From a virus: a stretch of 64,000 bases of DNA. Position numbers and translations under genes: made by a program. The stretch lies in IMG/VR virus record IMGVR_UViG_3300005253_001115, positions 62,001 to 126,000 of that record. One strand, given 5' to 3'. The notes beneath the pieces are model-generated. The model had not been told where the DNA came from, ran no database searches, and worked only from the letters and a program-made list of their open reading frames with translations. Below are positions 1 through 64,000 of the stretch, one piece after another. Within the stretch, counting starts at the first letter, position 1. Every line of letters starts with the position of its first letter.

Positions 1-68
1 TCATGGAGACCATAGAGGGAATGTCAATTGTGAATTCCCGAGCAGTTACACGCGGTAACCGCGTATAG
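1..68 (+). CDS. possible 3' end of a gene cut by the left window edge
   Basis: One forward frame (beginning at base 3) stays open from the edge to a TAG at 66-68, giving about 21 residues ending in RGNRV. It could be the tail of a gene that starts outside the window, or chance. A strong terminator follows 60 bases later, which fits the end of a transcription unit. No function can be read from it. Confidence 0.3.
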   Translation, partial: METIEGMSIVNSRAVTRGNRV

Positions 69-130
69 TTGCTGGTCCGTGTAATAACAGTTACGACTGT
101 AGTTGCACATTCCATTTGGTTCCAAAAGAG

Positions 131-162
131 GAGGCCGGAGGCAGTGCCTCCGGCCTCTTTTT
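131..162 (+). terminator. rho-independent terminator
   Basis: A perfect 12-bp GC-rich inverted repeat (gaggccggaggc / gcctccggcctc) with a 3-nt loop is followed at once by TTTTT. This is the strongest intrinsic terminator seen in the window. It separates upstream transcription from the HNH gene, which has its own CTAAAG motif just downstream. Confidence 0.93.
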
Positions 163-169
163 GTTGCAG

Positions 170-179
170 TACACTAAAG
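170..179 (+). promoter_or_regulatory. TACACTAAAG motif, putative phage promoter element
   Basis: TACACTAAAG ends exactly 7 nt before the ATG of the HNH gene, and there is no Shine-Dalgarno sequence in between. The same element with the same 7-nt spacing occurs before six other starts on both strands. Position and spacing fit a -10-like promoter element giving a leaderless or nearly leaderless mRNA; this role is inferred. Confidence 0.55.
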
Positions 180-186
180 TAACCTC

Positions 187-879
187 ATGGATGAATTGAA
201 GTTTTGTAGAGGTTGCTCCCAAGATTTACCAAAGGCCGAGTTTGCCAAGCGTGCAGATCGACCACTAGGTACGTCGAGCCGATGCAAGAAATGTCTCAGT
301 GCGGACCTCAGGAAGAAGTACCAAGACCCCGAATTCGCAGAGAAGGACATAGCAAGAGCTTCCAAGTGGGCTAAGGACAACCCAGAGAAGCATGTAGCCA
401 GAACTACAAACTGGAAGAAACAGAACCCGGAAAAAGTGTCCAAGCAGCAAAAGCGCTGGTACGACGACAACAAAGAAAGAGTCAGAGACAACCAGAGAAC
501 CTACGAGAAAGAGAGATACAACACAGACCCGAACTACATGCTCCGAAAGCGTCTCAGAAGCCGAATGTACGACATTTTCAGGTCTGAGACAAGGAACGGA
601 AAGAAAGCAGGATCGCACGTAAGAGACCTAGGGTGTTCTATAACACAGCTTATCTCTTACATGGAGGACAAGTTTACACCAGAAATGACCTGGGACAACC
701 ACGGAGCACTCTGGGAGATAGACCACGTTGTACCGCTGGCCAATTTTGACTTGACGGACAGGAACCAGTTTCTAGAGGCGTGCCACTTTACCAATTTACA
801 ACCCTTAGGAATTGATGAACACTTGGAAAAGACCACAAGAGAATTGGCGGACACATGCAACCTTTCAACTGGTCAATAA
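187..879 (+). CDS. HNH homing-type endonuclease with N-terminal zinc ribbon
   Basis: A 230-residue protein. The N-terminus carries two Cys pairs (CRGCSQ and CKKC, residues 8-36) typical of a treble-clef or zinc-ribbon DNA-binding element, followed by a long charged helical region (about 40-115). The C-terminal part has the HNH core WEIDHVVPLANFDL with a downstream HFTNLQPL, as in phage group-I-intron-type or free-standing HNH nucleases. It would nick or cut DNA at a specific site to spread itself. It lies between a terminator and small structural genes and has its own CTAAAG motif 7 nt before the ATG, so it behaves as an independent unit. Its 3' end overlaps the next gene by 25 nt. Codon use looks more A-rich than the fibre genes, fitting a mobile gene. 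The target site is not evident. Confidence 0.85.
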   Translation: MDELKFCRGCSQDLPKAEFAKRADRPLGTSSRCKKCLSADLRKKYQDPEFAEKDIARASKWAKDNPEKHVARTTNWKKQNPEKVSKQQKRWYDDNKERVRDNQRTYEKERYNTDPNYMLRKRLRSRMYDIFRSETRNGKKAGSHVRDLGCSITQLISYMEDKFTPEMTWDNHGALWEIDHVVPLANFDLTDRNQFLEACHFTNLQPLGIDEHLEKTTRELADTCNLSTGQ

Positions 880-1094
880 AGGCATTCAACTTTGGTTCTA
901 AAGATGGCTCGTACAAGCTGAGAATTGAGGAAGCAGAAGACAACATTTCTATGGGTGTAGAGATGTTGAAAAGGGTCAAGCAGTCGGGTGCGCCCGAGGC
1001 TACCTCTGAGCAGATTGAACAGATAGCAGGTGAACTTAGTTCTACCTTAGACAAACTTCGCCAACTACGTACCAACATGAAATCCATGATATAG
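855..1094 (+). CDS. small protein of unknown function (79 aa)
   Basis: A 79-residue, mainly helical, charged protein (rich in Glu, Ile and Lys) with a C-terminal stretch that could form a short coiled coil (ELSSTLDKLRQLRTNMK). The start overlaps the end of the HNH gene. It ends 10 nt before the next ATG, and the GGAGAC Shine-Dalgarno of the following gene overlaps its stop region. No recognisable family; probably a phage accessory protein. Confidence 0.6.
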   Translation: MQPFNWSIKAFNFGSKDGSYKLRIEEAEDNISMGVEMLKRVKQSGAPEATSEQIEQIAGELSSTLDKLRQLRTNMKSMI

Positions 1095-1104
1095 GAGACC
1101 CAGA

Positions 1105-1422
1105 ATGACTCGGGCACAAAGACTTCTTACATTGGCCTACAAGGCCCACCAGCGCGGCGAGGAAACCATCGCAGCACGCATTACTGCGTTTGCTTTTGCC
1201 GAGCCGGATTCAGCACAGATTTTCGAGAAGATTACTTCTGATAAGACCTCGGGGACCTCCGAGGTTGATCGTGCTGAAGCTACAATCCGAGCTGCCGAAG
1301 CTACTACTAAGGGTGCTATCTTTAGTGGTAGAGGGAGCAATGCGCTCTTGGCAATCGCGGAGAAGGCCCACAGAGACGGTCTTCCCAAGATAGCCGCAGC
1401 AATCGCTAACGCAGCCAGATAA
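1105..1422 (+). CDS. small Ala-rich phage protein (105 aa)
   Basis: A 105-residue, Ala-rich, helical protein. It begins MTRAQRLLTLAYKAHQRGEE and ends with a similar pattern (LLAIAEKAHRDGLPKIAAAI), so it appears to contain two copies of a short helix-turn-helix-like hairpin (about residues 5-30 and 78-104). A smaller likeness to the protein at 36,130-36,513 (IAAHLD... ALESHGEFVLARAL) suggests a family of small virion-associated proteins. A good Shine-Dalgarno (ATAGGAGACC) precedes the ATG. Function unknown. Confidence 0.7.
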   Translation: MTRAQRLLTLAYKAHQRGEETIAARITAFAFAEPDSAQIFEKITSDKTSGTSEVDRAEATIRAAEATTKGAIFSGRGSNALLAIAEKAHRDGLPKIAAAIANAAR

Positions 1423-1443
1423 TCGGTCTGCCACCCTCTCTAA

Positions 1444-2520
<1,077 letters not shown>

Positions 2521-2535
2521 AGAACTGGAGACTGA

Positions 2536-9004
<6,469 letters not shown>

Positions 9005-9005
9005 G

Positions 9006-10478
9006 ATGGCTCATCGTCACCAAATCATCATCATACCCAATGTAATAGACATGAAGGCCCTGGACTTTGATGGAACTGAACAGTTGCTTAACTCCTCAGA
9101 CAACCCACTTGGTATCGCTAATGAGTGGAGCATTCAGATAAACGCCAATCCCGGTAGCGATTCTAACGATATTTACTTGTTGCGTATTCAACCGATTACC
9201 GGGTTTGGTAATCAAATAGCTATTCATTTAAGAGGAGATCAAGCTAACGACCCGATTAGCGTACGGATTTTGCGTGCTAATGGAAATTCCCTGAAAGATT
9301 ATGAATGGGACAGCACCTACACCGTAGGGACAAAGGTTTCCTATATTGTCACCTGGGACGGCACGGATTTGCTGCTCTACATAGACGGAGTGCTAACTGC
9401 GGCTGATACTTTGATCTCCGATTTCTCCTCAGCAATGACCGCAACAGACAGAAGAGTTTCTGTGGGGTCAGCGCTGGGTGGTGTGCCCTGGGTAGGTTTG
9501 ATTCATTCAACTTCTGTGTGGAATGTGGTGCTTACCCAAGCAGAGATTACTACTCTTCAGAACAGCGATTCCCCGGAAAATATAGACAACAGATTCAACT
9601 CCGGTGACTACTTTAGTTCGGCGAACCTTCAGCATTACTGGCGTCATGGGTTGGATGCAGCAGATATAGGCAAGGATTCAGGAAAAGCATCAACGCTCAT
9701 CGACATCGGTGACAACGCCACGGGCATCACAGCAGATGATATCGTGGAATACACCTCGGGAGTTGAAGATACGAAGGCCCTGGATTTCACTACAGGTGAA
9801 CATCTTAGAAACACCACAGAGCAAGCAATAGGTATAGCTAATACTTGGTCTATTCAAGCAAACTATGAGCCTTCAAATGTTGCATTTGAGTTCTCGGTGA
9901 TGGGAATCGGAACCAACAACACTAACAAAGATATGATTCGATTTGATCTTATAGGGAATGTAGCAAATGATCCTTTGCGCATAATTCTAACCGAGAATGA
10001 CACCACAGTAATCAAGCAGTATGATTGGGAGAGTGTTCATACCCTCGGTGTCAAAATAAGTGTGATCGCGACATGGGATGGCACCAATCTTGTCGTGTAT
10101 ATAGATGGGGTAGAAACCGCTGCTACCACCAAGACTACAGACAATGCAGGGTCTCAATTAGCCACTGTACGGTCAGTAGCAGTAGGCGGTAGAACTGTCG
10201 GCTCATTTTCCTTCTCTGGGGATATTCATTCGGTTTCTGTGTGGGATTCAGTCCTCACTCAAGCAGAGGTGACTTCCCTTCAGAATTCAAGCTCACCGCA
10301 GAGCATCGACAATCGCTTTGACTTTGGCAGCTATGCAAGCTCATCCAACCTTCAGCACTACTGGCGCTGCGGGTTCGATGCCACAGATATTGGCAGGGAT
10401 TACGGCAACGCTTCCACGCTCATCGACATCGGTGACAACGCCGAGAACATCACAGCAGATGATATTGTGACCTACTGA
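9006..10478 (+). CDS. tandem LamG-like lectin protein (490 aa)
   Basis: Two LamG/ConA-like domains in tandem (about 13-248 and 255-490), each with a WS(I)Q start, TWDGT(D/N)L..YIDG in the middle, WN/WD-VLTQAE followed by LQNS, and an ending of the type STLIDIGDNA..ITADDIV. There is no collagen part. The same module is found alone at 44,606-45,358 and as a decayed remnant at about 30,041-30,149. Probable carbohydrate-binding fibre or baseplate decoration protein. It starts 2 nt after the preceding stop, and its TGA overlaps the ATG of a micro-ORF. Confidence 0.82.
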   Translation: MAHRHQIIIIPNVIDMKALDFDGTEQLLNSSDNPLGIANEWSIQINANPGSDSNDIYLLRIQPITGFGNQIAIHLRGDQANDPISVRILRANGNSLKDYEWDSTYTVGTKVSYIVTWDGTDLLLYIDGVLTAADTLISDFSSAMTATDRRVSVGSALGGVPWVGLIHSTSVWNVVLTQAEITTLQNSDSPENIDNRFNSGDYFSSANLQHYWRHGLDAADIGKDSGKASTLIDIGDNATGITADDIVEYTSGVEDTKALDFTTGEHLRNTTEQAIGIANTWSIQANYEPSNVAFEFSVMGIGTNNTNKDMIRFDLIGNVANDPLRIILTENDTTVIKQYDWESVHTLGVKISVIATWDGTNLVVYIDGVETAATTKTTDNAGSQLATVRSVAVGGRTVGSFSFSGDIHSVSVWDSVLTQAEVTSLQNSSSPQSIDNRFDFGSYASSSNLQHYWRCGFDATDIGRDYGNASTLIDIGDNAENITADDIVTY

Positions 10479-10555
10479 TGGCTGGCAATCTCTCACAACT
10501 TCCGGTTAGTCATCTGAACTCTATTCACGCCAGTGATAAATGGTCGGTATTCTAA
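10478..10555 (+). CDS. possible 25-aa micro-protein
   Basis: A 25-codon ORF (MAGNLSQLPVSHLNSIHASD...) whose ATG overlaps the upstream TGA and whose TAA overlaps the next ATG (TGATG and TAATG). That double coupling is the main support. No domain. It may serve mainly to relay ribosomes between the two larger genes. Confidence 0.4.
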   Translation: MAGNLSQLPVSHLNSIHASDKWSVF

Positions 10556-10869
10556 TGTCAAAACGATACCTCGTAGTAGTACATTTGCCCATACAGGGCA
10601 CCAGATCCAGCGAAGTGGTTGGAAATCTAGGGCAGGCTCTAAGGACCGCAGACGTGTATCCTGCTCGCCCCAGTGTTATTTTATCAGGACCGGCGAACAT
10701 GTTGCGGCACGCCACGGAAGCTCTTACGGTGCCGCCGCAGTCCTGGCTGGACACTAAAGCATTCTTAGCGCATATTTACGCCATTGCTGCCCTTTTCGAC
10801 TTCAATGTTGAGGTGATCCAGAACGCCACAAACTGGGACATCAAGAAAGCAAAAGAAAGCAGAAAATGA
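10555..10869 (+). CDS. small protein of unknown function (104 aa)
   Basis: Begins MSKRYLVVVHLPIQGTRSSE. The ATG overlapping the preceding TAA was preferred to an ATG 15 nt upstream. The protein has an N-terminal beta-strand-like start, a mixed middle and a basic C-terminus (KKAKESRK). No family recognised. It sits between fibre genes, so a virion or fibre-assembly role is possible. Confidence 0.6.
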   Translation: MSKRYLVVVHLPIQGTRSSEVVGNLGQALRTADVYPARPSVILSGPANMLRHATEALTVPPQSWLDTKAFLAHIYAIAALFDFNVEVIQNATNWDIKKAKESRK

Positions 10870-10922
10870 TGTCCACCAAAGCCGAATATCTCCAGCGCTG
10901 TCAAGAGTGTAGAGGAAAGTAA
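10869..10922 (+). CDS. possible 17-aa micro-protein with CxxC
   Basis: A 17-codon ORF (MSTKAEYLQRCQECRGK) that overlaps the upstream TGA by TGATG. Its last codons contain the AGAGGAAAG used as Shine-Dalgarno by the next fibre gene. Too short for firm support; it may only be a ribosome relay. Confidence 0.25.
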   Translation: MSTKAEYLQRCQECRGK

Positions 10923-10925
10923 GTA

Positions 10926-13199
<2,274 letters not shown>

Positions 13200-13224
13200 G
13201 TTATTTCTGACTTAGAGGGTACAC

Positions 13225-15096
13225 ATGGCCGACTTTACAGGCGCAACAGGTGAAACAGGCGCAACTGGTTCCACCGGTTTAACCGGTGCTGGCGTACAAG
13301 GTGCGTCCGGCGCTGGACAGACGGGCGCTACAGGCGCTACGGGTGTAGGTGTAACTGGAGCCCCGGGTGCCTCTATTACCGGCCCCACCGGCACCGCAGG
13401 CCCCCAAGGTAACGCAGGCGTACAGGGCTCCGCAGGAGACACTGGCTCCGCAGGCTCACAAGGCGTCCCCGGACCCATCGGTGTCCAGGGTGTCTCTATT
13501 ACGGGCTCTACGGGCATTACAGGCGTCGCAGGACCCCAAGGAATCGGCCTCACAGGTAAGACAGGAAACACAGGAAGCACAGGACCCCAGGGGGACGTTG
13601 GTCTCATTGGCAGCACAGGTATCCAGGGTATCGTGGGCTTAACCGGATCTATTGGCTCGACTGGTGTTGGTCTTGCTGGTACCACTGGTGCCACGGACGG
13701 CAGCACCGGAGGAACTGGCAACACTGGCTTTGCCGGTTTGACAGGAACCACCGGCCCGACCGGAACTCAAGGCAGCCCAGGAAACCAAGGTATCCAGGGC
13801 GAAACGGGACATCCGGGTCCGGTTGGTGTAATTGGTCCGCAAGGTATCCAAGGCACGGCTGGCATTGGTATCGGTCTCCCTGGAGAGACTGGCGATACTG
13901 GCAACACTGGCAACACTGGCCCGATTGGTCCGACCGGGGCAGTTACAGTCCACAGTGGTCTGACAGGGCGGGATCAGGACGATCACGAGCTTTACTTCCT
14001 GGCTGATGGTTCTCGCTTCATCGACAACAACGCTGATGCGGAGCTGAACGTCGTCATGGACTCTGGACTAGCTTCTGCCCAGCAGACGAATCTCGTCTTC
14101 TCGGATCGCGGCATTCTGGCGTGGACAATGACTAAGAACGTAGCGGGCAATCTCGCTTGGACTTCCAACTCCACCGGCAACATTGTGATGTTCCTGCACA
14201 AAGACGCTACGGCGTCGTCCATCTTGGTGGCCGCTAGTGGAAACGTAGGTATCGGAACGGGTGCGCCTTCATCCAAGCTGCACGTAGCAGGGAGCGCCCG
14301 TATCCAGGGTAACGAGCTTCGCGTGGACAACGATGCGGACGCTGACACCACGGTCACAATCGACTCTGGGCAGGCCGTTGCTCAGAATTCTCACTTCGTG
14401 CTGGCGGATCGCGGTAACGAACAATGGCTGCTCGCCAAGCCGCCGGACAACACGTTCTTCATCCAGCACGTTCCTGACGGTACTCCGCACTTGACGTTCC
14501 GTCCCGGTCATGTTATGGACTTGAATACGGCTACCCGATTCGAGAAAAATAACGCTGACCCGATGGATATCCACGCCCACGCAGCGCGCCACGACGTGGG
14601 TGATGCTGATCCTATCGACTGGGCGTCTAACCTGAATACAGTGAATCCTGACCTGTTCCGGCAGGCTCGTAATATGTTCCCAAATACTATTCAGGGGGGC
14701 GGAAACTCCGTTAGTGCGTCAACAAATAATAACCTGACTAGTTCTTTCGAGACACTCCACAGTATTGTTTTGGACTTTTCTAGTCGCTCTAACCCTTCTC
14801 AGGTGCTTATCATCGGACAGGGAAACTATATCGCAGACGGTGACTCAACGGTAACAATCGAACAGGCAATGCAGTTGGACTCTGGCGGAGGTTTCAGTAC
14901 GTTCGGCATACCCTCGAACAACTCTACTAGACGGGGAGGCGACGAGCATTTCTCATGCTGGAGCTTCTGGTGGCTGACTTGCCCTGCGTCAGTTTGCACC
15001 ATCCGTCTCCGGGCACGGGAACAAAATCAAGACGCTAACTGGAGTCGAGCCATGATTATTTACACAGATATCGGCGAGTCGCTCGCGATCTCCTAA
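13225..15096 (+). CDS. collagen-like fibre protein with shaft domain (623 aa)
   Basis: Starts almost directly with collagen triplets ([15 protein letters not shown]), rod to about 245, then a shaft related to that of the preceding gene ([33 protein letters not shown]). The C-terminal about 150 residues (from [19 protein letters not shown]) look like a beta-sandwich tip rich in Ser and Asn. The AHDP tag is missing, so it may attach through another fibre rather than directly to the virion. Shine-Dalgarno AGAGGG 5 nt before the ATG. Confidence 0.82.
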
Positions 15097-15106
15097 GGAG
15101 GCTTAA

Positions 15107-15649
15107 ATGGCCATTAACATCAGAATCGACCCAGCAGCATATGCCGCTAGTGGTCCTCTTGCTCAGTTTGCTACCCGGGAAATTCCCAACACTTATCCGA
15201 AGCTCCACGAGCCTCTCCTTTCGGCGGTTACGGGTACCGGCTACATCGCCAGCGCTCCTCGCCTCACGGGCTCTTCGAACATCTTAGATGACGGAAGTTT
15301 TCCCACAGCCGAGGGTGCTACGGGGACGTTTGAGGCAGCCCTTCCCGTAGATACAACCGAGGATATCGTAGTGCATGTGTCCCCCACCAGTGGCTCTGCA
15401 ATTGTGCGCGGCGGTAGTGCCTGGGACCCGAATCAGGCTGAATTCGATCCTTCTTACGGACTAGACGTTGGCATCGCGGGCGTCACTCTCCAGGGTGACG
15501 TTTTCGAGACGGCCCTCAAAGAGCCTGTGGGAATGCAGTTCCGGGCAAACTTGCAGGATTATGTTGCTCGTGGTATTCTCATTGTTACAGAGGGACCGAC
15601 CGGACCTCCGATGGACCCGGGAGAAATTGCGGACTATACCGCCCCGTAA
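15107..15649 (+). CDS. virion-type protein of unknown function (180 aa)
   Basis: A 180-residue, beta-rich, acidic protein with a Pro/Gly-rich C-terminus (EGPTGPPMDPGEI, a trace of collagen triplets). Strong Shine-Dalgarno AAGGAGG. It lies directly after two fibre genes and before a TACACTAAAG motif, so it closes the fibre operon. Possibly a fibre chaperone, cap or decoration protein; no family recognised. Confidence 0.65.
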   Translation: MAINIRIDPAAYAASGPLAQFATREIPNTYPKLHEPLLSAVTGTGYIASAPRLTGSSNILDDGSFPTAEGATGTFEAALPVDTTEDIVVHVSPTSGSAIVRGGSAWDPNQAEFDPSYGLDVGIAGVTLQGDVFETALKEPVGMQFRANLQDYVARGILIVTEGPTGPPMDPGEIADYTAP

Positions 15650-15657
15650 GGCTCAGC

Positions 15658-15667
15658 TACACTAAAG
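15658..15667 (+). promoter_or_regulatory. TACACTAAAG motif, putative phage promoter element
   Basis: Identical ten bases to the element before the HNH gene at the left edge, again exactly 7 nt before the ATG, here of the glycosylation enzyme. Upstream and downstream sequences at the two sites are otherwise unrelated, which argues for function. A promoter role is inferred. Confidence 0.55.
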
Positions 15668-15674
15668 AGCTTGC

Positions 15675-18491
15675 ATGTCGAGCATCTGCCCCGTTTGTGG
15701 TGGTGGGGAATTCGCTAGCACTGAAAGCTCAACCGCTGGCCTGACCCCTTACCTTTCTTGTAATTCCTGTGGCCTCTGGGCACAGTATCCAGCCCCTGCA
15801 TTCCGGTACGAGTCGGACCTCCAACCCCAGACGGGCCGGGAGGCTATGACCGAAGTTGCCTGTCTCTTGAATCAAGACCTGGCTGCGAGGCTGTTCCACG
15901 CACATAAGCCCGAATCCGTTCTGGATATCGGGTCGAAATACCCTTACTTCCTGAAGTGCTTCAAGGATTTAGGCGTCGAGGATGTCATAGGCATCGACGG
16001 CTTCGAGGGGGCCACGGAATTCGGTGACGAGCTGGGTGTGGCGATGATTATCGACAACTTCCTTGAGCACGATTTCGGGGACAAGAAGTTCGATCTCATT
16101 ACGCTGGTCCACTGCATCGAACACTTCTCCGATCCTGCCGCAGCGATGAGCAAGGTTCGTTCCATCCTATCCGATACTGGAGTGGTCTATATACGCACCC
16201 CAGAAGTCAAGACAGTAGGCATCGACATTCACCTGACGGATGAACACTACCAAATCCACCCCATCCTATTCTCCCGAGAATCCTTCCGCTTACTGGCTAA
16301 GCAGGAAGGATTCCGCATTTTCGATGAGTGGGAGCAGGGAGAAGTGGGTCAGATGGACTGGCAGCTTCGGATCGCCGAAGACATCCGCATTAGCTTCGCA
16401 GTTGTTTCCTGTAATGAGGAAGAGGTCATAGGGCGCATGCTCGACAGTATCGAGTCCTTGGCCTGGGAGGTAGTCGTTTACCTCAACAACTGCGACGACA
16501 GGACCCCGGAGATCATCAAGGAGTTCGGTGAGCGCACGGGCACCAAAACCCGAATCCTAGAGGGTTTTTGGGATGACAATTTCGCCCGCGCTAAGAACGA
16601 GGCTATTATGGCGTGCGAGGGCACCCACGTAGCTTGGATGGACTGCGACGACGTTCTGTCCGATGACGCCCCTGGCAAGATCATGGTTCTCCTCAACGAG
16701 AGACCCGACAATCCCCAGGATTGGCGGCTTATTTACGGAGGCGATACGTTCTTCCATTGCCGACTCTGGCGAAATGAGGCTCGGCTGGACCGTCACGGTA
16801 ACACGTTCCTGCCACACTTCCACGACAAGTGCCATGAGTATATATGCCTGGGTGGCTACCAGGGAATGAAGCTGAAGTGTGACGATATTACGCTGCGGCA
16901 TCTCCCGACACCTAAGGACGCCTCCGGCCGAAACATTCGTATTCTCTTGGCAGCGGAAGCCGAAGGACCCACCCAGTGTCCTTACTGCCCCGCCACCCAC
17001 GACGACAAGGGACGCACCTTGTTCTACCTGGGTAACGGTCTCCGAGAGGGTGGCCGGACCGAAGAGGCACTAGAGCGCTATCAGGTCTATCTCGATGAGA
17101 ATCTGGGCTGGCATGACGAACGCTTCTGGGCATGGATGTACCAGGGCTACTGTAACCAGAAGCTAGGTAAGAATCCTGAGGCTCTGCGATCATATTGTAA
17201 CGCGCTGGCTACGAACTCCCGTTGGGCAGAGCCGTACATGTCTATCGCTCGCCTGAAGTATGCCCAGAACGACTACAAGGCTGCTATTTCATGGTCTATC
17301 CAAGCTGCCGCACAAACCCTGCCCAACACGCTGATGTTCCTAAACACGGGAGCATACAAGGACCAGCCGTTCAGATTGATGAGCTGGTGCTGGGAGCACC
17401 TCGGGGACCTTGACAAGGCCATCCAATATGCCGAGATTGCCGCACAGCGAATTGGCGGACCAGACAGTGATTGGGCCGCACGAATCACTGGCCTTAGAGC
17501 GACCCGGGGAGGAGACCGAGAAGCGGCCCCTAAGCAAAAGATCGCCCAGGTAATGCGCCCCGGTGCCCTGGGTGACATTATCATGTCCACGGCAGCCTGC
17601 AAGGGTTTGAAGGAGCAGGGATACTATGTGCGGTACGTCTGTCACCCCGGCTCGATTTCAGCCATCGAGGACAACCCATACGTCGATGAAGTGGTCGCCG
17701 TACCGGAGAACAACTGGGATGGGATTCTGAAGCAGACGGAGAACCTCCCCAAGGCTGAGAAGGTGATTGCCTTCCAGTATCCGATGAAGGAGCAGTATCC
17801 CGAGGTACCGATGCGCCAGCACTTGGCTCACTTCTTCTGCGAGGATGCCGGAGTCCCTGTGAGCACGGACCTCTCGATGGGCTTTAAGCAGGAGCACCTA
17901 GATTATGGTGCTCTTCACGGTACCGGCAAGGTGGTCATCCACACGAAGGCTGGCTGGTCCCCGCTGAAGAACTGGCCGATGGACGCCTGGGAAGACCTTG
18001 TGGGGCGCATTAAGGAGGCAGGTTTCGAGGTAGCCCAGATCGGTACCGCCAGCGAGCCTCTGGTTCCGGGTGCTGAGCGCTTGGATACTCCCTCCATTAA
18101 GCACGCTGCCGCTGTACAGAAGTTCTCGGCCCTTTTCATCGGTGTAGACTCTATCTTCAACCACACTTCACAGGCTGTCGCTAAGAAGTCCGTGATTCTA
18201 TGGGGATCTACTCACCCGCTGGGCTCTGGGTACGATCAAAATGTGAATCTGGTGAACGGCGGTGTCTGGACACGCGAGATGGGAACGGGAGGGCCTACGA
18301 AGTCCTGCCAACCGTGCTATCGCGAGTACAACCAAATGAGTGTCCACCCGAAGCCACCGTGCCCTAATCTGGTACAGCACGCAATAACTACACTCCCTGA
18401 AGAGGAGTACCCCCAGAAAACGATAAACGCATGTGTTTCCTCTAACACACCGGATTTGGTATGGAAATACGTAAAGGAGATTCTTTTGTGA
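15675..18491 (+). CDS. four-domain methyltransferase-glycosyltransferase-TPR-heptosyltransferase (938 aa)
   Basis: Domains in order: a zinc ribbon (C5, C8, C29, C32) plus SAM-dependent methyltransferase (VLDIGSKYPYF near 80, LVHCIEHFSDP near 155); a GT-A family 2 glycosyltransferase from about 240 (ISFAVVSCNEEE, DDNFARAKNEA, acidic MDCDDVLS); TPR repeats (about 450-620); and a family 9 (heptosyltransferase-like) GT-B domain to the end (RPGALGDIIMST, KAGWSPLKNWPMDAW, IGVDSIFNHTSQA). Each fold is well known alone; the fusion of all four in one phage protein is unusual. It would build and methylate a glycan in the host cytoplasm. Lying between fibre genes, its likely target is the Thr-rich collagen-like fibres (inference). 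It has no Shine-Dalgarno but a CTAAAG 7 nt before the ATG. Confidence 0.85.
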   Translation: MSSICPVCGGGEFASTESSTAGLTPYLSCNSCGLWAQYPAPAFRYESDLQPQTGREAMTEVACLLNQDLAARLFHAHKPESVLDIGSKYPYFLKCFKDLGVEDVIGIDGFEGATEFGDELGVAMIIDNFLEHDFGDKKFDLITLVHCIEHFSDPAAAMSKVRSILSDTGVVYIRTPEVKTVGIDIHLTDEHYQIHPILFSRESFRLLAKQEGFRIFDEWEQGEVGQMDWQLRIAEDIRISFAVVSCNEEEVIGRMLDSIESLAWEVVVYLNNCDDRTPEIIKEFGERTGTKTRILEGFWDDNFARAKNEAIMACEGTHVAWMDCDDVLSDDAPGKIMVLLNERPDNPQDWRLIYGGDTFFHCRLWRNEARLDRHGNTFLPHFHDKCHEYICLGGYQGMKLKCDDITLRHLPTPKDASGRNIRILLAAEAEGPTQCPYCPATHDDKGRTLFYLGNGLREGGRTEEALERYQVYLDENLGWHDERFWAWMYQGYCNQKLGKNPEALRSYCNALATNSRWAEPYMSIARLKYAQNDYKAAISWSIQAAAQTLPNTLMFLNTGAYKDQPFRLMSWCWEHLGDLDKAIQYAEIAAQRIGGPDSDWAARITGLRATRGGDREAAPKQKIAQVMRPGALGDIIMSTAACKGLKEQGYYVRYVCHPGSISAIEDNPYVDEVVAVPENNWDGILKQTENLPKAEKVIAFQYPMKEQYPEVPMRQHLAHFFCEDAGVPVSTDLSMGFKQEHLDYGALHGTGKVVIHTKAGWSPLKNWPMDAWEDLVGRIKEAGFEVAQIGTASEPLVPGAERLDTPSIKHAAAVQKFSALFIGVDSIFNHTSQAVAKKSVILWGSTHPLGSGYDQNVNLVNGGVWTREMGTGGPTKSCQPCYREYNQMSVHPKPPCPNLVQHAITTLPEEEYPQKTINACVSSNTPDLVWKYVKEILL

Positions 18492-18556
18492 CTAGTACAA
18501 TACCTATGAACTATAGATCCATTATTTCGATGGCAACTAACTGGAGATCTCCATGA
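18488..18556 (+). repeat. duplicated 5' end of the gene at 18,908 (22-codon fragment)
   Basis: A GTG-initiated 22-codon frame reads TSTIPMNYRSIIS, nearly the same as ISTIPMNYKCLIF at the start of the gene 420 nt downstream. The DNA is an imperfect direct repeat of about 41 bp (18,491-18,532 against 18,911-18,952). The fragment ends with ATGA overlapping the next ORF. The layout suggests that the following 120-aa ORF was inserted near the start of that gene while its 5' end was regenerated. Confidence 0.65.
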
Positions 18557-18915
18557 GACAAGATTTGGCTGTACTTCTCAATAACCTGTGGGGTTTGTTT
18601 AGAACTCGCATATATGGTGCTTTTATACGAGGGAAGTTCTTGTGTTTTCGACACACGATAAGCCAGAACGTGTTTAGATTGTCCCTCAATGATGAGGGTA
18701 TGCGTTCGAATAGTAAGTTCAATGCAAATCTTTACAACTTTCTATCAACACACTACCAATATGTTCGTAACGATAGAAACAGAAGTGTTACGCCTGCTGA
18801 GGTAGCTGACGTGGAGGAAGAGTTTGCAAGACGATCCTCTTTGCGGTGGGGGCATCTTAAAGACGCTCTGAAAAAGCGTAATGTGCTTCCTGGGCAGGAT
18901 ACAACGCATGATTAG
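18553..18915 (+). CDS. unknown protein in a 420-bp insertion (120 aa)
   Basis: A 120-residue basic protein with an Arg/Phe-rich N-terminus (about 10-60) and a charged helical C-terminus (VTPAEVADVEEEFARR). It is more AT-rich than its neighbours and sits between the two direct repeats, with an ATGA start and an 8-bp overlap with the next gene. No known nuclease motif (HNH, GIY-YIG, LAGLIDADG) is visible. The context suggests an acquired or mobile gene, but this is an inference from the repeats alone. Confidence 0.6.
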   Translation: MRQDLAVLLNNLWGLFRTRIYGAFIRGKFLCFRHTISQNVFRLSLNDEGMRSNSKFNANLYNFLSTHYQYVRNDRNRSVTPAEVADVEEEFARRSSLRWGHLKDALKKRNVLPGQDTTHD

Positions 18916-19558
18916 CACAATACCTATGAACTACAAATGCCTTATCTTCGATCCGCAAGTACCGGACGAGGATGGTAAGTCTGACGGTAGGGTTACAATC
19001 AATGGGCTTCCCCCGGGCATCATGAGCCCGAGCTACCCCCACCTAGTAGGAGGGGACGGGAAACCGCAGCCGATTGATGTGAAGACCATTGTTGACGCTT
19101 TTCACCCCGAGACTTGCGTGTACACAGGAGCCCCTGCTGAAGGTATCAACATTCTGGATGGAAATCCGCAGAATTTTCTCATCACCAATCTTGAGCCGAT
19201 CTCAAAGGCTTGGATGGATTCTTTGCCTTTCCTCCCGAAGGCAGCAATCACTAGGGTATTCCCTGGAGCAACTGGAGACCTCGAAGTTGAGGTATACGGA
19301 GCGCCACTCTTCAGGGCTGAAGAAACCCTCAACAATCTACAGATCCCGGAAGTACCGGGTGAGTTGGGGTTAGCGCACTATGAAGCTGAACTTTTGTGGG
19401 TATGGAATCAACTCACAAAGGTAACTTTGCTAAAGGGATTAAGGTCTCTTACAAAGCGCAACAAGCAGACTGGGGTTTCGGTCGCACTTACAAACAAGGA
19501 TGTGTTGGAGTTTACGTTCAAATTGTTGCACCAAGACTTCACCACCCAGGAGAATTAA
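18908..19558 (+). CDS. virion-associated protein of unknown function (216 aa)
   Basis: The ATG giving MISTIPMNYKCLIF was chosen because the upstream in-frame ATG lies inside the preceding ORF and the GGGCAGGATA upstream could serve as a ribosome site. The protein is mixed alpha/beta, with Pro/Gly-rich loops in the first half (INGLPPGIMSPSYPHL) and a helical, basic C-terminus. No family recognised. It precedes two likely tail proteins, so a baseplate or tail role is plausible. Confidence 0.65.
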   Translation: MISTIPMNYKCLIFDPQVPDEDGKSDGRVTINGLPPGIMSPSYPHLVGGDGKPQPIDVKTIVDAFHPETCVYTGAPAEGINILDGNPQNFLITNLEPISKAWMDSLPFLPKAAITRVFPGATGDLEVEVYGAPLFRAEETLNNLQIPEVPGELGLAHYEAELLWVWNQLTKVTLLKGLRSLTKRNKQTGVSVALTNKDVLEFTFKLLHQDFTTQEN

Positions 19559-19560
19559 AC

Positions 19561-20259
19561 ATGTCGCTCGATCTAGATGCACTACTGAATGAAGGAAAAA
19601 AGATTTACGTCAAGAACACGTCGCGCCCCATGGGCCACATCGTGTTGACGTTTGTCACTGCCCACGGTAAGGCCGTGCCGCGTAACATCCCCCGAACGTG
19701 GATTCCGATCTGCCTTACGGACACCCTGTCGCCGGATATCATTGCACAGAGCAATGAGCTGCGCCAGTTCCTCAACAAGGGCATTCTCGCCCTGGTTGAG
19801 CCCACGGTTGCGCAAAACGAGCTGAAGACGGCTGACGCCTCTGAAGAGTCCCGGCGACTCAACCTCTCGGACTTCTCCGATAAGGCTGAGGTCACCGAGC
19901 GCACGCTCGTTCTGGATAACCAGTTCACTGCCGAGGCCAACCCCCTGAACCCGATGGAACCTGCGCAACTGGCTGATCCGGTGAATAACCGCGTGAAGTC
20001 CACCCTACTGCGTGTAGAGTCCAAGGACATCACTGAGCGAGAGGCTGTCGCGGAATTCCGCATCATGCAGGGTGAGCTTACCAGCCACGATCTCACCTAT
20101 ATTATCTCTCAGGTAGAGGATGAAGGTCCGCTCAAGCGGTTTTCCTTCGCCGTCCTGTCGGAGCACTCCGCCGCCGTCGCACAAGACGTGGTAGATACCG
20201 ACGATCCGGCCGAAGACCCTGAGGCGCTCGCCGCAGGGAGGTCGCAGCAGGCCGTATAG
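19561..20259 (+). CDS. virion-associated protein of unknown function (232 aa)
   Basis: The ATG after CCAGGAGAATTAAAC is preferred; the longer frame overlaps the preceding gene. The N-terminal half is beta-rich (KKIYVKNTSRPMGHIVLTFV), the middle is acidic, and the C-terminal region is helical (TSHDLTYIISQVEDEGPLKR) followed by a disordered acidic tail. It lies 15 nt before the next gene, so the two are probably co-expressed. Likely structural; not identified further. Confidence 0.65.
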   Translation: MSLDLDALLNEGKKIYVKNTSRPMGHIVLTFVTAHGKAVPRNIPRTWIPICLTDTLSPDIIAQSNELRQFLNKGILALVEPTVAQNELKTADASEESRRLNLSDFSDKAEVTERTLVLDNQFTAEANPLNPMEPAQLADPVNNRVKSTLLRVESKDITEREAVAEFRIMQGELTSHDLTYIISQVEDEGPLKRFSFAVLSEHSAAVAQDVVDTDDPAEDPEALAAGRSQQAV

Positions 20260-20274
20260 AATTAGGGGACAGAC

Positions 20275-21363
20275 ATGGCGGGTGCCGAATTTATCACGAG
20301 CGTTGTAGATAGAAAGAATGGCCCCGGTCTCCTGCGAAGCTCTAAGACCTCCGGGAACCCGGTGTTTGCCCTAGCGGGCAATGCACTGGGTTTCGGGGGC
20401 GGGCTTCTTCCTAATGCTGGGCTTCTTGAGAACCGTACCGACTTCGAGTGGGAGATGGGCTGCATTTCATGGCAGCAGCATAAGCAGCCAGCCGACGCCG
20501 GAGATTTTCCTTACGCAAACGAGCTTGGTGCTCTAGGCTCTCGCCTTCCCGATTTCGTAAACCCCTTCCCTTCTGAGAATATTTCAGAACCGAAGGCGAT
20601 CAAGTTCCGCTGTAACCCATCCGACGTAAGCTGGACGATGCCTCAGCGTACTGTTGAGCAGAAAACTAAGGCGGGCACAGTCCTCCACGCCTGGAACGAT
20701 AACGACCGCAAGTCATACTATGATGAGCCCGTCCTAACGTTCAAGCTCCAAACCGGCAACATTCTACCCACCCGCAGCATTCTCAATCCCCGTGGCGTCG
20801 TACCGGAGGGTTTGGACAACTTCTACGAGTTCATGAGTCTGGTAGATGAAGTGAAGGTTCTCGATGATGGTCGAGCAAATCTATGCTACATTGACTACAA
20901 CAGCCTCATCTTCCCGTCGATTCGGCTTTGGGGCTTCTGGCAGCCTAGCGGAATTTCCTTTTCCGACTCTGCGGCAAATCATGCGCAAGTAAACAGTTGG
21001 ACGGCCTCCTTTACGGTTTACAAGTCCTTCCCGGAACTGGGGCGAAACATTGCGACCACGAACACTAGCGTCGTAGATGGTAGTCAGGCGGGCCAGTCTC
21101 TACGACAAATGTACAACCACCGTTCGGGTCACACCTATTCCAATAAGCGAAGTGAGACGTTCGGATTACTTCAGGACGCAGCGCTCTCCACGCAGGCAGT
21201 CGTAACTGGTCAGGTTGCCCCCAGGGACATCGGGGCCGCAGCTAAAGCCACTATCAACGCTGCCAGCCAGCGAGTTGTCCAGCGCGCCTCCACGGCGGCA
21301 GCAGGTGCCGTTGCCCTTGCAGTTTCCGGTGTACCTAACGCGCCTCGCGCTGGCGGATTCTAA
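20275..21363 (+). CDS. probable baseplate/tail structural protein (362 aa)
   Basis: A 362-residue protein with a beta-rich core (FRCNPSDVSWTMPQRTVEQK, LTFKLQTGNILPTRS), a conserved-looking Trp-rich middle (IRLWGFWQPSGISF) and an Ala-rich helical C-terminus. The core is reminiscent of the small baseplate or tail-tip proteins of myoviruses that carry an F-x-x-N-P motif, but no specific family can be assigned. Preceded by AGGGGACAG. Next genes: HTH and 2H phosphoesterase. Confidence 0.6.
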   Translation: MAGAEFITSVVDRKNGPGLLRSSKTSGNPVFALAGNALGFGGGLLPNAGLLENRTDFEWEMGCISWQQHKQPADAGDFPYANELGALGSRLPDFVNPFPSENISEPKAIKFRCNPSDVSWTMPQRTVEQKTKAGTVLHAWNDNDRKSYYDEPVLTFKLQTGNILPTRSILNPRGVVPEGLDNFYEFMSLVDEVKVLDDGRANLCYIDYNSLIFPSIRLWGFWQPSGISFSDSAANHAQVNSWTASFTVYKSFPELGRNIATTNTSVVDGSQAGQSLRQMYNHRSGHTYSNKRSETFGLLQDAALSTQAVVTGQVAPRDIGAAAKATINAASQRVVQRASTAAAGAVALAVSGVPNAPRAGGF

Positions 21364-21394
21364 TAAGGACCCCAACCGGGCACCCACCCTCATG

Positions 21395-21411
21395 TTATCT
21401 CTAACCAGGGG
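21395..21411 (+). promoter_or_regulatory. TTATCTCTA-N4-GGGG motif
   Basis: One of four sites of the type TTATC(T)CTA or TTATCTATA; three continue after 3-4 bases with GGGG (here, 30,444 and 32,886). The sites lie in front of genes. The function is unknown; it could be a promoter or operator. Here it lies about 35 nt before the HTH gene, which makes an autoregulatory operator one possibility. Confidence 0.3.
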
Positions 21412-21445
21412 ATACTCTATTTCCTCTGGCGATGGGAAACTGGCG

Positions 21446-21814
21446 ATGGCGTTTAACGGTTCGAGTCGGATCTATATGGATCTCTCTACAATCGAGCACG
21501 GACTTGAGTGCTCGGATTGTTTGAGATGGTACGTCCCGATTTTTGGGACCGATGATCCCTGCCCGCACTGCAAGAAGCAGGGCGTTCCTACCTACCCCAA
21601 CCGAGTCCGGTACCTAGCTGTAAAGCAAGGGTATTCTCTGCGAGAACTCGCCCGTGAGGCGGATCTTGAGTGGAGAACTGTGCGTTTAATCTCCCAGGGC
21701 CGTCGCGCCCCGCACACAGGTACCAAGAAAAAGATCTTGAAGGCTCTCGGTTCATCTATCAAGAAGAGCGAAATGCAATACGTGTTTCCTCACGACCGCA
21801 GGAGTCAACGATGA
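21446..21814 (+). CDS. zinc-ribbon plus HTH DNA-binding protein (122 aa)
   Basis: The start is uncertain (21,392, 21,446 and 21,476 are all in frame); 21,446 keeps the TTATCTCTA motif outside the gene. Visible parts: two Cys pairs (CSDC and CPHC, spaced as in a zinc ribbon) followed by a Cro/XRE-type helix-turn-helix (YSLRELAREADLEWRTVRLI) and a basic tail. It probably binds DNA as a regulator of phage genes. Its stop overlaps the next gene by ATGA. It is isolated among structural genes, so it may be an acquired regulator. Confidence 0.7.
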   Translation: MAFNGSSRIYMDLSTIEHGLECSDCLRWYVPIFGTDDPCPHCKKQGVPTYPNRVRYLAVKQGYSLRELAREADLEWRTVRLISQGRRAPHTGTKKKILKALGSSIKKSEMQYVFPHDRRSQR

Positions 21815-22371
21815 GATTCAATTGGGACATCACGGCGGATTATGATTACGCCTCCACGCAGGTCAACCTTTCGGATGATATTGCGAAACGTATCATGGAC
21901 TGGGGAAAAGAGAATATCCCAGACGAAGAGGTTTACGATACGGACGAGGACAAAGGTCGAGATGACGATCCTCACATTACCATCCTGTACGGCATTGTAG
22001 ACGATGCTCCCCAGCAGGTAATCGACCTGTTGCAGGGAAAGCCCCCAGCTATAGCTACTCTGGGGAAAGTATCTCTCTTCGAGAACGATGACTACGATGT
22101 CGTCAAAATCTCTGTGGAGTCCGAAGACCTAGCCAAGTTCCAGAAGATCCTATGGGATGAGGTAGAGCACGAATCCGATTATCCCGAGTACGAGCCACAC
22201 GTCACCATCGCCTATGTGAAGCCGGGTTCCGGCAGCTTGTACTCGGGAGCCACTGACTTCGAGGGTACGAAAATCACTTTCGATACCGTTGTCTTCTCGC
22301 CCAGTGATGGGGAGAAGACTGATATTCCCCTCGGTGTAGGACTTGCTGCGAGGTTAAGCTGGAGCGTCTAG
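21811..22371 (+). CDS. 2H phosphoesterase (LigT / anti-CBASS type) (186 aa)
   Basis: It carries both signature motifs of the 2H superfamily: PHITILYG in the first half and PHVTIAYV about 100 residues later. The two His-x-Thr motifs form the active site. Members hydrolyse 2'-5' or cyclic phosphodiester bonds: LigT-like RNA processing, or Acb1-type phage proteins that destroy cyclic nucleotide signals of CBASS immunity. The acidic N-terminal region (EEVYDTDEDKGRDDD) is an addition. It lies between an HTH gene and a fibre gene, with ATGA coupling upstream and the fibre ATG directly after the stop. An anti-defence role is possible but unproven. Confidence 0.8.
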   Translation: MRFNWDITADYDYASTQVNLSDDIAKRIMDWGKENIPDEEVYDTDEDKGRDDDPHITILYGIVDDAPQQVIDLLQGKPPAIATLGKVSLFENDDYDVVKISVESEDLAKFQKILWDEVEHESDYPEYEPHVTIAYVKPGSGSLYSGATDFEGTKITFDTVVFSPSDGEKTDIPLGVGLAARLSWSV

Positions 22372-27431
<5,060 letters not shown>

Positions 27432-27434
27432 CCC

Positions 27435-28664
27435 GTGGCATCTAGAGCAATTCGCAATACAACCCTATCAGATATTTTTCTGGATGATATTGGGACTCGT
27501 ATTCCTGCGAGCACGATCCTCGAAATTCATCCGTCTAATGTTCAACTGTGGCACAATTCCGCAGACGGCGGCGACGCCGAGCCCTTCATCGACAATGGCG
27601 ACCTAGTTGTTTCTGACGAGAACGGAGATCTTGCCCCAGACCACGGCAAGAGCTTCCTAAAGCTGGACCATGTTCACATCCAGATCAACGGGGTACCGCA
27701 TTACGGGTCCGTTAAGGTCATCAATTTTGAGGGAGCCACAGGCAGCACCGCCGTTGGCTCTATCGTCAACATCTCAGGCTTGCAGGGTGAAACTGGCCTG
27801 ACTGGAAATGTTGGCGCTTCGGGCACTACAGGCACCCAAGGTACCACGGGTGAGACAGGAGCAACTGGAGAAACTGGAGCAACTGGTATCACAGGAGCCT
27901 CTGGTGAAACAGGTGCTACAGGTTCGACAGGACAGACTGATTTTCAAGACGTGATTGTTTTGAATGTAGAAGCACCAGTAGATGGTGATGAGGTCTGTCT
28001 AGAAGCTTTCGCATTCTATCCGTATGAAATTCTTAGCATCGGACAACACACTAGCGTGGGTTACATCGAGACCACAATCAAAGTGGCTGGCGCTACTGTT
28101 GGTGCATTCGAAGAGCTGTCAGCCACAGCAGGGTCTACAGCTACAGACGCAACGGGTGAAACAGGCGTAGCAATCGGTGACGATGTTTCCATCTCGTTCA
28201 CTGGGTCCTCTACAGGCCCCGCCAACTACTGCATGTCCATGAATATTCGTAGGTTGAATCCCCAGGATAACGACTTCATCGGCAGCACCGGAGCAACTGG
28301 CATCGCAGGAGCCTCGGGCGAGACAGGAGCAACGGGTGCCTTCGATATCGAGCAGCTTGAGCTTTATTGGCAGGGTAACCTTTCGAATCTGCTAGTAGAT
28401 ATCACGCTTGTAGAAAACGCCTTCTATACTTTCGACGTGCATGAAGTATGCCGCTCAGTGAGTGCGGGTTCTGCAACATTAGACTTCAAAATCGAAGGAA
28501 CTTCCATCGGTGGTCTTGGCGCTCTGGCTGCAACGGCGGGTTCGACCTGCGCCAGTGAGACTGGTGCCAATAGCGTGGCTATTGGGGAAAAGCTCAGCTT
28601 GGGCGTAACAGGCGTCTCCAGCGGTGCCAACTTGGCTATCTCTATGAAGACGACTAGGACATAA
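27435..28664 (+). CDS. collagen-like / beta-module fibre protein (409 aa)
   Basis: GTG start. N-domain (1-120, [20 protein letters not shown] ... GGDAEPFIDNGDLVVSD) homologous to 25,359-26,858. The collagen rod is much shorter (about 121-175). Then come two copies of the roughly 100-residue beta module also found at the ends of fibre genes B and D, separated by a short triplet stretch; the second ends SMKTTRT. The long rod of its paralogue has thus been replaced by tip modules. The stop codon overlaps a TAAGCTAAAG motif. Confidence 0.82.
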   Translation: MASRAIRNTTLSDIFLDDIGTRIPASTILEIHPSNVQLWHNSADGGDAEPFIDNGDLVVSDENGDLAPDHGKSFLKLDHVHIQINGVPHYGSVKVINFEGATGSTAVGSIVNISGLQGETGLTGNVGASGTTGTQGTTGETGATGETGATGITGASGETGATGSTGQTDFQDVIVLNVEAPVDGDEVCLEAFAFYPYEILSIGQHTSVGYIETTIKVAGATVGAFEELSATAGSTATDATGETGVAIGDDVSISFTGSSTGPANYCMSMNIRRLNPQDNDFIGSTGATGIAGASGETGATGAFDIEQLELYWQGNLSNLLVDITLVENAFYTFDVHEVCRSVSAGSATLDFKIEGTSIGGLGALAATAGSTCASETGANSVAIGEKLSLGVTGVSSGANLAISMKTTRT

Positions 28665-28671
28665 GCTAAAG
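28662..28671 (+). promoter_or_regulatory. TAAGCTAAAG motif, putative phage promoter element
   Basis: CTAAAG lies 7 nt before the ATG of a 19-codon leader ORF, the same spacing as at six other starts. It overlaps the stop codon of the preceding fibre gene, so it would start a new transcript at the gene boundary. Confidence 0.5.
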
Positions 28672-28678
28672 GTAATTC

Positions 28679-28738
28679 ATGACTATCCGACAGCACATAA
28701 CAACCGACAGAAAAAGGTGGAATCAAATTGTCAATTAG
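28679..28738 (+). CDS. possible 19-aa leader peptide
   Basis: A 19-codon ORF (MTIRQHITTDRKRWNQIVN) with the CTAAAG-N7-ATG context. It overlaps the TTG start of the propeller gene by 11 nt in another frame, so ribosomes ending here could restart on the propeller gene. The AAAAGGTGG inside it serves as that gene's Shine-Dalgarno. Coding status uncertain. Confidence 0.4.
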   Translation: MTIRQHITTDRKRWNQIVN

Positions 28739-29606
28739 ACGAGTCATTTTCATTCCGATGCTACCTGTCGAGGCGTTCGACTTCTTCGTGTGGGCGAGTC
28801 CTGCGGTGTTTTGGAATAAAGTCTACAAGATCGACGCTGATGGCACTTCTAACCCGTTTAACTGGGTTGGTGGATCATCCCCTGTTGGTGTGTGTGTTGA
28901 TGAAGAAACAGAGCAGATCTTTTGGACCAGCGGCCAAGTCGGTGGTGCTCAGCGCATCTATGTGTCAAACTACGACGGGACAGGCACTACCATACTAGCC
29001 ACTGGCACACCGAACAGTGCTATACGAGGTATCGACTGCGACAGTAACTTCGTTTATTGGGCCCAACAGTCTGGAACCAATGCTGTCCGTAGATGCGATA
29101 AGGCTGATGGGGCCAACATAATAACGCTAGTAGACCCCGGAACGGCCGCACTGGGGGATATCAAGGTAGATCTTGTAAACAGCCATCTTTATTACACCCA
29201 GGCATCTGGAGGAATCAGAAGGTGCGACCTCGATGGTTCGAATGACGGCAGCATCTTCGGTAGTGGAACCTATATTGTGATCTATCTCGACCCGGATGCG
29301 TCCCACATCTATTACAGTCTTGGTGGTGCCATCAGGAGAGTAAACTATAACGGAACTGGCGATACACTAATCTATGATGCGAGCGGTGGATCTCCTGACA
29401 ACACTGTCATCTCCAGCCTCCAAGTTGATCTGTTTGATGGGAAGATTTATTGGATGGATGCACTTGATCGCAACCACGGAAGGTGCGACCTAGATGGCGG
29501 CAACCCAGATAAGACATGGGGAGACAGTTCCCCAGGGAGCACAATCCCACAGCGTGGCGACATCGCCTATCCAAAGGGAACTTTTTACGCGAAGCCGAGC
29601 CGTTGA
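28728..29606 (+). CDS. YWTD / LDL-receptor-like beta-propeller protein (292 aa)
   Basis: TTG start with AAGGTGG 7 nt upstream. The protein has repeating blades of about 43 residues, each with a Y-W-like strand and a following RCD(L/K)DG turn: FVYWAQQSGTNAVRRCDKAD, HLYYTQASGGIRRCDLDG, HIYYSLGGAIRRVNYNG, KIYWMDALDRNHGRCDLDG. This matches LDL-receptor class B (YWTD) propellers, which bind proteins or sugars. Placed after the fibre cluster, it is probably a virion surface or fibre-associated protein. Signal peptide: none clear. Confidence 0.8.
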   Translation: MSIRRVIFIPMLPVEAFDFFVWASPAVFWNKVYKIDADGTSNPFNWVGGSSPVGVCVDEETEQIFWTSGQVGGAQRIYVSNYDGTGTTILATGTPNSAIRGIDCDSNFVYWAQQSGTNAVRRCDKADGANIITLVDPGTAALGDIKVDLVNSHLYYTQASGGIRRCDLDGSNDGSIFGSGTYIVIYLDPDASHIYYSLGGAIRRVNYNGTGDTLIYDASGGSPDNTVISSLQVDLFDGKIYWMDALDRNHGRCDLDGGNPDKTWGDSSPGSTIPQRGDIAYPKGTFYAKPSR

Positions 29607-29610
29607 TACA

Positions 29611-29620
29611 TAGACTAAAG
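29611..29620 (+). promoter_or_regulatory. TAGACTAAAG motif, putative phage promoter element
   Basis: CTAAAG is followed after 7 nt by the ATG of a 32-codon ORF. The same ten bases occur at 38,975-38,984. A promoter role is inferred from recurrence and fixed spacing. Confidence 0.5.
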
Positions 29621-29627
29621 ACCTGTT

Positions 29628-29726
29628 ATGAAACAGACAGACATTGATAGATTTTGGGCGAAGGTTGCTATAGAACAAAGGAGGTCACTCGATGGCTTTA
29701 ACCACAAAAGAGCAGGAAGAGGTTGA
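29628..29726 (+). CDS. possible 32-aa leader peptide
   Basis: MKQTDIDRFWAKVAIEQRR... starts 7 nt after CTAAAG and overlaps the start of the next gene by 35 nt in another frame; the AAAGGAGG of that gene lies inside it. It resembles the leader-ORF arrangement at 28,679. It may regulate or couple translation of the 85-aa protein. Confidence 0.35.
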   Translation: MKQTDIDRFWAKVAIEQRRSLDGFNHKRAGRG

Positions 29727-29949
29727 TCGCGCGCTAGTCCTATTGGATGGACTGGACGACGACGACAAGAGAGAAGTAGTTCGCATGGCTTACGCTGCTG
29801 GGCGTGGCGAATTGGAGGCTTGCATCGCAGAGAAGCGCGTGAGGTTGGCAGACATCAGAGCCCGCCGTCGCAAGATCGACGCCATGGCTGCTGTAGTAGG
29901 TATTGACCTAGATCCGCCTAACGAGGGCGCTACGGGGGCTGCTGAATAA
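29692..29949 (+). CDS. small coiled-coil protein (85 aa)
   Basis: Helical and highly charged: KEQEEVDRALVLLDGLDDDD, then a probable coiled coil (ELEACIAEKRVRLADIRARRRKID). Excellent Shine-Dalgarno (AAAGGAGG). The last residues (GATGAAE) hint at a collagen triplet. Unknown function; it lies at the edge of a decayed lectin module. Confidence 0.65.
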   Translation: MALTTKEQEEVDRALVLLDGLDDDDKREVVRMAYAAGRGELEACIAEKRVRLADIRARRRKIDAMAAVVGIDLDPPNEGATGAAE

Positions 29950-30149
29950 TGGCAACACGCTACAACTTTATCAAAGAGCCCCGTAATGCTTGGCATCGGG
30001 GACTAGTCTTCGTCATCCCAAAAGTAAGCCCCTGGAGTCGATAGCTGTCGATTTACGAGGAAACCAAGCGAACGACCTCTTTCGTGTCGCTTATTGATAT
30101 CGGCGATGACGCTGTAAACGTCACTGCTGATGACATAGTGGATTACTAA
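29949..30149 (+). pseudogene. decayed LamG-like lectin gene remnant
   Basis: A short frame (MATRYNFIKEPRNAW..., stop at 30,044) overlaps a second frame reading IAVDLRGNQANDLFRV (compare IAIHLRGDQANDPISV of the intact tandem lectin at 9,006). After a frame change this continues as SLIDIGDDAVNVTADDIVDY and a stop, the exact end of the LamG module. Most of the module is deleted. It is the remnant of a gene like that at 44,606-45,358 and shows that these lectin genes are gained and lost. Confidence 0.75.
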
Positions 30150-30202
30150 TTAGGCTCTTATTTTTGAAGACAGGAAAAGACTGATAGTCGAGGAGAACGA
30201 AC

Positions 30203-30442
30203 ATGGACATTAGAGACCTAAGCTGGAAGGAACGTCCGGCAGGGAACACCCTGATAGCTGAGATTGAGAAGCTGGCGGAGGTGGTCAAAGTGCCCGCTGC
30301 CCGGCGTCGAGATCTCAGATGGATGGCAGAGAATGTGCGCGGAATGGCGAACAACGACAGCACGAATGCTTGCGAGGCCAAGGCCCTGCTAAGCTACGTC
30401 GATCTGGCCCTCCAGCAGGGGATCAATTTCTGCGACAAGTAG
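30203..30442 (+). CDS. small helical protein of unknown function (79 aa)
   Basis: A 79-residue, all-helical, basic protein (AEIEKLAEVVKVPAARRRDL, NACEAKALLSYVDLALQQGI). AGGAGAACGAAC precedes the ATG. First of a run of three small genes between the lectin remnant and a broken homing endonuclease. Not identified. Confidence 0.65.
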   Translation: MDIRDLSWKERPAGNTLIAEIEKLAEVVKVPAARRRDLRWMAENVRGMANNDSTNACEAKALLSYVDLALQQGINFCDK

Positions 30443-30443
30443 A

Positions 30444-30460
30444 TTATCTCTAATTGGGGT
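30444..30460 (+). promoter_or_regulatory. TTATCTCTA-N3-GGGG motif
   Basis: TTATCTCTAATTGGGG lies directly in front of the next small gene; its GGGGT may also act as the ribosome site. Related sites at 21,395 and 32,886. Function unknown. Confidence 0.3.
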
Positions 30461-30468
30461 ACATTTAT

Positions 30469-30714
30469 ATGCTCGCAGAGACACTCAACTGGAAGGTACA
30501 GGCAGACGCTCTCCCGCGCCTGATGAAGCGCCTGCGTGCAGGACGCTATGAGGGGACTTGCAGGAAGTCAGGGAAAAGGGTTAGAATCGACCTAGTTGGG
30601 GAGGAGTGGGAGATGTACATGGGTAAGACGTTCATTTGTTCTGAGAAGTTGAAGAGGGTTGCGTTGAAAAAGGCTAATTATATCCTCAACTCGGAGAACT
30701 GTGAAGATGAGTGA
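30469..30714 (+). CDS. small protein of unknown function (81 aa)
   Basis: The ATG behind GGGGTACATTTAT is preferred over an upstream TTG. Basic N-terminal half (ALPRLMKRLRAGRYEGTCRK) and mixed C-terminus. It overlaps the following gene by 8 nt (coupled). No domain recognised. Confidence 0.6.
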   Translation: MLAETLNWKVQADALPRLMKRLRAGRYEGTCRKSGKRVRIDLVGEEWEMYMGKTFICSEKLKRVALKKANYILNSENCEDE

Positions 30715-31150
30715 CCAGTATGAATACAAGTGTGGTAAGCATGGATTTTACACCATAGATCTGGAACGAGAATACGACGGCGAAATCTGCCCCCGCATTA
30801 TGTGTCTCGAATGCGAGCAGGAATCACTAGATCCCGATCCTGATAAAAGGCCCAAAGATATTCCATATTTTTACAAAGGAGAGCTGAAGGTCATTTTGGG
30901 AGAAGCCCATCGCCTCTCTGCTGTCTGGAAGTTCAATCCACCCGTGGTGCATCCAGAGTTTACGTTTGCTGAAGACTTGAGCCCGGTACTCCCCGAGGGG
31001 GCTCTAACGTCGGAAGAAATCATGGCCAAGATGGAAGAAATGCTTCCCCAGGTCGAAGAAATGGCTCAGAACGGTGGATTCAACATTCCCGATCCTAGGG
31101 ATTTGTTGATTCTGCCAGGGAAGGACTTCAGTGTCGGATCAGACGACTAA
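30707..31150 (+). CDS. zinc-ribbon-like protein (147 aa)
   Basis: The ATG after GGAGAACTGTGAAG is taken as start. Residues 8-36 contain KCGKHGFYTIDLEREY and CLECEQE with paired Cys/His (C, H, C-x2-C), suggesting one zinc ribbon; the rest is acidic, with a helical Met/Glu-rich segment (EEIMAKMEEMLPQVEEMAQ). The 3' end overlaps the broken GIY-YIG gene by 20 nt, which suggests that the endonuclease inserted at its end. Function unknown. Confidence 0.65.
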   Translation: MSDQYEYKCGKHGFYTIDLEREYDGEICPRIMCLECEQESLDPDPDKRPKDIPYFYKGELKVILGEAHRLSAVWKFNPPVVHPEFTFAEDLSPVLPEGALTSEEIMAKMEEMLPQVEEMAQNGGFNIPDPRDLLILPGKDFSVGSDD

Positions 31151-31835
31151 TTCACCTAAGGTGTATGTTTACGCCTATTTGGACCCCCGTAAACCGGGAA
31201 ACTTTGTGTACGACGGTTCCGCTTTTTCTTACGAGCCGTTTTACGTCGGCAAAGGTAGTATGAAAGCCAGTAAGCGCCATCTTCATCTGGCTAAAGCGCA
31301 CCACGGCGAGAACGAATTCAAAGAGCGTAAAATACGGAGAATTCTTGAAGCAGGGCTAGAACCAGTAATACACCGGGTAGCGGTACAAAACCAGACTGAG
31401 GCTTGTGCTTTAGAAGTAAAGTGGATAAGAACGATAGGCAAAGGCTCAAAAGGCCCTCTAACCAATATCTGGCCAGGAGGAGATTTAGGGCCGGGGCATG
31501 AAACACTCTGAAGAAACCAAGAAGAAACCAAGAAGAAAATGAGCATGGCTCGAAAAGGCCGATGTTTCACGGAAAGCCATAAAGAAGGTATGCGAAATGC
31601 TTGGAAAAGCTCCTACAAGAGAGAACAGGCTGCCGCGCTTGTAGCAAAGAACTGGGTAGTTGTAAGTCCTTTAGGAGAGGAATTAGAAATTACCAACCTG
31701 TACAAATTTTGCAAGGAACATGGGTTGTCTTCTTCATACACGAGTGAAATAGCTAGTGGAAAGAAACTAAAACAAGGTACGAGCCGCGCATACACGCCTA
31801 GGACGTGCAAAGGTTGGTCGTGCAGGAGAGCCTAA
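31131..31835 (+). pseudogene. broken GIY-YIG homing endonuclease with NUMOD3 and HTH parts
   Basis: The first 126 codons encode a GIY-YIG nuclease (VYVYAYLDP, PFYVGKGS, TEACALEVKWIRTIG, LTNIWPGGD) and end at a TGA (31,509-31,511). In the same frame the C-terminal part resumes (KKKMSMARKGRCFTESHKEG, then VVVSPLGEELEITNLYKFCKEHG ... KGWSCRRA, a DNA-binding NUMOD/HTH tail). Between them an 11-bp unit (gaagaaaccaa) is duplicated at 31,510-31,531, and a run of four G at 31,493-31,496 appears one base too long. Removing both changes restores MKHSEETKKKMSMA, a standard NUMOD3 motif. So the gene is inactive, or makes a truncated nuclease. Confidence 0.8.
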
Positions 31836-32870
31836 ATGTCAGATGATCTTCCTAATCGCGGCTATATATTCAAGGCCGCGCCTAAATCCGTACAGGAGGC
31901 GGTCTCTCGTGCCAGCCACGATCGCATCAAGTCGATCACGAAGCAGGCTATCCAGCACTACATCCAGCAGTTCATGGATACCACCGGGGTCAAGAGATCC
32001 ATCACAGAGGCCGTAGGGTCGCTCTCTAAGCTGTTTATCACGGACACGGACACCCTGACCACCGATCCTACTTTGAGGCCCACACAGCTCGCTAGGTACT
32101 ATCAGGACATCAAGGAAAGATTGCCTGCAATTTTGATTGTGGACTCGGGGATGGAATACGTAGACCCCGGTCTTAATGTAATTGACCACGCCACCTCATG
32201 GGGCGAGCAGACTGCACTTGGCACCCCGACCAAGTGGCAGGGCCAGTTCCCCATCACCTTCAACATCCCGATTACGATTATTTGTGCTGCGGCTGACCAA
32301 GAGTCAGCAGACGCCCTGGGGGCCTTCCTGTGTCTGGTTTTCGGTCCCCTGAGGAATCTCAGCGGCGGTCAGAGGATCACAGGCAGGGAGGACAAGGGAG
32401 ACACCTGGGAGGTTCGGCTTCCGCTGGATTTCGTTCCGTCTCCCACCACAAACAGCGCTATCGCCGACGATCCCAAGGATTCCGTCTGGGCTATGACGAT
32501 TGACCTAATGGTTCAGTTTGAGGACAGAATCGTTCTGGAGCAGGAAATGGCTGAGGTTGTTTTCGAGGCCGGTAATTTCGTGGTTGGGGACAGCAACCTG
32601 AATGAAAACCTGAGCCCGATCATCGACTTCCCGGACGAGATCAAACTCAACGAGAGCTACCCCATCCGGGTCACGAATCTACAAGACAGGCAACGAGTGG
32701 TCCTATCTGATGGAAAAATCGCCACTTTTGACCCCGAGAGCCTGATTTTGACCCCCAGAAGGCTGGGACACTTCGAAATTCAGGTTTTGGACCGACGACA
32801 CCGCCAGCCCGAAGGAGCCGCGCTGGCCCCGGTAGTCGCCGCAACCAAGCTCGTAAATGTGGTCCTCTAA
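31836..32870 (+). CDS. tail-associated virion protein (344 aa)
   Basis: A 344-residue protein with an N-terminal helical part (KSITKQAIQHYIQQFMDTTG), a beta-rich centre (FPITFNIPITIICAAADQES, WEVRLPLDFVPSP) and a C-terminal Ig-like region (IKLNESYPIRVTNLQDRQRV). It lies immediately before the sheath gene, where myoviruses often encode a neck, tail-terminator or tail-completion protein. This role is inferred from position; the sequence itself is not recognised. Confidence 0.65.
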   Translation: MSDDLPNRGYIFKAAPKSVQEAVSRASHDRIKSITKQAIQHYIQQFMDTTGVKRSITEAVGSLSKLFITDTDTLTTDPTLRPTQLARYYQDIKERLPAILIVDSGMEYVDPGLNVIDHATSWGEQTALGTPTKWQGQFPITFNIPITIICAAADQESADALGAFLCLVFGPLRNLSGGQRITGREDKGDTWEVRLPLDFVPSPTTNSAIADDPKDSVWAMTIDLMVQFEDRIVLEQEMAEVVFEAGNFVVGDSNLNENLSPIIDFPDEIKLNESYPIRVTNLQDRQRVVLSDGKIATFDPESLILTPRRLGHFEIQVLDRRHRQPEGAALAPVVAATKLVNVVL

Positions 32871-32885
32871 TTCTTTGTTGGGCTA

Positions 32886-32902
32886 TTATCTATAGCTAGG
32901 GG
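32886..32902 (+). promoter_or_regulatory. TTATCTATA-N4-GGGG motif before the sheath gene
   Basis: In the 130-nt gap in front of the sheath gene, TTATCTATAGCTAGGGG resembles the motifs at 21,395 and 30,444. The gap also holds an AGGGGAA Shine-Dalgarno just before the sheath ATG. No clear terminator is seen. A promoter for the sheath-tube unit is plausible. Confidence 0.35.
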
Positions 32903-33000
32903 ATATCCGTGTTCCCGTAGAAGGTTTATTCCGCCAGGGCTCTTATGACTCGGGCGCTGACTTAGAGACAGAACAAGCTCTGAACTGAGGGGAACCCTTC

Positions 33001-36000
33001 ATGGCATCCAATCCTAGTTTTCGACTGGTAAACACGCGATACGTGCCGCCCGGTGTATACATCGGACAGCTCATTATCCCCAGGCCCACGAACCTCACGG
33101 CAGACGCAAGGCTGCCCGCCTTCATTGGCGTTGGTAACCGATTGGCCGAGGGTAAAAACATCGCGATTCGGCGCTCTTTCATCTTCGAAGAGTCGCTTGC
33201 GTTTACGTCACTTTCACCCCACGTAGCGCAGCTCGTATTCAATGCAGATCAGGACCAGAACGCTCCGGGCATCCAGCTCCGTAAGCAGGACGGTACTGTC
33301 GTGCGTACTGACTTCTGGAACTTCACAGAGAGCGTAAGCGACAGCGGTGTATTCGATCAGGTAACCATCTCGCTAGAGGCTTTCGATCCGACTGCCACCT
33401 ACCTCATTGATTACCAGTCAGTCGAGCGCACCCCGCAGGATGTGATTCCGGTCGAGGAACTTCGAGAAGTTGTTACCGTTGGACTGTCGGAGGATGCTCC
33501 CCAGTTCCGAGAGAACATCGACTTCTTCATCGTAACTGATGTAACTGACCCGCTTGCTGACCTTGGTAACGTAAACACGGACTCGGTTCCCGAGGCGGTT
33601 TCGGCCGACGCTGGTAACACGGGTGCCATGGTTATCACGCAGGCTACATCTTCCGAGTTCGCTCATAACTACAACCGCTACTATACTCTAGAGTGCAACA
33701 ATGCTTCAGGTTCTTCTCCGAACCGGACGGCTTCATTCCTTCTTCGCAGTATACCCGCTGGGGGCGGTAACAACGCCCTTCCGCCGCGACCACTAAACGC
33801 TATAGAGGCTGCTACTACTCTCGTGATTACAGAGGGAGTAAACCAGTTCAGTATCGAGATTGAACTTGGAATCGAGCTTGACTTCGCATTCCCGGCCGGT
33901 TCAGGTAACGCCGCAGTAGCAGATGAGTTCGCCTTCCACGGCTTTGGCCCTGGTCTGGTTGAGCCTGACGCTCGCTACGACAACACGAACCAATTCCCCG
34001 AAGCTACAGGCATTGTAGTTGGCGATTCGAACTCCGGCTCCGGCTCCATCGCCGTGGCCACTACGACGGACTTCACCCGTGACTTTAACACTGGGTTCTC
34101 CCTACGTGTTGTAGGCATCGCAGGTTCCTCTCCTACCCGGACAGTAACCTTCGCATGGGCGTCGTTCATCGAGCTTGGCCCGGACGGAACTTTCACGGCA
34201 GATGAGGCTGTACCCAACACGCTGACGGAGAGTCTAGCTTTCGGTGTCGATGTAGACATCAGCTTCGGCTCCTCGAACTTCGCAGTTGGTGACGACTTCG
34301 CCTTCATTGCAAATGCTCCGGCTCTACGGTACTCCGGTAAGGACAACCGAACTTACACCCTGACGACCGGCTCCACAGCCAACATCGTGAGCCTCCCTGT
34401 TGCTCAGACTGACCCGCTGACTAGCAGCCTCCTGTCCGTTCCCCGTGTTGTGGGTACTGCGGTTGGTGAGTTCAACACGGATACTCCTGAGGGCGGCTTC
34501 GGTTCCTACGAAGCTAGCCAGCAGAACTGGTTCGATCCGCTGAACCCTGATGCCCGCACCGGCCACTTTCTCTTCCCTGATAACGTCAAGATGGCGTTCC
34601 GTAATCAGTGTCGAGGCGATGGTTTCGCAGGTAACCGTGAGCAGGGTGGCGACAAGCACTCCTTCACTGCAAACGATCAGAACACCATCGACTGGAGCCT
34701 GGTACAGCAGCGAGAGCAAGAGTTTGAGACGGACGATCTTATCGTAGATGTAAATGGAACTGTTACGGGTATCCCTGGTCAGACCTACATCATTCTCGCT
34801 GAGATTCCTGAGGACGGCACTGTTGCGGTAGTTACCACTTCGGGTCTGGTTCCGGTAGCCTCGGTAGAGGTTCCTGGTTCTCCCTTCGTGTCACTTCCGG
34901 TGACTCCGACCGAGACGGTTACCGCCTCTTACGATACTCGTGGCTCTGAGCCCGATCCGGGTCAGCTCTACTACTTCACAGGAAACTTCCTGCGTGGTAC
35001 AGAACTGTACAACACTCCGATCCTTGTACTCGACCGTGATGACGGACGTACTCTCCTGGGTCCGCCCTCTGTAGACAACCATCTGCACATCACCAACGAG
35101 CTTGCGTTCGACAACAACGTATTCGGTGCCTATTACATTCAGGTAGCCGACGCAGACGAAGACGGCGTGTTCCAGCAGACAGACTTCAAGACGGCGCTTC
35201 TAGCAACCGAGAATGTGGAAACGATCACAGATCGCGTGGTCCTGGCCCGCCAGGACGCTTGGGGTGACCAGCTTGCAGTCAACGAGCGAGCCAACGATCC
35301 CTTCGCACGACGCGAGTCGCTTGATTGGTTCGGTGCTCCGATTGGTACCCCGATTGGTGACCGCCAGACTGCCGACACGCTTCGCTTCATTGCGGATAAG
35401 CCGCTACGAGTGTTCGGCAACTCCCCCTCCCACGGTACCAGAATTCTGGCAGGACCGACGCAGGCTACAGTTAACATCGTCCTACAGTCTGGTGATACCG
35501 TAGAGGTTACAGTTGACGGGTCGTTCGTCGCTGCCGCTCTGGCATCGCTAACAGCTAGTTTCGCAGATCCGGCCAACACGGTTCTCAAGAAGAACCTCGC
35601 TGGCTTCACGAGTGTACAGACGTACACCCCGAAGGAGAACGCGCTACTCGGTGATGCTGGTGCAATCTACGTAACCGATCTCGGTAACGGTGTCGTCCGT
35701 ATCGAAGAGGATACAACGGTTGACACGTTCGCCATTGACTTCTACCTAATCTCGGCCATGACGCAAAAGCAGTTCGTGACCAAGGTTGTACGTAGGGAGA
35801 TGGCTAACTCGGTCATCGCGCTGATCGTGCCTAGCGCTGCTGCCGGTGTTGGCATCATCAAGGCTAGCCTCTCTGCCATCTTGCTCGGCCTTCTTGGTCA
35901 AGGCATCATCGGTCAGTACGAGGACGATCAGCAAAACGTAAGGAAGTTTGACCCCGAGGCAGACGTGGTAGTTTTCCGAGATTCGGCAGATTCCACTCTC

Positions 36001-36105
36001 TACCACATGTTCTACGCATACTTCCTGCGATTCCCGATCAAGCGCGTGTTTGGTCTATTTACCGTAAACACAAACGATTTCGGCGTGGGGTCAGGTAACC
36101 CGTAA
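33001..36105 (+). CDS. tail sheath protein (1034 aa)
   Basis: The N-terminus has the sheath signature (RYVPPGVYIGQLIIPRP ... LPAFIGVGNR). The C-terminal about 150 residues contain the conserved sheath core (DTFAIDFYLISAMTQKQFVT, SLSAILLGLLGQGII, YHMFYAYFLRFPIKRVFGLF), which forms the inner contractile layer around the tube. It is much longer than the classical T4 sheath (about 660 aa) because of large beta-rich insertions (about residues 190-460 contain two similar repeats, NSGSGSIAVATTTDFTRDFN and NTGAMVITQATSSEFAHNYN). These probably decorate the outside of the tail. The tube gene follows after one small gene and a homing endonuclease, keeping the usual sheath-tube order. Confidence 0.92.
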   Translation: MASNPSFRLVNTRYVPPGVYIGQLIIPRPTNLTADARLPAFIGVGNRLAEGKNIAIRRSFIFEESLAFTSLSPHVAQLVFNADQDQNAPGIQLRKQDGTVVRTDFWNFTESVSDSGVFDQVTISLEAFDPTATYLIDYQSVERTPQDVIPVEELREVVTVGLSEDAPQFRENIDFFIVTDVTDPLADLGNVNTDSVPEAVSADAGNTGAMVITQATSSEFAHNYNRYYTLECNNASGSSPNRTASFLLRSIPAGGGNNALPPRPLNAIEAATTLVITEGVNQFSIEIELGIELDFAFPAGSGNAAVADEFAFHGFGPGLVEPDARYDNTNQFPEATGIVVGDSNSGSGSIAVATTTDFTRDFNTGFSLRVVGIAGSSPTRTVTFAWASFIELGPDGTFTADEAVPNTLTESLAFGVDVDISFGSSNFAVGDDFAFIANAPALRYSGKDNRTYTLTTGSTANIVSLPVAQTDPLTSSLLSVPRVVGTAVGEFNTDTPEGGFGSYEASQQNWFDPLNPDARTGHFLFPDNVKMAFRNQCRGDGFAGNREQGGDKHSFTANDQNTIDWSLVQQREQEFETDDLIVDVNGTVTGIPGQTYIILAEIPEDGTVAVVTTSGLVPVASVEVPGSPFVSLPVTPTETVTASYDTRGSEPDPGQLYYFTGNFLRGTELYNTPILVLDRDDGRTLLGPPSVDNHLHITNELAFDNNVFGAYYIQVADADEDGVFQQTDFKTALLATENVETITDRVVLARQDAWGDQLAVNERANDPFARRESLDWFGAPIGTPIGDRQTADTLRFIADKPLRVFGNSPSHGTRILAGPTQATVNIVLQSGDTVEVTVDGSFVAAALASLTASFADPANTVLKKNLAGFTSVQTYTPKENALLGDAGAIYVTDLGNGVVRIEEDTTVDTFAIDFYLISAMTQKQFVTKVVRREMANSVIALIVPSAAAGVGIIKASLSAILLGLLGQGIIGQYEDDQQNVRKFDPEADVVVFRDSADSTLYHMFYAYFLRFPIKRVFGLFTVNTNDFGVGSGNP

Positions 36106-36129
36106 GCCCAATTAGCAAGGAGCTAAACA

Positions 36130-36513
36130 ATGCAAGGTTCACGACTTGTCACACTATGCAGGATTGCTGCCCATCTTGATTCCGAAAAAGTGGGGAAGCA
36201 CGCCCTTGCCGCACAGATCTACGACGTTCTTGCAACGCAGGTAGATCTGTCGCCCGAAGGTAAGAAGCTTCTTCAGGACTTCTTCGGGTTTGGGGTAAAC
36301 GGCGAACAAGACTTCGAGGTAGGAGATTTCGGCGAGAACGTGCCGGAGTCCGACTATCAAACGAAGCGAGATCCTTTCCTTGATCCGTCCTCGGAGCGAA
36401 TGCCTGAGCCTAAGAGCGATATGCTCGCGGGTGTCAATGAGGCTGCCGCTGCTTTGGAGAGTCATGGGGAGTTCGTTCTTGCTCGGGCCTTGAGGTTCGA
36501 GTACGGAGCGTAA
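36130..36513 (+). CDS. small phage protein between sheath and tube (127 aa)
   Basis: A helical N-terminus (LCRIAAHLDSEKVGKHALAA), an acidic middle, and a C-terminal helical hairpin (EAAAALESHGEFVLARALRF). The two hairpins resemble each other and those of the 105-aa protein at 1,105. Shine-Dalgarno AAGGAG. It is co-transcribed with the sheath. Function unknown. Confidence 0.65.
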   Translation: MQGSRLVTLCRIAAHLDSEKVGKHALAAQIYDVLATQVDLSPEGKKLLQDFFGFGVNGEQDFEVGDFGENVPESDYQTKRDPFLDPSSERMPEPKSDMLAGVNEAAAALESHGEFVLARALRFEYGA

Positions 36514-37302
36514 ATGGTTTACGGTAGGATCTACAAAGCTGAATTCCCTAATGGGAAGCTGTATGTAGGTCTTACCACCATGCGTTTGAAGATCCGGGTA
36601 GACTGTCACATGGGTTCTTCTCGTTCCCAGAAGCATAGAGGATGTGTAGCTTTTAACAATGCCATCCGAAAGCATGGGAAACCCGTCTTCACGGAACTTT
36701 GCACAGCGGACTCTAAGGAAGAATTGGACGCAGCGGAAGTACATTGGATTGCTAAATTGGGAACTATGGTTCCGGCTGGTTACAACATCAAAGAAGGTGG
36801 CGGTAACGGTAAGCACTCTGGAGAAACTAAGCGGAAGATGAGTAAGACCCGTGCAGGCATGAAAATGCCTCCCAGAACGCCGGAACAGTGCCTGAACTAT
36901 CGAAGGCTTGGTGAGCAGAACGCTAATTTCGGGAACCCTCGCAGTGCTGAGACACGCCAAAAAATAGGCGACGCACAGCGGGGCAATAAGAATCACCGAT
37001 TCGGAGCCAAGTGGGACGAAGAGCACTTGGTTATGTTTAGTGAAAGGCAACTAGGGGAAAAGAATCATTTTCACGGCCAGAAGCACACTGCTTCCGCTAA
37101 AGACAAGATGTCTGCGAAAAAGAGAAAATTCTCCAAAGAAGATGTAATTGAGATCTTACGACGCTCGGGGGAAGGCGAAACTCAAAAAAGTATCGCAAAA
37201 TCCTATAGTGTGAGCCCGACAACAATTAGTAGAGCTATCAACGGAAAACGCCGTTGCTACTCTAACCAAGGAGCAATAATGCCTAACCCTTCGCCTCAGT
37301 AA
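36514..37302 (+). CDS. GIY-YIG homing endonuclease overlapping tail tube exon 1 (262 aa)
   Basis: GIY-YIG nuclease domain (residues 1-95: GRIYKA, KLYVGLT, LDAAEVHWIAKL with the catalytic Glu, YNIKEGGGNG). It is followed by NUMOD3-type repeats (HSGETKRKMSK, SAETRQKIGDAQRG, HTASAKDKMSAKK) and a C-terminal HTH (TQKSIAKSYSVSPTTISRAI). The domain set is complete and no damage is seen. The frame continues through the tail tube start (MPNPSP) and ends at a TAA inside the group I intron. In spliced RNA that stop is removed and this gene would be open into the tube gene. It is a free-standing endonuclease beside an ORF-less intron, the arrangement known from collaborative homing, and probably cuts intronless tube alleles. 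Confidence 0.9.
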   Translation: MVYGRIYKAEFPNGKLYVGLTTMRLKIRVDCHMGSSRSQKHRGCVAFNNAIRKHGKPVFTELCTADSKEELDAAEVHWIAKLGTMVPAGYNIKEGGGNGKHSGETKRKMSKTRAGMKMPPRTPEQCLNYRRLGEQNANFGNPRSAETRQKIGDAQRGNKNHRFGAKWDEEHLVMFSERQLGEKNHFHGQKHTASAKDKMSAKKRKFSKEDVIEILRRSGEGETQKSIAKSYSVSPTTISRAINGKRRCYSNQGAIMPNPSPQ

Positions 37303-38096
37303 GGGGCCTTCGAGGAGTAATCCTCGTCGCAAATTCGGTGAATTCGGGGGAACCCCAAACAAGTAAAGTTGTGGGCAATCCCGAGCGAAGCCTAGAAGGA
37401 AACTTCTAGGAACGTGTAACGACTAGACCAGAGCCTAAAGCTTTAGCCACGGCAGTAAGGGTCACTCGGTTGGAGCAATCCTTCAGAGAAGCGCCGGACA
37501 TCCTAGCGGATGATGATATAGTCTGGTCCCTAGTGAAAGTTAGGGAGGTTGGCAGAAATGACCAGCCCTTACCTCGGTAAGTAACAAAACCGTTTGCAAC
37601 CAATGCTTTTGACGTTACGGTGCAGCCGCTCGAACAGGGCGCTGCTGGAGCGCCTACGACGAAGACGTACCACGGTATGTCCATTGTCGTTGGAGGCAAC
37701 ATCGTTGGACGTATCCAGTCATGGCAGCCCAACGCTTACACCCGTGAGGGTGCCCATGTTCGTGAGCTTTCTCACGTAACCTGGGGTCGTCCGATCGACT
37801 ACGTTCCGGGTCAGGCTACTGGCTATACCGTTAGCTTCACTCGCGTGGAAGTTTGGAATCAGGAGCTTGAGCTTACGCTAGGTTTCGGATCGGTCTTTGA
37901 TGACCTCATGGACCAGACTCGCCCGTGGGTTACCCAGGAATATCTCTTCCGTGGTAACGAGCTAAACAAGCTCTGGCAGTACAGCGGTTGCTGGTTCCAG
38001 ACCAAGAACAACAACAACTGGGAGTCAGGCGGCGACGCGATCGTTACGGTCGAGTGTGAGCTGGCTTACGTCTCCCGAGTAAGAGTGGCCGGATAA
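37279..38096 (+). CDS. tail tube protein, split by a group I intron (173 aa after splicing)
   Basis: Exon 1 is 37,279-37,296 (MPNPSP, with AAGGAG 5 nt before the ATG); exon 2 is 37,593-38,096. Joined, the protein starts MPNPSPFATNAFDVTVQP and continues through a beta-rich core (MSIVVGGNIVGRIQSWQP, RELSHVTWGRPIDYVPGQ) to VECELAYVSRVRVAG. Size, fold pattern and position after the sheath fit the myovirus tube protein that forms the DNA channel. Without splicing, translation would stop after seven codons at the TAA in the intron. The stop codon overlaps the next ATG (TAATG). Confidence 0.85.
37297..37592 (+). ncRNA. group I intron (296 nt, no ORF) in the tail tube gene
   Basis: The boundaries follow from pairing. 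Exon GCCU (37,293-37,296) pairs with GGGC (37,304-37,307) as P1, with U.G at the splice site. The adjoining GUAAG (37,299-37,303) pairs with the 3' exon UUUGC as P10. P2 is CGAGGA-GUAA-UCCUCG. P7 is GACUA (37,421-37,425) with UAGUC (37,519-37,523) in the typical contexts aacgacua and gauauagucu. The last base is G. Splicing restores an open tube frame with no stop. It should be self-splicing; exact ends remain a prediction. The TAA at 37,300 would stop ribosomes before the intron core. Confidence 0.85.
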
Positions 38097-38974
38097 TGGC
38101 TAAGCCCATCGAGTTCAACTGGACTACGCAGGAACGGATCAAGAGCCACGAGGAATATCTTCGTGGTACTCGGTCCCAGCCCCAGTCCCTTGCTGCTTCG
38201 TTGAACTGGACAACAGCCGTCGCCCCCGATACCGTCATTGATGAAGAAATGCCGGACGTTCTTGATCCCGATGTCAAGTTCCCCGACACCCTCGTGGATG
38301 ATCCCAAGGATAGCGACGACGCTGTGGATCATTCTGACGGTACCAAGCCGCACGATACCAGTGCGGCTCTCTCCTTCGCCACAAACTGGGACGCTCTGCT
38401 TGATACAGCAGGCGTTCCGACCGACGGCACCCCTCCCGATCCACTAGCAGCTCAGCAGCAGCAAGAGCAACTTGAGGAGCAGGCCGCACGACAGGCTCAG
38501 ATGATGGGTCGAGATAACGGCGGCTCACAACCCGGAATTACCAGCCCGCAGATGCCCTCTGCTCCCGCTTCTCCGCAGGTGCAGGATAAGGCCAAGCAAC
38601 GACAGCGTGCTGGCCGTGGCGTTGAGGGCGGACTAGCAGCTTGCGGGATGTTTGTAGCAGAAGCATGCCCTGATGGGGAGTGCGACAACTGCCCCTGTAA
38701 ACAGGGTATACAGGCTGCGGCTTGTGGTGTTATGCTAGCAACAGCGTGCCCGGGCAATGGGGGGTGCGGCAACAAGGTTGCTCTACTGCGTTGCCCAGAT
38801 GTCCGGGGACCAAAAAACCTTATGCCCGTTGCCAATAGAAACTGCCCAAACGGTTCTCCTATGCCTGCCGAAGGCTGCGGTGACTGCCCGGGTTGCGACG
38901 AAGATCCGACCAACCCCATGGACCCCGGGAATAAGTACGATTGGGACAGTTTCTCAACTACTCCCCGCGTCTAA
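38096..38974 (+). CDS. Cys-rich tail-region protein (292 aa)
   Basis: N-terminal half acidic and probably disordered (Pro/Asp-rich, then a Gln-rich helix QQQQEQLEEQAARQAQMMG). The C-terminal third has many Cys in CxxC-like groups (CPDGECDNCPCKQG, CPGNGGCGNK, CPNGSPMPAEGCGDCPGC), suggesting several metal-binding or disulfide-linked loops. It starts on the stop codon of the tube gene. A metal-binding virion protein is possible; no family recognised. Confidence 0.65.
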   Translation: MAKPIEFNWTTQERIKSHEEYLRGTRSQPQSLAASLNWTTAVAPDTVIDEEMPDVLDPDVKFPDTLVDDPKDSDDAVDHSDGTKPHDTSAALSFATNWDALLDTAGVPTDGTPPDPLAAQQQQEQLEEQAARQAQMMGRDNGGSQPGITSPQMPSAPASPQVQDKAKQRQRAGRGVEGGLAACGMFVAEACPDGECDNCPCKQGIQAAACGVMLATACPGNGGCGNKVALLRCPDVRGPKNLMPVANRNCPNGSPMPAEGCGDCPGCDEDPTNPMDPGNKYDWDSFSTTPRV

Positions 38975-38984
38975 TAGACTAAAG
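38975..38984 (+). promoter_or_regulatory. TAGACTAAAG motif, putative phage promoter element
   Basis: Same ten bases as at 29,611, but with 10 instead of 7 nt to the next ATG. It follows directly on the stop of the Cys-rich protein gene. Confidence 0.45.
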
Positions 38985-38994
38985 TAAGTCCAGT

Positions 38995-39225
38995 ATGTTG
39001 GATAAGAACCTCTACGCACTTCCGGTCAAAGAAAACGGTAGAGCCTTTAGCTATCACTGTCTCGTATCACGTCTCGACACTCCTACCTGCACATGGACAC
39101 TTGTGCGCGGGGGCGATGTTCTGTCGTCGGGATTAGTTGAAGATGACGATGTAGCCCTCATGTTAGAGGCGCTACGAGCGGATCTTAATGGAAGGTCCGA
39201 GTGGAAAAGCTGTACCATTCATTAG
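38995..39225 (+). CDS. small protein of unknown function (76 aa)
   Basis: A 76-residue beta-rich protein (NLYALPVKENGRAFSYHCLV, CTWTLVRGGDVLSSGLVEDD). There is no Shine-Dalgarno; the CTAAAG element lies 10 nt upstream. It stands just before the tail-assembly chaperone genes. Not identified. Confidence 0.6.
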   Translation: MLDKNLYALPVKENGRAFSYHCLVSRLDTPTCTWTLVRGGDVLSSGLVEDDDVALMLEALRADLNGRSEWKSCTIH

Positions 39226-39245
39226 ACACGGATTAGGAGAACACT

Positions 39246-40157
39246 GTGGCGACGGACGACGGACGCGACCCCGATAACCCCATTGATAGAATGATGCCCC
39301 CGGCAGACAACCCGGAATACCACCGGAAGCTCAAGGTGCATCGAGACGCACAACACCAAGCGGCAGAGAACGCTGTGCTGTCAGATCCCGCTCACGCAGC
39401 TCTCGGAGACCGCCTCACACCCGTCCGTCAGGGCATTCCGCAGGCTGCCGCGCCCCAGCCCCTGCCCCCGACAGATGTGCCGCCTGTAGCCTCGCCTGTG
39501 ACGCCTCAGGAGTATACAGGGCTCACTGTAGACCCCACCCTGGCACAGGTTCAGCACATGCCCGTAGAGCCTCGGCTGCCTGAAGGGGCGGTTCCGCCTG
39601 CCGCACCTGCGGCTCCGGCTCCGGTTGCCGCCGAACTTCCCAAGACCAACCCTATCCTGGCCAAGCTTCGAGAGGACTTTGGTATCGAGAACATTCCTGT
39701 TACAGAAGTAAAGGTAAATGGGCATGTGTTCACGATGCGTGTTCTGGATGTGGGCGCTGTAACGCAGGCTTTGAGATTCGCAGATACACTTTCCATGCCC
39801 GGCTCTCCACGCGAGAATTCCATCAATCTACAGATTGCCCTGACATCGTTTGCCATCTCGGCAATTGACGGAACTCCTGTCTGGAAGGTGTTTGAGGTTG
39901 ACGTGCCAGAGTCGGAACTCGTCATGGTAGAGGGCGAAAATCGCCCCATTTTCGCGCCCATGTCTCCGCCCTCCAACGTTCGCATCCTGGGCGCTACAAA
40001 CCTGATGGACTTCCTTAGCGGGCAGGCTTCTTCTACGCTGCTGGCCGAGCTATGGGACAAGTACCAAAGTGTTGTAGACCCCCAGGGTTCTCTGGATTCC
40101 CTAATGAACTCCATTCTAGACGGGGAGGTTGAGGAACCGAGCGTCCCTTTGCCCTAA
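39246..40157 (+). CDS. tail assembly chaperone, short form (303 aa)
   Basis: GTG start after AGGAGAACACT. Pro/Ala-rich disordered N-terminal half (to about 130), then a folded domain (LREDFGIENIPVTEVKVNGH ... LMDFLSGQASSTLLAELWDK). Its place directly before the tape-measure gene and the frameshift at its end identify it as the G-type tail assembly chaperone that coats the tape measure during tail assembly. Without frameshift the product ends SVPLP at 40,157. Confidence 0.78.
   Translation: MATDDGRDPDNPIDRMMPPADNPEYHRKLKVHRDAQHQAAENAVLSDPAHAALGDRLTPVRQGIPQAAAPQPLPPTDVPPVASPVTPQEYTGLTVDPTLAQVQHMPVEPRLPEGAVPPAAPAAPAPVAAELPKTNPILAKLREDFGIENIPVTEVKVNGHVFTMRVLDVGAVTQALRFADTLSMPGSPRENSINLQIALTSFAISAIDGTPVWKVFEVDVPESELVMVEGENRPIFAPMSPPSNVRILGATNLMDFLSGQASSTLLAELWDKYQSVVDPQGSLDSLMNSILDGEVEEPSVPLP
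40145..40151 (+). other. -1 ribosomal frameshift site C-CCT-TTG
   Basis: In the chaperone frame the codons read C CCT TTG, a canonical X-XXY-YYZ slippery heptamer, two codons before the zero-frame TAA. The -1 frame (re-reading CCC TTT) stays open from here to 40,633. The tail chaperone G/GT pair of most long-tailed phages uses the same device. Confidence 0.8.
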
Positions 40158-40633
40158 CAGCCACGGAAGACGACCCCGATCTGGCAGTCCGTGGCTACGT
40201 CCTAGCCAAAACTGGATGGACTCTGGAGTACATAAACGGACTCTCAGAGATGCACCTGCTGTTCGCGTACCACTGGATCTCCAAGGTGGATGCCGATCAG
40301 TGGAAGCGGCTATCTTCGCACTTGGGTACTGTGTGGGATAGAGAGACTTTGGAGATGCTAAATTCTAAGGCCCCTGGCACAGGTAGGGCTTCCCCAGACA
40401 AGATTTTTGTTCCATTATCTCTTAGTATCAACCCAGATCTGCCTGAGGCGCTTCTGGGGAAGAAGCGAACTACCGCTTCTGCCTCCCAGGGGGAACCTGT
40501 TTCCACCTCTAAGGGGGATGGACTCCACACAGCAATGGCAATGCCTGAAGGGGATGAGGTCATAAACATGGGAGACTTGCCGAAGGATGAATTCTTCGGT
40601 CTGGTGTCGCAAGCGGGCCTTGCTAAGATCTAA
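40151..40633 (+). CDS. frameshift extension of the tail assembly chaperone (GT form)
   Basis: The -1 frame continues directly from the slippery site (ALTATEDDPDLAVRGYVLAK ... YINGLSEMHLLFAYHWISKV) to GLAKI. Fused to the upstream frame this gives a protein of about 462 residues. An internal ATG at 40,250 has no convincing ribosome site. The extension has helical and Pro/Ser-rich parts, as in T domains that contact the tape measure. The stop overlaps the tape-measure ATG. Confidence 0.78.
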   Translation, partial: ALTATEDDPDLAVRGYVLAKTGWTLEYINGLSEMHLLFAYHWISKVDADQWKRLSSHLGTVWDRETLEMLNSKAPGTGRASPDKIFVPLSLSINPDLPEALLGKKRTTASASQGEPVSTSKGDGLHTAMAMPEGDEVINMGDLPKDEFFGLVSQAGLAKI

Positions 40634-43017
40634 TGGGTATTCAGGACATCTTAAAAGCCGCCAAGGGCGGCTCTAGTAACACGTCCCCGGTTATACCGCA
40701 GGGCGGCGGCTATTCTCAAGGCGACGTAAAGATCGCCGCGAGTATGGCAAAGCGGATGTCCCAAATTGAAAAGTTGGTCAAGAGCAGCAACGTCCACTGG
40801 GCCAAGATGGGCGAAGCACGACCTCTAGTGCAAGCCCAAAAGTCCATGGAGGAGTACAACGTAGCACAGCAAGAACACAATGCGTTGATGCGCAGCAGCA
40901 CCGCCTCCATGAAAGAGAAGGTGGCAGCCTATAGCAAACTTGCTACAGCACGCAAGAAAGCTATTGACGATACCAAAGAGTACAACAAGGTTCTAAACGA
41001 GACAAAGGGAGTTTCTGGACGCGCCCTTAACGTCCTAAGAGAACTACCTCTAGGCATGATGGCTCTGGCTGGTGCCGCGAACGCTGTGAAAATAGCTTTA
41101 GGCCAAGCAAACGAAGGCTTCCAAGCTATGGCGCGCAATGGCCAAGTAGCGGGCAAGTCCATGGGAGATCTTGCGAAATCTACTGGGATGTTCGTTGTGG
41201 AGATGAACCTCGCATCCATCTCAGCCGCGAAATTTGGCATCGCACCCGAAGAATCCAACAAGGCTTTCGCTCAGCTCACCGAAACCTTCGGCGGTACCGG
41301 TAAAGCGGTTAACACTCTCGGAGCCCAGTGGGAGAGTCTGTCTCAAATTGCCGCCGTTAGTGGTATTGGTATGACAGCTATGTCCAACCTTGTATCTGAT
41401 AACTTCAGGAAGGTTGGTGGCACAATGGAACAGGCGCTGGATGCAGCTAAGAACCAAGTTGCTGACCTGTCTATGGTTACCGCAGAGCTAAATGCTCGCT
41501 TCGGTGCCGGTTCTGTGAACACGGCGGCGTTCGCCGATGCCATTAACAATTTAGCTTTCGGCTCTAGCTTTGCGAACCAGAACTCTCGAATGCTAACAGA
41601 AACTTTGGGTCGCGAGCTTCAGATGCAGCTTGCTCTGGGTAAAGCTCCTGAGGCTGCCATGAAGGCTGCGACGAAGAACATAGAATTGGCTGGTAAGGTC
41701 AATATCGTAGGTATTACACAGTTCAGAGAGAAATTACAGGCAGCATACGAGGAGGCACAAAAGGAAGGCACGGGAGCGGAGTATCTAGAGAGCCTAGGAG
41801 AGAAGTTCGGTAGCCAGGGCGAAATCATCGGTAACATGCTCGAAACCAAGACGTTGATGGATTCCAAAAATCTGTTTGCTTTTCAAGAGGCTGTTGACCA
41901 GTCAACTGGACTGCGAGACCAGATGCTGGACGATATGCGCTCGTCGGCTGCTGGCGGAGACGTTAGCGCGCTGCTTGCGAAAGGTCTAGGTATTAGAGAA
42001 GCGCAGTATATGGTGGCTGAAGCTGATTTGCTTAATACCAAGATCGGAAAGTTGACCAAAACAGGTAAAGAGGGTGCCGCTGCGGCAGAAGATCTGTTCG
42101 GAAAAGACTGGCAGAAGGGTGAGGATAAGGAAAAGGTTGAAAAGTTCATTGCTGCCCAAGCCAGTGGCGACTTCTCCAAGGCAGAAATGCAAATGAAGTT
42201 CAGGGAAATGCCCGGAGCAAAGCTTCCCGACGCCGAAGTTCCAGAGGATGCAGCAAGGAAGCCATGGGAAGAGTTTGTTGGGAATACGGAAGGGGCGGGT
42301 TGGTTCAGCGGCATTACGAGTGCCTTCAAGACCATCCCCGGCTTGTTAAACACTGCGGTTGGCAGTATCGTTGGTGGCATCGGTGGTGCGATAGCTCTAT
42401 GGGGCGCGAAGTCTATTGCTGCTAAAATGATGGGAGGGGTAGGGGTACCCGGTATGGGTGGTGTCGCCGGTATGGGTGCTAAACTGCTGAAGGGAGGCTT
42501 GGTAACGGCAGCCGCAGGAGTAGGCGTTGCCGGGTTTGCTGATGCCGCTAGTCGTATGCGAGAGAAGAAGGAATCTGGCGAAAGTTTCCTGGGTATGGAA
42601 GAAGATGAAGGCGGTCTCATGGGTTCACGCGCCGGAGGAGCACTTCAAGCTACCGCCAGCGGGGCTCTGGTTGGCGCAGCAATAGGCTCAGTAATCCCTG
42701 TCGTTGGAACTCTCATCGGTGCCGCAGTGGGCGCAGGATTCGGAGCGTTAGGAGCCCTTATCGCGGACACGACCGCCGACGCCCCTACAGCTCCCGAAGC
42801 TGCCCTGCTTGAAAAAGCACAACAAGAAGCAGATGCTGTGCCGCCGCCTTCCTCACCGGTTCCGGTTTCAGACGAACCGGTTGGAGCGGGTGCAAAGTCT
42901 GGTGGCCCCGGAGCTGCCATTGCCACTGGTACCGTTTCTGGTAATTCTCTTATTTTGGAAGTAACGAACTGGGATCAAATTCACGCCCAGGCAGTTGACG
43001 CCGCCGCAAGCGGCTAA
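40633..43017 (+). CDS. tape measure protein (794 aa)
   Basis: Long helical protein. N-terminal coiled coils (about 30-130, MAKRMSQIEKLVKSSNVHWA, MKEKVAAYSKLATARKKAID); a helical middle typical of tape measures; and hydrophobic Gly/Ala-rich segments in the last third (LLNTAVGSIVGGIGGAIALW, VGAAIGSVIPVVGTLIGAAV), which probably help DNA entry through the membrane. Length sets tail length; by the usual rule of about 0.15 nm per residue the tail would be near 120 nm (inference). It directly follows the frameshifted chaperone gene, as expected. Confidence 0.88.
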   Translation: MGIQDILKAAKGGSSNTSPVIPQGGGYSQGDVKIAASMAKRMSQIEKLVKSSNVHWAKMGEARPLVQAQKSMEEYNVAQQEHNALMRSSTASMKEKVAAYSKLATARKKAIDDTKEYNKVLNETKGVSGRALNVLRELPLGMMALAGAANAVKIALGQANEGFQAMARNGQVAGKSMGDLAKSTGMFVVEMNLASISAAKFGIAPEESNKAFAQLTETFGGTGKAVNTLGAQWESLSQIAAVSGIGMTAMSNLVSDNFRKVGGTMEQALDAAKNQVADLSMVTAELNARFGAGSVNTAAFADAINNLAFGSSFANQNSRMLTETLGRELQMQLALGKAPEAAMKAATKNIELAGKVNIVGITQFREKLQAAYEEAQKEGTGAEYLESLGEKFGSQGEIIGNMLETKTLMDSKNLFAFQEAVDQSTGLRDQMLDDMRSSAAGGDVSALLAKGLGIREAQYMVAEADLLNTKIGKLTKTGKEGAAAAEDLFGKDWQKGEDKEKVEKFIAAQASGDFSKAEMQMKFREMPGAKLPDAEVPEDAARKPWEEFVGNTEGAGWFSGITSAFKTIPGLLNTAVGSIVGGIGGAIALWGAKSIAAKMMGGVGVPGMGGVAGMGAKLLKGGLVTAAAGVGVAGFADAASRMREKKESGESFLGMEEDEGGLMGSRAGGALQATASGALVGAAIGSVIPVVGTLIGAAVGAGFGALGALIADTTADAPTAPEAALLEKAQQEADAVPPPSSPVPVSDEPVGAGAKSGGPGAAIATGTVSGNSLILEVTNWDQIHAQAVDAAASG

Positions 43018-43027
43018 GGAGGACGTA

Positions 43028-43291
43028 ATGTCTGCAACATTGAATCGCGCACTAGCGGCCGGGTCACTGAAGGTCCGCAACCAAGCTTCGGGTGAAGCTA
43101 TCGTTGTGTTCCGAAACCCGGTCTTGAAGACTGACGACGACGGAGTAAAGTTCTCCGTTAACGTGAAGCCTGTCCGAATCTCCAATGGAAAGACCATTGA
43201 CATGTTCGGCCGTAAGGACGTTGATCGGGCCGCTGTAAAGCAGTCCAACATCGAGAAGCTCGTTAAGGCGGGTGTCCTAGAGGTACTCTAA
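43028..43291 (+). CDS. small tail-region protein (87 aa)
   Basis: The ATG after AAGGAGGACGTA is the clear start. A basic, beta-rich protein (GEAIVVFRNPVLKTDDDGVK, FSVNVKPVRISNGKTIDMFG) ending in a short helix (KQSNIEKLVKAGVLEVL). Position after the tape measure suggests a baseplate-hub or tail accessory protein; unidentified. Confidence 0.65.
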   Translation: MSATLNRALAAGSLKVRNQASGEAIVVFRNPVLKTDDDGVKFSVNVKPVRISNGKTIDMFGRKDVDRAAVKQSNIEKLVKAGVLEVL

Positions 43292-43293
43292 CA

Positions 43294-43515
43294 ATGGCCA
43301 AGCTGATCGTAGCACTGGCTGCACTGTGGATTCTGGTTCCGGCTGTTGCCCTCGCAGGCGGTGGTTTCGATCAGGAGCAACAGGTGGCGCAGAAGACTAT
43401 CGTGATCGAGAACCATGTCCCGGCCAACGACAATAACGGTGTTATTATCGCTGCTGCCGTGGCGGGTATATTCTCGTTGGCGGGCGTTCTGGTTCTTCGG
43501 AACAAGAAGAGCTAA
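43294..43515 (+). CDS. small membrane protein (73 aa)
   Basis: N-terminal signal-type helix (LIVALAALWILVPAVALA) followed by a short polar linker and a second membrane helix (GVIIAAAVAGIFSLAGVLVL), ending in RNKKS. The pattern (exported N-terminus or two-helix membrane protein) would suit a holin-like or virion membrane-contact protein, but there is no lysin gene nearby. Starts 2 nt after the preceding stop. Confidence 0.65.
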   Translation: MAKLIVALAALWILVPAVALAGGGFDQEQQVAQKTIVIENHVPANDNNGVIIAAAVAGIFSLAGVLVLRNKKS

Positions 43516-43594
43516 GTGGGCAGCATACGGTGCGCAAATTGCCACAGGAGAAAGACGGCAAAAGCGATTAACTCACATAGGTGGCAACTTGTCA

Positions 43595-44056
43595 ATGGAT
43601 AACTTTGTCTGCTATATCTGCCATGCCCAGAAAACGCTGGACTTTGTGCATAAACACCACAAGGTCCCCAAGTCGCTGGGTGGGTCGGATGGTCCAGATA
43701 ACCTCGTTAGCTTATGTTCAGGATGTCACGCTGATACACACACACTGGCCAGAATGATGCGCAATCCCAAGAGAGTTGGGGAAGTTCGGTCTGCGGTACA
43801 AAGCATGTTCCCACAAGGGGACGTGCAAGCTAGATGCGTAGAACTTGCTAACCTAGCAAACCGCAGCACAGTGATGAGTGCAGGACAGAAAGCCCTCGAT
43901 GTAGAGCGAGAAATCGGGGTTGGACTAAAGTTGAAGAAGCCGTATCGCGATGCGTTGCAGTTGATCGCCCGGGATCGCGGCCTGTCGATGGCAAACTACA
44001 CGAGAAAGATTATCGAGGATCACATTCGTAGAGTGTATCCTAATGTAGGGAAATGA
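43595..44056 (+). CDS. HNH homing endonuclease with C-terminal ribbon-helix-helix (153 aa)
   Basis: The ATG giving MDNFVCYICHAQ is preferred (AGGTGG upstream). HNH domain in residues 5-55: C-x2-C, HKHHKVPKSLGGSDGPDNL, CSGCHADTH. The last 45 residues (PYRDALQLIARDRGLSMANY) look like a ribbon-helix-helix DNA-binding domain, an uncommon partner for HNH. It is free-standing between a membrane protein gene and small genes, and its stop overlaps the next ATG. Confidence 0.82.
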   Translation: MDNFVCYICHAQKTLDFVHKHHKVPKSLGGSDGPDNLVSLCSGCHADTHTLARMMRNPKRVGEVRSAVQSMFPQGDVQARCVELANLANRSTVMSAGQKALDVEREIGVGLKLKKPYRDALQLIARDRGLSMANYTRKIIEDHIRRVYPNVGK

Positions 44057-44250
44057 TGAGACTGATATCTCGTATGGACAATGAAACTGGAGAAACGCTT
44101 GTTTGGTGCGGAGGCGAAGATTTCGACGCCGTAACTACGCAGGCACAACTACAAGCATCCGGGCTTTCGCTAGTAGAGATTCGTGACGACAAATGGGCCG
44201 TCGTGGATCTAGCTGGCAAGGTTCTTGAGGAGAACGACGATGGCCGATAA
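44053..44250 (+). CDS. small protein of unknown function (65 aa)
   Basis: Starts MMRLISRMDNETGETLVWCG; two consecutive ATGs are possible. Acidic, mixed alpha/beta (TTQAQLQASGLSLVEIRDDK). It overlaps both neighbours (ATGATGA start; 11 nt at the end). Not identified. Confidence 0.55.
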   Translation: MMRLISRMDNETGETLVWCGGEDFDAVTTQAQLQASGLSLVEIRDDKWAVVDLAGKVLEENDDGR

Positions 44251-44404
44251 GAAGGCTAACGCCCAGCCGCAAAGCGGTGCGGACAAGGAAGAGAAGAAGG
44301 ACTTTACCCAGTTGCCCGCAGACGGCGACAAGAAAGAGGTAGGTCAGGACAACCATTCTCTAGCACCCTTGTTGCACTGGGACACGGATGGCGCACGCGA
44401 GTAG
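44240..44404 (+). CDS. small charged protein (54 aa)
   Basis: A 54-codon ORF (MADKKANAQPQSGADKEEKK ... HWDTDGARE), lysine/aspartate-rich and probably disordered. GAGGAGAAC lies 5 nt before the ATG, and both ends overlap neighbouring genes, which supports translation. Confidence 0.55.
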   Translation: MADKKANAQPQSGADKEEKKDFTQLPADGDKKEVGQDNHSLAPLLHWDTDGARE

Positions 44405-44606
44405 AACGATAGACTCTTCCGCATCAAAAGATGATTGGAAGCATCTCTACAAATGGGTAGAGAACCAGACACTCTCGTTCCAAAACACACACGACGACGT
44501 TAGGAACCCTTGGCTCATGCCCGATACGACACGCAAAGAGATCATCGAGCACATCCATAGAGCAAACGTGGGTGGCTGGCTGGGTCCGTATGAGGGTATG
44601 TTCTAA
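44388..44606 (+). CDS. small protein of unknown function (72 aa)
   Basis: A 72-residue Trp/His-rich protein (DDWKHLYKWVENQTLSFQNT, RKEIIEHIHRANVGGWLGPY). It overlaps the preceding ORF by 17 nt, and its TAA overlaps the next ATG. Possibly a minor virion protein; no family recognised. Confidence 0.6.
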   Translation: MAHASRTIDSSASKDDWKHLYKWVENQTLSFQNTHDDVRNPWLMPDTTRKEIIEHIHRANVGGWLGPYEGMF

Positions 44607-45358
44607 TGGCGTCCAAAGGATTACTGCTAGGTACTGTGTTTAATGCGCCTCTGTCGATCAGCTTTAATGGGGTAGACGAGGATCTGTTTAACAACACGCC
44701 GCAGACCATCGGGATAGCGAACGACTGGAGCGTTCAGGCTCTCTGTGAGCCCGCAGCGCTCACCGCGAGCGAGATGGTTGTCTTCACCATACGTGGTGCT
44801 CCAAACGAGATTGTGCTGTCTATTCTTGCCTTCGACCCCAACGATCCACTTAGAGTATGGACAAGGAACAGTTCCGGCACTACAATCAAGCGCTACGAAT
44901 TCGAAAATCATTTTACTGTGGGTGTCAAGGTGAGCATCCTCTGTACCTGGGACGGAACGGATCTCGTAACGTACATAGATGGTTCCGTGGCTACTCCAAC
45001 CACACTGGTCGATGACAACGCAGGAACCATGACCGACACGGCACGTCGAGTATCAATAAGTTCCAGAGAGGGAGAGGGTGTCCCGCAGTCATTCTTTGAG
45101 GGAAAGATCCACTCAGTTTCAGTATGGAACACTGTTCTCACACAACCCAAAGTCACAGTGTTGGAGAACTCTGGGAGACCACAAGAAATAGACAACCGCG
45201 TGAACTCGGGAGCTTATGACGCCAGTGCCAACCTCGTCCATTACTGGCGTCTTGGCCTTGACGCTTCGGACATCGGGAAGGATTCTGGCACCGGGACAGC
45301 CATTGACATCGGCGACGACGCTGTGAACATCACCTCCGACGACATCGTAATCTACTAA
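44606..45358 (+). CDS. single LamG-like lectin protein (250 aa)
   Basis: One LamG/ConA module: ISFNGVDEDLFNNTPQTIGI, WSVQAL, CTWDGTDLVTYIDG, VSVWNTVLTQPKVTVLENS, end IDIGDDAVNITSDDIVIY. Same family as each half of the 9,006-10,478 protein. Likely a glycan-binding virion protein. Coupled to the preceding gene by TAATG. Confidence 0.8.
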   Translation: MASKGLLLGTVFNAPLSISFNGVDEDLFNNTPQTIGIANDWSVQALCEPAALTASEMVVFTIRGAPNEIVLSILAFDPNDPLRVWTRNSSGTTIKRYEFENHFTVGVKVSILCTWDGTDLVTYIDGSVATPTTLVDDNAGTMTDTARRVSISSREGEGVPQSFFEGKIHSVSVWNTVLTQPKVTVLENSGRPQEIDNRVNSGAYDASANLVHYWRLGLDASDIGKDSGTGTAIDIGDDAVNITSDDIVIY

Positions 45359-45398
45359 GGATTTGACGAGAGATATTCCGACCTAAGGGAGAACTACA

Positions 45399-46733
45399 AT
45401 GGCACATGATCCTGGCTCACCGTTTGGGACAGAAGAGCATGCACTGGACCCCGCGCTAGAGGGCGGCGAAGCCGGACCTACAGGTGCGCCTGATCCTACC
45501 GGCCCCACGGCCCCTAGCCTGATACCTTTCGGCCCCACTGGAACAACAGGAGAGCAAGGTCCCACAGGTCCGGCTGGCGCTCCCACGGGCGAAACTGGAG
45601 CTACAGGTAGCATCGGCAACATCGGCAACACTGGTAATACAGGAGCCGGAGAGACGGGTGCCGCAGGACCGCAAGGTGCTTCTGGACAAACTGGTGAGAC
45701 AGGACCCGCAGGAGCCACCGACGGCAGCACAGGCCCCGCAGGTTCTACAGGAGAAACTGGAACCGCAGGAGTCCAGGGTGACCAGGGCAGCACTGGTCTT
45801 ACCGGGGTCGGGACCACAGGTTCCGTAGGCTCGCAAGGTGCCGCAGGCATCCAGGGACAAACAGGACTCACAGGTGCCAACAGCACTGTAGAGGGACCGA
45901 CAGGAACCACAGGACCGCAGGGCGAGGGAATCACAGGAAATACCGGCGCGCAAGGCGACACAGGTCTTCAGGGTCCGGCCGGAACTGGAGCCCAGGGTAA
46001 CACTGGACCTGCTGGTGTTGAGGGTGATAAGGGAAACAAGGGAAACACAGGCACCCAAGGTGAGAGTGGTCCTACTGGACCCTCTGGCGGTCCTATCGGT
46101 GCTACGGGAGACACAGGTAACACTGGAAACACAGGTGTTGGTGACGAGGGACCTGTTGGGCCTACCGGTCCCACTGGAAACGTCACTGGTGACCTTGTGC
46201 CTCACCGAGCCAACTCGTTCACCGATGAGAGGCACCTTACTGACGGGCAGTGGGCTGCTGCTGCGGGAACGTTCGGCACGCCCAGCAACACCAACCGCTA
46301 CGTTACCGAACAGGACTCCAGGGTACAGGGATCGTTTACTTACCAGGGGGCGAATGTGTGGGGCGGTGACTCTATTCCTTGGATACAAGGCACACCTGTT
46401 GTACTGTCCTGGGCGTCTGAAATAGACGACGTTGGTGACTGGTTTAGCGGTCCCGGTGCAGACCGTTTTATCGTGCCCTCTGGAGTGTCCCGTATCCGAG
46501 CTACGGCTGAACTATGGCCACAGGATGCCAGTTTTACACATGAACTTATTGTGAGGGACAACTCCGGCGGTGAGACGGTCTGGAGTCATAGTGCCGTACC
46601 AGAAGTAAGAACTTTGCTAGTTACTGGACCTGTTGCTGTGTTTGCGGGATATCAGATCTACGTCAGATCCACTCGGAACCAGACAGGTAGCACATCTATA
46701 ACCAGTAGCTTCACGATCGAGAAGGTCGCTTAG
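45399..46733 (+). CDS. collagen-like fibre protein with jelly-roll tip (444 aa)
   Basis: N-terminal tag [20 protein letters not shown] as in three distant fibre genes, here followed almost at once by collagen triplets (about 30-260). The C-terminal domain (265-444, [18 protein letters not shown] ... [20 protein letters not shown]) looks like a beta-sandwich tip and is not shared with the other fibres. Shine-Dalgarno AAGGGAG. It is separated from the main fibre cluster by the whole tail module. The stop codon is the first base pair region of a large RNA structure. Confidence 0.85.
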
Positions 46734-46850
46734 ACTTACACATCACAGCAGGCTTAACCCGCGCTGAAACAGCAACGAGTCCGAGCGACTCTGTGGGATA
46801 TGGGGGCTGTTTCAGCGCGGTACGCCCGCTGAACAGCGGCGTGTAAGTCT
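46732..46850 (+). ncRNA. candidate structured RNA
   Basis: Several perfect inverted repeats nest into one fold. The outer stem is AGACTTACAC (46,732-46,741) with GTGTAAGTCT (46,841-46,850). An inner 14-bp stem CGCGCTGAAACAGC (46,760) pairs with GCTGTTTCAGCGCG (46,806-46,819) and contains a GAGTC/GACTC hairpin. A third stem CGCTG-AA-CAGCG follows before the outer strand closes. The result is a multi-arm RNA with a large unpaired GGGAUAUGGGG segment. It is not followed by a U-run, so it is more than a simple terminator. No known family was recognised. It is the largest non-coding gap of the window (about 295 nt). Confidence 0.65.
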
Positions 46851-46881
46851 GATGTTGGGCCTCGTGGGGCCTGTGGCTATT

Positions 46882-46891
46882 CTTTAGCCTA
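46882..46891 (-). promoter_or_regulatory. TAGGCTAAAG motif on the minus strand
   Basis: Reading on the - strand it is TAGGCTAAAG, as at 49,937-49,946. No start codon lies 7 nt downstream; transcription from here would run leftward, antisense to the structured RNA and the fibre gene. The role is unclear. Confidence 0.35.
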
Positions 46892-47028
46892 TCCAAGAAA
46901 TAAGAGTAGTTTCAGGCGATTTGATTACACATTACCTTCCAGTCCCCCGGGGAGGTTCCGTAACCGCGCCGCTGGTCCCGGAAATTATCTCTAGGTAAGA
47001 CCCTAACCCTCCCTGGAGATACACGCAA

Positions 47029-47709
47029 ATGGCCGGACCCAAGTACGACAATCCCACCGTCTTCAACTTCTTACACGACTATGGGTGCGACCTGCGAGCA
47101 CGTAGGGTCTTCAACCATCACGCTATGGGAGTGTCCGAAGAAGTCGGGATTATAGGCATCGAATATATCTCGCGCAATCTACTCCACCTAGACAAATCTC
47201 CGGGCACAGTCGAGTTGTGGATCAACAACTCCGGGGGCTGGCTTCATGAGATGTGGGCCATCATAGACATCATGAATGTGATGGAAAACCCTGTGGATAC
47301 CGTATGTTATGGTAACGCTTCCTCTGCCGCTTGCCTGCTTTTGGCCTCTGGTACCGGCACCCGGTATGCCTTACCTCACGCCTCCTTCATGTGGCACGCA
47401 GGCACCACGGACATTACAGACGACATGCACTGGCCGGATGCTGTAGATCGAATGGAGTGGGAAAAGCGCGAAAACGAACGCTGGCTGGACCAAATGGCCC
47501 GGGTAACGACTCCTCTAAACTCCAAGGGAAACAAATTTCGCACCCACAAGGACAGGATCTCGTTTTGGGCCGAAAAGGCTCACGGGGGCGGTGAAACGTG
47601 GATGGACGCCAAGGAAATGGTAGCCAACGGCATCGTGGACGAAGTATGGGGACCGCCCGCCCCTAAGGCCCGGAAGAAGGGCGAGAAGGGCGAGAAGGGC
47701 GAGAAATGA
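47029..47709 (+). CDS. ClpP-like serine protease (226 aa)
   Basis: ClpP/crotonase fold with the catalytic Ser in GNASSAACLLLASG and the His in PHASFMWH; INNSGGWLHEMWAIIDIM corresponds to the N-terminal ClpP strand. The third residue is probably the Asp in WMDAKEMVANGIVDEV. Phage ClpP-like proteins usually act as head maturation proteases, but no capsid gene is in view. The C-terminus ends in three GEK triplets coded by a 9-bp repeat. A 180-nt leader region with TTATCTCTA at 46,985 precedes it; Shine-Dalgarno TGGAGA. Coupled to the next gene by ATGA. Confidence 0.85.
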   Translation: MAGPKYDNPTVFNFLHDYGCDLRARRVFNHHAMGVSEEVGIIGIEYISRNLLHLDKSPGTVELWINNSGGWLHEMWAIIDIMNVMENPVDTVCYGNASSAACLLLASGTGTRYALPHASFMWHAGTTDITDDMHWPDAVDRMEWEKRENERWLDQMARVTTPLNSKGNKFRTHKDRISFWAEKAHGGGETWMDAKEMVANGIVDEVWGPPAPKARKKGEKGEKGEK

Positions 47710-47969
47710 GCACAGAAACTATTGACCTATTCGGGCACCTCTTCTACGCCTTCATCGCCCTCGGGATGCTTCTGCTTGCCTACAAGAGCAAGTGGGGTTG
47801 GGTATCTCGCTTTATTGGAGAGCTGGGATGGCTCTGGATCGGCGTAGAAATGGAAATGTCGTCAATCTGGAGCTGGGGAGCCTTGTTCCTCGGTATCGAG
47901 TGCTACGGCTTCTGGAGCTGGACCCGAAAGTCTACTCCATCGGACGGTGGACCGAGAAATGCTTCGTAA
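47706..47969 (+). CDS. small membrane protein, three predicted helices (87 aa)
   Basis: Hydrophobic segments: LFGHLFYAFIALGMLLLAY, FIGELGWLWIGVEMEM, and SIWSWGALFLGIECYGFWSW. The Trp-rich helices resemble small phage proteins related to PnuC-type transporters, but it is too short for a full transporter. Last gene of the rightward block; it runs 38 nt into the convergent minus-strand gene. Confidence 0.65.
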   Translation: MSTETIDLFGHLFYAFIALGMLLLAYKSKWGWVSRFIGELGWLWIGVEMEMSSIWSWGALFLGIECYGFWSWTRKSTPSDGGPRNAS

Positions 47970-48201
47970 GCTTTACGTGCTCGTCCCAGTGGACTTTAGC
48001 GTCCGCCCGCCACACCGGGAGGCATTCTCGACAAAGTAGCTTCCTGGGCGATTCTGAGGGATCTGAGGGGTGCTCTACGCGATGGGGCGTCTCTAGAACC
48101 ACGCTCACCATGAACCACTTTCCGTCGTGAGGAGCCCCGCACTCGGTACAGTCGGTCTGGTCCGTTGTCCAGCGGAGTTTATGTCCGTATACGGTGGGCA
48201 T
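47932..48201 (-). CDS. zinc-ribbon protein (89 aa)
   Basis: Two Cys pairs (CTECGAPHDG and CRECLP, 34 residues apart) indicate one zinc ribbon; the C-terminus is His/Lys-rich. Its 3' end overlaps the convergent membrane-protein gene. It is the last gene of the leftward block. Possibly DNA- or RNA-binding; unidentified. Confidence 0.6.
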   Translation of the reverse strand: MPTVYGHKLRWTTDQTDCTECGAPHDGKWFMVSVVLETPHRVEHPSDPSESPRKLLCRECLPVWRADAKVHWDEHVKLTKHFSVHRPME

Positions 48202-48343
48202 TTATCCCCTCTCTGCTTTGTACAGATACGAGGCAGCCTTCAGGACGGCCTCGCTGCCTTTCGTGGTGTCTTTTGCACAATCCCAAGGCCCAGACAGACT
48301 CTATGCAGAGCCCCTCTTTGCATGGCCTGGGAACCTTATCCAC
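48179..48343 (-). CDS. small Cys/His zinc-finger-like protein (54 aa)
   Basis: GTG start that overlaps the stop of the A1-like gene. The sequence contains CKEGLCIESVWALGLCKRHH followed by ERQRRG-like ERQRGR, the C-x4-C ... C-x2-H pattern common in tiny phage zinc-finger proteins and HNH-associated ribbons. It overlaps the next gene's start by 23 nt. It fills an otherwise empty 135-nt gap, which supports coding. Confidence 0.5.
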   Translation of the reverse strand: MDKVPRPCKEGLCIESVWALGLCKRHHERQRGRPEGCLVSVQSREGINAHRIRT

Positions 48344-49898
48344 GCCATTCTCCCTCGATCACGTTCACCAAGGCGCGCTTACCATTTGGGTACACGAGCG
48401 CATGCGTTTGCAACCAACTACTGGGACCGGAAGTATACTCCAGCCTTAGGTAGGAGCTGGTGCCTACTTGTACGACGCCCTTTTCTATCGCTGGCGCGTG
48501 GGTGTGACCAATAATAGAGCGGATGCCAATCTTGTTCAGATTGACCGCCGATCCACGGCTGCCGTTGGGACCGAGATCACCGTGAAGGGACAGCTCGATG
48601 CCGTTCACGACAAAAGATTCGTCCCGTCCTAGGAACTTGGTTTGACACTTGGGGTCGATGTTCCTCTCTGCCCAGAAGGCAAAGGGGTCGAAAGTGTAGG
48701 CCCCCGCCGTGCCAAATCCAGCTTCCTCTAGCATGTGATACCAAAACCAATGGAAGATCTTGGCGTTCCACGGCTCCAATTTCCAATCGGCTTCCTTGAG
48801 CCAGCGGTACAGGTGATCGTTGTGGTTGCTAGCAATTATGACGTTGGTAGCCCCCGCAGGGGTAGTCTCTTCAATGTAATCAATTGTGATCTGTAATTCG
48901 TCCTCGACCTTGTTGACTCCCTCCCGCCACTTGACGTACTGCGTCAGAGGGTTGTGGCGGTGGTGGTGGGAGATAGAGTAACTGTCGAATACGTCATGCC
49001 GAATGATAACTTCCGGCTTCAATGTCTTAGTGATACTGTCGCGATTCGTGTACGTAGCAGCCTTAACCTCGGGGTCGTTGAACAAGGTGTGCTCATCACC
49101 CGTAACAAGAGCCGCAATCTTCTGGTTGCGCTCTACTCCGTTGGCCGTGTACTTCTTGTCTAGATCGTAGAAGCACTCTCCATCCCAAATCACGTTACGG
49201 GTGTGGAACTTCTTGCCCTTCTTTTCGACAACGATACCGGCAATCGTGTGGTGGTGCTCACCCTTCACGCCCGCTTTGGTTTTCGAGTAGTTCTTGACAG
49301 AGCAGGAGCCTGTGGTCCACAACTGCTTCGGGAGAGCGTTCTGGGGAGTAGGAATTACTTTCATTTGAAGCTGGTTGTGTCCATAGATCGCCGAAGCGCT
49401 CTGGGACAGTGTTTCCAGCCCTATGAGAGGGTTTACGGCTGTAGCGTTGATTCGCATGTTGCCCATGATCCACAGCTCGTGATGGATCTTGACGATGCTT
49501 TCGCAGAGGTAAGGCAGCACTTCATCAGGCCACCATACGTCGGAATCGTCGTCCTGAGCATCGAAGCGACATGTGGGGTTCTTGTATCTAATCGTAGGAA
49601 TGAGAAGCTCGGAGCCGTTTTCCTTGAGGTAGTGACCAATAGCAGCCCAGAACCCCTTGTCAACTGGGGTGTTGTTCTGGGAACATGTTACGAAGAAGCG
49701 ATCCTTCCTCTCCAGCTCCGCAATCCGGGACCTGGACAGTAGAAACTCGGGTCCCTCGTCAATTTCAACGAGGGAAACTAGGAACCATTTTTCGCACTCG
49801 TTGCAGGCATACTGCTGCTTGGGTTCTTCCGCCTTGGTAAGGCCCCGCTTCTGGAGCGAGTCACTGTGGCAATGAGGGCAAACTTGGTTGTCAGTCAC
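48336..49898 (-). CDS. T5 A1-like DNA-transfer / metallophosphoesterase protein (520 aa)
   Basis: N-terminal zinc ribbon (CPHC ... CNEC, residues 7-37), then a calcineurin-like phosphoesterase core spread over the last 350 residues: VTGDEHTLF, RHDVFDSYSISHHHRHNP, VIIASNHNDHLYRW, LHGDLGPNGSRGS, IGHTHAPAIEKGVVQVGTSS. These metal-binding motifs match the family of the T5 A1 protein, needed for second-step DNA transfer and host takeover in T5. It could act early as a nuclease or phosphatase. GTG start with GAGAGGAGG; a TAGGCTAAAG element lies about 40 nt upstream. Confidence 0.8.
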   Translation of the reverse strand: MTDNQVCPHCHSDSLQKRGLTKAEEPKQQYACNECEKWFLVSLVEIDEGPEFLLSRSRIAELERKDRFFVTCSQNNTPVDKGFWAAIGHYLKENGSELLIPTIRYKNPTCRFDAQDDDSDVWWPDEVLPYLCESIVKIHHELWIMGNMRINATAVNPLIGLETLSQSASAIYGHNQLQMKVIPTPQNALPKQLWTTGSCSVKNYSKTKAGVKGEHHHTIAGIVVEKKGKKFHTRNVIWDGECFYDLDKKYTANGVERNQKIAALVTGDEHTLFNDPEVKAATYTNRDSITKTLKPEVIIRHDVFDSYSISHHHRHNPLTQYVKWREGVNKVEDELQITIDYIEETTPAGATNVIIASNHNDHLYRWLKEADWKLEPWNAKIFHWFWYHMLEEAGFGTAGAYTFDPFAFWAERNIDPKCQTKFLGRDESFVVNGIELSLHGDLGPNGSRGSAVNLNKIGIRSIIGHTHAPAIEKGVVQVGTSSYLRLEYTSGPSSWLQTHALVYPNGKRALVNVIEGEWRG

Positions 49899-49936
49899 GC
49901 GGAGCCTCCTCTCTAGAAATAAGACTATTGCTGTTT

Positions 49937-49946
49937 CTTTAGCCTA
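49937..49946 (-). promoter_or_regulatory. TAGGCTAAAG motif, putative promoter with leader
   Basis: On the - strand TAGGCTAAAG lies about 40 nt before the GTG of the A1-like gene, in the 80-nt gap after the helicase gene. Unlike the leaderless-type sites, the gene here has its own Shine-Dalgarno, so transcription would give a short leader. Confidence 0.45.
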
Positions 49947-49979
49947 TGTCTAGATCCTTTGGAACGCGAGCGCCAGACA

Positions 49980-51263
49980 TTACAACGAGTTTACTCTCGC
50001 CTTGTCATAGAACTCTACAAGGCGAGGTTCAGCTTTCACGATGCTGGGGTCGATAGGAATAGTCAACGATAGTCCCTCCAGGGACCGCATTCGAGAAAGT
50101 GCCACATATGCCTGTCCGCAAGCGAATCCGTTAGAGAGGTCGATCTCTACATTGTCGAGTGTGAGTCCCTGGGACTTGTGGATAGTCAGAGCCCAGCCTA
50201 AACGTACCGGGAAGTGCGTCATAATGGCCTGTATGCGCTGATCTCCGTCTACCTGCTCCCAATCCTCCTTATTCACGATAACAGCTTTACCCGTATCCAA
50301 AGTAACCAGAATGCTGGAGATTTCGTTTTGGTCGTTCACGGAAATACTCTTGACGAGCCCTCTGCTGCCGTTGACGTACATGCCTTCCTTGTGGTTCTTC
50401 AGCAGGAGAACAGGGACGCCAATCTTGAGACCCAGGGGAGAATCTGTCAGGCTGTTGCGAACCATCTTTTCTGCGACCCCCTTGGGGTATTTAGTGAAGA
50501 ACTGGAAACGGGGCTTGGCCTGGAACAATTCCCCCGGGTGCTCCCGCAGCTTGTCGAAGTTAATTTGGTCGGCTTCCTTGTTGGTGGCAACCAAGTGGGT
50601 TGGCTCAACCAGCACTCTGCCAACGCAGGGGCGAAAGACTTTCCGAATCTCCTTGGTGTACTCGCCGAAGCGAACACGATTGAGAGCGTTCACGAAAGTC
50701 TGGTCTTCTTGTCGAAAGGAGCGCTGGAGATCAATGGTCTCCATCTTGGCCTTTTCCCAGGAAGGTGAATCTATTGCAAAACGGTACTCCGCCTTGTTGT
50801 CTTTTTCGACTGGGGGTAGCTGTAGGAAGTCTCCACAGAGAATGAGCTGAAGACCACCGAAGGGCTCGTAATTGCTCCTGACCTGTTGTAGCCACCAATC
50901 CATCATTGTAATGTAATCGCCGGACAGCATGGACACCTCGTCAACGATGAGGGTCTGGACGAAGTTGAGACGATTTTGGGCCTTCTGCATTGCATTGGTG
51001 CCGTGGTATTCTTTGGCCTCTTTGATGGTGCCCGCTATGCGGGTGCCAAGCAAAGCATGGATCGTGCTCCCACCGACGTTGAGAGCGGCAACGCCGGTCG
51101 AAGCAGCAACCCTGAACTTGTGTTGCCGAGCATGGAACTCTTCGATGATGTGCTTGATGACGAAGGACTTGCCCACGCCGCCAGGACCCGAAACGAATAG
51201 GTTCTGTCCGCTCATTGCAGCATCGAAGCAACGCTTCTGTTCTGTACTCAGTTCTTCAGCCAT
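49980..51263 (-). CDS. Pif1/Dda-type SF1B DNA helicase (427 aa)
   Basis: Walker A FVSGPGGVGKSFVIKHII near residue 25, Walker B LIVDEVSML, motif III GGLQLILCGDFLQLPPV, motif IV-like QRSFRQ, and the C-terminal motifs LGWALTIHKSQGLTLDNVEI and AYVALSRM. This set defines Pif1/RecD2-like 5'-3' helicases such as T4 Dda. It would unwind DNA at forks or clear proteins during phage replication. It overlaps the start region of the vWA gene by sharing a base at the stop (TAATG), so the two are coupled. Confidence 0.92.
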   Translation of the reverse strand: MAEELSTEQKRCFDAAMSGQNLFVSGPGGVGKSFVIKHIIEEFHARQHKFRVAASTGVAALNVGGSTIHALLGTRIAGTIKEAKEYHGTNAMQKAQNRLNFVQTLIVDEVSMLSGDYITMMDWWLQQVRSNYEPFGGLQLILCGDFLQLPPVEKDNKAEYRFAIDSPSWEKAKMETIDLQRSFRQEDQTFVNALNRVRFGEYTKEIRKVFRPCVGRVLVEPTHLVATNKEADQINFDKLREHPGELFQAKPRFQFFTKYPKGVAEKMVRNSLTDSPLGLKIGVPVLLLKNHKEGMYVNGSRGLVKSISVNDQNEISSILVTLDTGKAVIVNKEDWEQVDGDQRIQAIMTHFPVRLGWALTIHKSQGLTLDNVEIDLSNGFACGQAYVALSRMRSLEGLSLTIPIDPSIVKAEPRLVEFYDKARVNSL

Positions 51264-52042
51264 TAGCTTGCCGTGTCGTCTCCGCCCGTGGTGGACTCAA
51301 CGACGAGATCACCATCTCCGCCACTGGCGGAATCAACAGCTAACTCTTGACCCTCGTCAGGATCAGGCATGGCGTAAAGCGCATGAGTCGTGACTCGACC
51401 CGTGTTGCCGCTAGCTATCGAGTGAGAGCGAGTTGCTGTGTACGTGGACATGGCGTTGGCGACCGTGGCGTTCATGTTGATGGAACCGTCCACGTTGGCA
51501 TCGAAACTAAGCATGTTGCCCGAGTGGAACCCGAGCTGTGCCTGGACCTGCGTAAGATCCTGGTTAGCTCCAATGTAGGTGAAGTTCCAACCAGCGTCCT
51601 GAAGCTCCTTGACCTTAGAGGCCAGCTTCTCGGAAGTCGTCTTGGATGCGTTTTCTGCACCGTCACTGATGACCACAACCAGAACGTCATCGACGTGAGC
51701 TGCCTCTGCGGAGAGGAAGTCGATCATGTCGCTGACGCCATCGAACATAGCCGTCATGCCACTGGGGCGGTAGTCTGCCTCGGTGAGATCCTTCAGAGAA
51801 GTAACAGGAACTAGAGTCGGGTTCTTCTCCTTGCTGCCATCATGGAAAACCGGAGTCACCTGATTGTTGAAAGTGCTGAATGCAACGAAGGTGTTGGCAG
51901 CATCGTCGGAATCTCGCAGGGCAGAGAACTGCTCATTGGTTCCGCTAATGGTGACATCCTTGATGGTACCCATGGAGCTACTGCGGTCGAGGACAATCCC
52001 CACTAGCAATCGCTTGTTTGTGAAATTCTTGGGCTTAGGCAT
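51263..52042 (-). CDS. von Willebrand factor A domain protein (259 aa)
   Basis: Start at the second ATG (MPKPKNFT), 7 nt after AAGGA; the first ATG is too close. vWA domain with a MIDAS motif (GIVLDRSSSMG), a Thr at GMTAMFDGV and an Asp in VVVISDGAEN, so metal binding is intact. The Gly/Asp-rich C-terminal tail is probably disordered. vWA proteins bind partners through Mg2+ and are often paired with ATPases; here the partner could be the coupled helicase (inference). Confidence 0.85.
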   Translation of the reverse strand: MPKPKNFTNKRLLVGIVLDRSSSMGTIKDVTISGTNEQFSALRDSDDAANTFVAFSTFNNQVTPVFHDGSKEKNPTLVPVTSLKDLTEADYRPSGMTAMFDGVSDMIDFLSAEAAHVDDVLVVVISDGAENASKTTSEKLASKVKELQDAGWNFTYIGANQDLTQVQAQLGFHSGNMLSFDANVDGSINMNATVANAMSTYTATRSHSIASGNTGRVTTHALYAMPDPDEGQELAVDSASGGDGDLVVESTTGGDDTAS

Positions 52043-52241
52043 CTTCATTTCCTTTTTTCTCTGCGGCTATAAGAGACCGCAAGTGCATGGTCAACTCAAA
52101 GTGCCCCGGCACTTTGCCGTTGGGGCCGGATGAGAAACCTCTCAACCAGTTGTCCAGGGCCACCAACCCCTGGAAGGTGGCGGCTGGAATTATCGTATCT
52201 ACCTCAATATCTCTAAGCGGCACTCGTTCAAAATCACTCAT
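52035..52241 (-). CDS. small protein of unknown function (68 aa)
   Basis: A mixed alpha/beta protein (VPLRDIEVDTIIPAATFQGL, FELTMHLRSLIAAEKKGNED). Overlaps both neighbours by a few bases, typical of coupled phage genes. Not identified. Confidence 0.6.
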   Translation of the reverse strand: MSDFERVPLRDIEVDTIIPAATFQGLVALDNWLRGFSSGPNGKVPGHFELTMHLRSLIAAEKKGNEDA

Positions 52242-52494
52242 CGTTCTCGAACTCCTTCAAGACGAGGTTGGCGTACTCGGTACCTTGCTCTAGCTTGCTA
52301 TCGATCTGGCGGAGCCGCCCCCAGATGACACCCAGCACGTAAGCTGCCCTGACACGGCTGTATGGTGTCCAATCGGCTTCCAGGGGGAGCAAGAGTGTTT
52401 CGTTCTTGACTTTGTTGGTGCGGGCGTAATTCAGCAGCCAAAGTCTCGCTTCAGCGAAAGGTCCCTCAAGATTCTTCTTCTGTATCGTAAGCAC
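52234..52494 (-). CDS. small protein of unknown function (86 aa)
   Basis: GTG start exactly 7 nt after CTAAAG and without a Shine-Dalgarno. Helical, with Trp/Leu/Arg-rich segments (ARLWLLNYARTNKVKNETLL, RAAYVLGVIWGRLRQIDSKL). First gene of a four-gene coupled run ending with the helicase, so its CTAAAG element may drive the whole run. Confidence 0.6.
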   Translation of the reverse strand: MLTIQKKNLEGPFAEARLWLLNYARTNKVKNETLLLPLEADWTPYSRVRAAYVLGVIWGRLRQIDSKLEQGTEYANLVLKEFENDE

Positions 52495-52501
52495 GATGAT
52501 C

Positions 52502-52511
52502 CTTTAGAGAA
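52502..52511 (-). promoter_or_regulatory. TTCTCTAAAG motif, putative phage promoter element
   Basis: On the - strand CTAAAG is followed after 7 nt by the GTG of the 86-aa gene. It overlaps the stop codon of the glycosyltransferase gene, like other members of the set that sit at gene boundaries. Confidence 0.5.
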
Positions 52512-53631
52512 GGTTACGAGGACGCTTTACCTTCTGGGCAGCCACGAAAAAGTGGCCGTAAGCGTCTGGTGTAGCCGTATACTCCGTGACCTGTAGACCA
52601 GCCGTGAGAATAAGGTACTTGGTTAGCAGCAGAGGATCGAAACTTCCGTGTCTCTCGTACATGAAAATGGTGCCCCCGTGGGAAAGACGCTCGGAATAGT
52701 CCCAGAGCCGCTGACGCCAGTCCTCGTGCTCTAGAAGACCCGAAATGCGGATCAAATCGTAGCCACCACCCCCAATTTCACTCTCCAGCTCCAGAGTTCG
52801 CCCGTAAGCGTACTTTTCGCTCAACAGGTCTACCCGGTCGGGACCGAACGATTTAGGGCCTTCTGGGGCACTGTAGAGAGCTGAAATCTTCTGGAGCAGG
52901 TCCGCTAGGTCTGTATCCCTCGTGGAGACCGTATTTGGGTACGCTCTGATCCCTGCGGGGAAATCAGAGGTGAAGGCGGCAATATGTGGCACCCCGAGAG
53001 CAGCAGCCATGTGGAAGCCAGCAGAATCAGGCCCGATGAACAACTTCGCACCCGCGATAGTCTGGGCCATCTCCTGAAGGCCACCCTCATACTCCGAGTT
53101 CTCGCCGATGGCGGTGATAGATTCGTACTTGATGCCTTCCTTGTCGAGATGGTTCTTCACCATATCAGGAATGTGGTAGTGTCGGAAGTCGTGGTTCCTG
53201 GGAGAGTTCGGGCCGCGCTTCGGGGTGTGGATTACAATATCACGGGGCTGGACCTCGACATCTGGGTCAAGATACATCACCGGGGTCCGCCGGAATGGGA
53301 TTGCGCTGGTGGAAAAGGCGAAGCTGTCCGTGCCGTGGATGCCTCGATTCATCTCCACGCAGCCGGTGGTATTGTAAAAGCGATCGAAGCCCTGGGGCTT
53401 CTTCTCGTCGCTAGCGTACCCCGGCAGGGCTTTTTGGTCGGCTGTCAGGATGCCCTTGACGATCGGCTGTAGGAGCGGGTGAAACTGATGTAGGTCGGCG
53501 TAATCGGGGTGCGTCCTCAGGTACACCTCCGCCGGGGCGTACTTGTAGAATAGCGCCTCCAGCACCGGTTCCATCATAATCATGTCGCCTGCCCCGCCGT
53601 AGCGAGTGACGAGGATCTTGGTAGATTGCAT
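52504..53631 (-). CDS. family 9 glycosyltransferase-like protein with partial methyltransferase tail (375 aa)
   Basis: Residues 1-270 follow the heptosyltransferase (GT9, GT-B) pattern: ILVTRYGGAGDMIMMEPVL at the start, IVIHTPKRGPNSPRNHDF, and FIGPDSAGFHMAAALGVPHI near the sugar-nucleotide site. Residues 280-375 (YDLIRISGLLEHEDWRQRLW, LSHGGTIFMYERH) look like the second half of a class I methyltransferase without the SAM-binding glycine loop. Together with the proteins at 15,675 and 55,456 it forms a phage glycan-building set. Its start overlaps the stop of the preceding gene. Confidence 0.78.
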   Translation of the reverse strand: MQSTKILVTRYGGAGDMIMMEPVLEALFYKYAPAEVYLRTHPDYADLHQFHPLLQPIVKGILTADQKALPGYASDEKKPQGFDRFYNTTGCVEMNRGIHGTDSFAFSTSAIPFRRTPVMYLDPDVEVQPRDIVIHTPKRGPNSPRNHDFRHYHIPDMVKNHLDKEGIKYESITAIGENSEYEGGLQEMAQTIAGAKLFIGPDSAGFHMAAALGVPHIAAFTSDFPAGIRAYPNTVSTRDTDLADLLQKISALYSAPEGPKSFGPDRVDLLSEKYAYGRTLELESEIGGGGYDLIRISGLLEHEDWRQRLWDYSERLSHGGTIFMYERHGSFDPLLLTKYLILTAGLQVTEYTATPDAYGHFFVAAQKVKRPRNLL

Positions 53632-54077
53632 TACTCGCCCCGCACCCGGCTGGCTTCAACCTTACCCAGGTCCGAGAAGCTGGGGGGTTTGATAAGGGAC
53701 TCCTCCTTATTGCGCTTTTGTACAGCGGTCTGGTGTGCCAGGGCTGCCATCGCGATAAGCTGCGCGCTGGCGAAGAGGAATTTCCGAATCAGGTGGATGT
53801 AGGGACGTACCTTCTTGGGGAACTTGCCGTTGCCAGCAGTCAGCACCTCACGCATCTTCTGGAGTTCGATAGGTTCCCACGGAAAAGCGTACTTGGCCGG
53901 GTCCAGATCCAGCATCATTCGAATGAGCTGGTCGAACTCGTTCAGCTCTTCGGGCTCCTCCTCAGAGGAGGTGGGAGCTGCCTCCACAATCGGGCTTGTT
54001 TCTTCGATCTCTTCGGTCTCGCTCGGATTCGAGTCGTCGTCGGTGACGATCAAAGCATCCTTAATTTCTGTTATCAT
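53631..54077 (-). CDS. acidic/helical protein of unknown function (148 aa)
   Basis: Start at the ATG behind TTAGGAATAACAG; an earlier ATG in frame lies in the endonuclease gene. Acidic disordered N-terminus (to about 45), then helices (FDQLIRMMLDLDPAKYAF, PYIHLIRKFLFASAQLIAMA). No family recognised. It lies directly downstream of a LAGLIDADG gene. Confidence 0.6.
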   Translation of the reverse strand: MITEIKDALIVTDDDSNPSETEEIEETSPIVEAAPTSSEEEPEELNEFDQLIRMMLDLDPAKYAFPWEPIELQKMREVLTAGNGKFPKKVRPYIHLIRKFLFASAQLIAMAALAHQTAVQKRNKEESLIKPPSFSDLGKVEASRVRGE

Positions 54078-54094
54078 ACTGTTATTCCTAAGGG

Positions 54095-54490
54095 TTATTT
54101 GCCGCACGTAACTAACACACTGTTTATTTGTTTTTGGCGGCGCTTGCTCATGTGCGGACATATTCTACGCATTAGTTCAAATGCTCGCCTTCCATTTACT
54201 CTTATCTGATAAGTACGCTTTCTTTTCGTTCCACTTTTGCTTAAACGCTTGTCTGCCCAGGAAGTGACGCGCATCCTTTTCTCAGGTCCGCCTATTCTAT
54301 GTGTACTGTGCTCAGGAGGAAAGTTTTTATTAAACCACTTTGCAAAACGTTCAACAACGTCTCTATCAGTCATTTGAAGAGAAACACAACCATTGGCTTT
54401 ATTAGTTCTATGGTCTCTATGAACTATGGGGCTTCCTTCTCCTTCAAGTAACCCAATTATCCATCCAAATTCAAAATAGTCAGCATTCAT
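54095..54490 (-). CDS. LAGLIDADG homing endonuclease, single-motif (131 aa)
   Basis: Start MNADYFEFGW behind GCGAGGAAAG. The LAGLIDADG helix is FGWIIGLLEGEGSP, followed by VSLQMTDRDVVERFAKWFN and a C-terminal basic region (RICPHMSKRRQKQINSV). Single-motif enzymes act as dimers on near-palindromic sites. Free-standing in a row of small genes, with a different, more AT-rich base composition. It may have disrupted an operon that originally joined its neighbours. Confidence 0.8.
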   Translation of the reverse strand: MNADYFEFGWIIGLLEGEGSPIVHRDHRTNKANGCVSLQMTDRDVVERFAKWFNKNFPPEHSTHRIGGPEKRMRVTSWADKRLSKSGTKRKRTYQIRVNGRRAFELMRRICPHMSKRRQKQINSVLVTCGK

Positions 54491-54554
54491 ACTTTCCTCG
54501 CTAACCCTATCTTCGTCCGGCGGTCGTTCCGCCATGTCGGGTCCGCCTATCACG

Positions 54555-54845
54555 TTAAAAATTAAGTTCGAAAAGAAGACTGTCTTCTATTTTCTCTACA
54601 ACAAGAACAGGTGCATGCAACCAGTCTGCACCTTTTATGATGTGGCCGCTTTCGTCGAACTGCGGCATTCGAACAAATCTCCTTTCTAGGACTTTGTACC
54701 AGACACTACTGCCGCCGGGAGGAATTTTTTCTTCCGGCCTGAGCTTATCCCCAACACTGGGTAGGACTTCAAAAAGAAACTCACCCACATCGCCCCGCCA
54801 GTGAAGAGCCAAGCCGTCTTTATCTATGATTTTCGCTGATATCAT
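54555..54845 (-). CDS. protein of unknown function (96 aa)
   Basis: A beta-rich protein (MISAKIIDKDGLALHWRGDV ... WYKVLERRFVRMPQF) with a KGADWLHAPVLVVEKIED stretch at the end. Could be a small nucleic-acid or nucleotide-binding domain; not recognised. Spaced 64 nt from the endonuclease start. Confidence 0.6.
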   Translation of the reverse strand: MISAKIIDKDGLALHWRGDVGEFLFEVLPSVGDKLRPEEKIPPGGSSVWYKVLERRFVRMPQFDESGHIIKGADWLHAPVLVVEKIEDSLLFELNF

Positions 54846-54887
54846 TACATTTACCCCCTACTTACCTTTGTTTAACGCTCCCACCTA

Positions 54888-55178
54888 TCACAAATTCTGC
54901 TCCATAACCCCAGCATAGTCAGGGCTGCGACGTTTAGGTGCCCCGTGCTGCTCCATGGCGGCGACGCAAAGAGCACCGACCTTACGGAAGAAATCCAGCT
55001 CAGTCTCGCCCGTTCTTTCTCGAACACGAGGATCAGTACAATGACTTTGGAGACGAGCAGCGTACTCGTTCACGTAGAGAGCGAACTCGTCCGTCGTCCT
55101 AGGAGCCTCGTCCCACAGGTCCTCTTGATAGTCCCTCTCGCTGTTGAACGCTTCGTATACTTCTTCTCTGGTTGCCAT
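54888..55178 (-). CDS. conserved-looking helical phage protein (96 aa)
   Basis: All-helical: NSERDYQEDLWDEAP, EFALYVNEYAARLQ, FFRKVGALCVAAMEQHGAPKR. The pattern (RDYQ-x3-W, then a K(V/I)-x2-L-x3-A(M/L)EQHG end) is one I associate with small phage proteins sometimes likened to MazG-type nucleotide pyrophosphohydrolases, but the metal-binding ExxE motif is not obvious. Role uncertain. Confidence 0.6.
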   Translation of the reverse strand: MATREEVYEAFNSERDYQEDLWDEAPRTTDEFALYVNEYAARLQSHCTDPRVRERTGETELDFFRKVGALCVAAMEQHGAPKRRSPDYAGVMEQNL

Positions 55179-55211
55179 CTATCTTTTCTCCTTATTTTAT
55201 TATTCCGTGCC

Positions 55212-55442
55212 TCATTCTTCATTGCCAATTTCTGTGGGAAGGGGTGGAATTGTGGTAGCTACCATTGCGTGCTCCATCTCTACTTTGTATTCGGGATGCT
55301 TTTTGTTCCAAGGACCAATAACCTCTTCCTGAAAAGCTTGTGCCAGAATGCGCTCCTTTTCCATAAGCTCTTCATAAGTCTCTTCGATTATGCAGTGTTG
55401 AAGAGCTACGGTGATCCTTTTAAGATTCATAACCTTAGGCAT
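55212..55442 (-). CDS. small protein of unknown function (76 aa)
   Basis: Helical N-terminal half (ITVALQHCIIEETYEELMEK) and a Pro-rich C-terminus. AGGAGGTAGC precedes the ATG. It follows the glycosyltransferase gene by 13 nt and is probably co-transcribed with it. Confidence 0.6.
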   Translation of the reverse strand: MPKVMNLKRITVALQHCIIEETYEELMEKERILAQAFQEEVIGPWNKKHPEYKVEMEHAMVATTIPPLPTEIGNEE

Positions 55443-55455
55443 GCTACCTCCTTTT

Positions 55456-56595
55456 CTATTTCCTCGCTACAATGTGAAAAGACCAAAGAGGGTCTCGCCG
55501 GGAGGTGTATTCAACAATGTTCATTCCTAGAACTTCCTTTAGGAAACGCACCAGCGTTACTGGTTCCGGGTTCCATACGTGCTGTTTTCCTACCCAAGAA
55601 CCTGTGCGGGCGTGCCACACCTCGGCCCTGGGGTGGGGAAGGTACAACACCATAGCGCCGCCGGGGCGGATTACACGGTGCCAGAGAGTCAGTTCTTGTG
55701 CCCACTCTGTAATGTGCTCCAGACAGTGGGAACTGAACAGCCCAGCGAAGTGGTTGTCAGGTGCATCCTCGATCACTTCTCGATTTTGCATGTCTACCGG
55801 GATTCCGTTGGGGATGGGCCAAGCGCTGCATCCTACGTCTACAAAGTGCGCCTTCATGTACTTCTTGGCGAGGCACTTGATGAACTCGGCAGCGTTGCCG
55901 CAGTTGAGGTAGTCTGGGTAACGCTTCTCGAACAAGGTTTCTTCGACCGCCCGGAGAATGGACTCTTTGGTTCCGGGAACCACTACTACGTTGAACGGGG
56001 CGCGCTCTACCTCCCTATCGAGATCCATAGCCATGACAACGCGACAATCTAGGGCAGCAGCCGCTTGCGTGGCCCAGCTATCGGGACCCACCACCAACGT
56101 AGCAGCGGCCAAGGTCTTGAGGATACTGCGCAGATCGTCAGCATCGTCCGCTGTGGCGATCTCTTTGGTCTCGTAGGCGTGATGAAGAGGCTCCGTGAAA
56201 ACGGGCCATTCGGGGACGTTGTGGGACACGCGAGTCAATACGACGTAATTTTCGTCGGCTGGGTACTCGTCCAAGAAGATCTTGGGAGTTTTTCTGAGAA
56301 GGGTAACGCCCGCAGCCGCAGCAAACTTCTCTACGAGAGGCATCTTCAGAGTCCACCGCTGAATGTCGGGGATTTCTGTATGGATGTCAAAATCCGAAGC
56401 CAGGGTCGGATCTTCATCCTCGGAGAAGGCGATGACTTTGTGGATAAGGGGATGGTGCTCGAAAAACGGCTCGTAACCAAGGCAGGTGCGGAGAGTCAGC
56501 TCGCAGTTCTCGTACTGGTAGTACAGCGCCTCAATGGTGGGCTCAAGCTGCACAATATCATCGGTCGAGGATAGAGCGGTCAGTAGAAGTTTCAT
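55456..56595 (-). CDS. GT9-like / methyltransferase fusion (379 aa)
   Basis: Residues 1-235 resemble a reduced heptosyltransferase-type GT-B fold (LSSTDDIVQLEPTIEALYYQ, VVGPDSWATQAAAALDCRVV). Residues 245-379 are a class I methyltransferase: SAM site AHFVDVGCSAWPIP, then GLFSSHCLEHITEWAQEL and RVIRPGGAMVLYLPHP. A related two-part layout, degraded in the second half, is seen at 52,504. Probably adds and methylates sugars on a phage structure or glycan. No Shine-Dalgarno; CTAAAG lies 7 nt before the ATG. Confidence 0.78.
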   Translation of the reverse strand: MKLLLTALSSTDDIVQLEPTIEALYYQYENCELTLRTCLGYEPFFEHHPLIHKVIAFSEDEDPTLASDFDIHTEIPDIQRWTLKMPLVEKFAAAAGVTLLRKTPKIFLDEYPADENYVVLTRVSHNVPEWPVFTEPLHHAYETKEIATADDADDLRSILKTLAAATLVVGPDSWATQAAAALDCRVVMAMDLDREVERAPFNVVVVPGTKESILRAVEETLFEKRYPDYLNCGNAAEFIKCLAKKYMKAHFVDVGCSAWPIPNGIPVDMQNREVIEDAPDNHFAGLFSSHCLEHITEWAQELTLWHRVIRPGGAMVLYLPHPRAEVWHARTGSWVGKQHVWNPEPVTLVRFLKEVLGMNIVEYTSRRDPLWSFHIVARK

Positions 56596-56602
56596 GACAA
56601 GC

Positions 56603-56612
56603 CTTTAGAGTA
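56603..56612 (-). promoter_or_regulatory. TACTCTAAAG motif, putative phage promoter element
   Basis: On the - strand TACTCTAAAG is followed after 7 nt by the ATG of the GT9/methyltransferase gene. The ten bases are identical to those before the polymerase gene (62,657), also with 7 nt spacing. Confidence 0.55.
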
Positions 56613-56614
56613 GC

Positions 56615-56938
56615 CTAGTGTGAAACCCACCTTTTCATGGTGGTGAGCTTATCAAAAAACCCTTTTATGTCTGTTTTCAAATAGTTCATGTGGGCAATCA
56701 CAATGTATGGTGTGTCTTCTAGAATATCCAATCCGGTACTAGCACCCATCGGGCGATACAGCAAGCAAGTCATCCACTCGAAGCCTTCGTTTTTGTTCAT
56801 CTCGTGGAGTTCGCTGTAGATGTTCTCGTAATCTTCCTTCTTGATGAGAAGGAGGACAGGACCGTCCTCGTCCGGGACCGGAAGGTGAATTTTTGATAGC
56901 GACGGGTCTTCCCGCAAATCGTATAGAACGTAGAACAT
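56615..56938 (-). CDS. protein of unknown function (107 aa)
   Basis: An acidic mixed alpha/beta protein (MFYVLYDLREDPSLSKIHLP, EDYENIYSELHEMNKNEGFE, TPYIVIAHMNYLKTDIKGFF). Its start overlaps the stop of the YegP-like gene. No family recognised. Confidence 0.6.
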   Translation of the reverse strand: MFYVLYDLREDPSLSKIHLPVPDEDGPVLLLIKKEDYENIYSELHEMNKNEGFEWMTCLLYRPMGASTGLDILEDTPYIVIAHMNYLKTDIKGFFDKLTTMKRWVSH

Positions 56939-57144
56939 TACTGATCTGTTAGAACCCCATCCCTAATATCAAGCACCCCGAGGGCGAAAGCAGCGATAAC
57001 AGACTTCACAGCACGTTCCAGAGCATTTGCGCTAGAATAGGCTTCGGCGCTATCAGCAATGATCCTGCCGTTTGTGGAAATCAACCGCCAGCGGAAACCG
57101 TCTCTGCTTTTGTACTGTTCGAGTCTAGCTTTTCGTGCTGCCAT
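56938..57144 (-). CDS. YegP/DUF1508-like small protein (68 aa)
   Basis: The repeat unit of the UPF0339 (YegP) family is visible: YKSRDGFRWRLISTNGRIIA, followed by SAEAYSSANALERAVKSVI. Members are tiny beta-beta-beta-alpha proteins of unknown role, usually in one or two copies; here there is one. It overlaps the end of thyX by 20 nt. Confidence 0.7.
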   Translation of the reverse strand: MAARKARLEQYKSRDGFRWRLISTNGRIIADSAEAYSSANALERAVKSVIAAFALGVLDIRDGVLTDQ

Positions 57145-58054
57145 TGGGGAATACTCCTAGTATTTCTAGCTTCTCAAGACACTCATCTCGTTCTCGGCAC
57201 TTCTTTAGTCTTTTCCAAGAAGGATCTTGGCACTTCTCGAAACTCTTCCTAAAAGTGCTCGGGCGATTCGTGGTCTGGCGATCCACTCTGGAGTCGAGCA
57301 ACATGCGCTGCACCACGCCAATTTCAAGGCGGGTGAGCTGAATAGCCTCCAGCCGGTAGTCCACGAAGGCTTCCCAGGCGTGGGGAAATAGCTTGGCTAC
57401 GATCTCCTTGCCTATGATCTCCGCGAAATCACGAATTTCCTTCTGGGCATGGGAATCCATGCGCAACCGCAGGAAATGAAAGAGGTTGTGAAGGTCTATC
57501 TTCCAGTACGCCTCGGTGTAATTGGAAAGGGGCAAATCTTTGCGGGCCTGCTCGCGAGCAACACCCATCTCTAGACGCTCCTCGTACATAGCACGAGCTT
57601 GCTGGTGAAATGCTACTTCCTGAGAGGATAGCGTAGCGCCTCCGCCCGTCGCGTCGAAGAACCCGTCCGATCCTTGTCGGTTGGCTTCTGCCTGCATTCT
57701 CCACGCTCCGGGCAGTGTAGTTGCACATTCGTCAATAGCCACAGAGTAACGGGTGGAATACTCGTTGACGCTAGCGGTTCGGTGTCGAATCCACTGCCTC
57801 CAAGTATCCATGGGAACACGGACTCGCAACTTGATCTCTGCCATCTCAAAAGGTGTAGTATGCCAATGTCGCATAAGGTACCGAATGAGTTGCCGTTCAT
57901 CGCTGATGTGGCGAGTCCCTTCTCCATAGGATACCCGGGCTGCCTCGACAATGGAGTAATCTTCCCCCATCCAGTCTACTAGACAGACGCCTCCGCCTGA
58001 GCCTACGTTGAACTGCTTCCACTTTAGGTCGTTTCCTGCCTTCTCGTTACTCAT
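57125..58054 (-). CDS. thyX: flavin-dependent thymidylate synthase ThyX (309 aa)
   Basis: The ThyX signature RHRTASVNEYSTRY is complete (about residues 94-107), with other conserved parts (ARVSYG, HTTPFEMAEIKLRVRVPM, LHNLFHFLRLRMDSHAQKEI). It makes dTMP from dUMP using FAD, NADPH and methylene-tetrahydrofolate. The ATG after GAAGGGACTCAAT is the start. It has a C-terminal extension of about 50 residues (from about 260, KCREREDECLEKLEILGVFP) beyond the usual family length. Its neighbour carries a deoxyribosyltransferase-like domain, also in deoxynucleotide metabolism. Confidence 0.95.
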   Translation of the reverse strand: MSNEKAGNDLKWKQFNVGSGGGVCLVDWMGEDYSIVEAARVSYGEGTRHISDERQLIRYLMRHWHTTPFEMAEIKLRVRVPMDTWRQWIRHRTASVNEYSTRYSVAIDECATTLPGAWRMQAEANRQGSDGFFDATGGGATLSSQEVAFHQQARAMYEERLEMGVAREQARKDLPLSNYTEAYWKIDLHNLFHFLRLRMDSHAQKEIRDFAEIIGKEIVAKLFPHAWEAFVDYRLEAIQLTRLEIGVVQRMLLDSRVDRQTTNRPSTFRKSFEKCQDPSWKRLKKCRERDECLEKLEILGVFPNGSTKS

Positions 58055-58065
58055 ATTGAGTCCCT

Positions 58066-59325
58066 TCAATAGAGATCACCAATAACGGTGTCTCGAACTT
58101 TCTGTGCTTCCTTGATGTCCCGTAAAATGTTGTTAGGATCTTTAGTGTACTCCAGAAGATCCTCGAAGCTATAAAAGATTTCAGAGGTTTCTCCCACAAG
58201 CCACACTGGAATAGATTCCAGCGGAAAATCTGACATCAGATACACCGGGCGTCCTTCTCTAAAGGCTTCCCACGCTTCAGATAACGTCCCAGCACCTAGC
58301 TGAGCTGACCTATCATATAGTACAATGATAGCATCTGACAACTGGATTGCGTGAACATCCTTTCGAAAAAAGGAATTTCTTGCAGTATCCCGGATGATTT
58401 TCATATTCCCCTCAGTAGGAGTCTTCTTTAGATCAGACAGGAGCGTTTGGAGGGGTACATTGCCGGGAGCCTCGGGCTCCAGTTTTACAGGATCGAGACA
58501 AGAAATGTTCTGCTCTGCCAGCCTCTTAGTTATCCAATCCCTCCACCCGCTGCCAAGCTTTTTCTTGAACTCCATGCCCCCTGACAGGTACATTGAAAAT
58601 CCGGTTGCAGGTCGAATCTTGTACCGCATAGCTACAGGCACATGTGGGCGTATCAAGCCAACCAACTTGTTCATATTTTCTTTGTTAAACAGTAGTTGCT
58701 TGTATTCTCCGGCTTTTCCTATCTTAGCGTCCAGTCCCCATCGTTCTGAGAAGTATTTTACCATAATCTCATGCTCCTCTTCAGAAAAGCAATGAGTGGA
58801 TAGCCTTGCCTGTTTGCCACTAGGAAAGACTTGACCGTCGTCCATGAACCACACGGCCAAAGACAGTTCGTTTAGCTTGTCCAGTATGTCCCTATTGATA
58901 GTTTTCTTGCCACCAGCGTAGTATTCGGCTCTAATCTGAAGACCAAACGGGTGAGCACAAGACCGTATTCTTCGACATGTTCGGGTGTTTCGGATCTCTC
59001 CAAAGTAAGGTTGCAGGTTCTTGAAAAGCCACAACAGATACCCGAACTGCTTGTGTCCGTGCTGTATGTCAAATTCCCCAGAAGGGCCAAGGTAGGCATC
59101 ACCCATAAGCGAACCCCTGAGGATGTCTTCTTGCCTCTTCGACACCTTAATCAGAACTTGGTTTCTCTCTATAACGCTAATAGCGTTGATAGAAAACTTT
59201 TTTCGAGCCTTGTAAACGGCTTGCTTTGTGCAGGACAACTTTTCGGATATTTCTCTGTCTGTCATGCCCCTGTCTAGGTACAGGAACCGCAGCTCATTCT
59301 CGAATAGTTTTGTTTTGCTTGACAT
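58066..59325 (-). CDS. LAGLIDADG endonuclease fused to a nucleoside deoxyribosyltransferase-like domain (419 aa)
   Basis: Start at the ATG behind AAAGGAAAAAGC. Residues 10-45 are an HTH (MTDREISEKLSCTKQAVYKA). Residues about 60-237 are a two-motif LAGLIDADG nuclease (ILRGSLMGDAYLGPSG and LAVWFMDDGQ, ending VPVAMRYKIR). From residue 245 a complete deoxyribosyltransferase-type fold begins: MYLSGGMEF, SGWRDWITKRL, LSDAIIVLYDRSAQLGAGTL, EAWEAFREGRPVYLMSDFP. There is no ribosome site before MYLSGG and no intein splice residues, so it reads as one fused protein. Either the endonuclease invaded the 5' end of the metabolic gene, or its stop was lost. Both halves look intact. Confidence 0.85.
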   Translation of the reverse strand: MSSKTKLFENELRFLYLDRGMTDREISEKLSCTKQAVYKARKKFSINAISVIERNQVLIKVSKRQEDILRGSLMGDAYLGPSGEFDIQHGHKQFGYLLWLFKNLQPYFGEIRNTRTCRRIRSCAHPFGLQIRAEYYAGGKKTINRDILDKLNELSLAVWFMDDGQVFPSGKQARLSTHCFSEEEHEIMVKYFSERWGLDAKIGKAGEYKQLLFNKENMNKLVGLIRPHVPVAMRYKIRPATGFSMYLSGGMEFKKKLGSGWRDWITKRLAEQNISCLDPVKLEPEAPGNVPLQTLLSDLKKTPTEGNMKIIRDTARNSFFRKDVHAIQLSDAIIVLYDRSAQLGAGTLSEAWEAFREGRPVYLMSDFPLESIPVWLVGETSEIFYSFEDLLEYTKDPNNILRDIKEAQKVRDTVIGDLY

Positions 59326-59614
59326 GCTTTTTCCTTTTCGTCTCAAACGTCCAGGCATTGCACAAGAAAAAGAGCAAGTATGCACCCGCCTCTTCCCAGT
59401 AACCTGCAATAGCGAAGAACAACATCAACGCGCCGCAAACGCAGAGTCCCATGAAGGAAGAGATGACCCAAAACCTATGCATGCCCTCTTTAGAGCCGCA
59501 CAGGGTTAGCATCATGCCGCCTCCAACGTGCGCGCTATAAACACAGAGTCCTATGAGGGAAGAGATGACCCAAAACCTACGCACTCCTTCTTTTGGGCCG
59601 CGTGGGGTTATCAT
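59294..59614 (-). CDS. small membrane protein with internal tandem duplication (106 aa)
   Basis: The ATG overlaps the polymerase stop (ATGA). The first half contains GPKEGVRRFWVISSLIGLCV and the second GSKEGMHRFWVISSFMGLCV, a duplication of about 33 residues; each copy has one hydrophobic helix, and a third helix follows (YLLFFLCNAWTF). The basic tail (KRKKHVKQNK) is probably cytoplasmic. The second ATG pair (MMLTLCG) may be the ancestral start. Function unknown. Confidence 0.65.
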   Translation of the reverse strand: MITPRGPKEGVRRFWVISSLIGLCVYSAHVGGGMMLTLCGSKEGMHRFWVISSFMGLCVCGALMLFFAIAGYWEEAGAYLLFFLCNAWTFETKRKKHVKQNKTIRE

Positions 59615-59640
59615 GCTGCTTCCAATGTACGTGCCGTCTC
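59440..59640 (-). repeat. imperfect tandem duplication of about 102 bp
   Basis: Two adjacent copies (about 59,440-59,538 and 59,540-59,640) share runs such as ggaagagatgacccaaaacc. Each copy spans the end of the polymerase gene (the bases coding for LEAA-stop) plus the start of the membrane protein gene. The copies are offset by 99-102 bp and stay in frame. Confidence 0.8.
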
Positions 59641-62600
59641 GTTTTTTCGTAGGTGGTTCATAAGGTAGTCGAGATGAAGCTGTGTGCCATCCCAGGCGTC
59701 TATCTCGCCCCACTTCAGGCCAAATTCAAAGTCAATCTCCAAAGGAATGTTGAATTCTACATCCCAGATATCAACCATACGTTCCATCAGTTTGTTGGTG
59801 AACCAGGGCTTTAGCTCTCTCAGCGCTTCCGGTACATCCTCGATAGGAACTTGAATCACTAGAGAGTCGTGAACCACGTCCTGTAGCTGCCAGCATTCCT
59901 TGGTGGGATGCGGGTGCCATTTTCCTTCTTCGATCAGCCAGTCACAGAACATAGCCGCTCCCAGGAAGGCACCGTCAGACGAAATTCCCTGGATCGGTGC
60001 GTTACGGGCGATACGTTTGGCTCTCGCAATCTCTCCGTCATCGCCGTAACCAAGTTGGAATGTCAACAAGCGGCGTCTACGTCCGATGGGGCTCTCTACA
60101 TATCCGTCCTTTTCTCCCTTTTTCTCGATATCATACATCCACTGTTCAGCGCCGGGGAACTGTGCAAAGAAATCGTCAATTCGTCCCTGAACGTCAGCGA
60201 TATTCTCAATATGTAGCTGGGCAGCAATGGCCTTGACACCACGGCCGAACATGGTACCGAACACGATGGACTTCGTATCGGTACGCTGACTCTTCGTTAC
60301 CTGTGTGATAGGAACCTTGTACATCTGGCTAGCAGTAGACTTGTGGATATCACCAGCGATCCCAGCGAAAATCTTGGCCTGACACAATGCACGGAACACC
60401 ATATCTGTGTGTAGCATCTTCCAGGCGATCTTCATGACCTTAGTCGCGTGCTTCCCCCTCAGCATTTCCAAGCTGTTTGGTCCCGTCTTCTTCTTGTAAT
60501 TGAAGAGACCCTTGTCGTCTTCGTCTTCCGGGTTGAGCATATCAGAGCCCGCAGCCAGAATCTCGTAGCGCATCTTGGGCTTGCGCTTCAAGAAGTCCGC
60601 AGCAGCCACAGAGTAGTTGTCCCGGGCCTTTTTGCCGTCAAGAAACGCCTTTGCGAGGCTCGGGCACTTAGACAGGATTCCCCACCACCGAACCTCAGAG
60701 GTCATGAAGTCAAGCTGAATGAGAGCACACCCTGGCTCAGCCGCGTACATGTTCTTGATCTCTGTCTTGGCCCAGTTGTCTGCGCGGGGCACCTGCTGAA
60801 GATTGGGGTCCGTACAAGACGACCGGCCCGTATCTGTAGTAGTCACCCAGAAGCTAGGCCGCACACGGCTGTCGATCGCACCTTCCTGCCCGTTCTTCGG
60901 GTCCAGGAACTCGTAGATCGACTTAACGTAAGAGGTCTTGAGCTTCTTGAGGCCAGAATGCTCGTGCAAACGTTCTACTTCTGGTACGTGCATGTAGCGC
61001 TCTTGGAAAGCCTTATCGAGCTTACCTACGGGAGTCAGCTTGACTTCCTGACCAGAACCCGCCTCTACGATGGGGACACGAGTGCTCTTACCGTAGTCGA
61101 GAGGAGCAAGATCCAGCACATCTAGTAGGAGGCATTGCTTGTGCTCCGTCTTATCAATATCGAACATCCAGGCATCAGCGCCGCCACCAAATGTAGGCTT
61201 CATCCTGCCGCCGAGCTTTTTCCTCAGTAGTCGCGTGTTCGCTTCTTTTGCCGGGGCGCTGTCTTTCCACTCTTCGGTAAGCTCGTTCATGCGCTTCACT
61301 ATCGGACTGGTCTTTGGATTCTTGAGTTCCCGCAACTGATCCATGTCTACCCAAAATCCGTTGGAGCCCATGACGCCAATCATGCGATTGACCGGCTCGA
61401 ACCAGTGCTCGACCAGTTTGAGGAGCTTTTGCTTATAGTCCTCCTTCTCAGCTCGCTCCAGAATGAACCAGAACAGCCTCCAAGTGTAGACAGCATCGCT
61501 AGCACCATACTTGGCAAGGCGCTCGATGTCGATCTCCAGCAGCTTACCTTGCTTCTTGAGATACTCAATTTCCGAATCCTCGTACTTAACGGCGTGCAGG
61601 TAGTCTCGCAACAAGGAATCCAAGGAGTACGGCTTCTCGATGCCGGATTTACCACGATTCTCATCCTGACAGTACGCCATCATGCCGGTATCCAGCAGGG
61701 GTCGATTGAACTTACAGATACCTAGACCGAAGTTCATAATCATTCGGAAATCGAACGCCACATTGTGGAAGACCCAGTAGCGGAACTTCGGGTTCGGCTC
61801 TGTGAACAGTCGTGTCAGGGCAGCGTTCAACCGCTTCATGTCGTCCGGCCACCAGCCGTGACCTGGGTGCATGTAGGGAATTACTGTGCCTGTAATGCCG
61901 TCCTCGCAGAACTGGAAAGTTCCAAGCACATTCCCGTAGCACTTGTTGAGGTTCTTGGTTTCCGTATCGCAGGCTATGAGTTTGATCTTGGGATCGGTCA
62001 GAAGGTGCTCAACGTACTCTTCAACGTCCTCGATCTTCGTAAGGAGACGCCATTTCGAGGGCTTAGACCACTTATCTGCCTTCTTCTGAGCATCTGAGGT
62101 GCCAAGAGCCAGTTGAATGTCGATTTTCCACTGGTCAAAGAAGCTCTGACGCTTCAAAATGTAAGCGGGATCGTGGATGCTAAAGATCTTACCCAATACT
62201 GGGTGGTCATAATGCTGGCCACGCGCCTTGGCTATGTTAGGGGTCTCAGGGCACAGAGACTTTAGGACGCTCCCTAGGACAACTATCTTGGTGGGCTTCA
62301 GGGTGTCGATGTCCGCCTTTAGGTGCGTCAGACACTCCTCAATGACTTCAGGAGCCAAAGCTGCTCCGGTTCCGGCTAGCTCATCCCAGTTACGAACAAG
62401 CTCCGTGTAGGCCACTGAGACACCTCTGACGTTGAGGCGGCGCACAGTCTTTCGTAGGAGATCACCAGCCCTACCAGCAAATGGCAGGCCGCTCTCAGAC
62501 TCAGCTCGGCCAGGACCTTCGCCCACGAAGAGAACGGTCTCGTCGGGGTTAGACTTGCCCTTGCGGAACTGTGTGGGAATAAGGGAGCAATCTGCGTATG

Positions 62601-62649
62601 CAGAGCATTCCTTTCGCTCGCATGTGAAGTTCAGAATTCCTGAATCCAT
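59611..62649 (-). CDS. family A DNA polymerase with N-terminal uracil-DNA-glycosylase-like domain (1012 aa)
   Basis: Residues 1-190: UDG family 4/5-like domain (Cys-rich start, VLFVGEGPGRAESESGLPFA, end motif IHDPAYILKR). Residues 215-400: 3'-5' exonuclease (ACDTETKNL, YWVFHNVAFDFRMIMNFG, YGASDAVYTWRL). Residues 410-1012: polymerase with motif A LIQLDFMTSEVRWWGIL (Asp, Glu, Arg kept), motif B RTDTKSIVFGTMFGRG (Phe where most have Tyr) and motif C VVHDSLVI (Ser in place of the usual Glu). There is no 5'-3' exonuclease. It is the phage replicative polymerase. UDG-like fusions to family A polymerases are, as far as I recall, reported in SPO1-like phages. It has no Shine-Dalgarno; CTAAAG lies 7 nt before the ATG. 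Confidence 0.93.
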   Translation of the reverse strand: MDSGILNFTCERKECSAYADCSLIPTQFRKGKSNPDETVLFVGEGPGRAESESGLPFAGRAGDLLRKTVRRLNVRGVSVAYTELVRNWDELAGTGAALAPEVIEECLTHLKADIDTLKPTKIVVLGSVLKSLCPETPNIAKARGQHYDHPVLGKIFSIHDPAYILKRQSFFDQWKIDIQLALGTSDAQKKADKWSKPSKWRLLTKIEDVEEYVEHLLTDPKIKLIACDTETKNLNKCYGNVLGTFQFCEDGITGTVIPYMHPGHGWWPDDMKRLNAALTRLFTEPNPKFRYWVFHNVAFDFRMIMNFGLGICKFNRPLLDTGMMAYCQDENRGKSGIEKPYSLDSLLRDYLHAVKYEDSEIEYLKKQGKLLEIDIERLAKYGASDAVYTWRLFWFILERAEKEDYKQKLLKLVEHWFEPVNRMIGVMGSNGFWVDMDQLRELKNPKTSPIVKRMNELTEEWKDSAPAKEANTRLLRKKLGGRMKPTFGGGADAWMFDIDKTEHKQCLLLDVLDLAPLDYGKSTRVPIVEAGSGQEVKLTPVGKLDKAFQERYMHVPEVERLHEHSGLKKLKTSYVKSIYEFLDPKNGQEGAIDSRVRPSFWVTTTDTGRSSCTDPNLQQVPRADNWAKTEIKNMYAAEPGCALIQLDFMTSEVRWWGILSKCPSLAKAFLDGKKARDNYSVAAADFLKRKPKMRYEILAAGSDMLNPEDEDDKGLFNYKKKTGPNSLEMLRGKHATKVMKIAWKMLHTDMVFRALCQAKIFAGIAGDIHKSTASQMYKVPITQVTKSQRTDTKSIVFGTMFGRGVKAIAAQLHIENIADVQGRIDDFFAQFPGAEQWMYDIEKKGEKDGYVESPIGRRRRLLTFQLGYGDDGEIARAKRIARNAPIQGISSDGAFLGAAMFCDWLIEEGKWHPHPTKECWQLQDVVHDSLVIQVPIEDVPEALRELKPWFTNKLMERMVDIWDVEFNIPLEIDFEFGLKWGEIDAWDGTQLHLDYLMNHLRKNETARTLEAA

Positions 62650-62656
62650 GCGACTT

Positions 62657-62666
62657 CTTTAGAGTA
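62657..62666 (-). promoter_or_regulatory. TACTCTAAAG motif, putative phage promoter element
   Basis: On the - strand, 7 nt before the polymerase ATG, identical to the element at 56,603. An imperfect inverted repeat (gtagccgctac) immediately precedes it. Confidence 0.55.
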
Positions 62667-62670
62667 GCGG

Positions 62671-63108
62671 CTACTCCCAGAGGTACTTAACTACCACTGC
62701 GTTGACGTTTGTCATGGACTTGCGCAGTGATAGGGGCAACATCCAGTAGAAGTCTTCACGCAACTTCGGTGTGATGATGACTGTTCCTTCATCACTTTCT
62801 TCGTCGTACATCCCCGGGGAAAGCTTCTGCACTTCACCGACTTCTACGGGGCGGATGGGGGCCAGCACGAAAACACCTTGTGCCTTCGAGGGGCTCGTTT
62901 CGCGAAGGATCTCTACCAGCCAGAAAGTTCCATCCTTCGGGGACTCGTCGGTAGGCTCCCACTTAGAGTCGATGACGCCGAGCTTACCCAAGGTGCGGGT
63001 AATCAAATGGTTGTGGATCTTAGGCTTGCCGCCGATCGTACCACCACCCTGAGGCTGGCCGTTGTTGAAGAACTTCACTACTGTTCGGATTCCGGTTACG
63101 GTTTTCAT
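62671..63108 (-). CDS. protein of unknown function, possible virion or processing protein (145 aa)
   Basis: The ATG giving MKTVTGIRTVVKFF is preferred to an upstream frame. Beta-rich: TFWLVEILRETSPSKAQGVF, VFVLAPIRPVEVGEVQKLSP, then EGTVIITPKLREDFYWMLPL. It lies 13 nt after the next (edge) gene and before the polymerase. No family recognised. Confidence 0.6.
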   Translation of the reverse strand: MKTVTGIRTVVKFFNNGQPQGGGTIGGKPKIHNHLITRTLGKLGVIDSKWEPTDESPKDGTFWLVEILRETSPSKAQGVFVLAPIRPVEVGEVQKLSPGMYDEESDEGTVIITPKLREDFYWMLPLSLRKSMTNVNAVVVKYLWE

Positions 63109-63121
63109 AAATCTGTTTCTC

Positions 63122-64000
63122 TTATACAGGCAGGAAGTTAGAGGACGCACCCACAATTGAGATCTGCGCCTGCTTCCCGGGGTTAAGCTGTGTGGACACT
63201 TGTACGTAATACGGCCTGTTCTGGGCGAACTTCGTGGTGTCCACATTGAGGATTTGTACTTCTCGGAACTCAAACTGAGATGCCGTGTTGGTGATGCTAC
63301 CGTTGGATATAGCAGGGTATTCCGTACCCTCTTCGTCTACCAGAGATACCGTTACGTTACCGCCTAGTGGTACGTTTGCTTCGATGATGATCCGGTTAGG
63401 CGGCTGTAGCCTAGATACAAACGGGAACAGATGCTTGATCGTGTTAATGGAAGCGGACTGGTTATCCAGATCCATGTGAGCAGCTCCTACCTGACCGGAT
63501 TCGAAGGCCGCGACATTAAATACGTCTGTGGCGACTACAGCCCCCACTACGGGAGACTCAGAGCGGACGTAGATGCGAGGAACGAATGGAGGCACGATCG
63601 TATCGGCAGGGAACTCGGACGGGTTAGTAATTTGGAGCTTGGGAGCTTCGATGAACATATCCGGCTGTAGGGCGGTACCTGCACCGGTCCACCTAATCCA
63701 CCCAACAACAACCGTGTTAGGGATGGTGTCGAATCCAATCAAGCCCTCTCGGATTAGAAGGAGGGCGGGTACGCCACCCTGGACCTGCTGATTATTGTGC
63801 TCGTAGACTACAGTGTAGTCCGTGGGGTCCACGGGAAGCGTATCGCCCACGACTAGGTTGATCGTAGCATCTTCAATCAGTAGAAGCTCGTTGAGCATAA
63901 CCTTGTGGGGAGCGATATTCACGCTCTTGCCACCCAGGCCAACAGACATTTCTGCGCCTTCGAGTACCGCCGGTACGACGATAGATGTGGAAATCTCATT
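63122..64000 (-). CDS. virion-like beta-rich protein, truncated by the right window edge
   Basis: The frame is open to the end of the window (an ATG at 63,949 is preceded by an in-frame stretch ISTSIVVPAVLEGAE), so the N-terminus lies outside. At least 292 residues are visible: beta-rich with Ig-like segments (NRIIIEANVPLGGNVTVSLV, YYVQVSTQLNPGKQAQISIV) and many Val/Pro. It looks like a structural or decoration protein among replication genes; the family is not recognised. Confidence 0.6.
   Translation of the reverse strand, partial: NEISTSIVVPAVLEGAEMSVGLGGKSVNIAPHKVMLNELLLIEDATINLVVGDTLPVDPTDYTVVYEHNNQQVQGGVPALLLIREGLIGFDTIPNTVVVGWIRWTGAGTALQPDMFIEAPKLQITNPSEFPADTIVPPFVPRIYVRSESPVVGAVVATDVFNVAAFESGQVGAAHMDLDNQSASINTIKHLFPFVSRLQPPNRIIIEANVPLGGNVTVSLVDEEGTEYPAISNGSITNTASQFEFREVQILNVDTTKFAQNRPYYVQVSTQLNPGKQAQISIVGASSNFLPV

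Follow-up and report, generated by a model that had tools for sequence, protein, structure and literature searches.

A group I intron in the tail tube gene of an uncultured jumbo phage contains the only stop codon of the upstream GIY-YIG endonuclease gene: a probable collaborative-homing pair

What does it mean for a homing endonuclease gene to find its only stop codon inside an intron of the next gene? This question is raised by a locus in a virus that belongs to an uncultured jumbo-phage clade and is represented by the 266,640-base record IMGVR_UViG_3300005253_001115, of which we analyzed bases 62,001-126,000 (a stretch of 64,000 nucleotides, called the window here). A sequence-only reading of this DNA had proposed an ORF-less group I intron in a tail tube gene, placed next to a free-standing GIY-YIG gene as in collaborative homing, and had suggested that splicing might switch between endonuclease and tube expression or create a useful fusion; a covariance-model search and an alignment with intronless tube genes were named as checks. 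We compared the window closely with three related loci, which are L002 (its nearest relative, without the intron), L003, and L004, and more widely with a set of 15 tube loci in IMG/VR. The following features of the window, given from upstream to downstream, are needed for the argument:

33001..36105, plus strand: tail sheath gene, 1034 aa (phrog_279 tail sheath, E 3.1e-6)
36130..36513, plus strand: gene of unknown function between sheath and tube, ORF of 127 aa, occupying the equivalent position in both L002 and L003
36514..37302, plus strand: free-standing GIY-YIG homing endonuclease gene, 262 aa (PF01541, PF07460, HTH families, phrog_314)
37269..37278, plus strand: tube ribosome-binding region, CAAGGAGCAATA, core AGGAG, within the GIY-YIG reading frame, as read from the sequence
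37279..37296, plus strand: tube exon 1, ATG CCT AAC CCT TCG CCT (MPNPSP), in frame with the GIY-YIG gene
37293..37307, plus strand: P1, exon GCCU (37293-37296) with GGGC (37304-37307), U.G at the splice site, identical in L004
37297..37592, plus strand: ORF-less group I intron, 296 nt with terminal G (RF00028; empty sites in L002 and L003, homologous intron in L004)
37300..37302, plus strand: shared stop TAA at intron positions 4-6, ending the exon-1 and GIY-YIG frames in unspliced RNA
37421..37523, plus strand: P7, GACUA (37421-37425) with UAGUC (37519-37523), identical in L004
37593..~38098, plus strand: tube exon 2, 167 codons plus stop
40633..43017, plus strand: tape measure gene, 794 aa (phrog_794, E 4e-4)

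The covariance-model search matched the group I intron family RF00028 at 37279-37545 on the plus strand at 76.8 bits (gathering score 50, E 9.6e-18), and the alignment spans the whole model (positions 1-253). This match is the sole Rfam hit in the window, and the intron is the sole group I intron found across the entire record. The tube genes of both intronless relatives are continuous at the corresponding position, reading ...CCATCGCCT|TTTGCGAC... in L002 and ...CCCTCGCCT|TTTGCCAC... in L003. Because the junction (CCT|TTTGC) cannot be shifted by even one base against these empty sites, the intron extends exactly from 37297 to 37592, as had been proposed, and it is inserted between tube codons 6 and 7. 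L004 carries an intron of 299 nt at the same insertion base.

Comparison of these two introns also informs the secondary structure. Among the 68 pairs drawn from P1 to P9.2, 66 are kept in L004, 12 of them through base changes, 7 of which are two-sided, in P2, P5a, P6a, P9, and P9.2. P1, the P3-P8 core, and P7 can all be drawn and are conserved or covary between the window and L004, a P7.1/P7.2-type insert lies ahead of P3', and the terminal G is present in both introns; overall, we regard the intron as group IA-like. The P1 and P7 helices of the sequence-only reading were thus recovered unchanged in L004, and its P10 (GUAAG/UUUGC) indeed exists in the window with five pairs, but it is not conserved and is left without comparative support since only about two of the five pairs are possible in L004. 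The Rfam alignment draws P1 differently, pairing exon CCCUU with AAGGG; given the empty sites of the relatives and the L004 intron, we favor GCCU/GGGC. Folding of the intron RNA is more stable than that of shuffled sequences (z -2.6), which is a weak but consistent sign of an intron, and we infer that it would be removed by self-splicing. It is practically out of the question that the insert is no intron at all, so that its 296 nt would be translated or the tube would start downstream at GTG 37620 with the upstream part as mere spacer. A GTG-started ORF does exist at 37620-38096, but L002 and L003 encode an uninterrupted MPNPSPFATN(A/S)FDV and the insert combines in-frame stops with a full covarying group I core; translation of the insert was rejected on these empty sites and this core.

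The spliced tube protein begins MPNPSPFATNAF... and matches the uninterrupted relatives, with identities of 98% to L002, 94% to L003, and 90% to L004 (the latter over exon 2 only). The L002 homologue, as modeled by AF2 (mean pLDDT 63), resembles contractile-tail tubes in Foldseek comparisons, among them those of PVC (6j0b, E 2.5e-5) and T4 gp19 (5w5f, E 3.8e-4). The fold of this moderate-confidence model and a gene order with the sheath before and the tape measure behind identify the host gene as coding for a contractile-tail tube, in agreement with the earlier assignment. A profile of the tube had zero matches in a PDB sequence search and zero in bacterial and archaeal genomes.

The gene directly upstream of the split tube gene, which had been read as a free-standing GIY-YIG gene, bears this name out: the ORF at 36514-37302 scores 22.9 bits for PF01541 against a threshold of 22.6 and matches the homing endonuclease family phrog_314 with E 2.7e-30. 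Its catalytic domain covers residues of about 6-84, followed by NUMOD3 at 140-170 and a C-terminal HTH at about 205-246. The conserved positions Y7, Y17, R28, H32, E75, and N91 are present, with roles that we presume from I-TevI; the catalytic residues are thus intact. By sequence, the PDB yielded just a weak, insignificant match to the I-TevI DNA-binding domain (E 0.37), and the AF2 model of the endonuclease was of low confidence (pLDDT 49) and was set aside. When IMG/VR was scanned with the endonuclease of the window, zero relatives were returned. The GC content at third codon positions (GC3) is 0.486 in the endonuclease gene versus 0.60-0.62 in sheath and tube, so the gene is probably a recent arrival. 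Its start codon ATG directly abuts the stop codon TAA (36511-36513) of the 127-aa gene. Elsewhere in the genome, an ORF at G000:C1:254678-254875 on the minus strand (L010) is the third to share a C-terminal HTH like that of the endonuclease (37% over 67 residues), with an N-terminal part that looks unlike GIY-YIG.

How, then, do the two genes come to share a stop? The GIY-YIG frame passes 255 codons before it reaches the tube ATG at 37279, and it stays free of stops across the ribosome-binding site of the tube and across exon 1 up to the intronic TAA, so that the last 7 sense codons of the endonuclease plus its stop coincide with tube exon 1 plus two intron codons. Joining the exons produces an open frame of 428 codons. 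This confirms the element that the sequence-only reading had called unusual, a GIY-YIG gene in frame with exon 1 whose only stop is intronic. Both other frames of the GIY-YIG gene would stop at the tube start, either at the TAA in AATAATG (37277-37279) or at the TAA in GCCTAAC (37284-37286), and for an endonuclease gene that is still open at the tube start, an in-frame overlap therefore has a chance of about one in three. Once in frame through exon 1, the gene must end at the intron stop.

This stop is not a special feature of the endonuclease gene. At the equivalent codon, the L004 intron has a TAG (CAA TAG) with no GIY-YIG gene adjacent, and the annotated exon-1 frame at the hydrolase intron of E72m5 likewise stops at once in the intron; we therefore rejected the idea that the early stop is peculiar to the endonuclease gene. 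In most group I introns, the exon-1 frame is closed by a stop codon immediately behind the 5' splice site, and splicing benefits when the upstream exon is translated (PMC3073962, PMC3984707). Since an early stop is usual, L004 has one as well, and the frame overlap has a chance of about one in three, we read the shared stop as probably a tolerated by-product. In an intronless genome the same overlap would fuse endonuclease and tube, and the intron would render it harmless.

The alternative put forward before was that splicing acts as a genetic switch, with unspliced RNA giving free endonuclease, spliced RNA giving tube and/or a fusion protein, and splicing efficiency setting the balance. The frame does run on through 428 codons after splicing and is stopped at 37300-37302 before, and coupling is conceivable since T4 introns rely on a translated upstream exon for their splicing (PMC3073962). 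We nevertheless consider a switch very unlikely. The tube does not need one because it has its own ribosome-binding site and ATG (the relatives have GGAG-type sites at the same tube position), the intron and its stop are retained in L004 without the endonuclease, and the arrangement is common to no relative. Furthermore, the early stop follows a general rule of such introns, and an N-terminal extension of 255 aa would probably harm tube assembly. A fusion from spliced RNA is possible on paper, and nothing suggests that it is used. A scan of the tube/GIY-YIG locus for promoters and terminators found sites no more commonly than in shuffled sequences.

If the shared stop is a by-product, the question becomes why intron and endonuclease gene are neighbors. 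Four states are found among the window and its three close relatives: L002 is empty, L004 has the intron without an adjacent endonuclease gene, the window has both, and L003 is intronless with a probable scar. This scar is a short insert between the 127-aa gene and the tube (L003:3810-3955) with a YGKIY start and an HTH-like end, and it ends in its own stop in a different frame. In Smith-Waterman comparisons 26/5000 and 131/5000 shuffles reach its two scores, and BLASTP with the insert gave zero matches; on these modest statistics, we regard it as a probable remnant of a GIY-YIG gene. Across the wider set, the intron occurs beyond the window at only one of the 15 tube loci, that of L004, and IMG/VR searches with intron-core patterns of 35 and 18 nt likewise hit the L004 contig alone. 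Between the window and L004, the introns are 85.1% identical versus 73.9% for exon 2 (39% at third positions). Together with the absence of the intron from L002, the nearest relative, this is the pattern of a mobile intron, although constraint on the ribozyme also slows change and may partly explain the conservation.

The earlier proposal of a collaborative-homing arrangement is supported both by the anatomy of an ORF-less intron beside a free-standing endonuclease gene and by the mosaic distribution. This concept has been reviewed (PMC3984707, PMC2988022), and several known systems can be compared. The closest precedent appears to be the large terminase locus of Vibrio phage ICP1, where an endonuclease of a GIY-YIG subfamily adjoins the N-terminal exon of an intron-split gene: a T5orf172 (GIY-YIG-type) gene immediately precedes this short exon, no endonuclease is encoded in the intron, and the arrangement was called collaborative homing (PMC10448857). 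ICP1 differs in the host gene and the endonuclease subfamily. In its record NC_015157, the endonuclease ORF130 (74753-75943, minus strand) overlaps the exon-1 ORF129 (74655-74756) by 4 nt, so that the overlap is out of frame and the endonuclease stop is not intronic, in contrast to the in-frame overlap of the window. In T7-like phages and for cyanophage psbA/F-CphI, cutting at the intron insertion site was demonstrated (Bonocora & Shub 2009 and Zeng et al. 2009, as cited in PMC3984707), whereas the window pair is known from sequence. Free-standing mobE of T4 mobilizes an intron without a working endonuclease (I-TevIII, nrdB) in trans, though it is of the HNH family and the nrdB intron contains a defunct endonuclease gene (PMC2988022). 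Group I introns in a tail tube gene as such are already known from orf142 of Staphylococcus phage Twort (PMC11878797, citing Landthaler & Shub 1999); there, however, three introns with exon skipping are found in an unrelated phage, and the passage of PMC11878797 on these introns describes no in-frame upstream endonuclease. Finally, introns of the Staphylococcus phage E72/PH15 type share a core that is about 75% identical over 120 nt, but their hosts are a cell wall hydrolase gene and, in PH15, a split terminase gene that itself houses a GIY-YIG gene.

The two elements could also be coincidental neighbors, the intron being old and immobile or independently mobile and the endonuclease having its target elsewhere, for example in the 127-aa gene or the sheath gene. 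They do occur apart, with the intron only in L004 and the scar only in L003, and the true target could lie at a distance because free-standing phage endonucleases often cut hundreds of bases away from the gene that encodes them (PMC2988022). We judge this unlikely, since the endonuclease gene runs up to the intron-bearing exon, since its start lies 46 bp ahead of this exon in terms of the empty L002 locus, and since the same genome has a second case of an endonuclease gene placed immediately before a gene that carries a splicing element free of endonuclease (L009, see below).

We therefore favor, as the probable explanation, that intron and upstream GIY-YIG gene spread as a collaborative-homing pair with the shared stop as a by-product. 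The RF00028 match, the exact empty sites, the compensatory changes, the mosaic distribution, the intact catalytic residues, the foreign composition, and the ICP1 precedent all argue for such a pair, while the persistence of the L004 intron without an adjacent endonuclease and the presence of the pair in a single contig, that of the window, speak against it. The endonuclease gene would have inserted into what was previously the spacer separating the tube from the 127-aa gene, and its product would cut endonuclease-free, intronless tube alleles at or near CCT|TTTGC. The intron would shield the donor allele from cutting, and repair would copy intron and endonuclease gene together. With the gene itself providing no stop codon ahead of the tube start, its ribosomes would traverse the 18-nt exon 1 and be released at the stop supplied by the intron at positions 4-6. 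This is where phage introns usually halt exon-1 ribosomes, so the shared stop may simply be tolerated.

Similar layouts were seen at other loci of this clade. About 6 kb upstream of the window (L009:1483-3085, G000:C1), a second GIY-YIG gene stops one base short of a gene whose zinc-ribbon-like product carries a mini-intein that has no endonuclease domain (PF14890, E 4.8e-11; NPHV|CIAQG...VTHN|SKPV). This locus, of which L049 has a near-identical copy, has the layout of the window: a free-standing endonuclease with an endonuclease-free splicing element. In the genome of L004 (L008:2090-2400, equal to L044:865-896 and surroundings), the orthologous gene with its orthologous GIY-YIG neighbor has an empty intein site and a frame-breaking insert of 52 nt (TAT|CAT TGA...) with a perfect 16-bp hairpin, after which reading resumes in another frame behind a second TAT. 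This insert looks like a ribosome-bypass element of the T4 gene 60 type, the alternative being a broken gene; T4 gene 60 likewise has an endonuclease gene as the neighbor of its bypass insert (PMC5009743). In the L003 genome (L033, L039:3699-3734), where the endonuclease gene is lacking, the same gene is interrupted by another hairpin insert, located at a different codon (GGT|AGG TAG...). Its stem measures about 17 bp, the codon at which reading would resume follows after 47 nt, and the landing codon is GGT. In the roughly 280 kb of window and L037-L047 that we surveyed, there are six perfect hairpins with arms of at least 12, and only the L008/L033 pair lies inside a coding gene. A perfect 13-bp hairpin followed by T-rich sequence at window positions 131-157, kept in L046:8312-8338, is intergenic and terminator-like.

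Because of the mini-intein at L009 and the hairpins at L008 and L033, we tentatively raise a broader reading, itself rather doubtful, in which GIY-YIG genes of the clade repeatedly come to lie upstream of genes with an endonuclease-free 5' insert that masks the target, be it intron, mini-intein, or bypass hairpin. The endonuclease would then be a general partner of such inserts, with the window gene depending on the intron for its stop.

The window locus is a variant of an arrangement known from other phages, set apart from ICP1 by its in-frame shared stop. As a collaborative-homing pair, it would carry this concept over to a gene for a tail structure in a clade of uncultured jumbo phages. The natural series of alleles in close relatives (empty, intron only, intron plus endonuclease, and probable scar) makes the order of gain and loss directly testable, and the in-frame shared stop offers a simple test of how ribosomes of an upstream gene affect group I splicing. 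Together with the mini-intein locus and the hairpin inserts, this would make the clade well suited to asking why endonuclease genes and endonuclease-free inserts share sites.

Follow-up and report, generated by a model that had tools for sequence, protein, structure and literature searches.

The usual view is that homing endonucleases depend on introns, inteins or the gaps between genes in order to avoid breaking their targets. The closest described systems are those in which homing into coding genes proceeds without splicing. Fungal mitochondrial mORF gene hybrids, with examples in atp6 of Allomyces and in atp6, atp9, cox2 and nad3 of Glomus, arise by such splice-free homing at the 3′ end of a gene and leave duplicated pieces of the host gene behind (PMC3630166). 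In yeast, each WHO element is a gene of its own that takes the place of the 3′ end of FBA1, old fragments of which remain (PMC7282813). In phages, free-standing homing endonucleases are exemplified by Seg and Mob of T4 and by mobE, which lies in nrdA of Aeh1 and leaves that gene split (PMC2988022).

The gene considered here lies in the window, by which we mean the whole analysed stretch of 64,000 nucleotides of viral DNA (positions 62,001 to 126,000 of IMG/VR record IMGVR_UViG_3300005253_001115). At 58066..59325, on the minus strand, as are all parts of this gene and the adjoining thyX, a single uninterrupted ORF of 419 codons, with an ATG start and no internal stop, joins a LAGLIDADG endonuclease to a deoxyribosyltransferase-like enzyme (419 aa; ORF, domain search and AlphaFold model). 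A preliminary description of this DNA, made from its letters alone, had the endonuclease running without a stop into a deoxyribosyltransferase-type domain and thyX next to it, and both points stand: thyX is directly downstream (57125..58069 from a TTG at 58069 or, more likely, ..58054 from an ATG; PF02511, 1e-48). On the other side of the fusion, 59611-62649 encodes a 1012-aa protein in which a family A DNA polymerase is combined with a 3′-5′ exonuclease and, at the N terminus, a domain of the uracil-DNA-glycosylase superfamily. We consider it probable that a mobile LAGLIDADG homing endonuclease has inserted here in frame at the 5′ end of the enzyme gene, splice-free, giving one bifunctional protein.

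The mORF hybrids resemble this gene in that a homing endonuclease ORF occupies a protein-coding gene with neither an intron nor an intein, in phase in the case of atp6, and carries a foreign piece of the host gene (PMC3630166). However, mORFs insert at the 3′ end and bring a replacement C terminus while the old one stays (PMC3630166), whereas the phage endonuclease lies at the 5′ end and the whole enzyme is kept; furthermore, the mORF hybrids are mitochondrial and the present fusion belongs to a phage. No duplicated terminus of the host gene was found to have been left behind; one enzyme copy was found in the 266.6-kb record, and no displaced copy was seen near the fusion in either of the two further contigs that encode it. 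WHO shares with the phage gene, on the reading proposed here, splice-free homing into the gene of a metabolic enzyme and the exchange of host-gene sequence, but is a separate gene (PMC7282813), whereas the phage nuclease would form the N-terminal part of the enzyme polypeptide. Seg, Mob and mobE are likewise phage endonucleases that invade next to or into nucleotide-metabolism genes, with co-conversion of the flanks; they lie between genes, however, or split a gene into two polypeptides, and none is described in the accessible part of that source as an in-frame N-terminal fusion (PMC2988022). The locus differs from known splice-free homing in its N-terminal position, its occurrence in phages and its lack of a duplicated host-gene piece, and a search of the open-access part of the literature found no N-terminal, splice-free, in-frame homing endonuclease fusion in phages.

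The endonuclease part, the inserted segment, comprises residues 1-244 (58594..59325). It matches PF03161 (LAGLIDADG_2) over residues 68-221 with 108 bits (E 7e-31; curated cut-off 25), and both profile (1e-13 to 1e-15) and fold relate it to I-SceI and I-WcaI. Two LAGLIDADG motifs are present, each with its catalytic acidic residue and each invariant in the three known fusions: LRGSLMGDAY at residues 69-78 (59092..59121; Asp76), in which the invariant positions are GD-A-Y and which aligns to GLILGDAY of I-SceI, and LSLAVWFMDDG at residues 154-164 (58834..58866; Asp162/163), which aligns to SLAYWFMDDG of I-SceI. They are preceded by a helix-turn-helix at residues 9-43 (59197..59301), formed in the model by helices 9-18, 23-29 and 34-43 and detected by HTH_23 at residues 15-44 under its cut-off. 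The two-motif nuclease with its own HTH proposed earlier is thus confirmed, the HTH by the model helices and a sub-threshold match, and the part is predicted to be an I-SceI-type, two-motif LAGLIDADG_2 protein with putative nuclease activity. The I-SceI and I-WcaI proteins share its fold and both catalytic motifs but are intron-encoded, whereas in the fusion an HTH precedes the nuclease and an enzyme follows it. Viral contigs scanned with the window endonuclease alone gave no match.

The enzyme part spans residues 245-419 (58066..58593; 175 aa). Its match to PF05014 (2e-4; 21.7 bits) lies below the curated gathering cut-off of 28.8, and 17 of the 30 members of its family alignment match the same model at E<=0.01. 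In Foldseek, the enzyme half of the AlphaFold model matched 6evs, 9emx and MilB with target TM values of 0.55-0.71 and probability 1.00, and the fold matches comprise solved 2-deoxyribosyltransferases, MilB and YtoQ; for this work, a mixed alignment with solo endonucleases, which were misaligned onto the enzyme, was set aside for another. For this half, the domain search proposed in the preliminary description falls short at the level of Pfam scores, but the fold matches. Tyr246 (Y2 of the family, in YLSGGM on strand 1) and Glu350 (E106, in GTLSE of the GTxxE motif) are invariant in the 30 members; we take these to be the catalytic residues known from the nucleoside 2-deoxyribosyltransferase family. 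Fold, strand-1 Tyr and GTxxE are as in PF05014 enzymes, but the fusion enzyme scores below their Pfam cut-off. Together with the sub-cut-off match, these features uphold a C-terminal deoxyribosyltransferase-type domain, and the modelled half has the nucleoside deoxyribosyltransferase fold, with a putative deoxyribosyl transfer or hydrolase activity. The family is marked by YLSGGM[ED][YF], with members in phages and in Ignavibacteria and Bacteroidota; NCBIfam has no model for it, a PDB sequence search with the enzyme profile gave no match, and one solo relative (27%) comes from an archaeal virus.

Modelled as a whole, the 419-aa chain gives a confident two-domain structure (mean pLDDT 87.5, pTM 0.75), in which the last endonuclease helix passes directly into strand 1 of the enzyme without a linker. 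None of the best 50 viral proteins in a BFVD fold search is described as having both domains, and a search of phage GenBank returned distant endonucleases only, without the fusion. Among viral contigs and prokaryote genome contigs, however, the phage form of the enzyme occurs in nine further distinct loci. Three loci, the only fused ones known, carry the fusion at exactly the same residue: the window, L012 (IMG/VR 3300036760_000442) and L020 (contig WJJK01000141.1, binned as an Altiarchaeales MAG, yet syntenic with the phages). The fusion is neither an artefact nor a chance product, because two other contigs encode it with the same junction. Seven phage loci (L011, L013 and L015-L019) carry the enzyme alone, which provides the comparison with unfused enzymes that had been called for; L014 is the same as L013 in enzyme and upstream sequence. 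More distant chromosomal relatives from Ignavibacteria and Bacteroidota have no endonuclease in any case inspected, and further scans for fused enzymes returned the same set of loci. Occupied and empty alleles are therefore both present.

How the insert is placed is apparent from the gene starts. Solo genes begin with a Shine-Dalgarno sequence (SD) followed by ATG-Lys-(Phe/Val)-Tyr-Leu-Ser-Gly-Gly-Met, and in all three fusions the junction falls one residue ahead of YLSGGM; the window reads ATGFS|MYLSGG, with the junction Ser244|Met245 at 58591..58596, without SD or linker, and enzyme strand 1 starting at residue 243. Through the GTG start codon, the DNA of L012 is near-identical to that of the solo L018 (GTAAATAACTGGCGAGAAGCGTTCGTAGC..AAGGAGTT..TGTAGTG); the L012 endonuclease follows this codon. 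In the window, GTTTGAGACGAAAAGGA-AAA..ATG matches the DNA upstream of the solo L011 enzyme, and the ribosome-binding site AAAGGA (59332..59337; duplex dG -5.6) agrees with that of L011 in position and sequence; across the starts of the fused genes, dG is -5.6 to -8.5. Since the upstream DNA of fused and solo genes matches up to the start, the fused gene uses the ribosome-binding site and start codon of the enzyme gene, the endonuclease lying between that codon and the first core strand. The preliminary description overlooked both this borrowing and the block exchange of endonuclease plus enzyme described below.

Several comparisons bear on mobility. The window and L011 share ~76% DNA identity across the region, and their enzymes match at 74%. 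Two features break the homology: a small duplication upstream and the endonuclease (~711 bp in the window vs ~21 bp in L011), whose ~711 bp are the only break around the gene start. At 59429-59619, inside a small ORF that looks like a membrane-protein gene and separates polA from the fusion, the window holds two 89-nt copies that are 80% identical and spaced 102 nt, one of which seems missing from L011. Over about 11 kb, the DNA of L012 matches that of L018 at 82-87% identity on either side of a sharp block, which runs from the enzyme start codon to just past its stop, consists of exactly endonuclease plus enzyme vs enzyme and is unalignable by blastn; their enzymes are 53% identical and their neighbouring proteins 86-98%. 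In a tree built from four neighbouring proteins, L012 and L018 group together with 100/100 support, whereas in the enzyme tree their sisterhood is rejected (p-AU 8e-6). One of the two has exchanged the endonuclease/enzyme block. Uptake of the fused gene by L012 would be the simpler account, although the enzyme tree does not reject a grouping of L012, L018 and L019 (p 0.49); the block could likewise have been exchanged by ordinary recombination. L018 has two further ORFs without an L012 counterpart (1743-2459 and 7401-7733), which by eye resemble HNH- and GIY-YIG-type endonuclease insertions.

The three fused enzymes do not form one clade (rejected, p-AU 2e-5), and three changes are placed on the tree. 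Window and L020 are 65% identical in their endonucleases and 52% in their enzymes, a contrast that could partly reflect different rates, and window and L012 show the reverse (52% and 57%). Several gains, or gains together with precise losses, are needed for this distribution, which is unlike host-gene descent, and the element looks mobile. The solo enzyme of L011 carries a 14-15-residue N-terminal extension, (M)MTNQKAERTNERFA, that is not in the other solo phage genes. The last nine bases of the extension, AGATTTGCA, agree with the last nine of the window endonuclease, GGATTTTCA, at 7/9 (window-wide null 0.1%), and the twelve bases after the ATG agree with the endonuclease start at 7/12 (null 1.3%). 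These matches are only suggestive; the extension may be what an in-frame deletion left as a scar when it took out the endonuclease but not the enzyme. The earlier idea that an endonuclease so placed would be protected from loss is thus partly right, but seven related phages are without it, and L011 may have lost it.

The open frame could be read in other ways. The enzyme might be translated separately from the junction codon, the shared frame being that of a polar operon and not of a protein fusion; the ATG of the window and the GTG of L012 at this place would fit, as would AGGGA upstream of the L012 junction (dG -5.6), although that value is equalled by 15% of random internal codons. In L020, however, the codon is CTG, the frame is open through the junction in all three fusions, and all homologues have a hydrophobic residue (M/V/L/F/I) here, within strand 1, which accounts for a chance ATG or GTG. 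For the junction SD of the window and L020 (dG -3.3), 38% of arbitrary start-like codons lying in frame within the genes of the window score as well or better, in keeping with the earlier remark that no SD precedes the second domain. Since the junction SD is no better than many random internal codons and L020 has CTG, separate translation is distinctly unlikely. Removal of the endonuclease before or after translation, by a hidden group I or II intron or a degenerate intein, seems extremely improbable, even though the phage group is rich in self-splicing elements. In the window, a group I intron (RF00028, 76.8 bits, 37279-37545, within 36514-37545) is preceded by an ORF with GIY-YIG, NUMOD3 and HTH domains (36514-37302), and thyX of the nearest relative, L011 (6540-8339), holds an intein with an HNH/NUMOD4 endonuclease, whereas the window thyX has none. 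Rfam, which finds this intron, gave no match at E<=5 in window 57900-59750, where a hidden intron had been named as the finding that would overturn a fusion, and nothing above gathering scores in L012 or L020; an intron was rejected, there being no ribozyme core and, in an insert that is almost entirely coding, no room for one. The domain library that finds the L011 intein detects no Hint domain in the fusion ORF, and the junctions (ATGFS|MYLSGG in the window) are without Cys/Ser/Thr or His-Asn, the preliminary description having likewise seen no Cys/Ser start and no His-Asn end, so an intein was rejected too.

It is also conceivable, but rather unlikely, that the protein has been domesticated, its endonuclease no longer selfish and its DNA-binding part regulating or targeting the enzyme, for example by autoregulation of the operon; I-TevI autoregulates at its own promoter. 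The direct, linkerless join in the model and the retention of the in-frame fusion across divergent phages speak for this, as does a low pN/pS (0.25-0.39 in both halves, with synonymous sites saturated), which is consistent with selection on both halves. On the other hand, presence and absence among close relatives and the block exchange resemble mobility and not a fixed function, and both catalytic Asp motifs, superfluous for pure regulation, are intact. Given that three phages share one junction, that no part of an intron or intein is present and that L020 has no standard start at the domain boundary, an in-frame bifunctional fusion, as first proposed, is supported as the best reading.

For a mobile endonuclease inserted in frame, the following course may be envisaged. 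The endonuclease gene would enter behind the start codon of the enzyme gene, ahead of the first codon of its core, rely on the enzyme's ribosome-binding site and start codon and, having no stop of its own, be translated with it as a single polypeptide. The enzyme would still be made because the insert keeps the frame and lies before strand 1, and would presumably be active when fused; splicing would be unnecessary because the enzyme N terminus tolerates an extra domain. In a mixed infection, the endonuclease presumably cuts the conserved YLSGGM region at the 5′ end of endonuclease-free enzyme genes, and repair from the fused gene would copy it in, with variable co-conversion that sometimes takes in the whole enzyme coding region. 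The endonuclease thus seems to manage without intron, intein or gene gap by serving as the N-terminal part of an enzyme; this position gives it expression, and removal would be possible only through in-frame deletion or allele exchange. Selfish genes would thereby have a further, testable route into coding sequence, along which bifunctional proteins could also arise.

Whether N-terminal fusion is a general way of life, yet to be described, of phage homing endonucleases, which would insert behind the start codon of a host gene and ahead of its first core strand, use its translation signals and be able to carry an entire enzyme as a transmissible unit, is an idea that we entertain tentatively, as something that might well hold. 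If it does, further cases would be found in four other phage contigs (L081, L084, L094 and L096), where LAGLIDADG_2 plus HTH is fused in frame ahead of a DNA methyltransferase, one scan having found no unfused counterparts, and in L090 (3500-5392), where LAGLIDADG_2, with FMGDG as second motif, is fused in frame ahead of a Mom-type DNA-modification domain (PF25680). The genome of the window itself holds, about 243 kb along (L009, 994-1890), a second homing endonuclease of the LAGLIDADG_2 type (298 aa), which has an HTH of its own, is apparently free-standing and lies beside a release-factor-like ORF.
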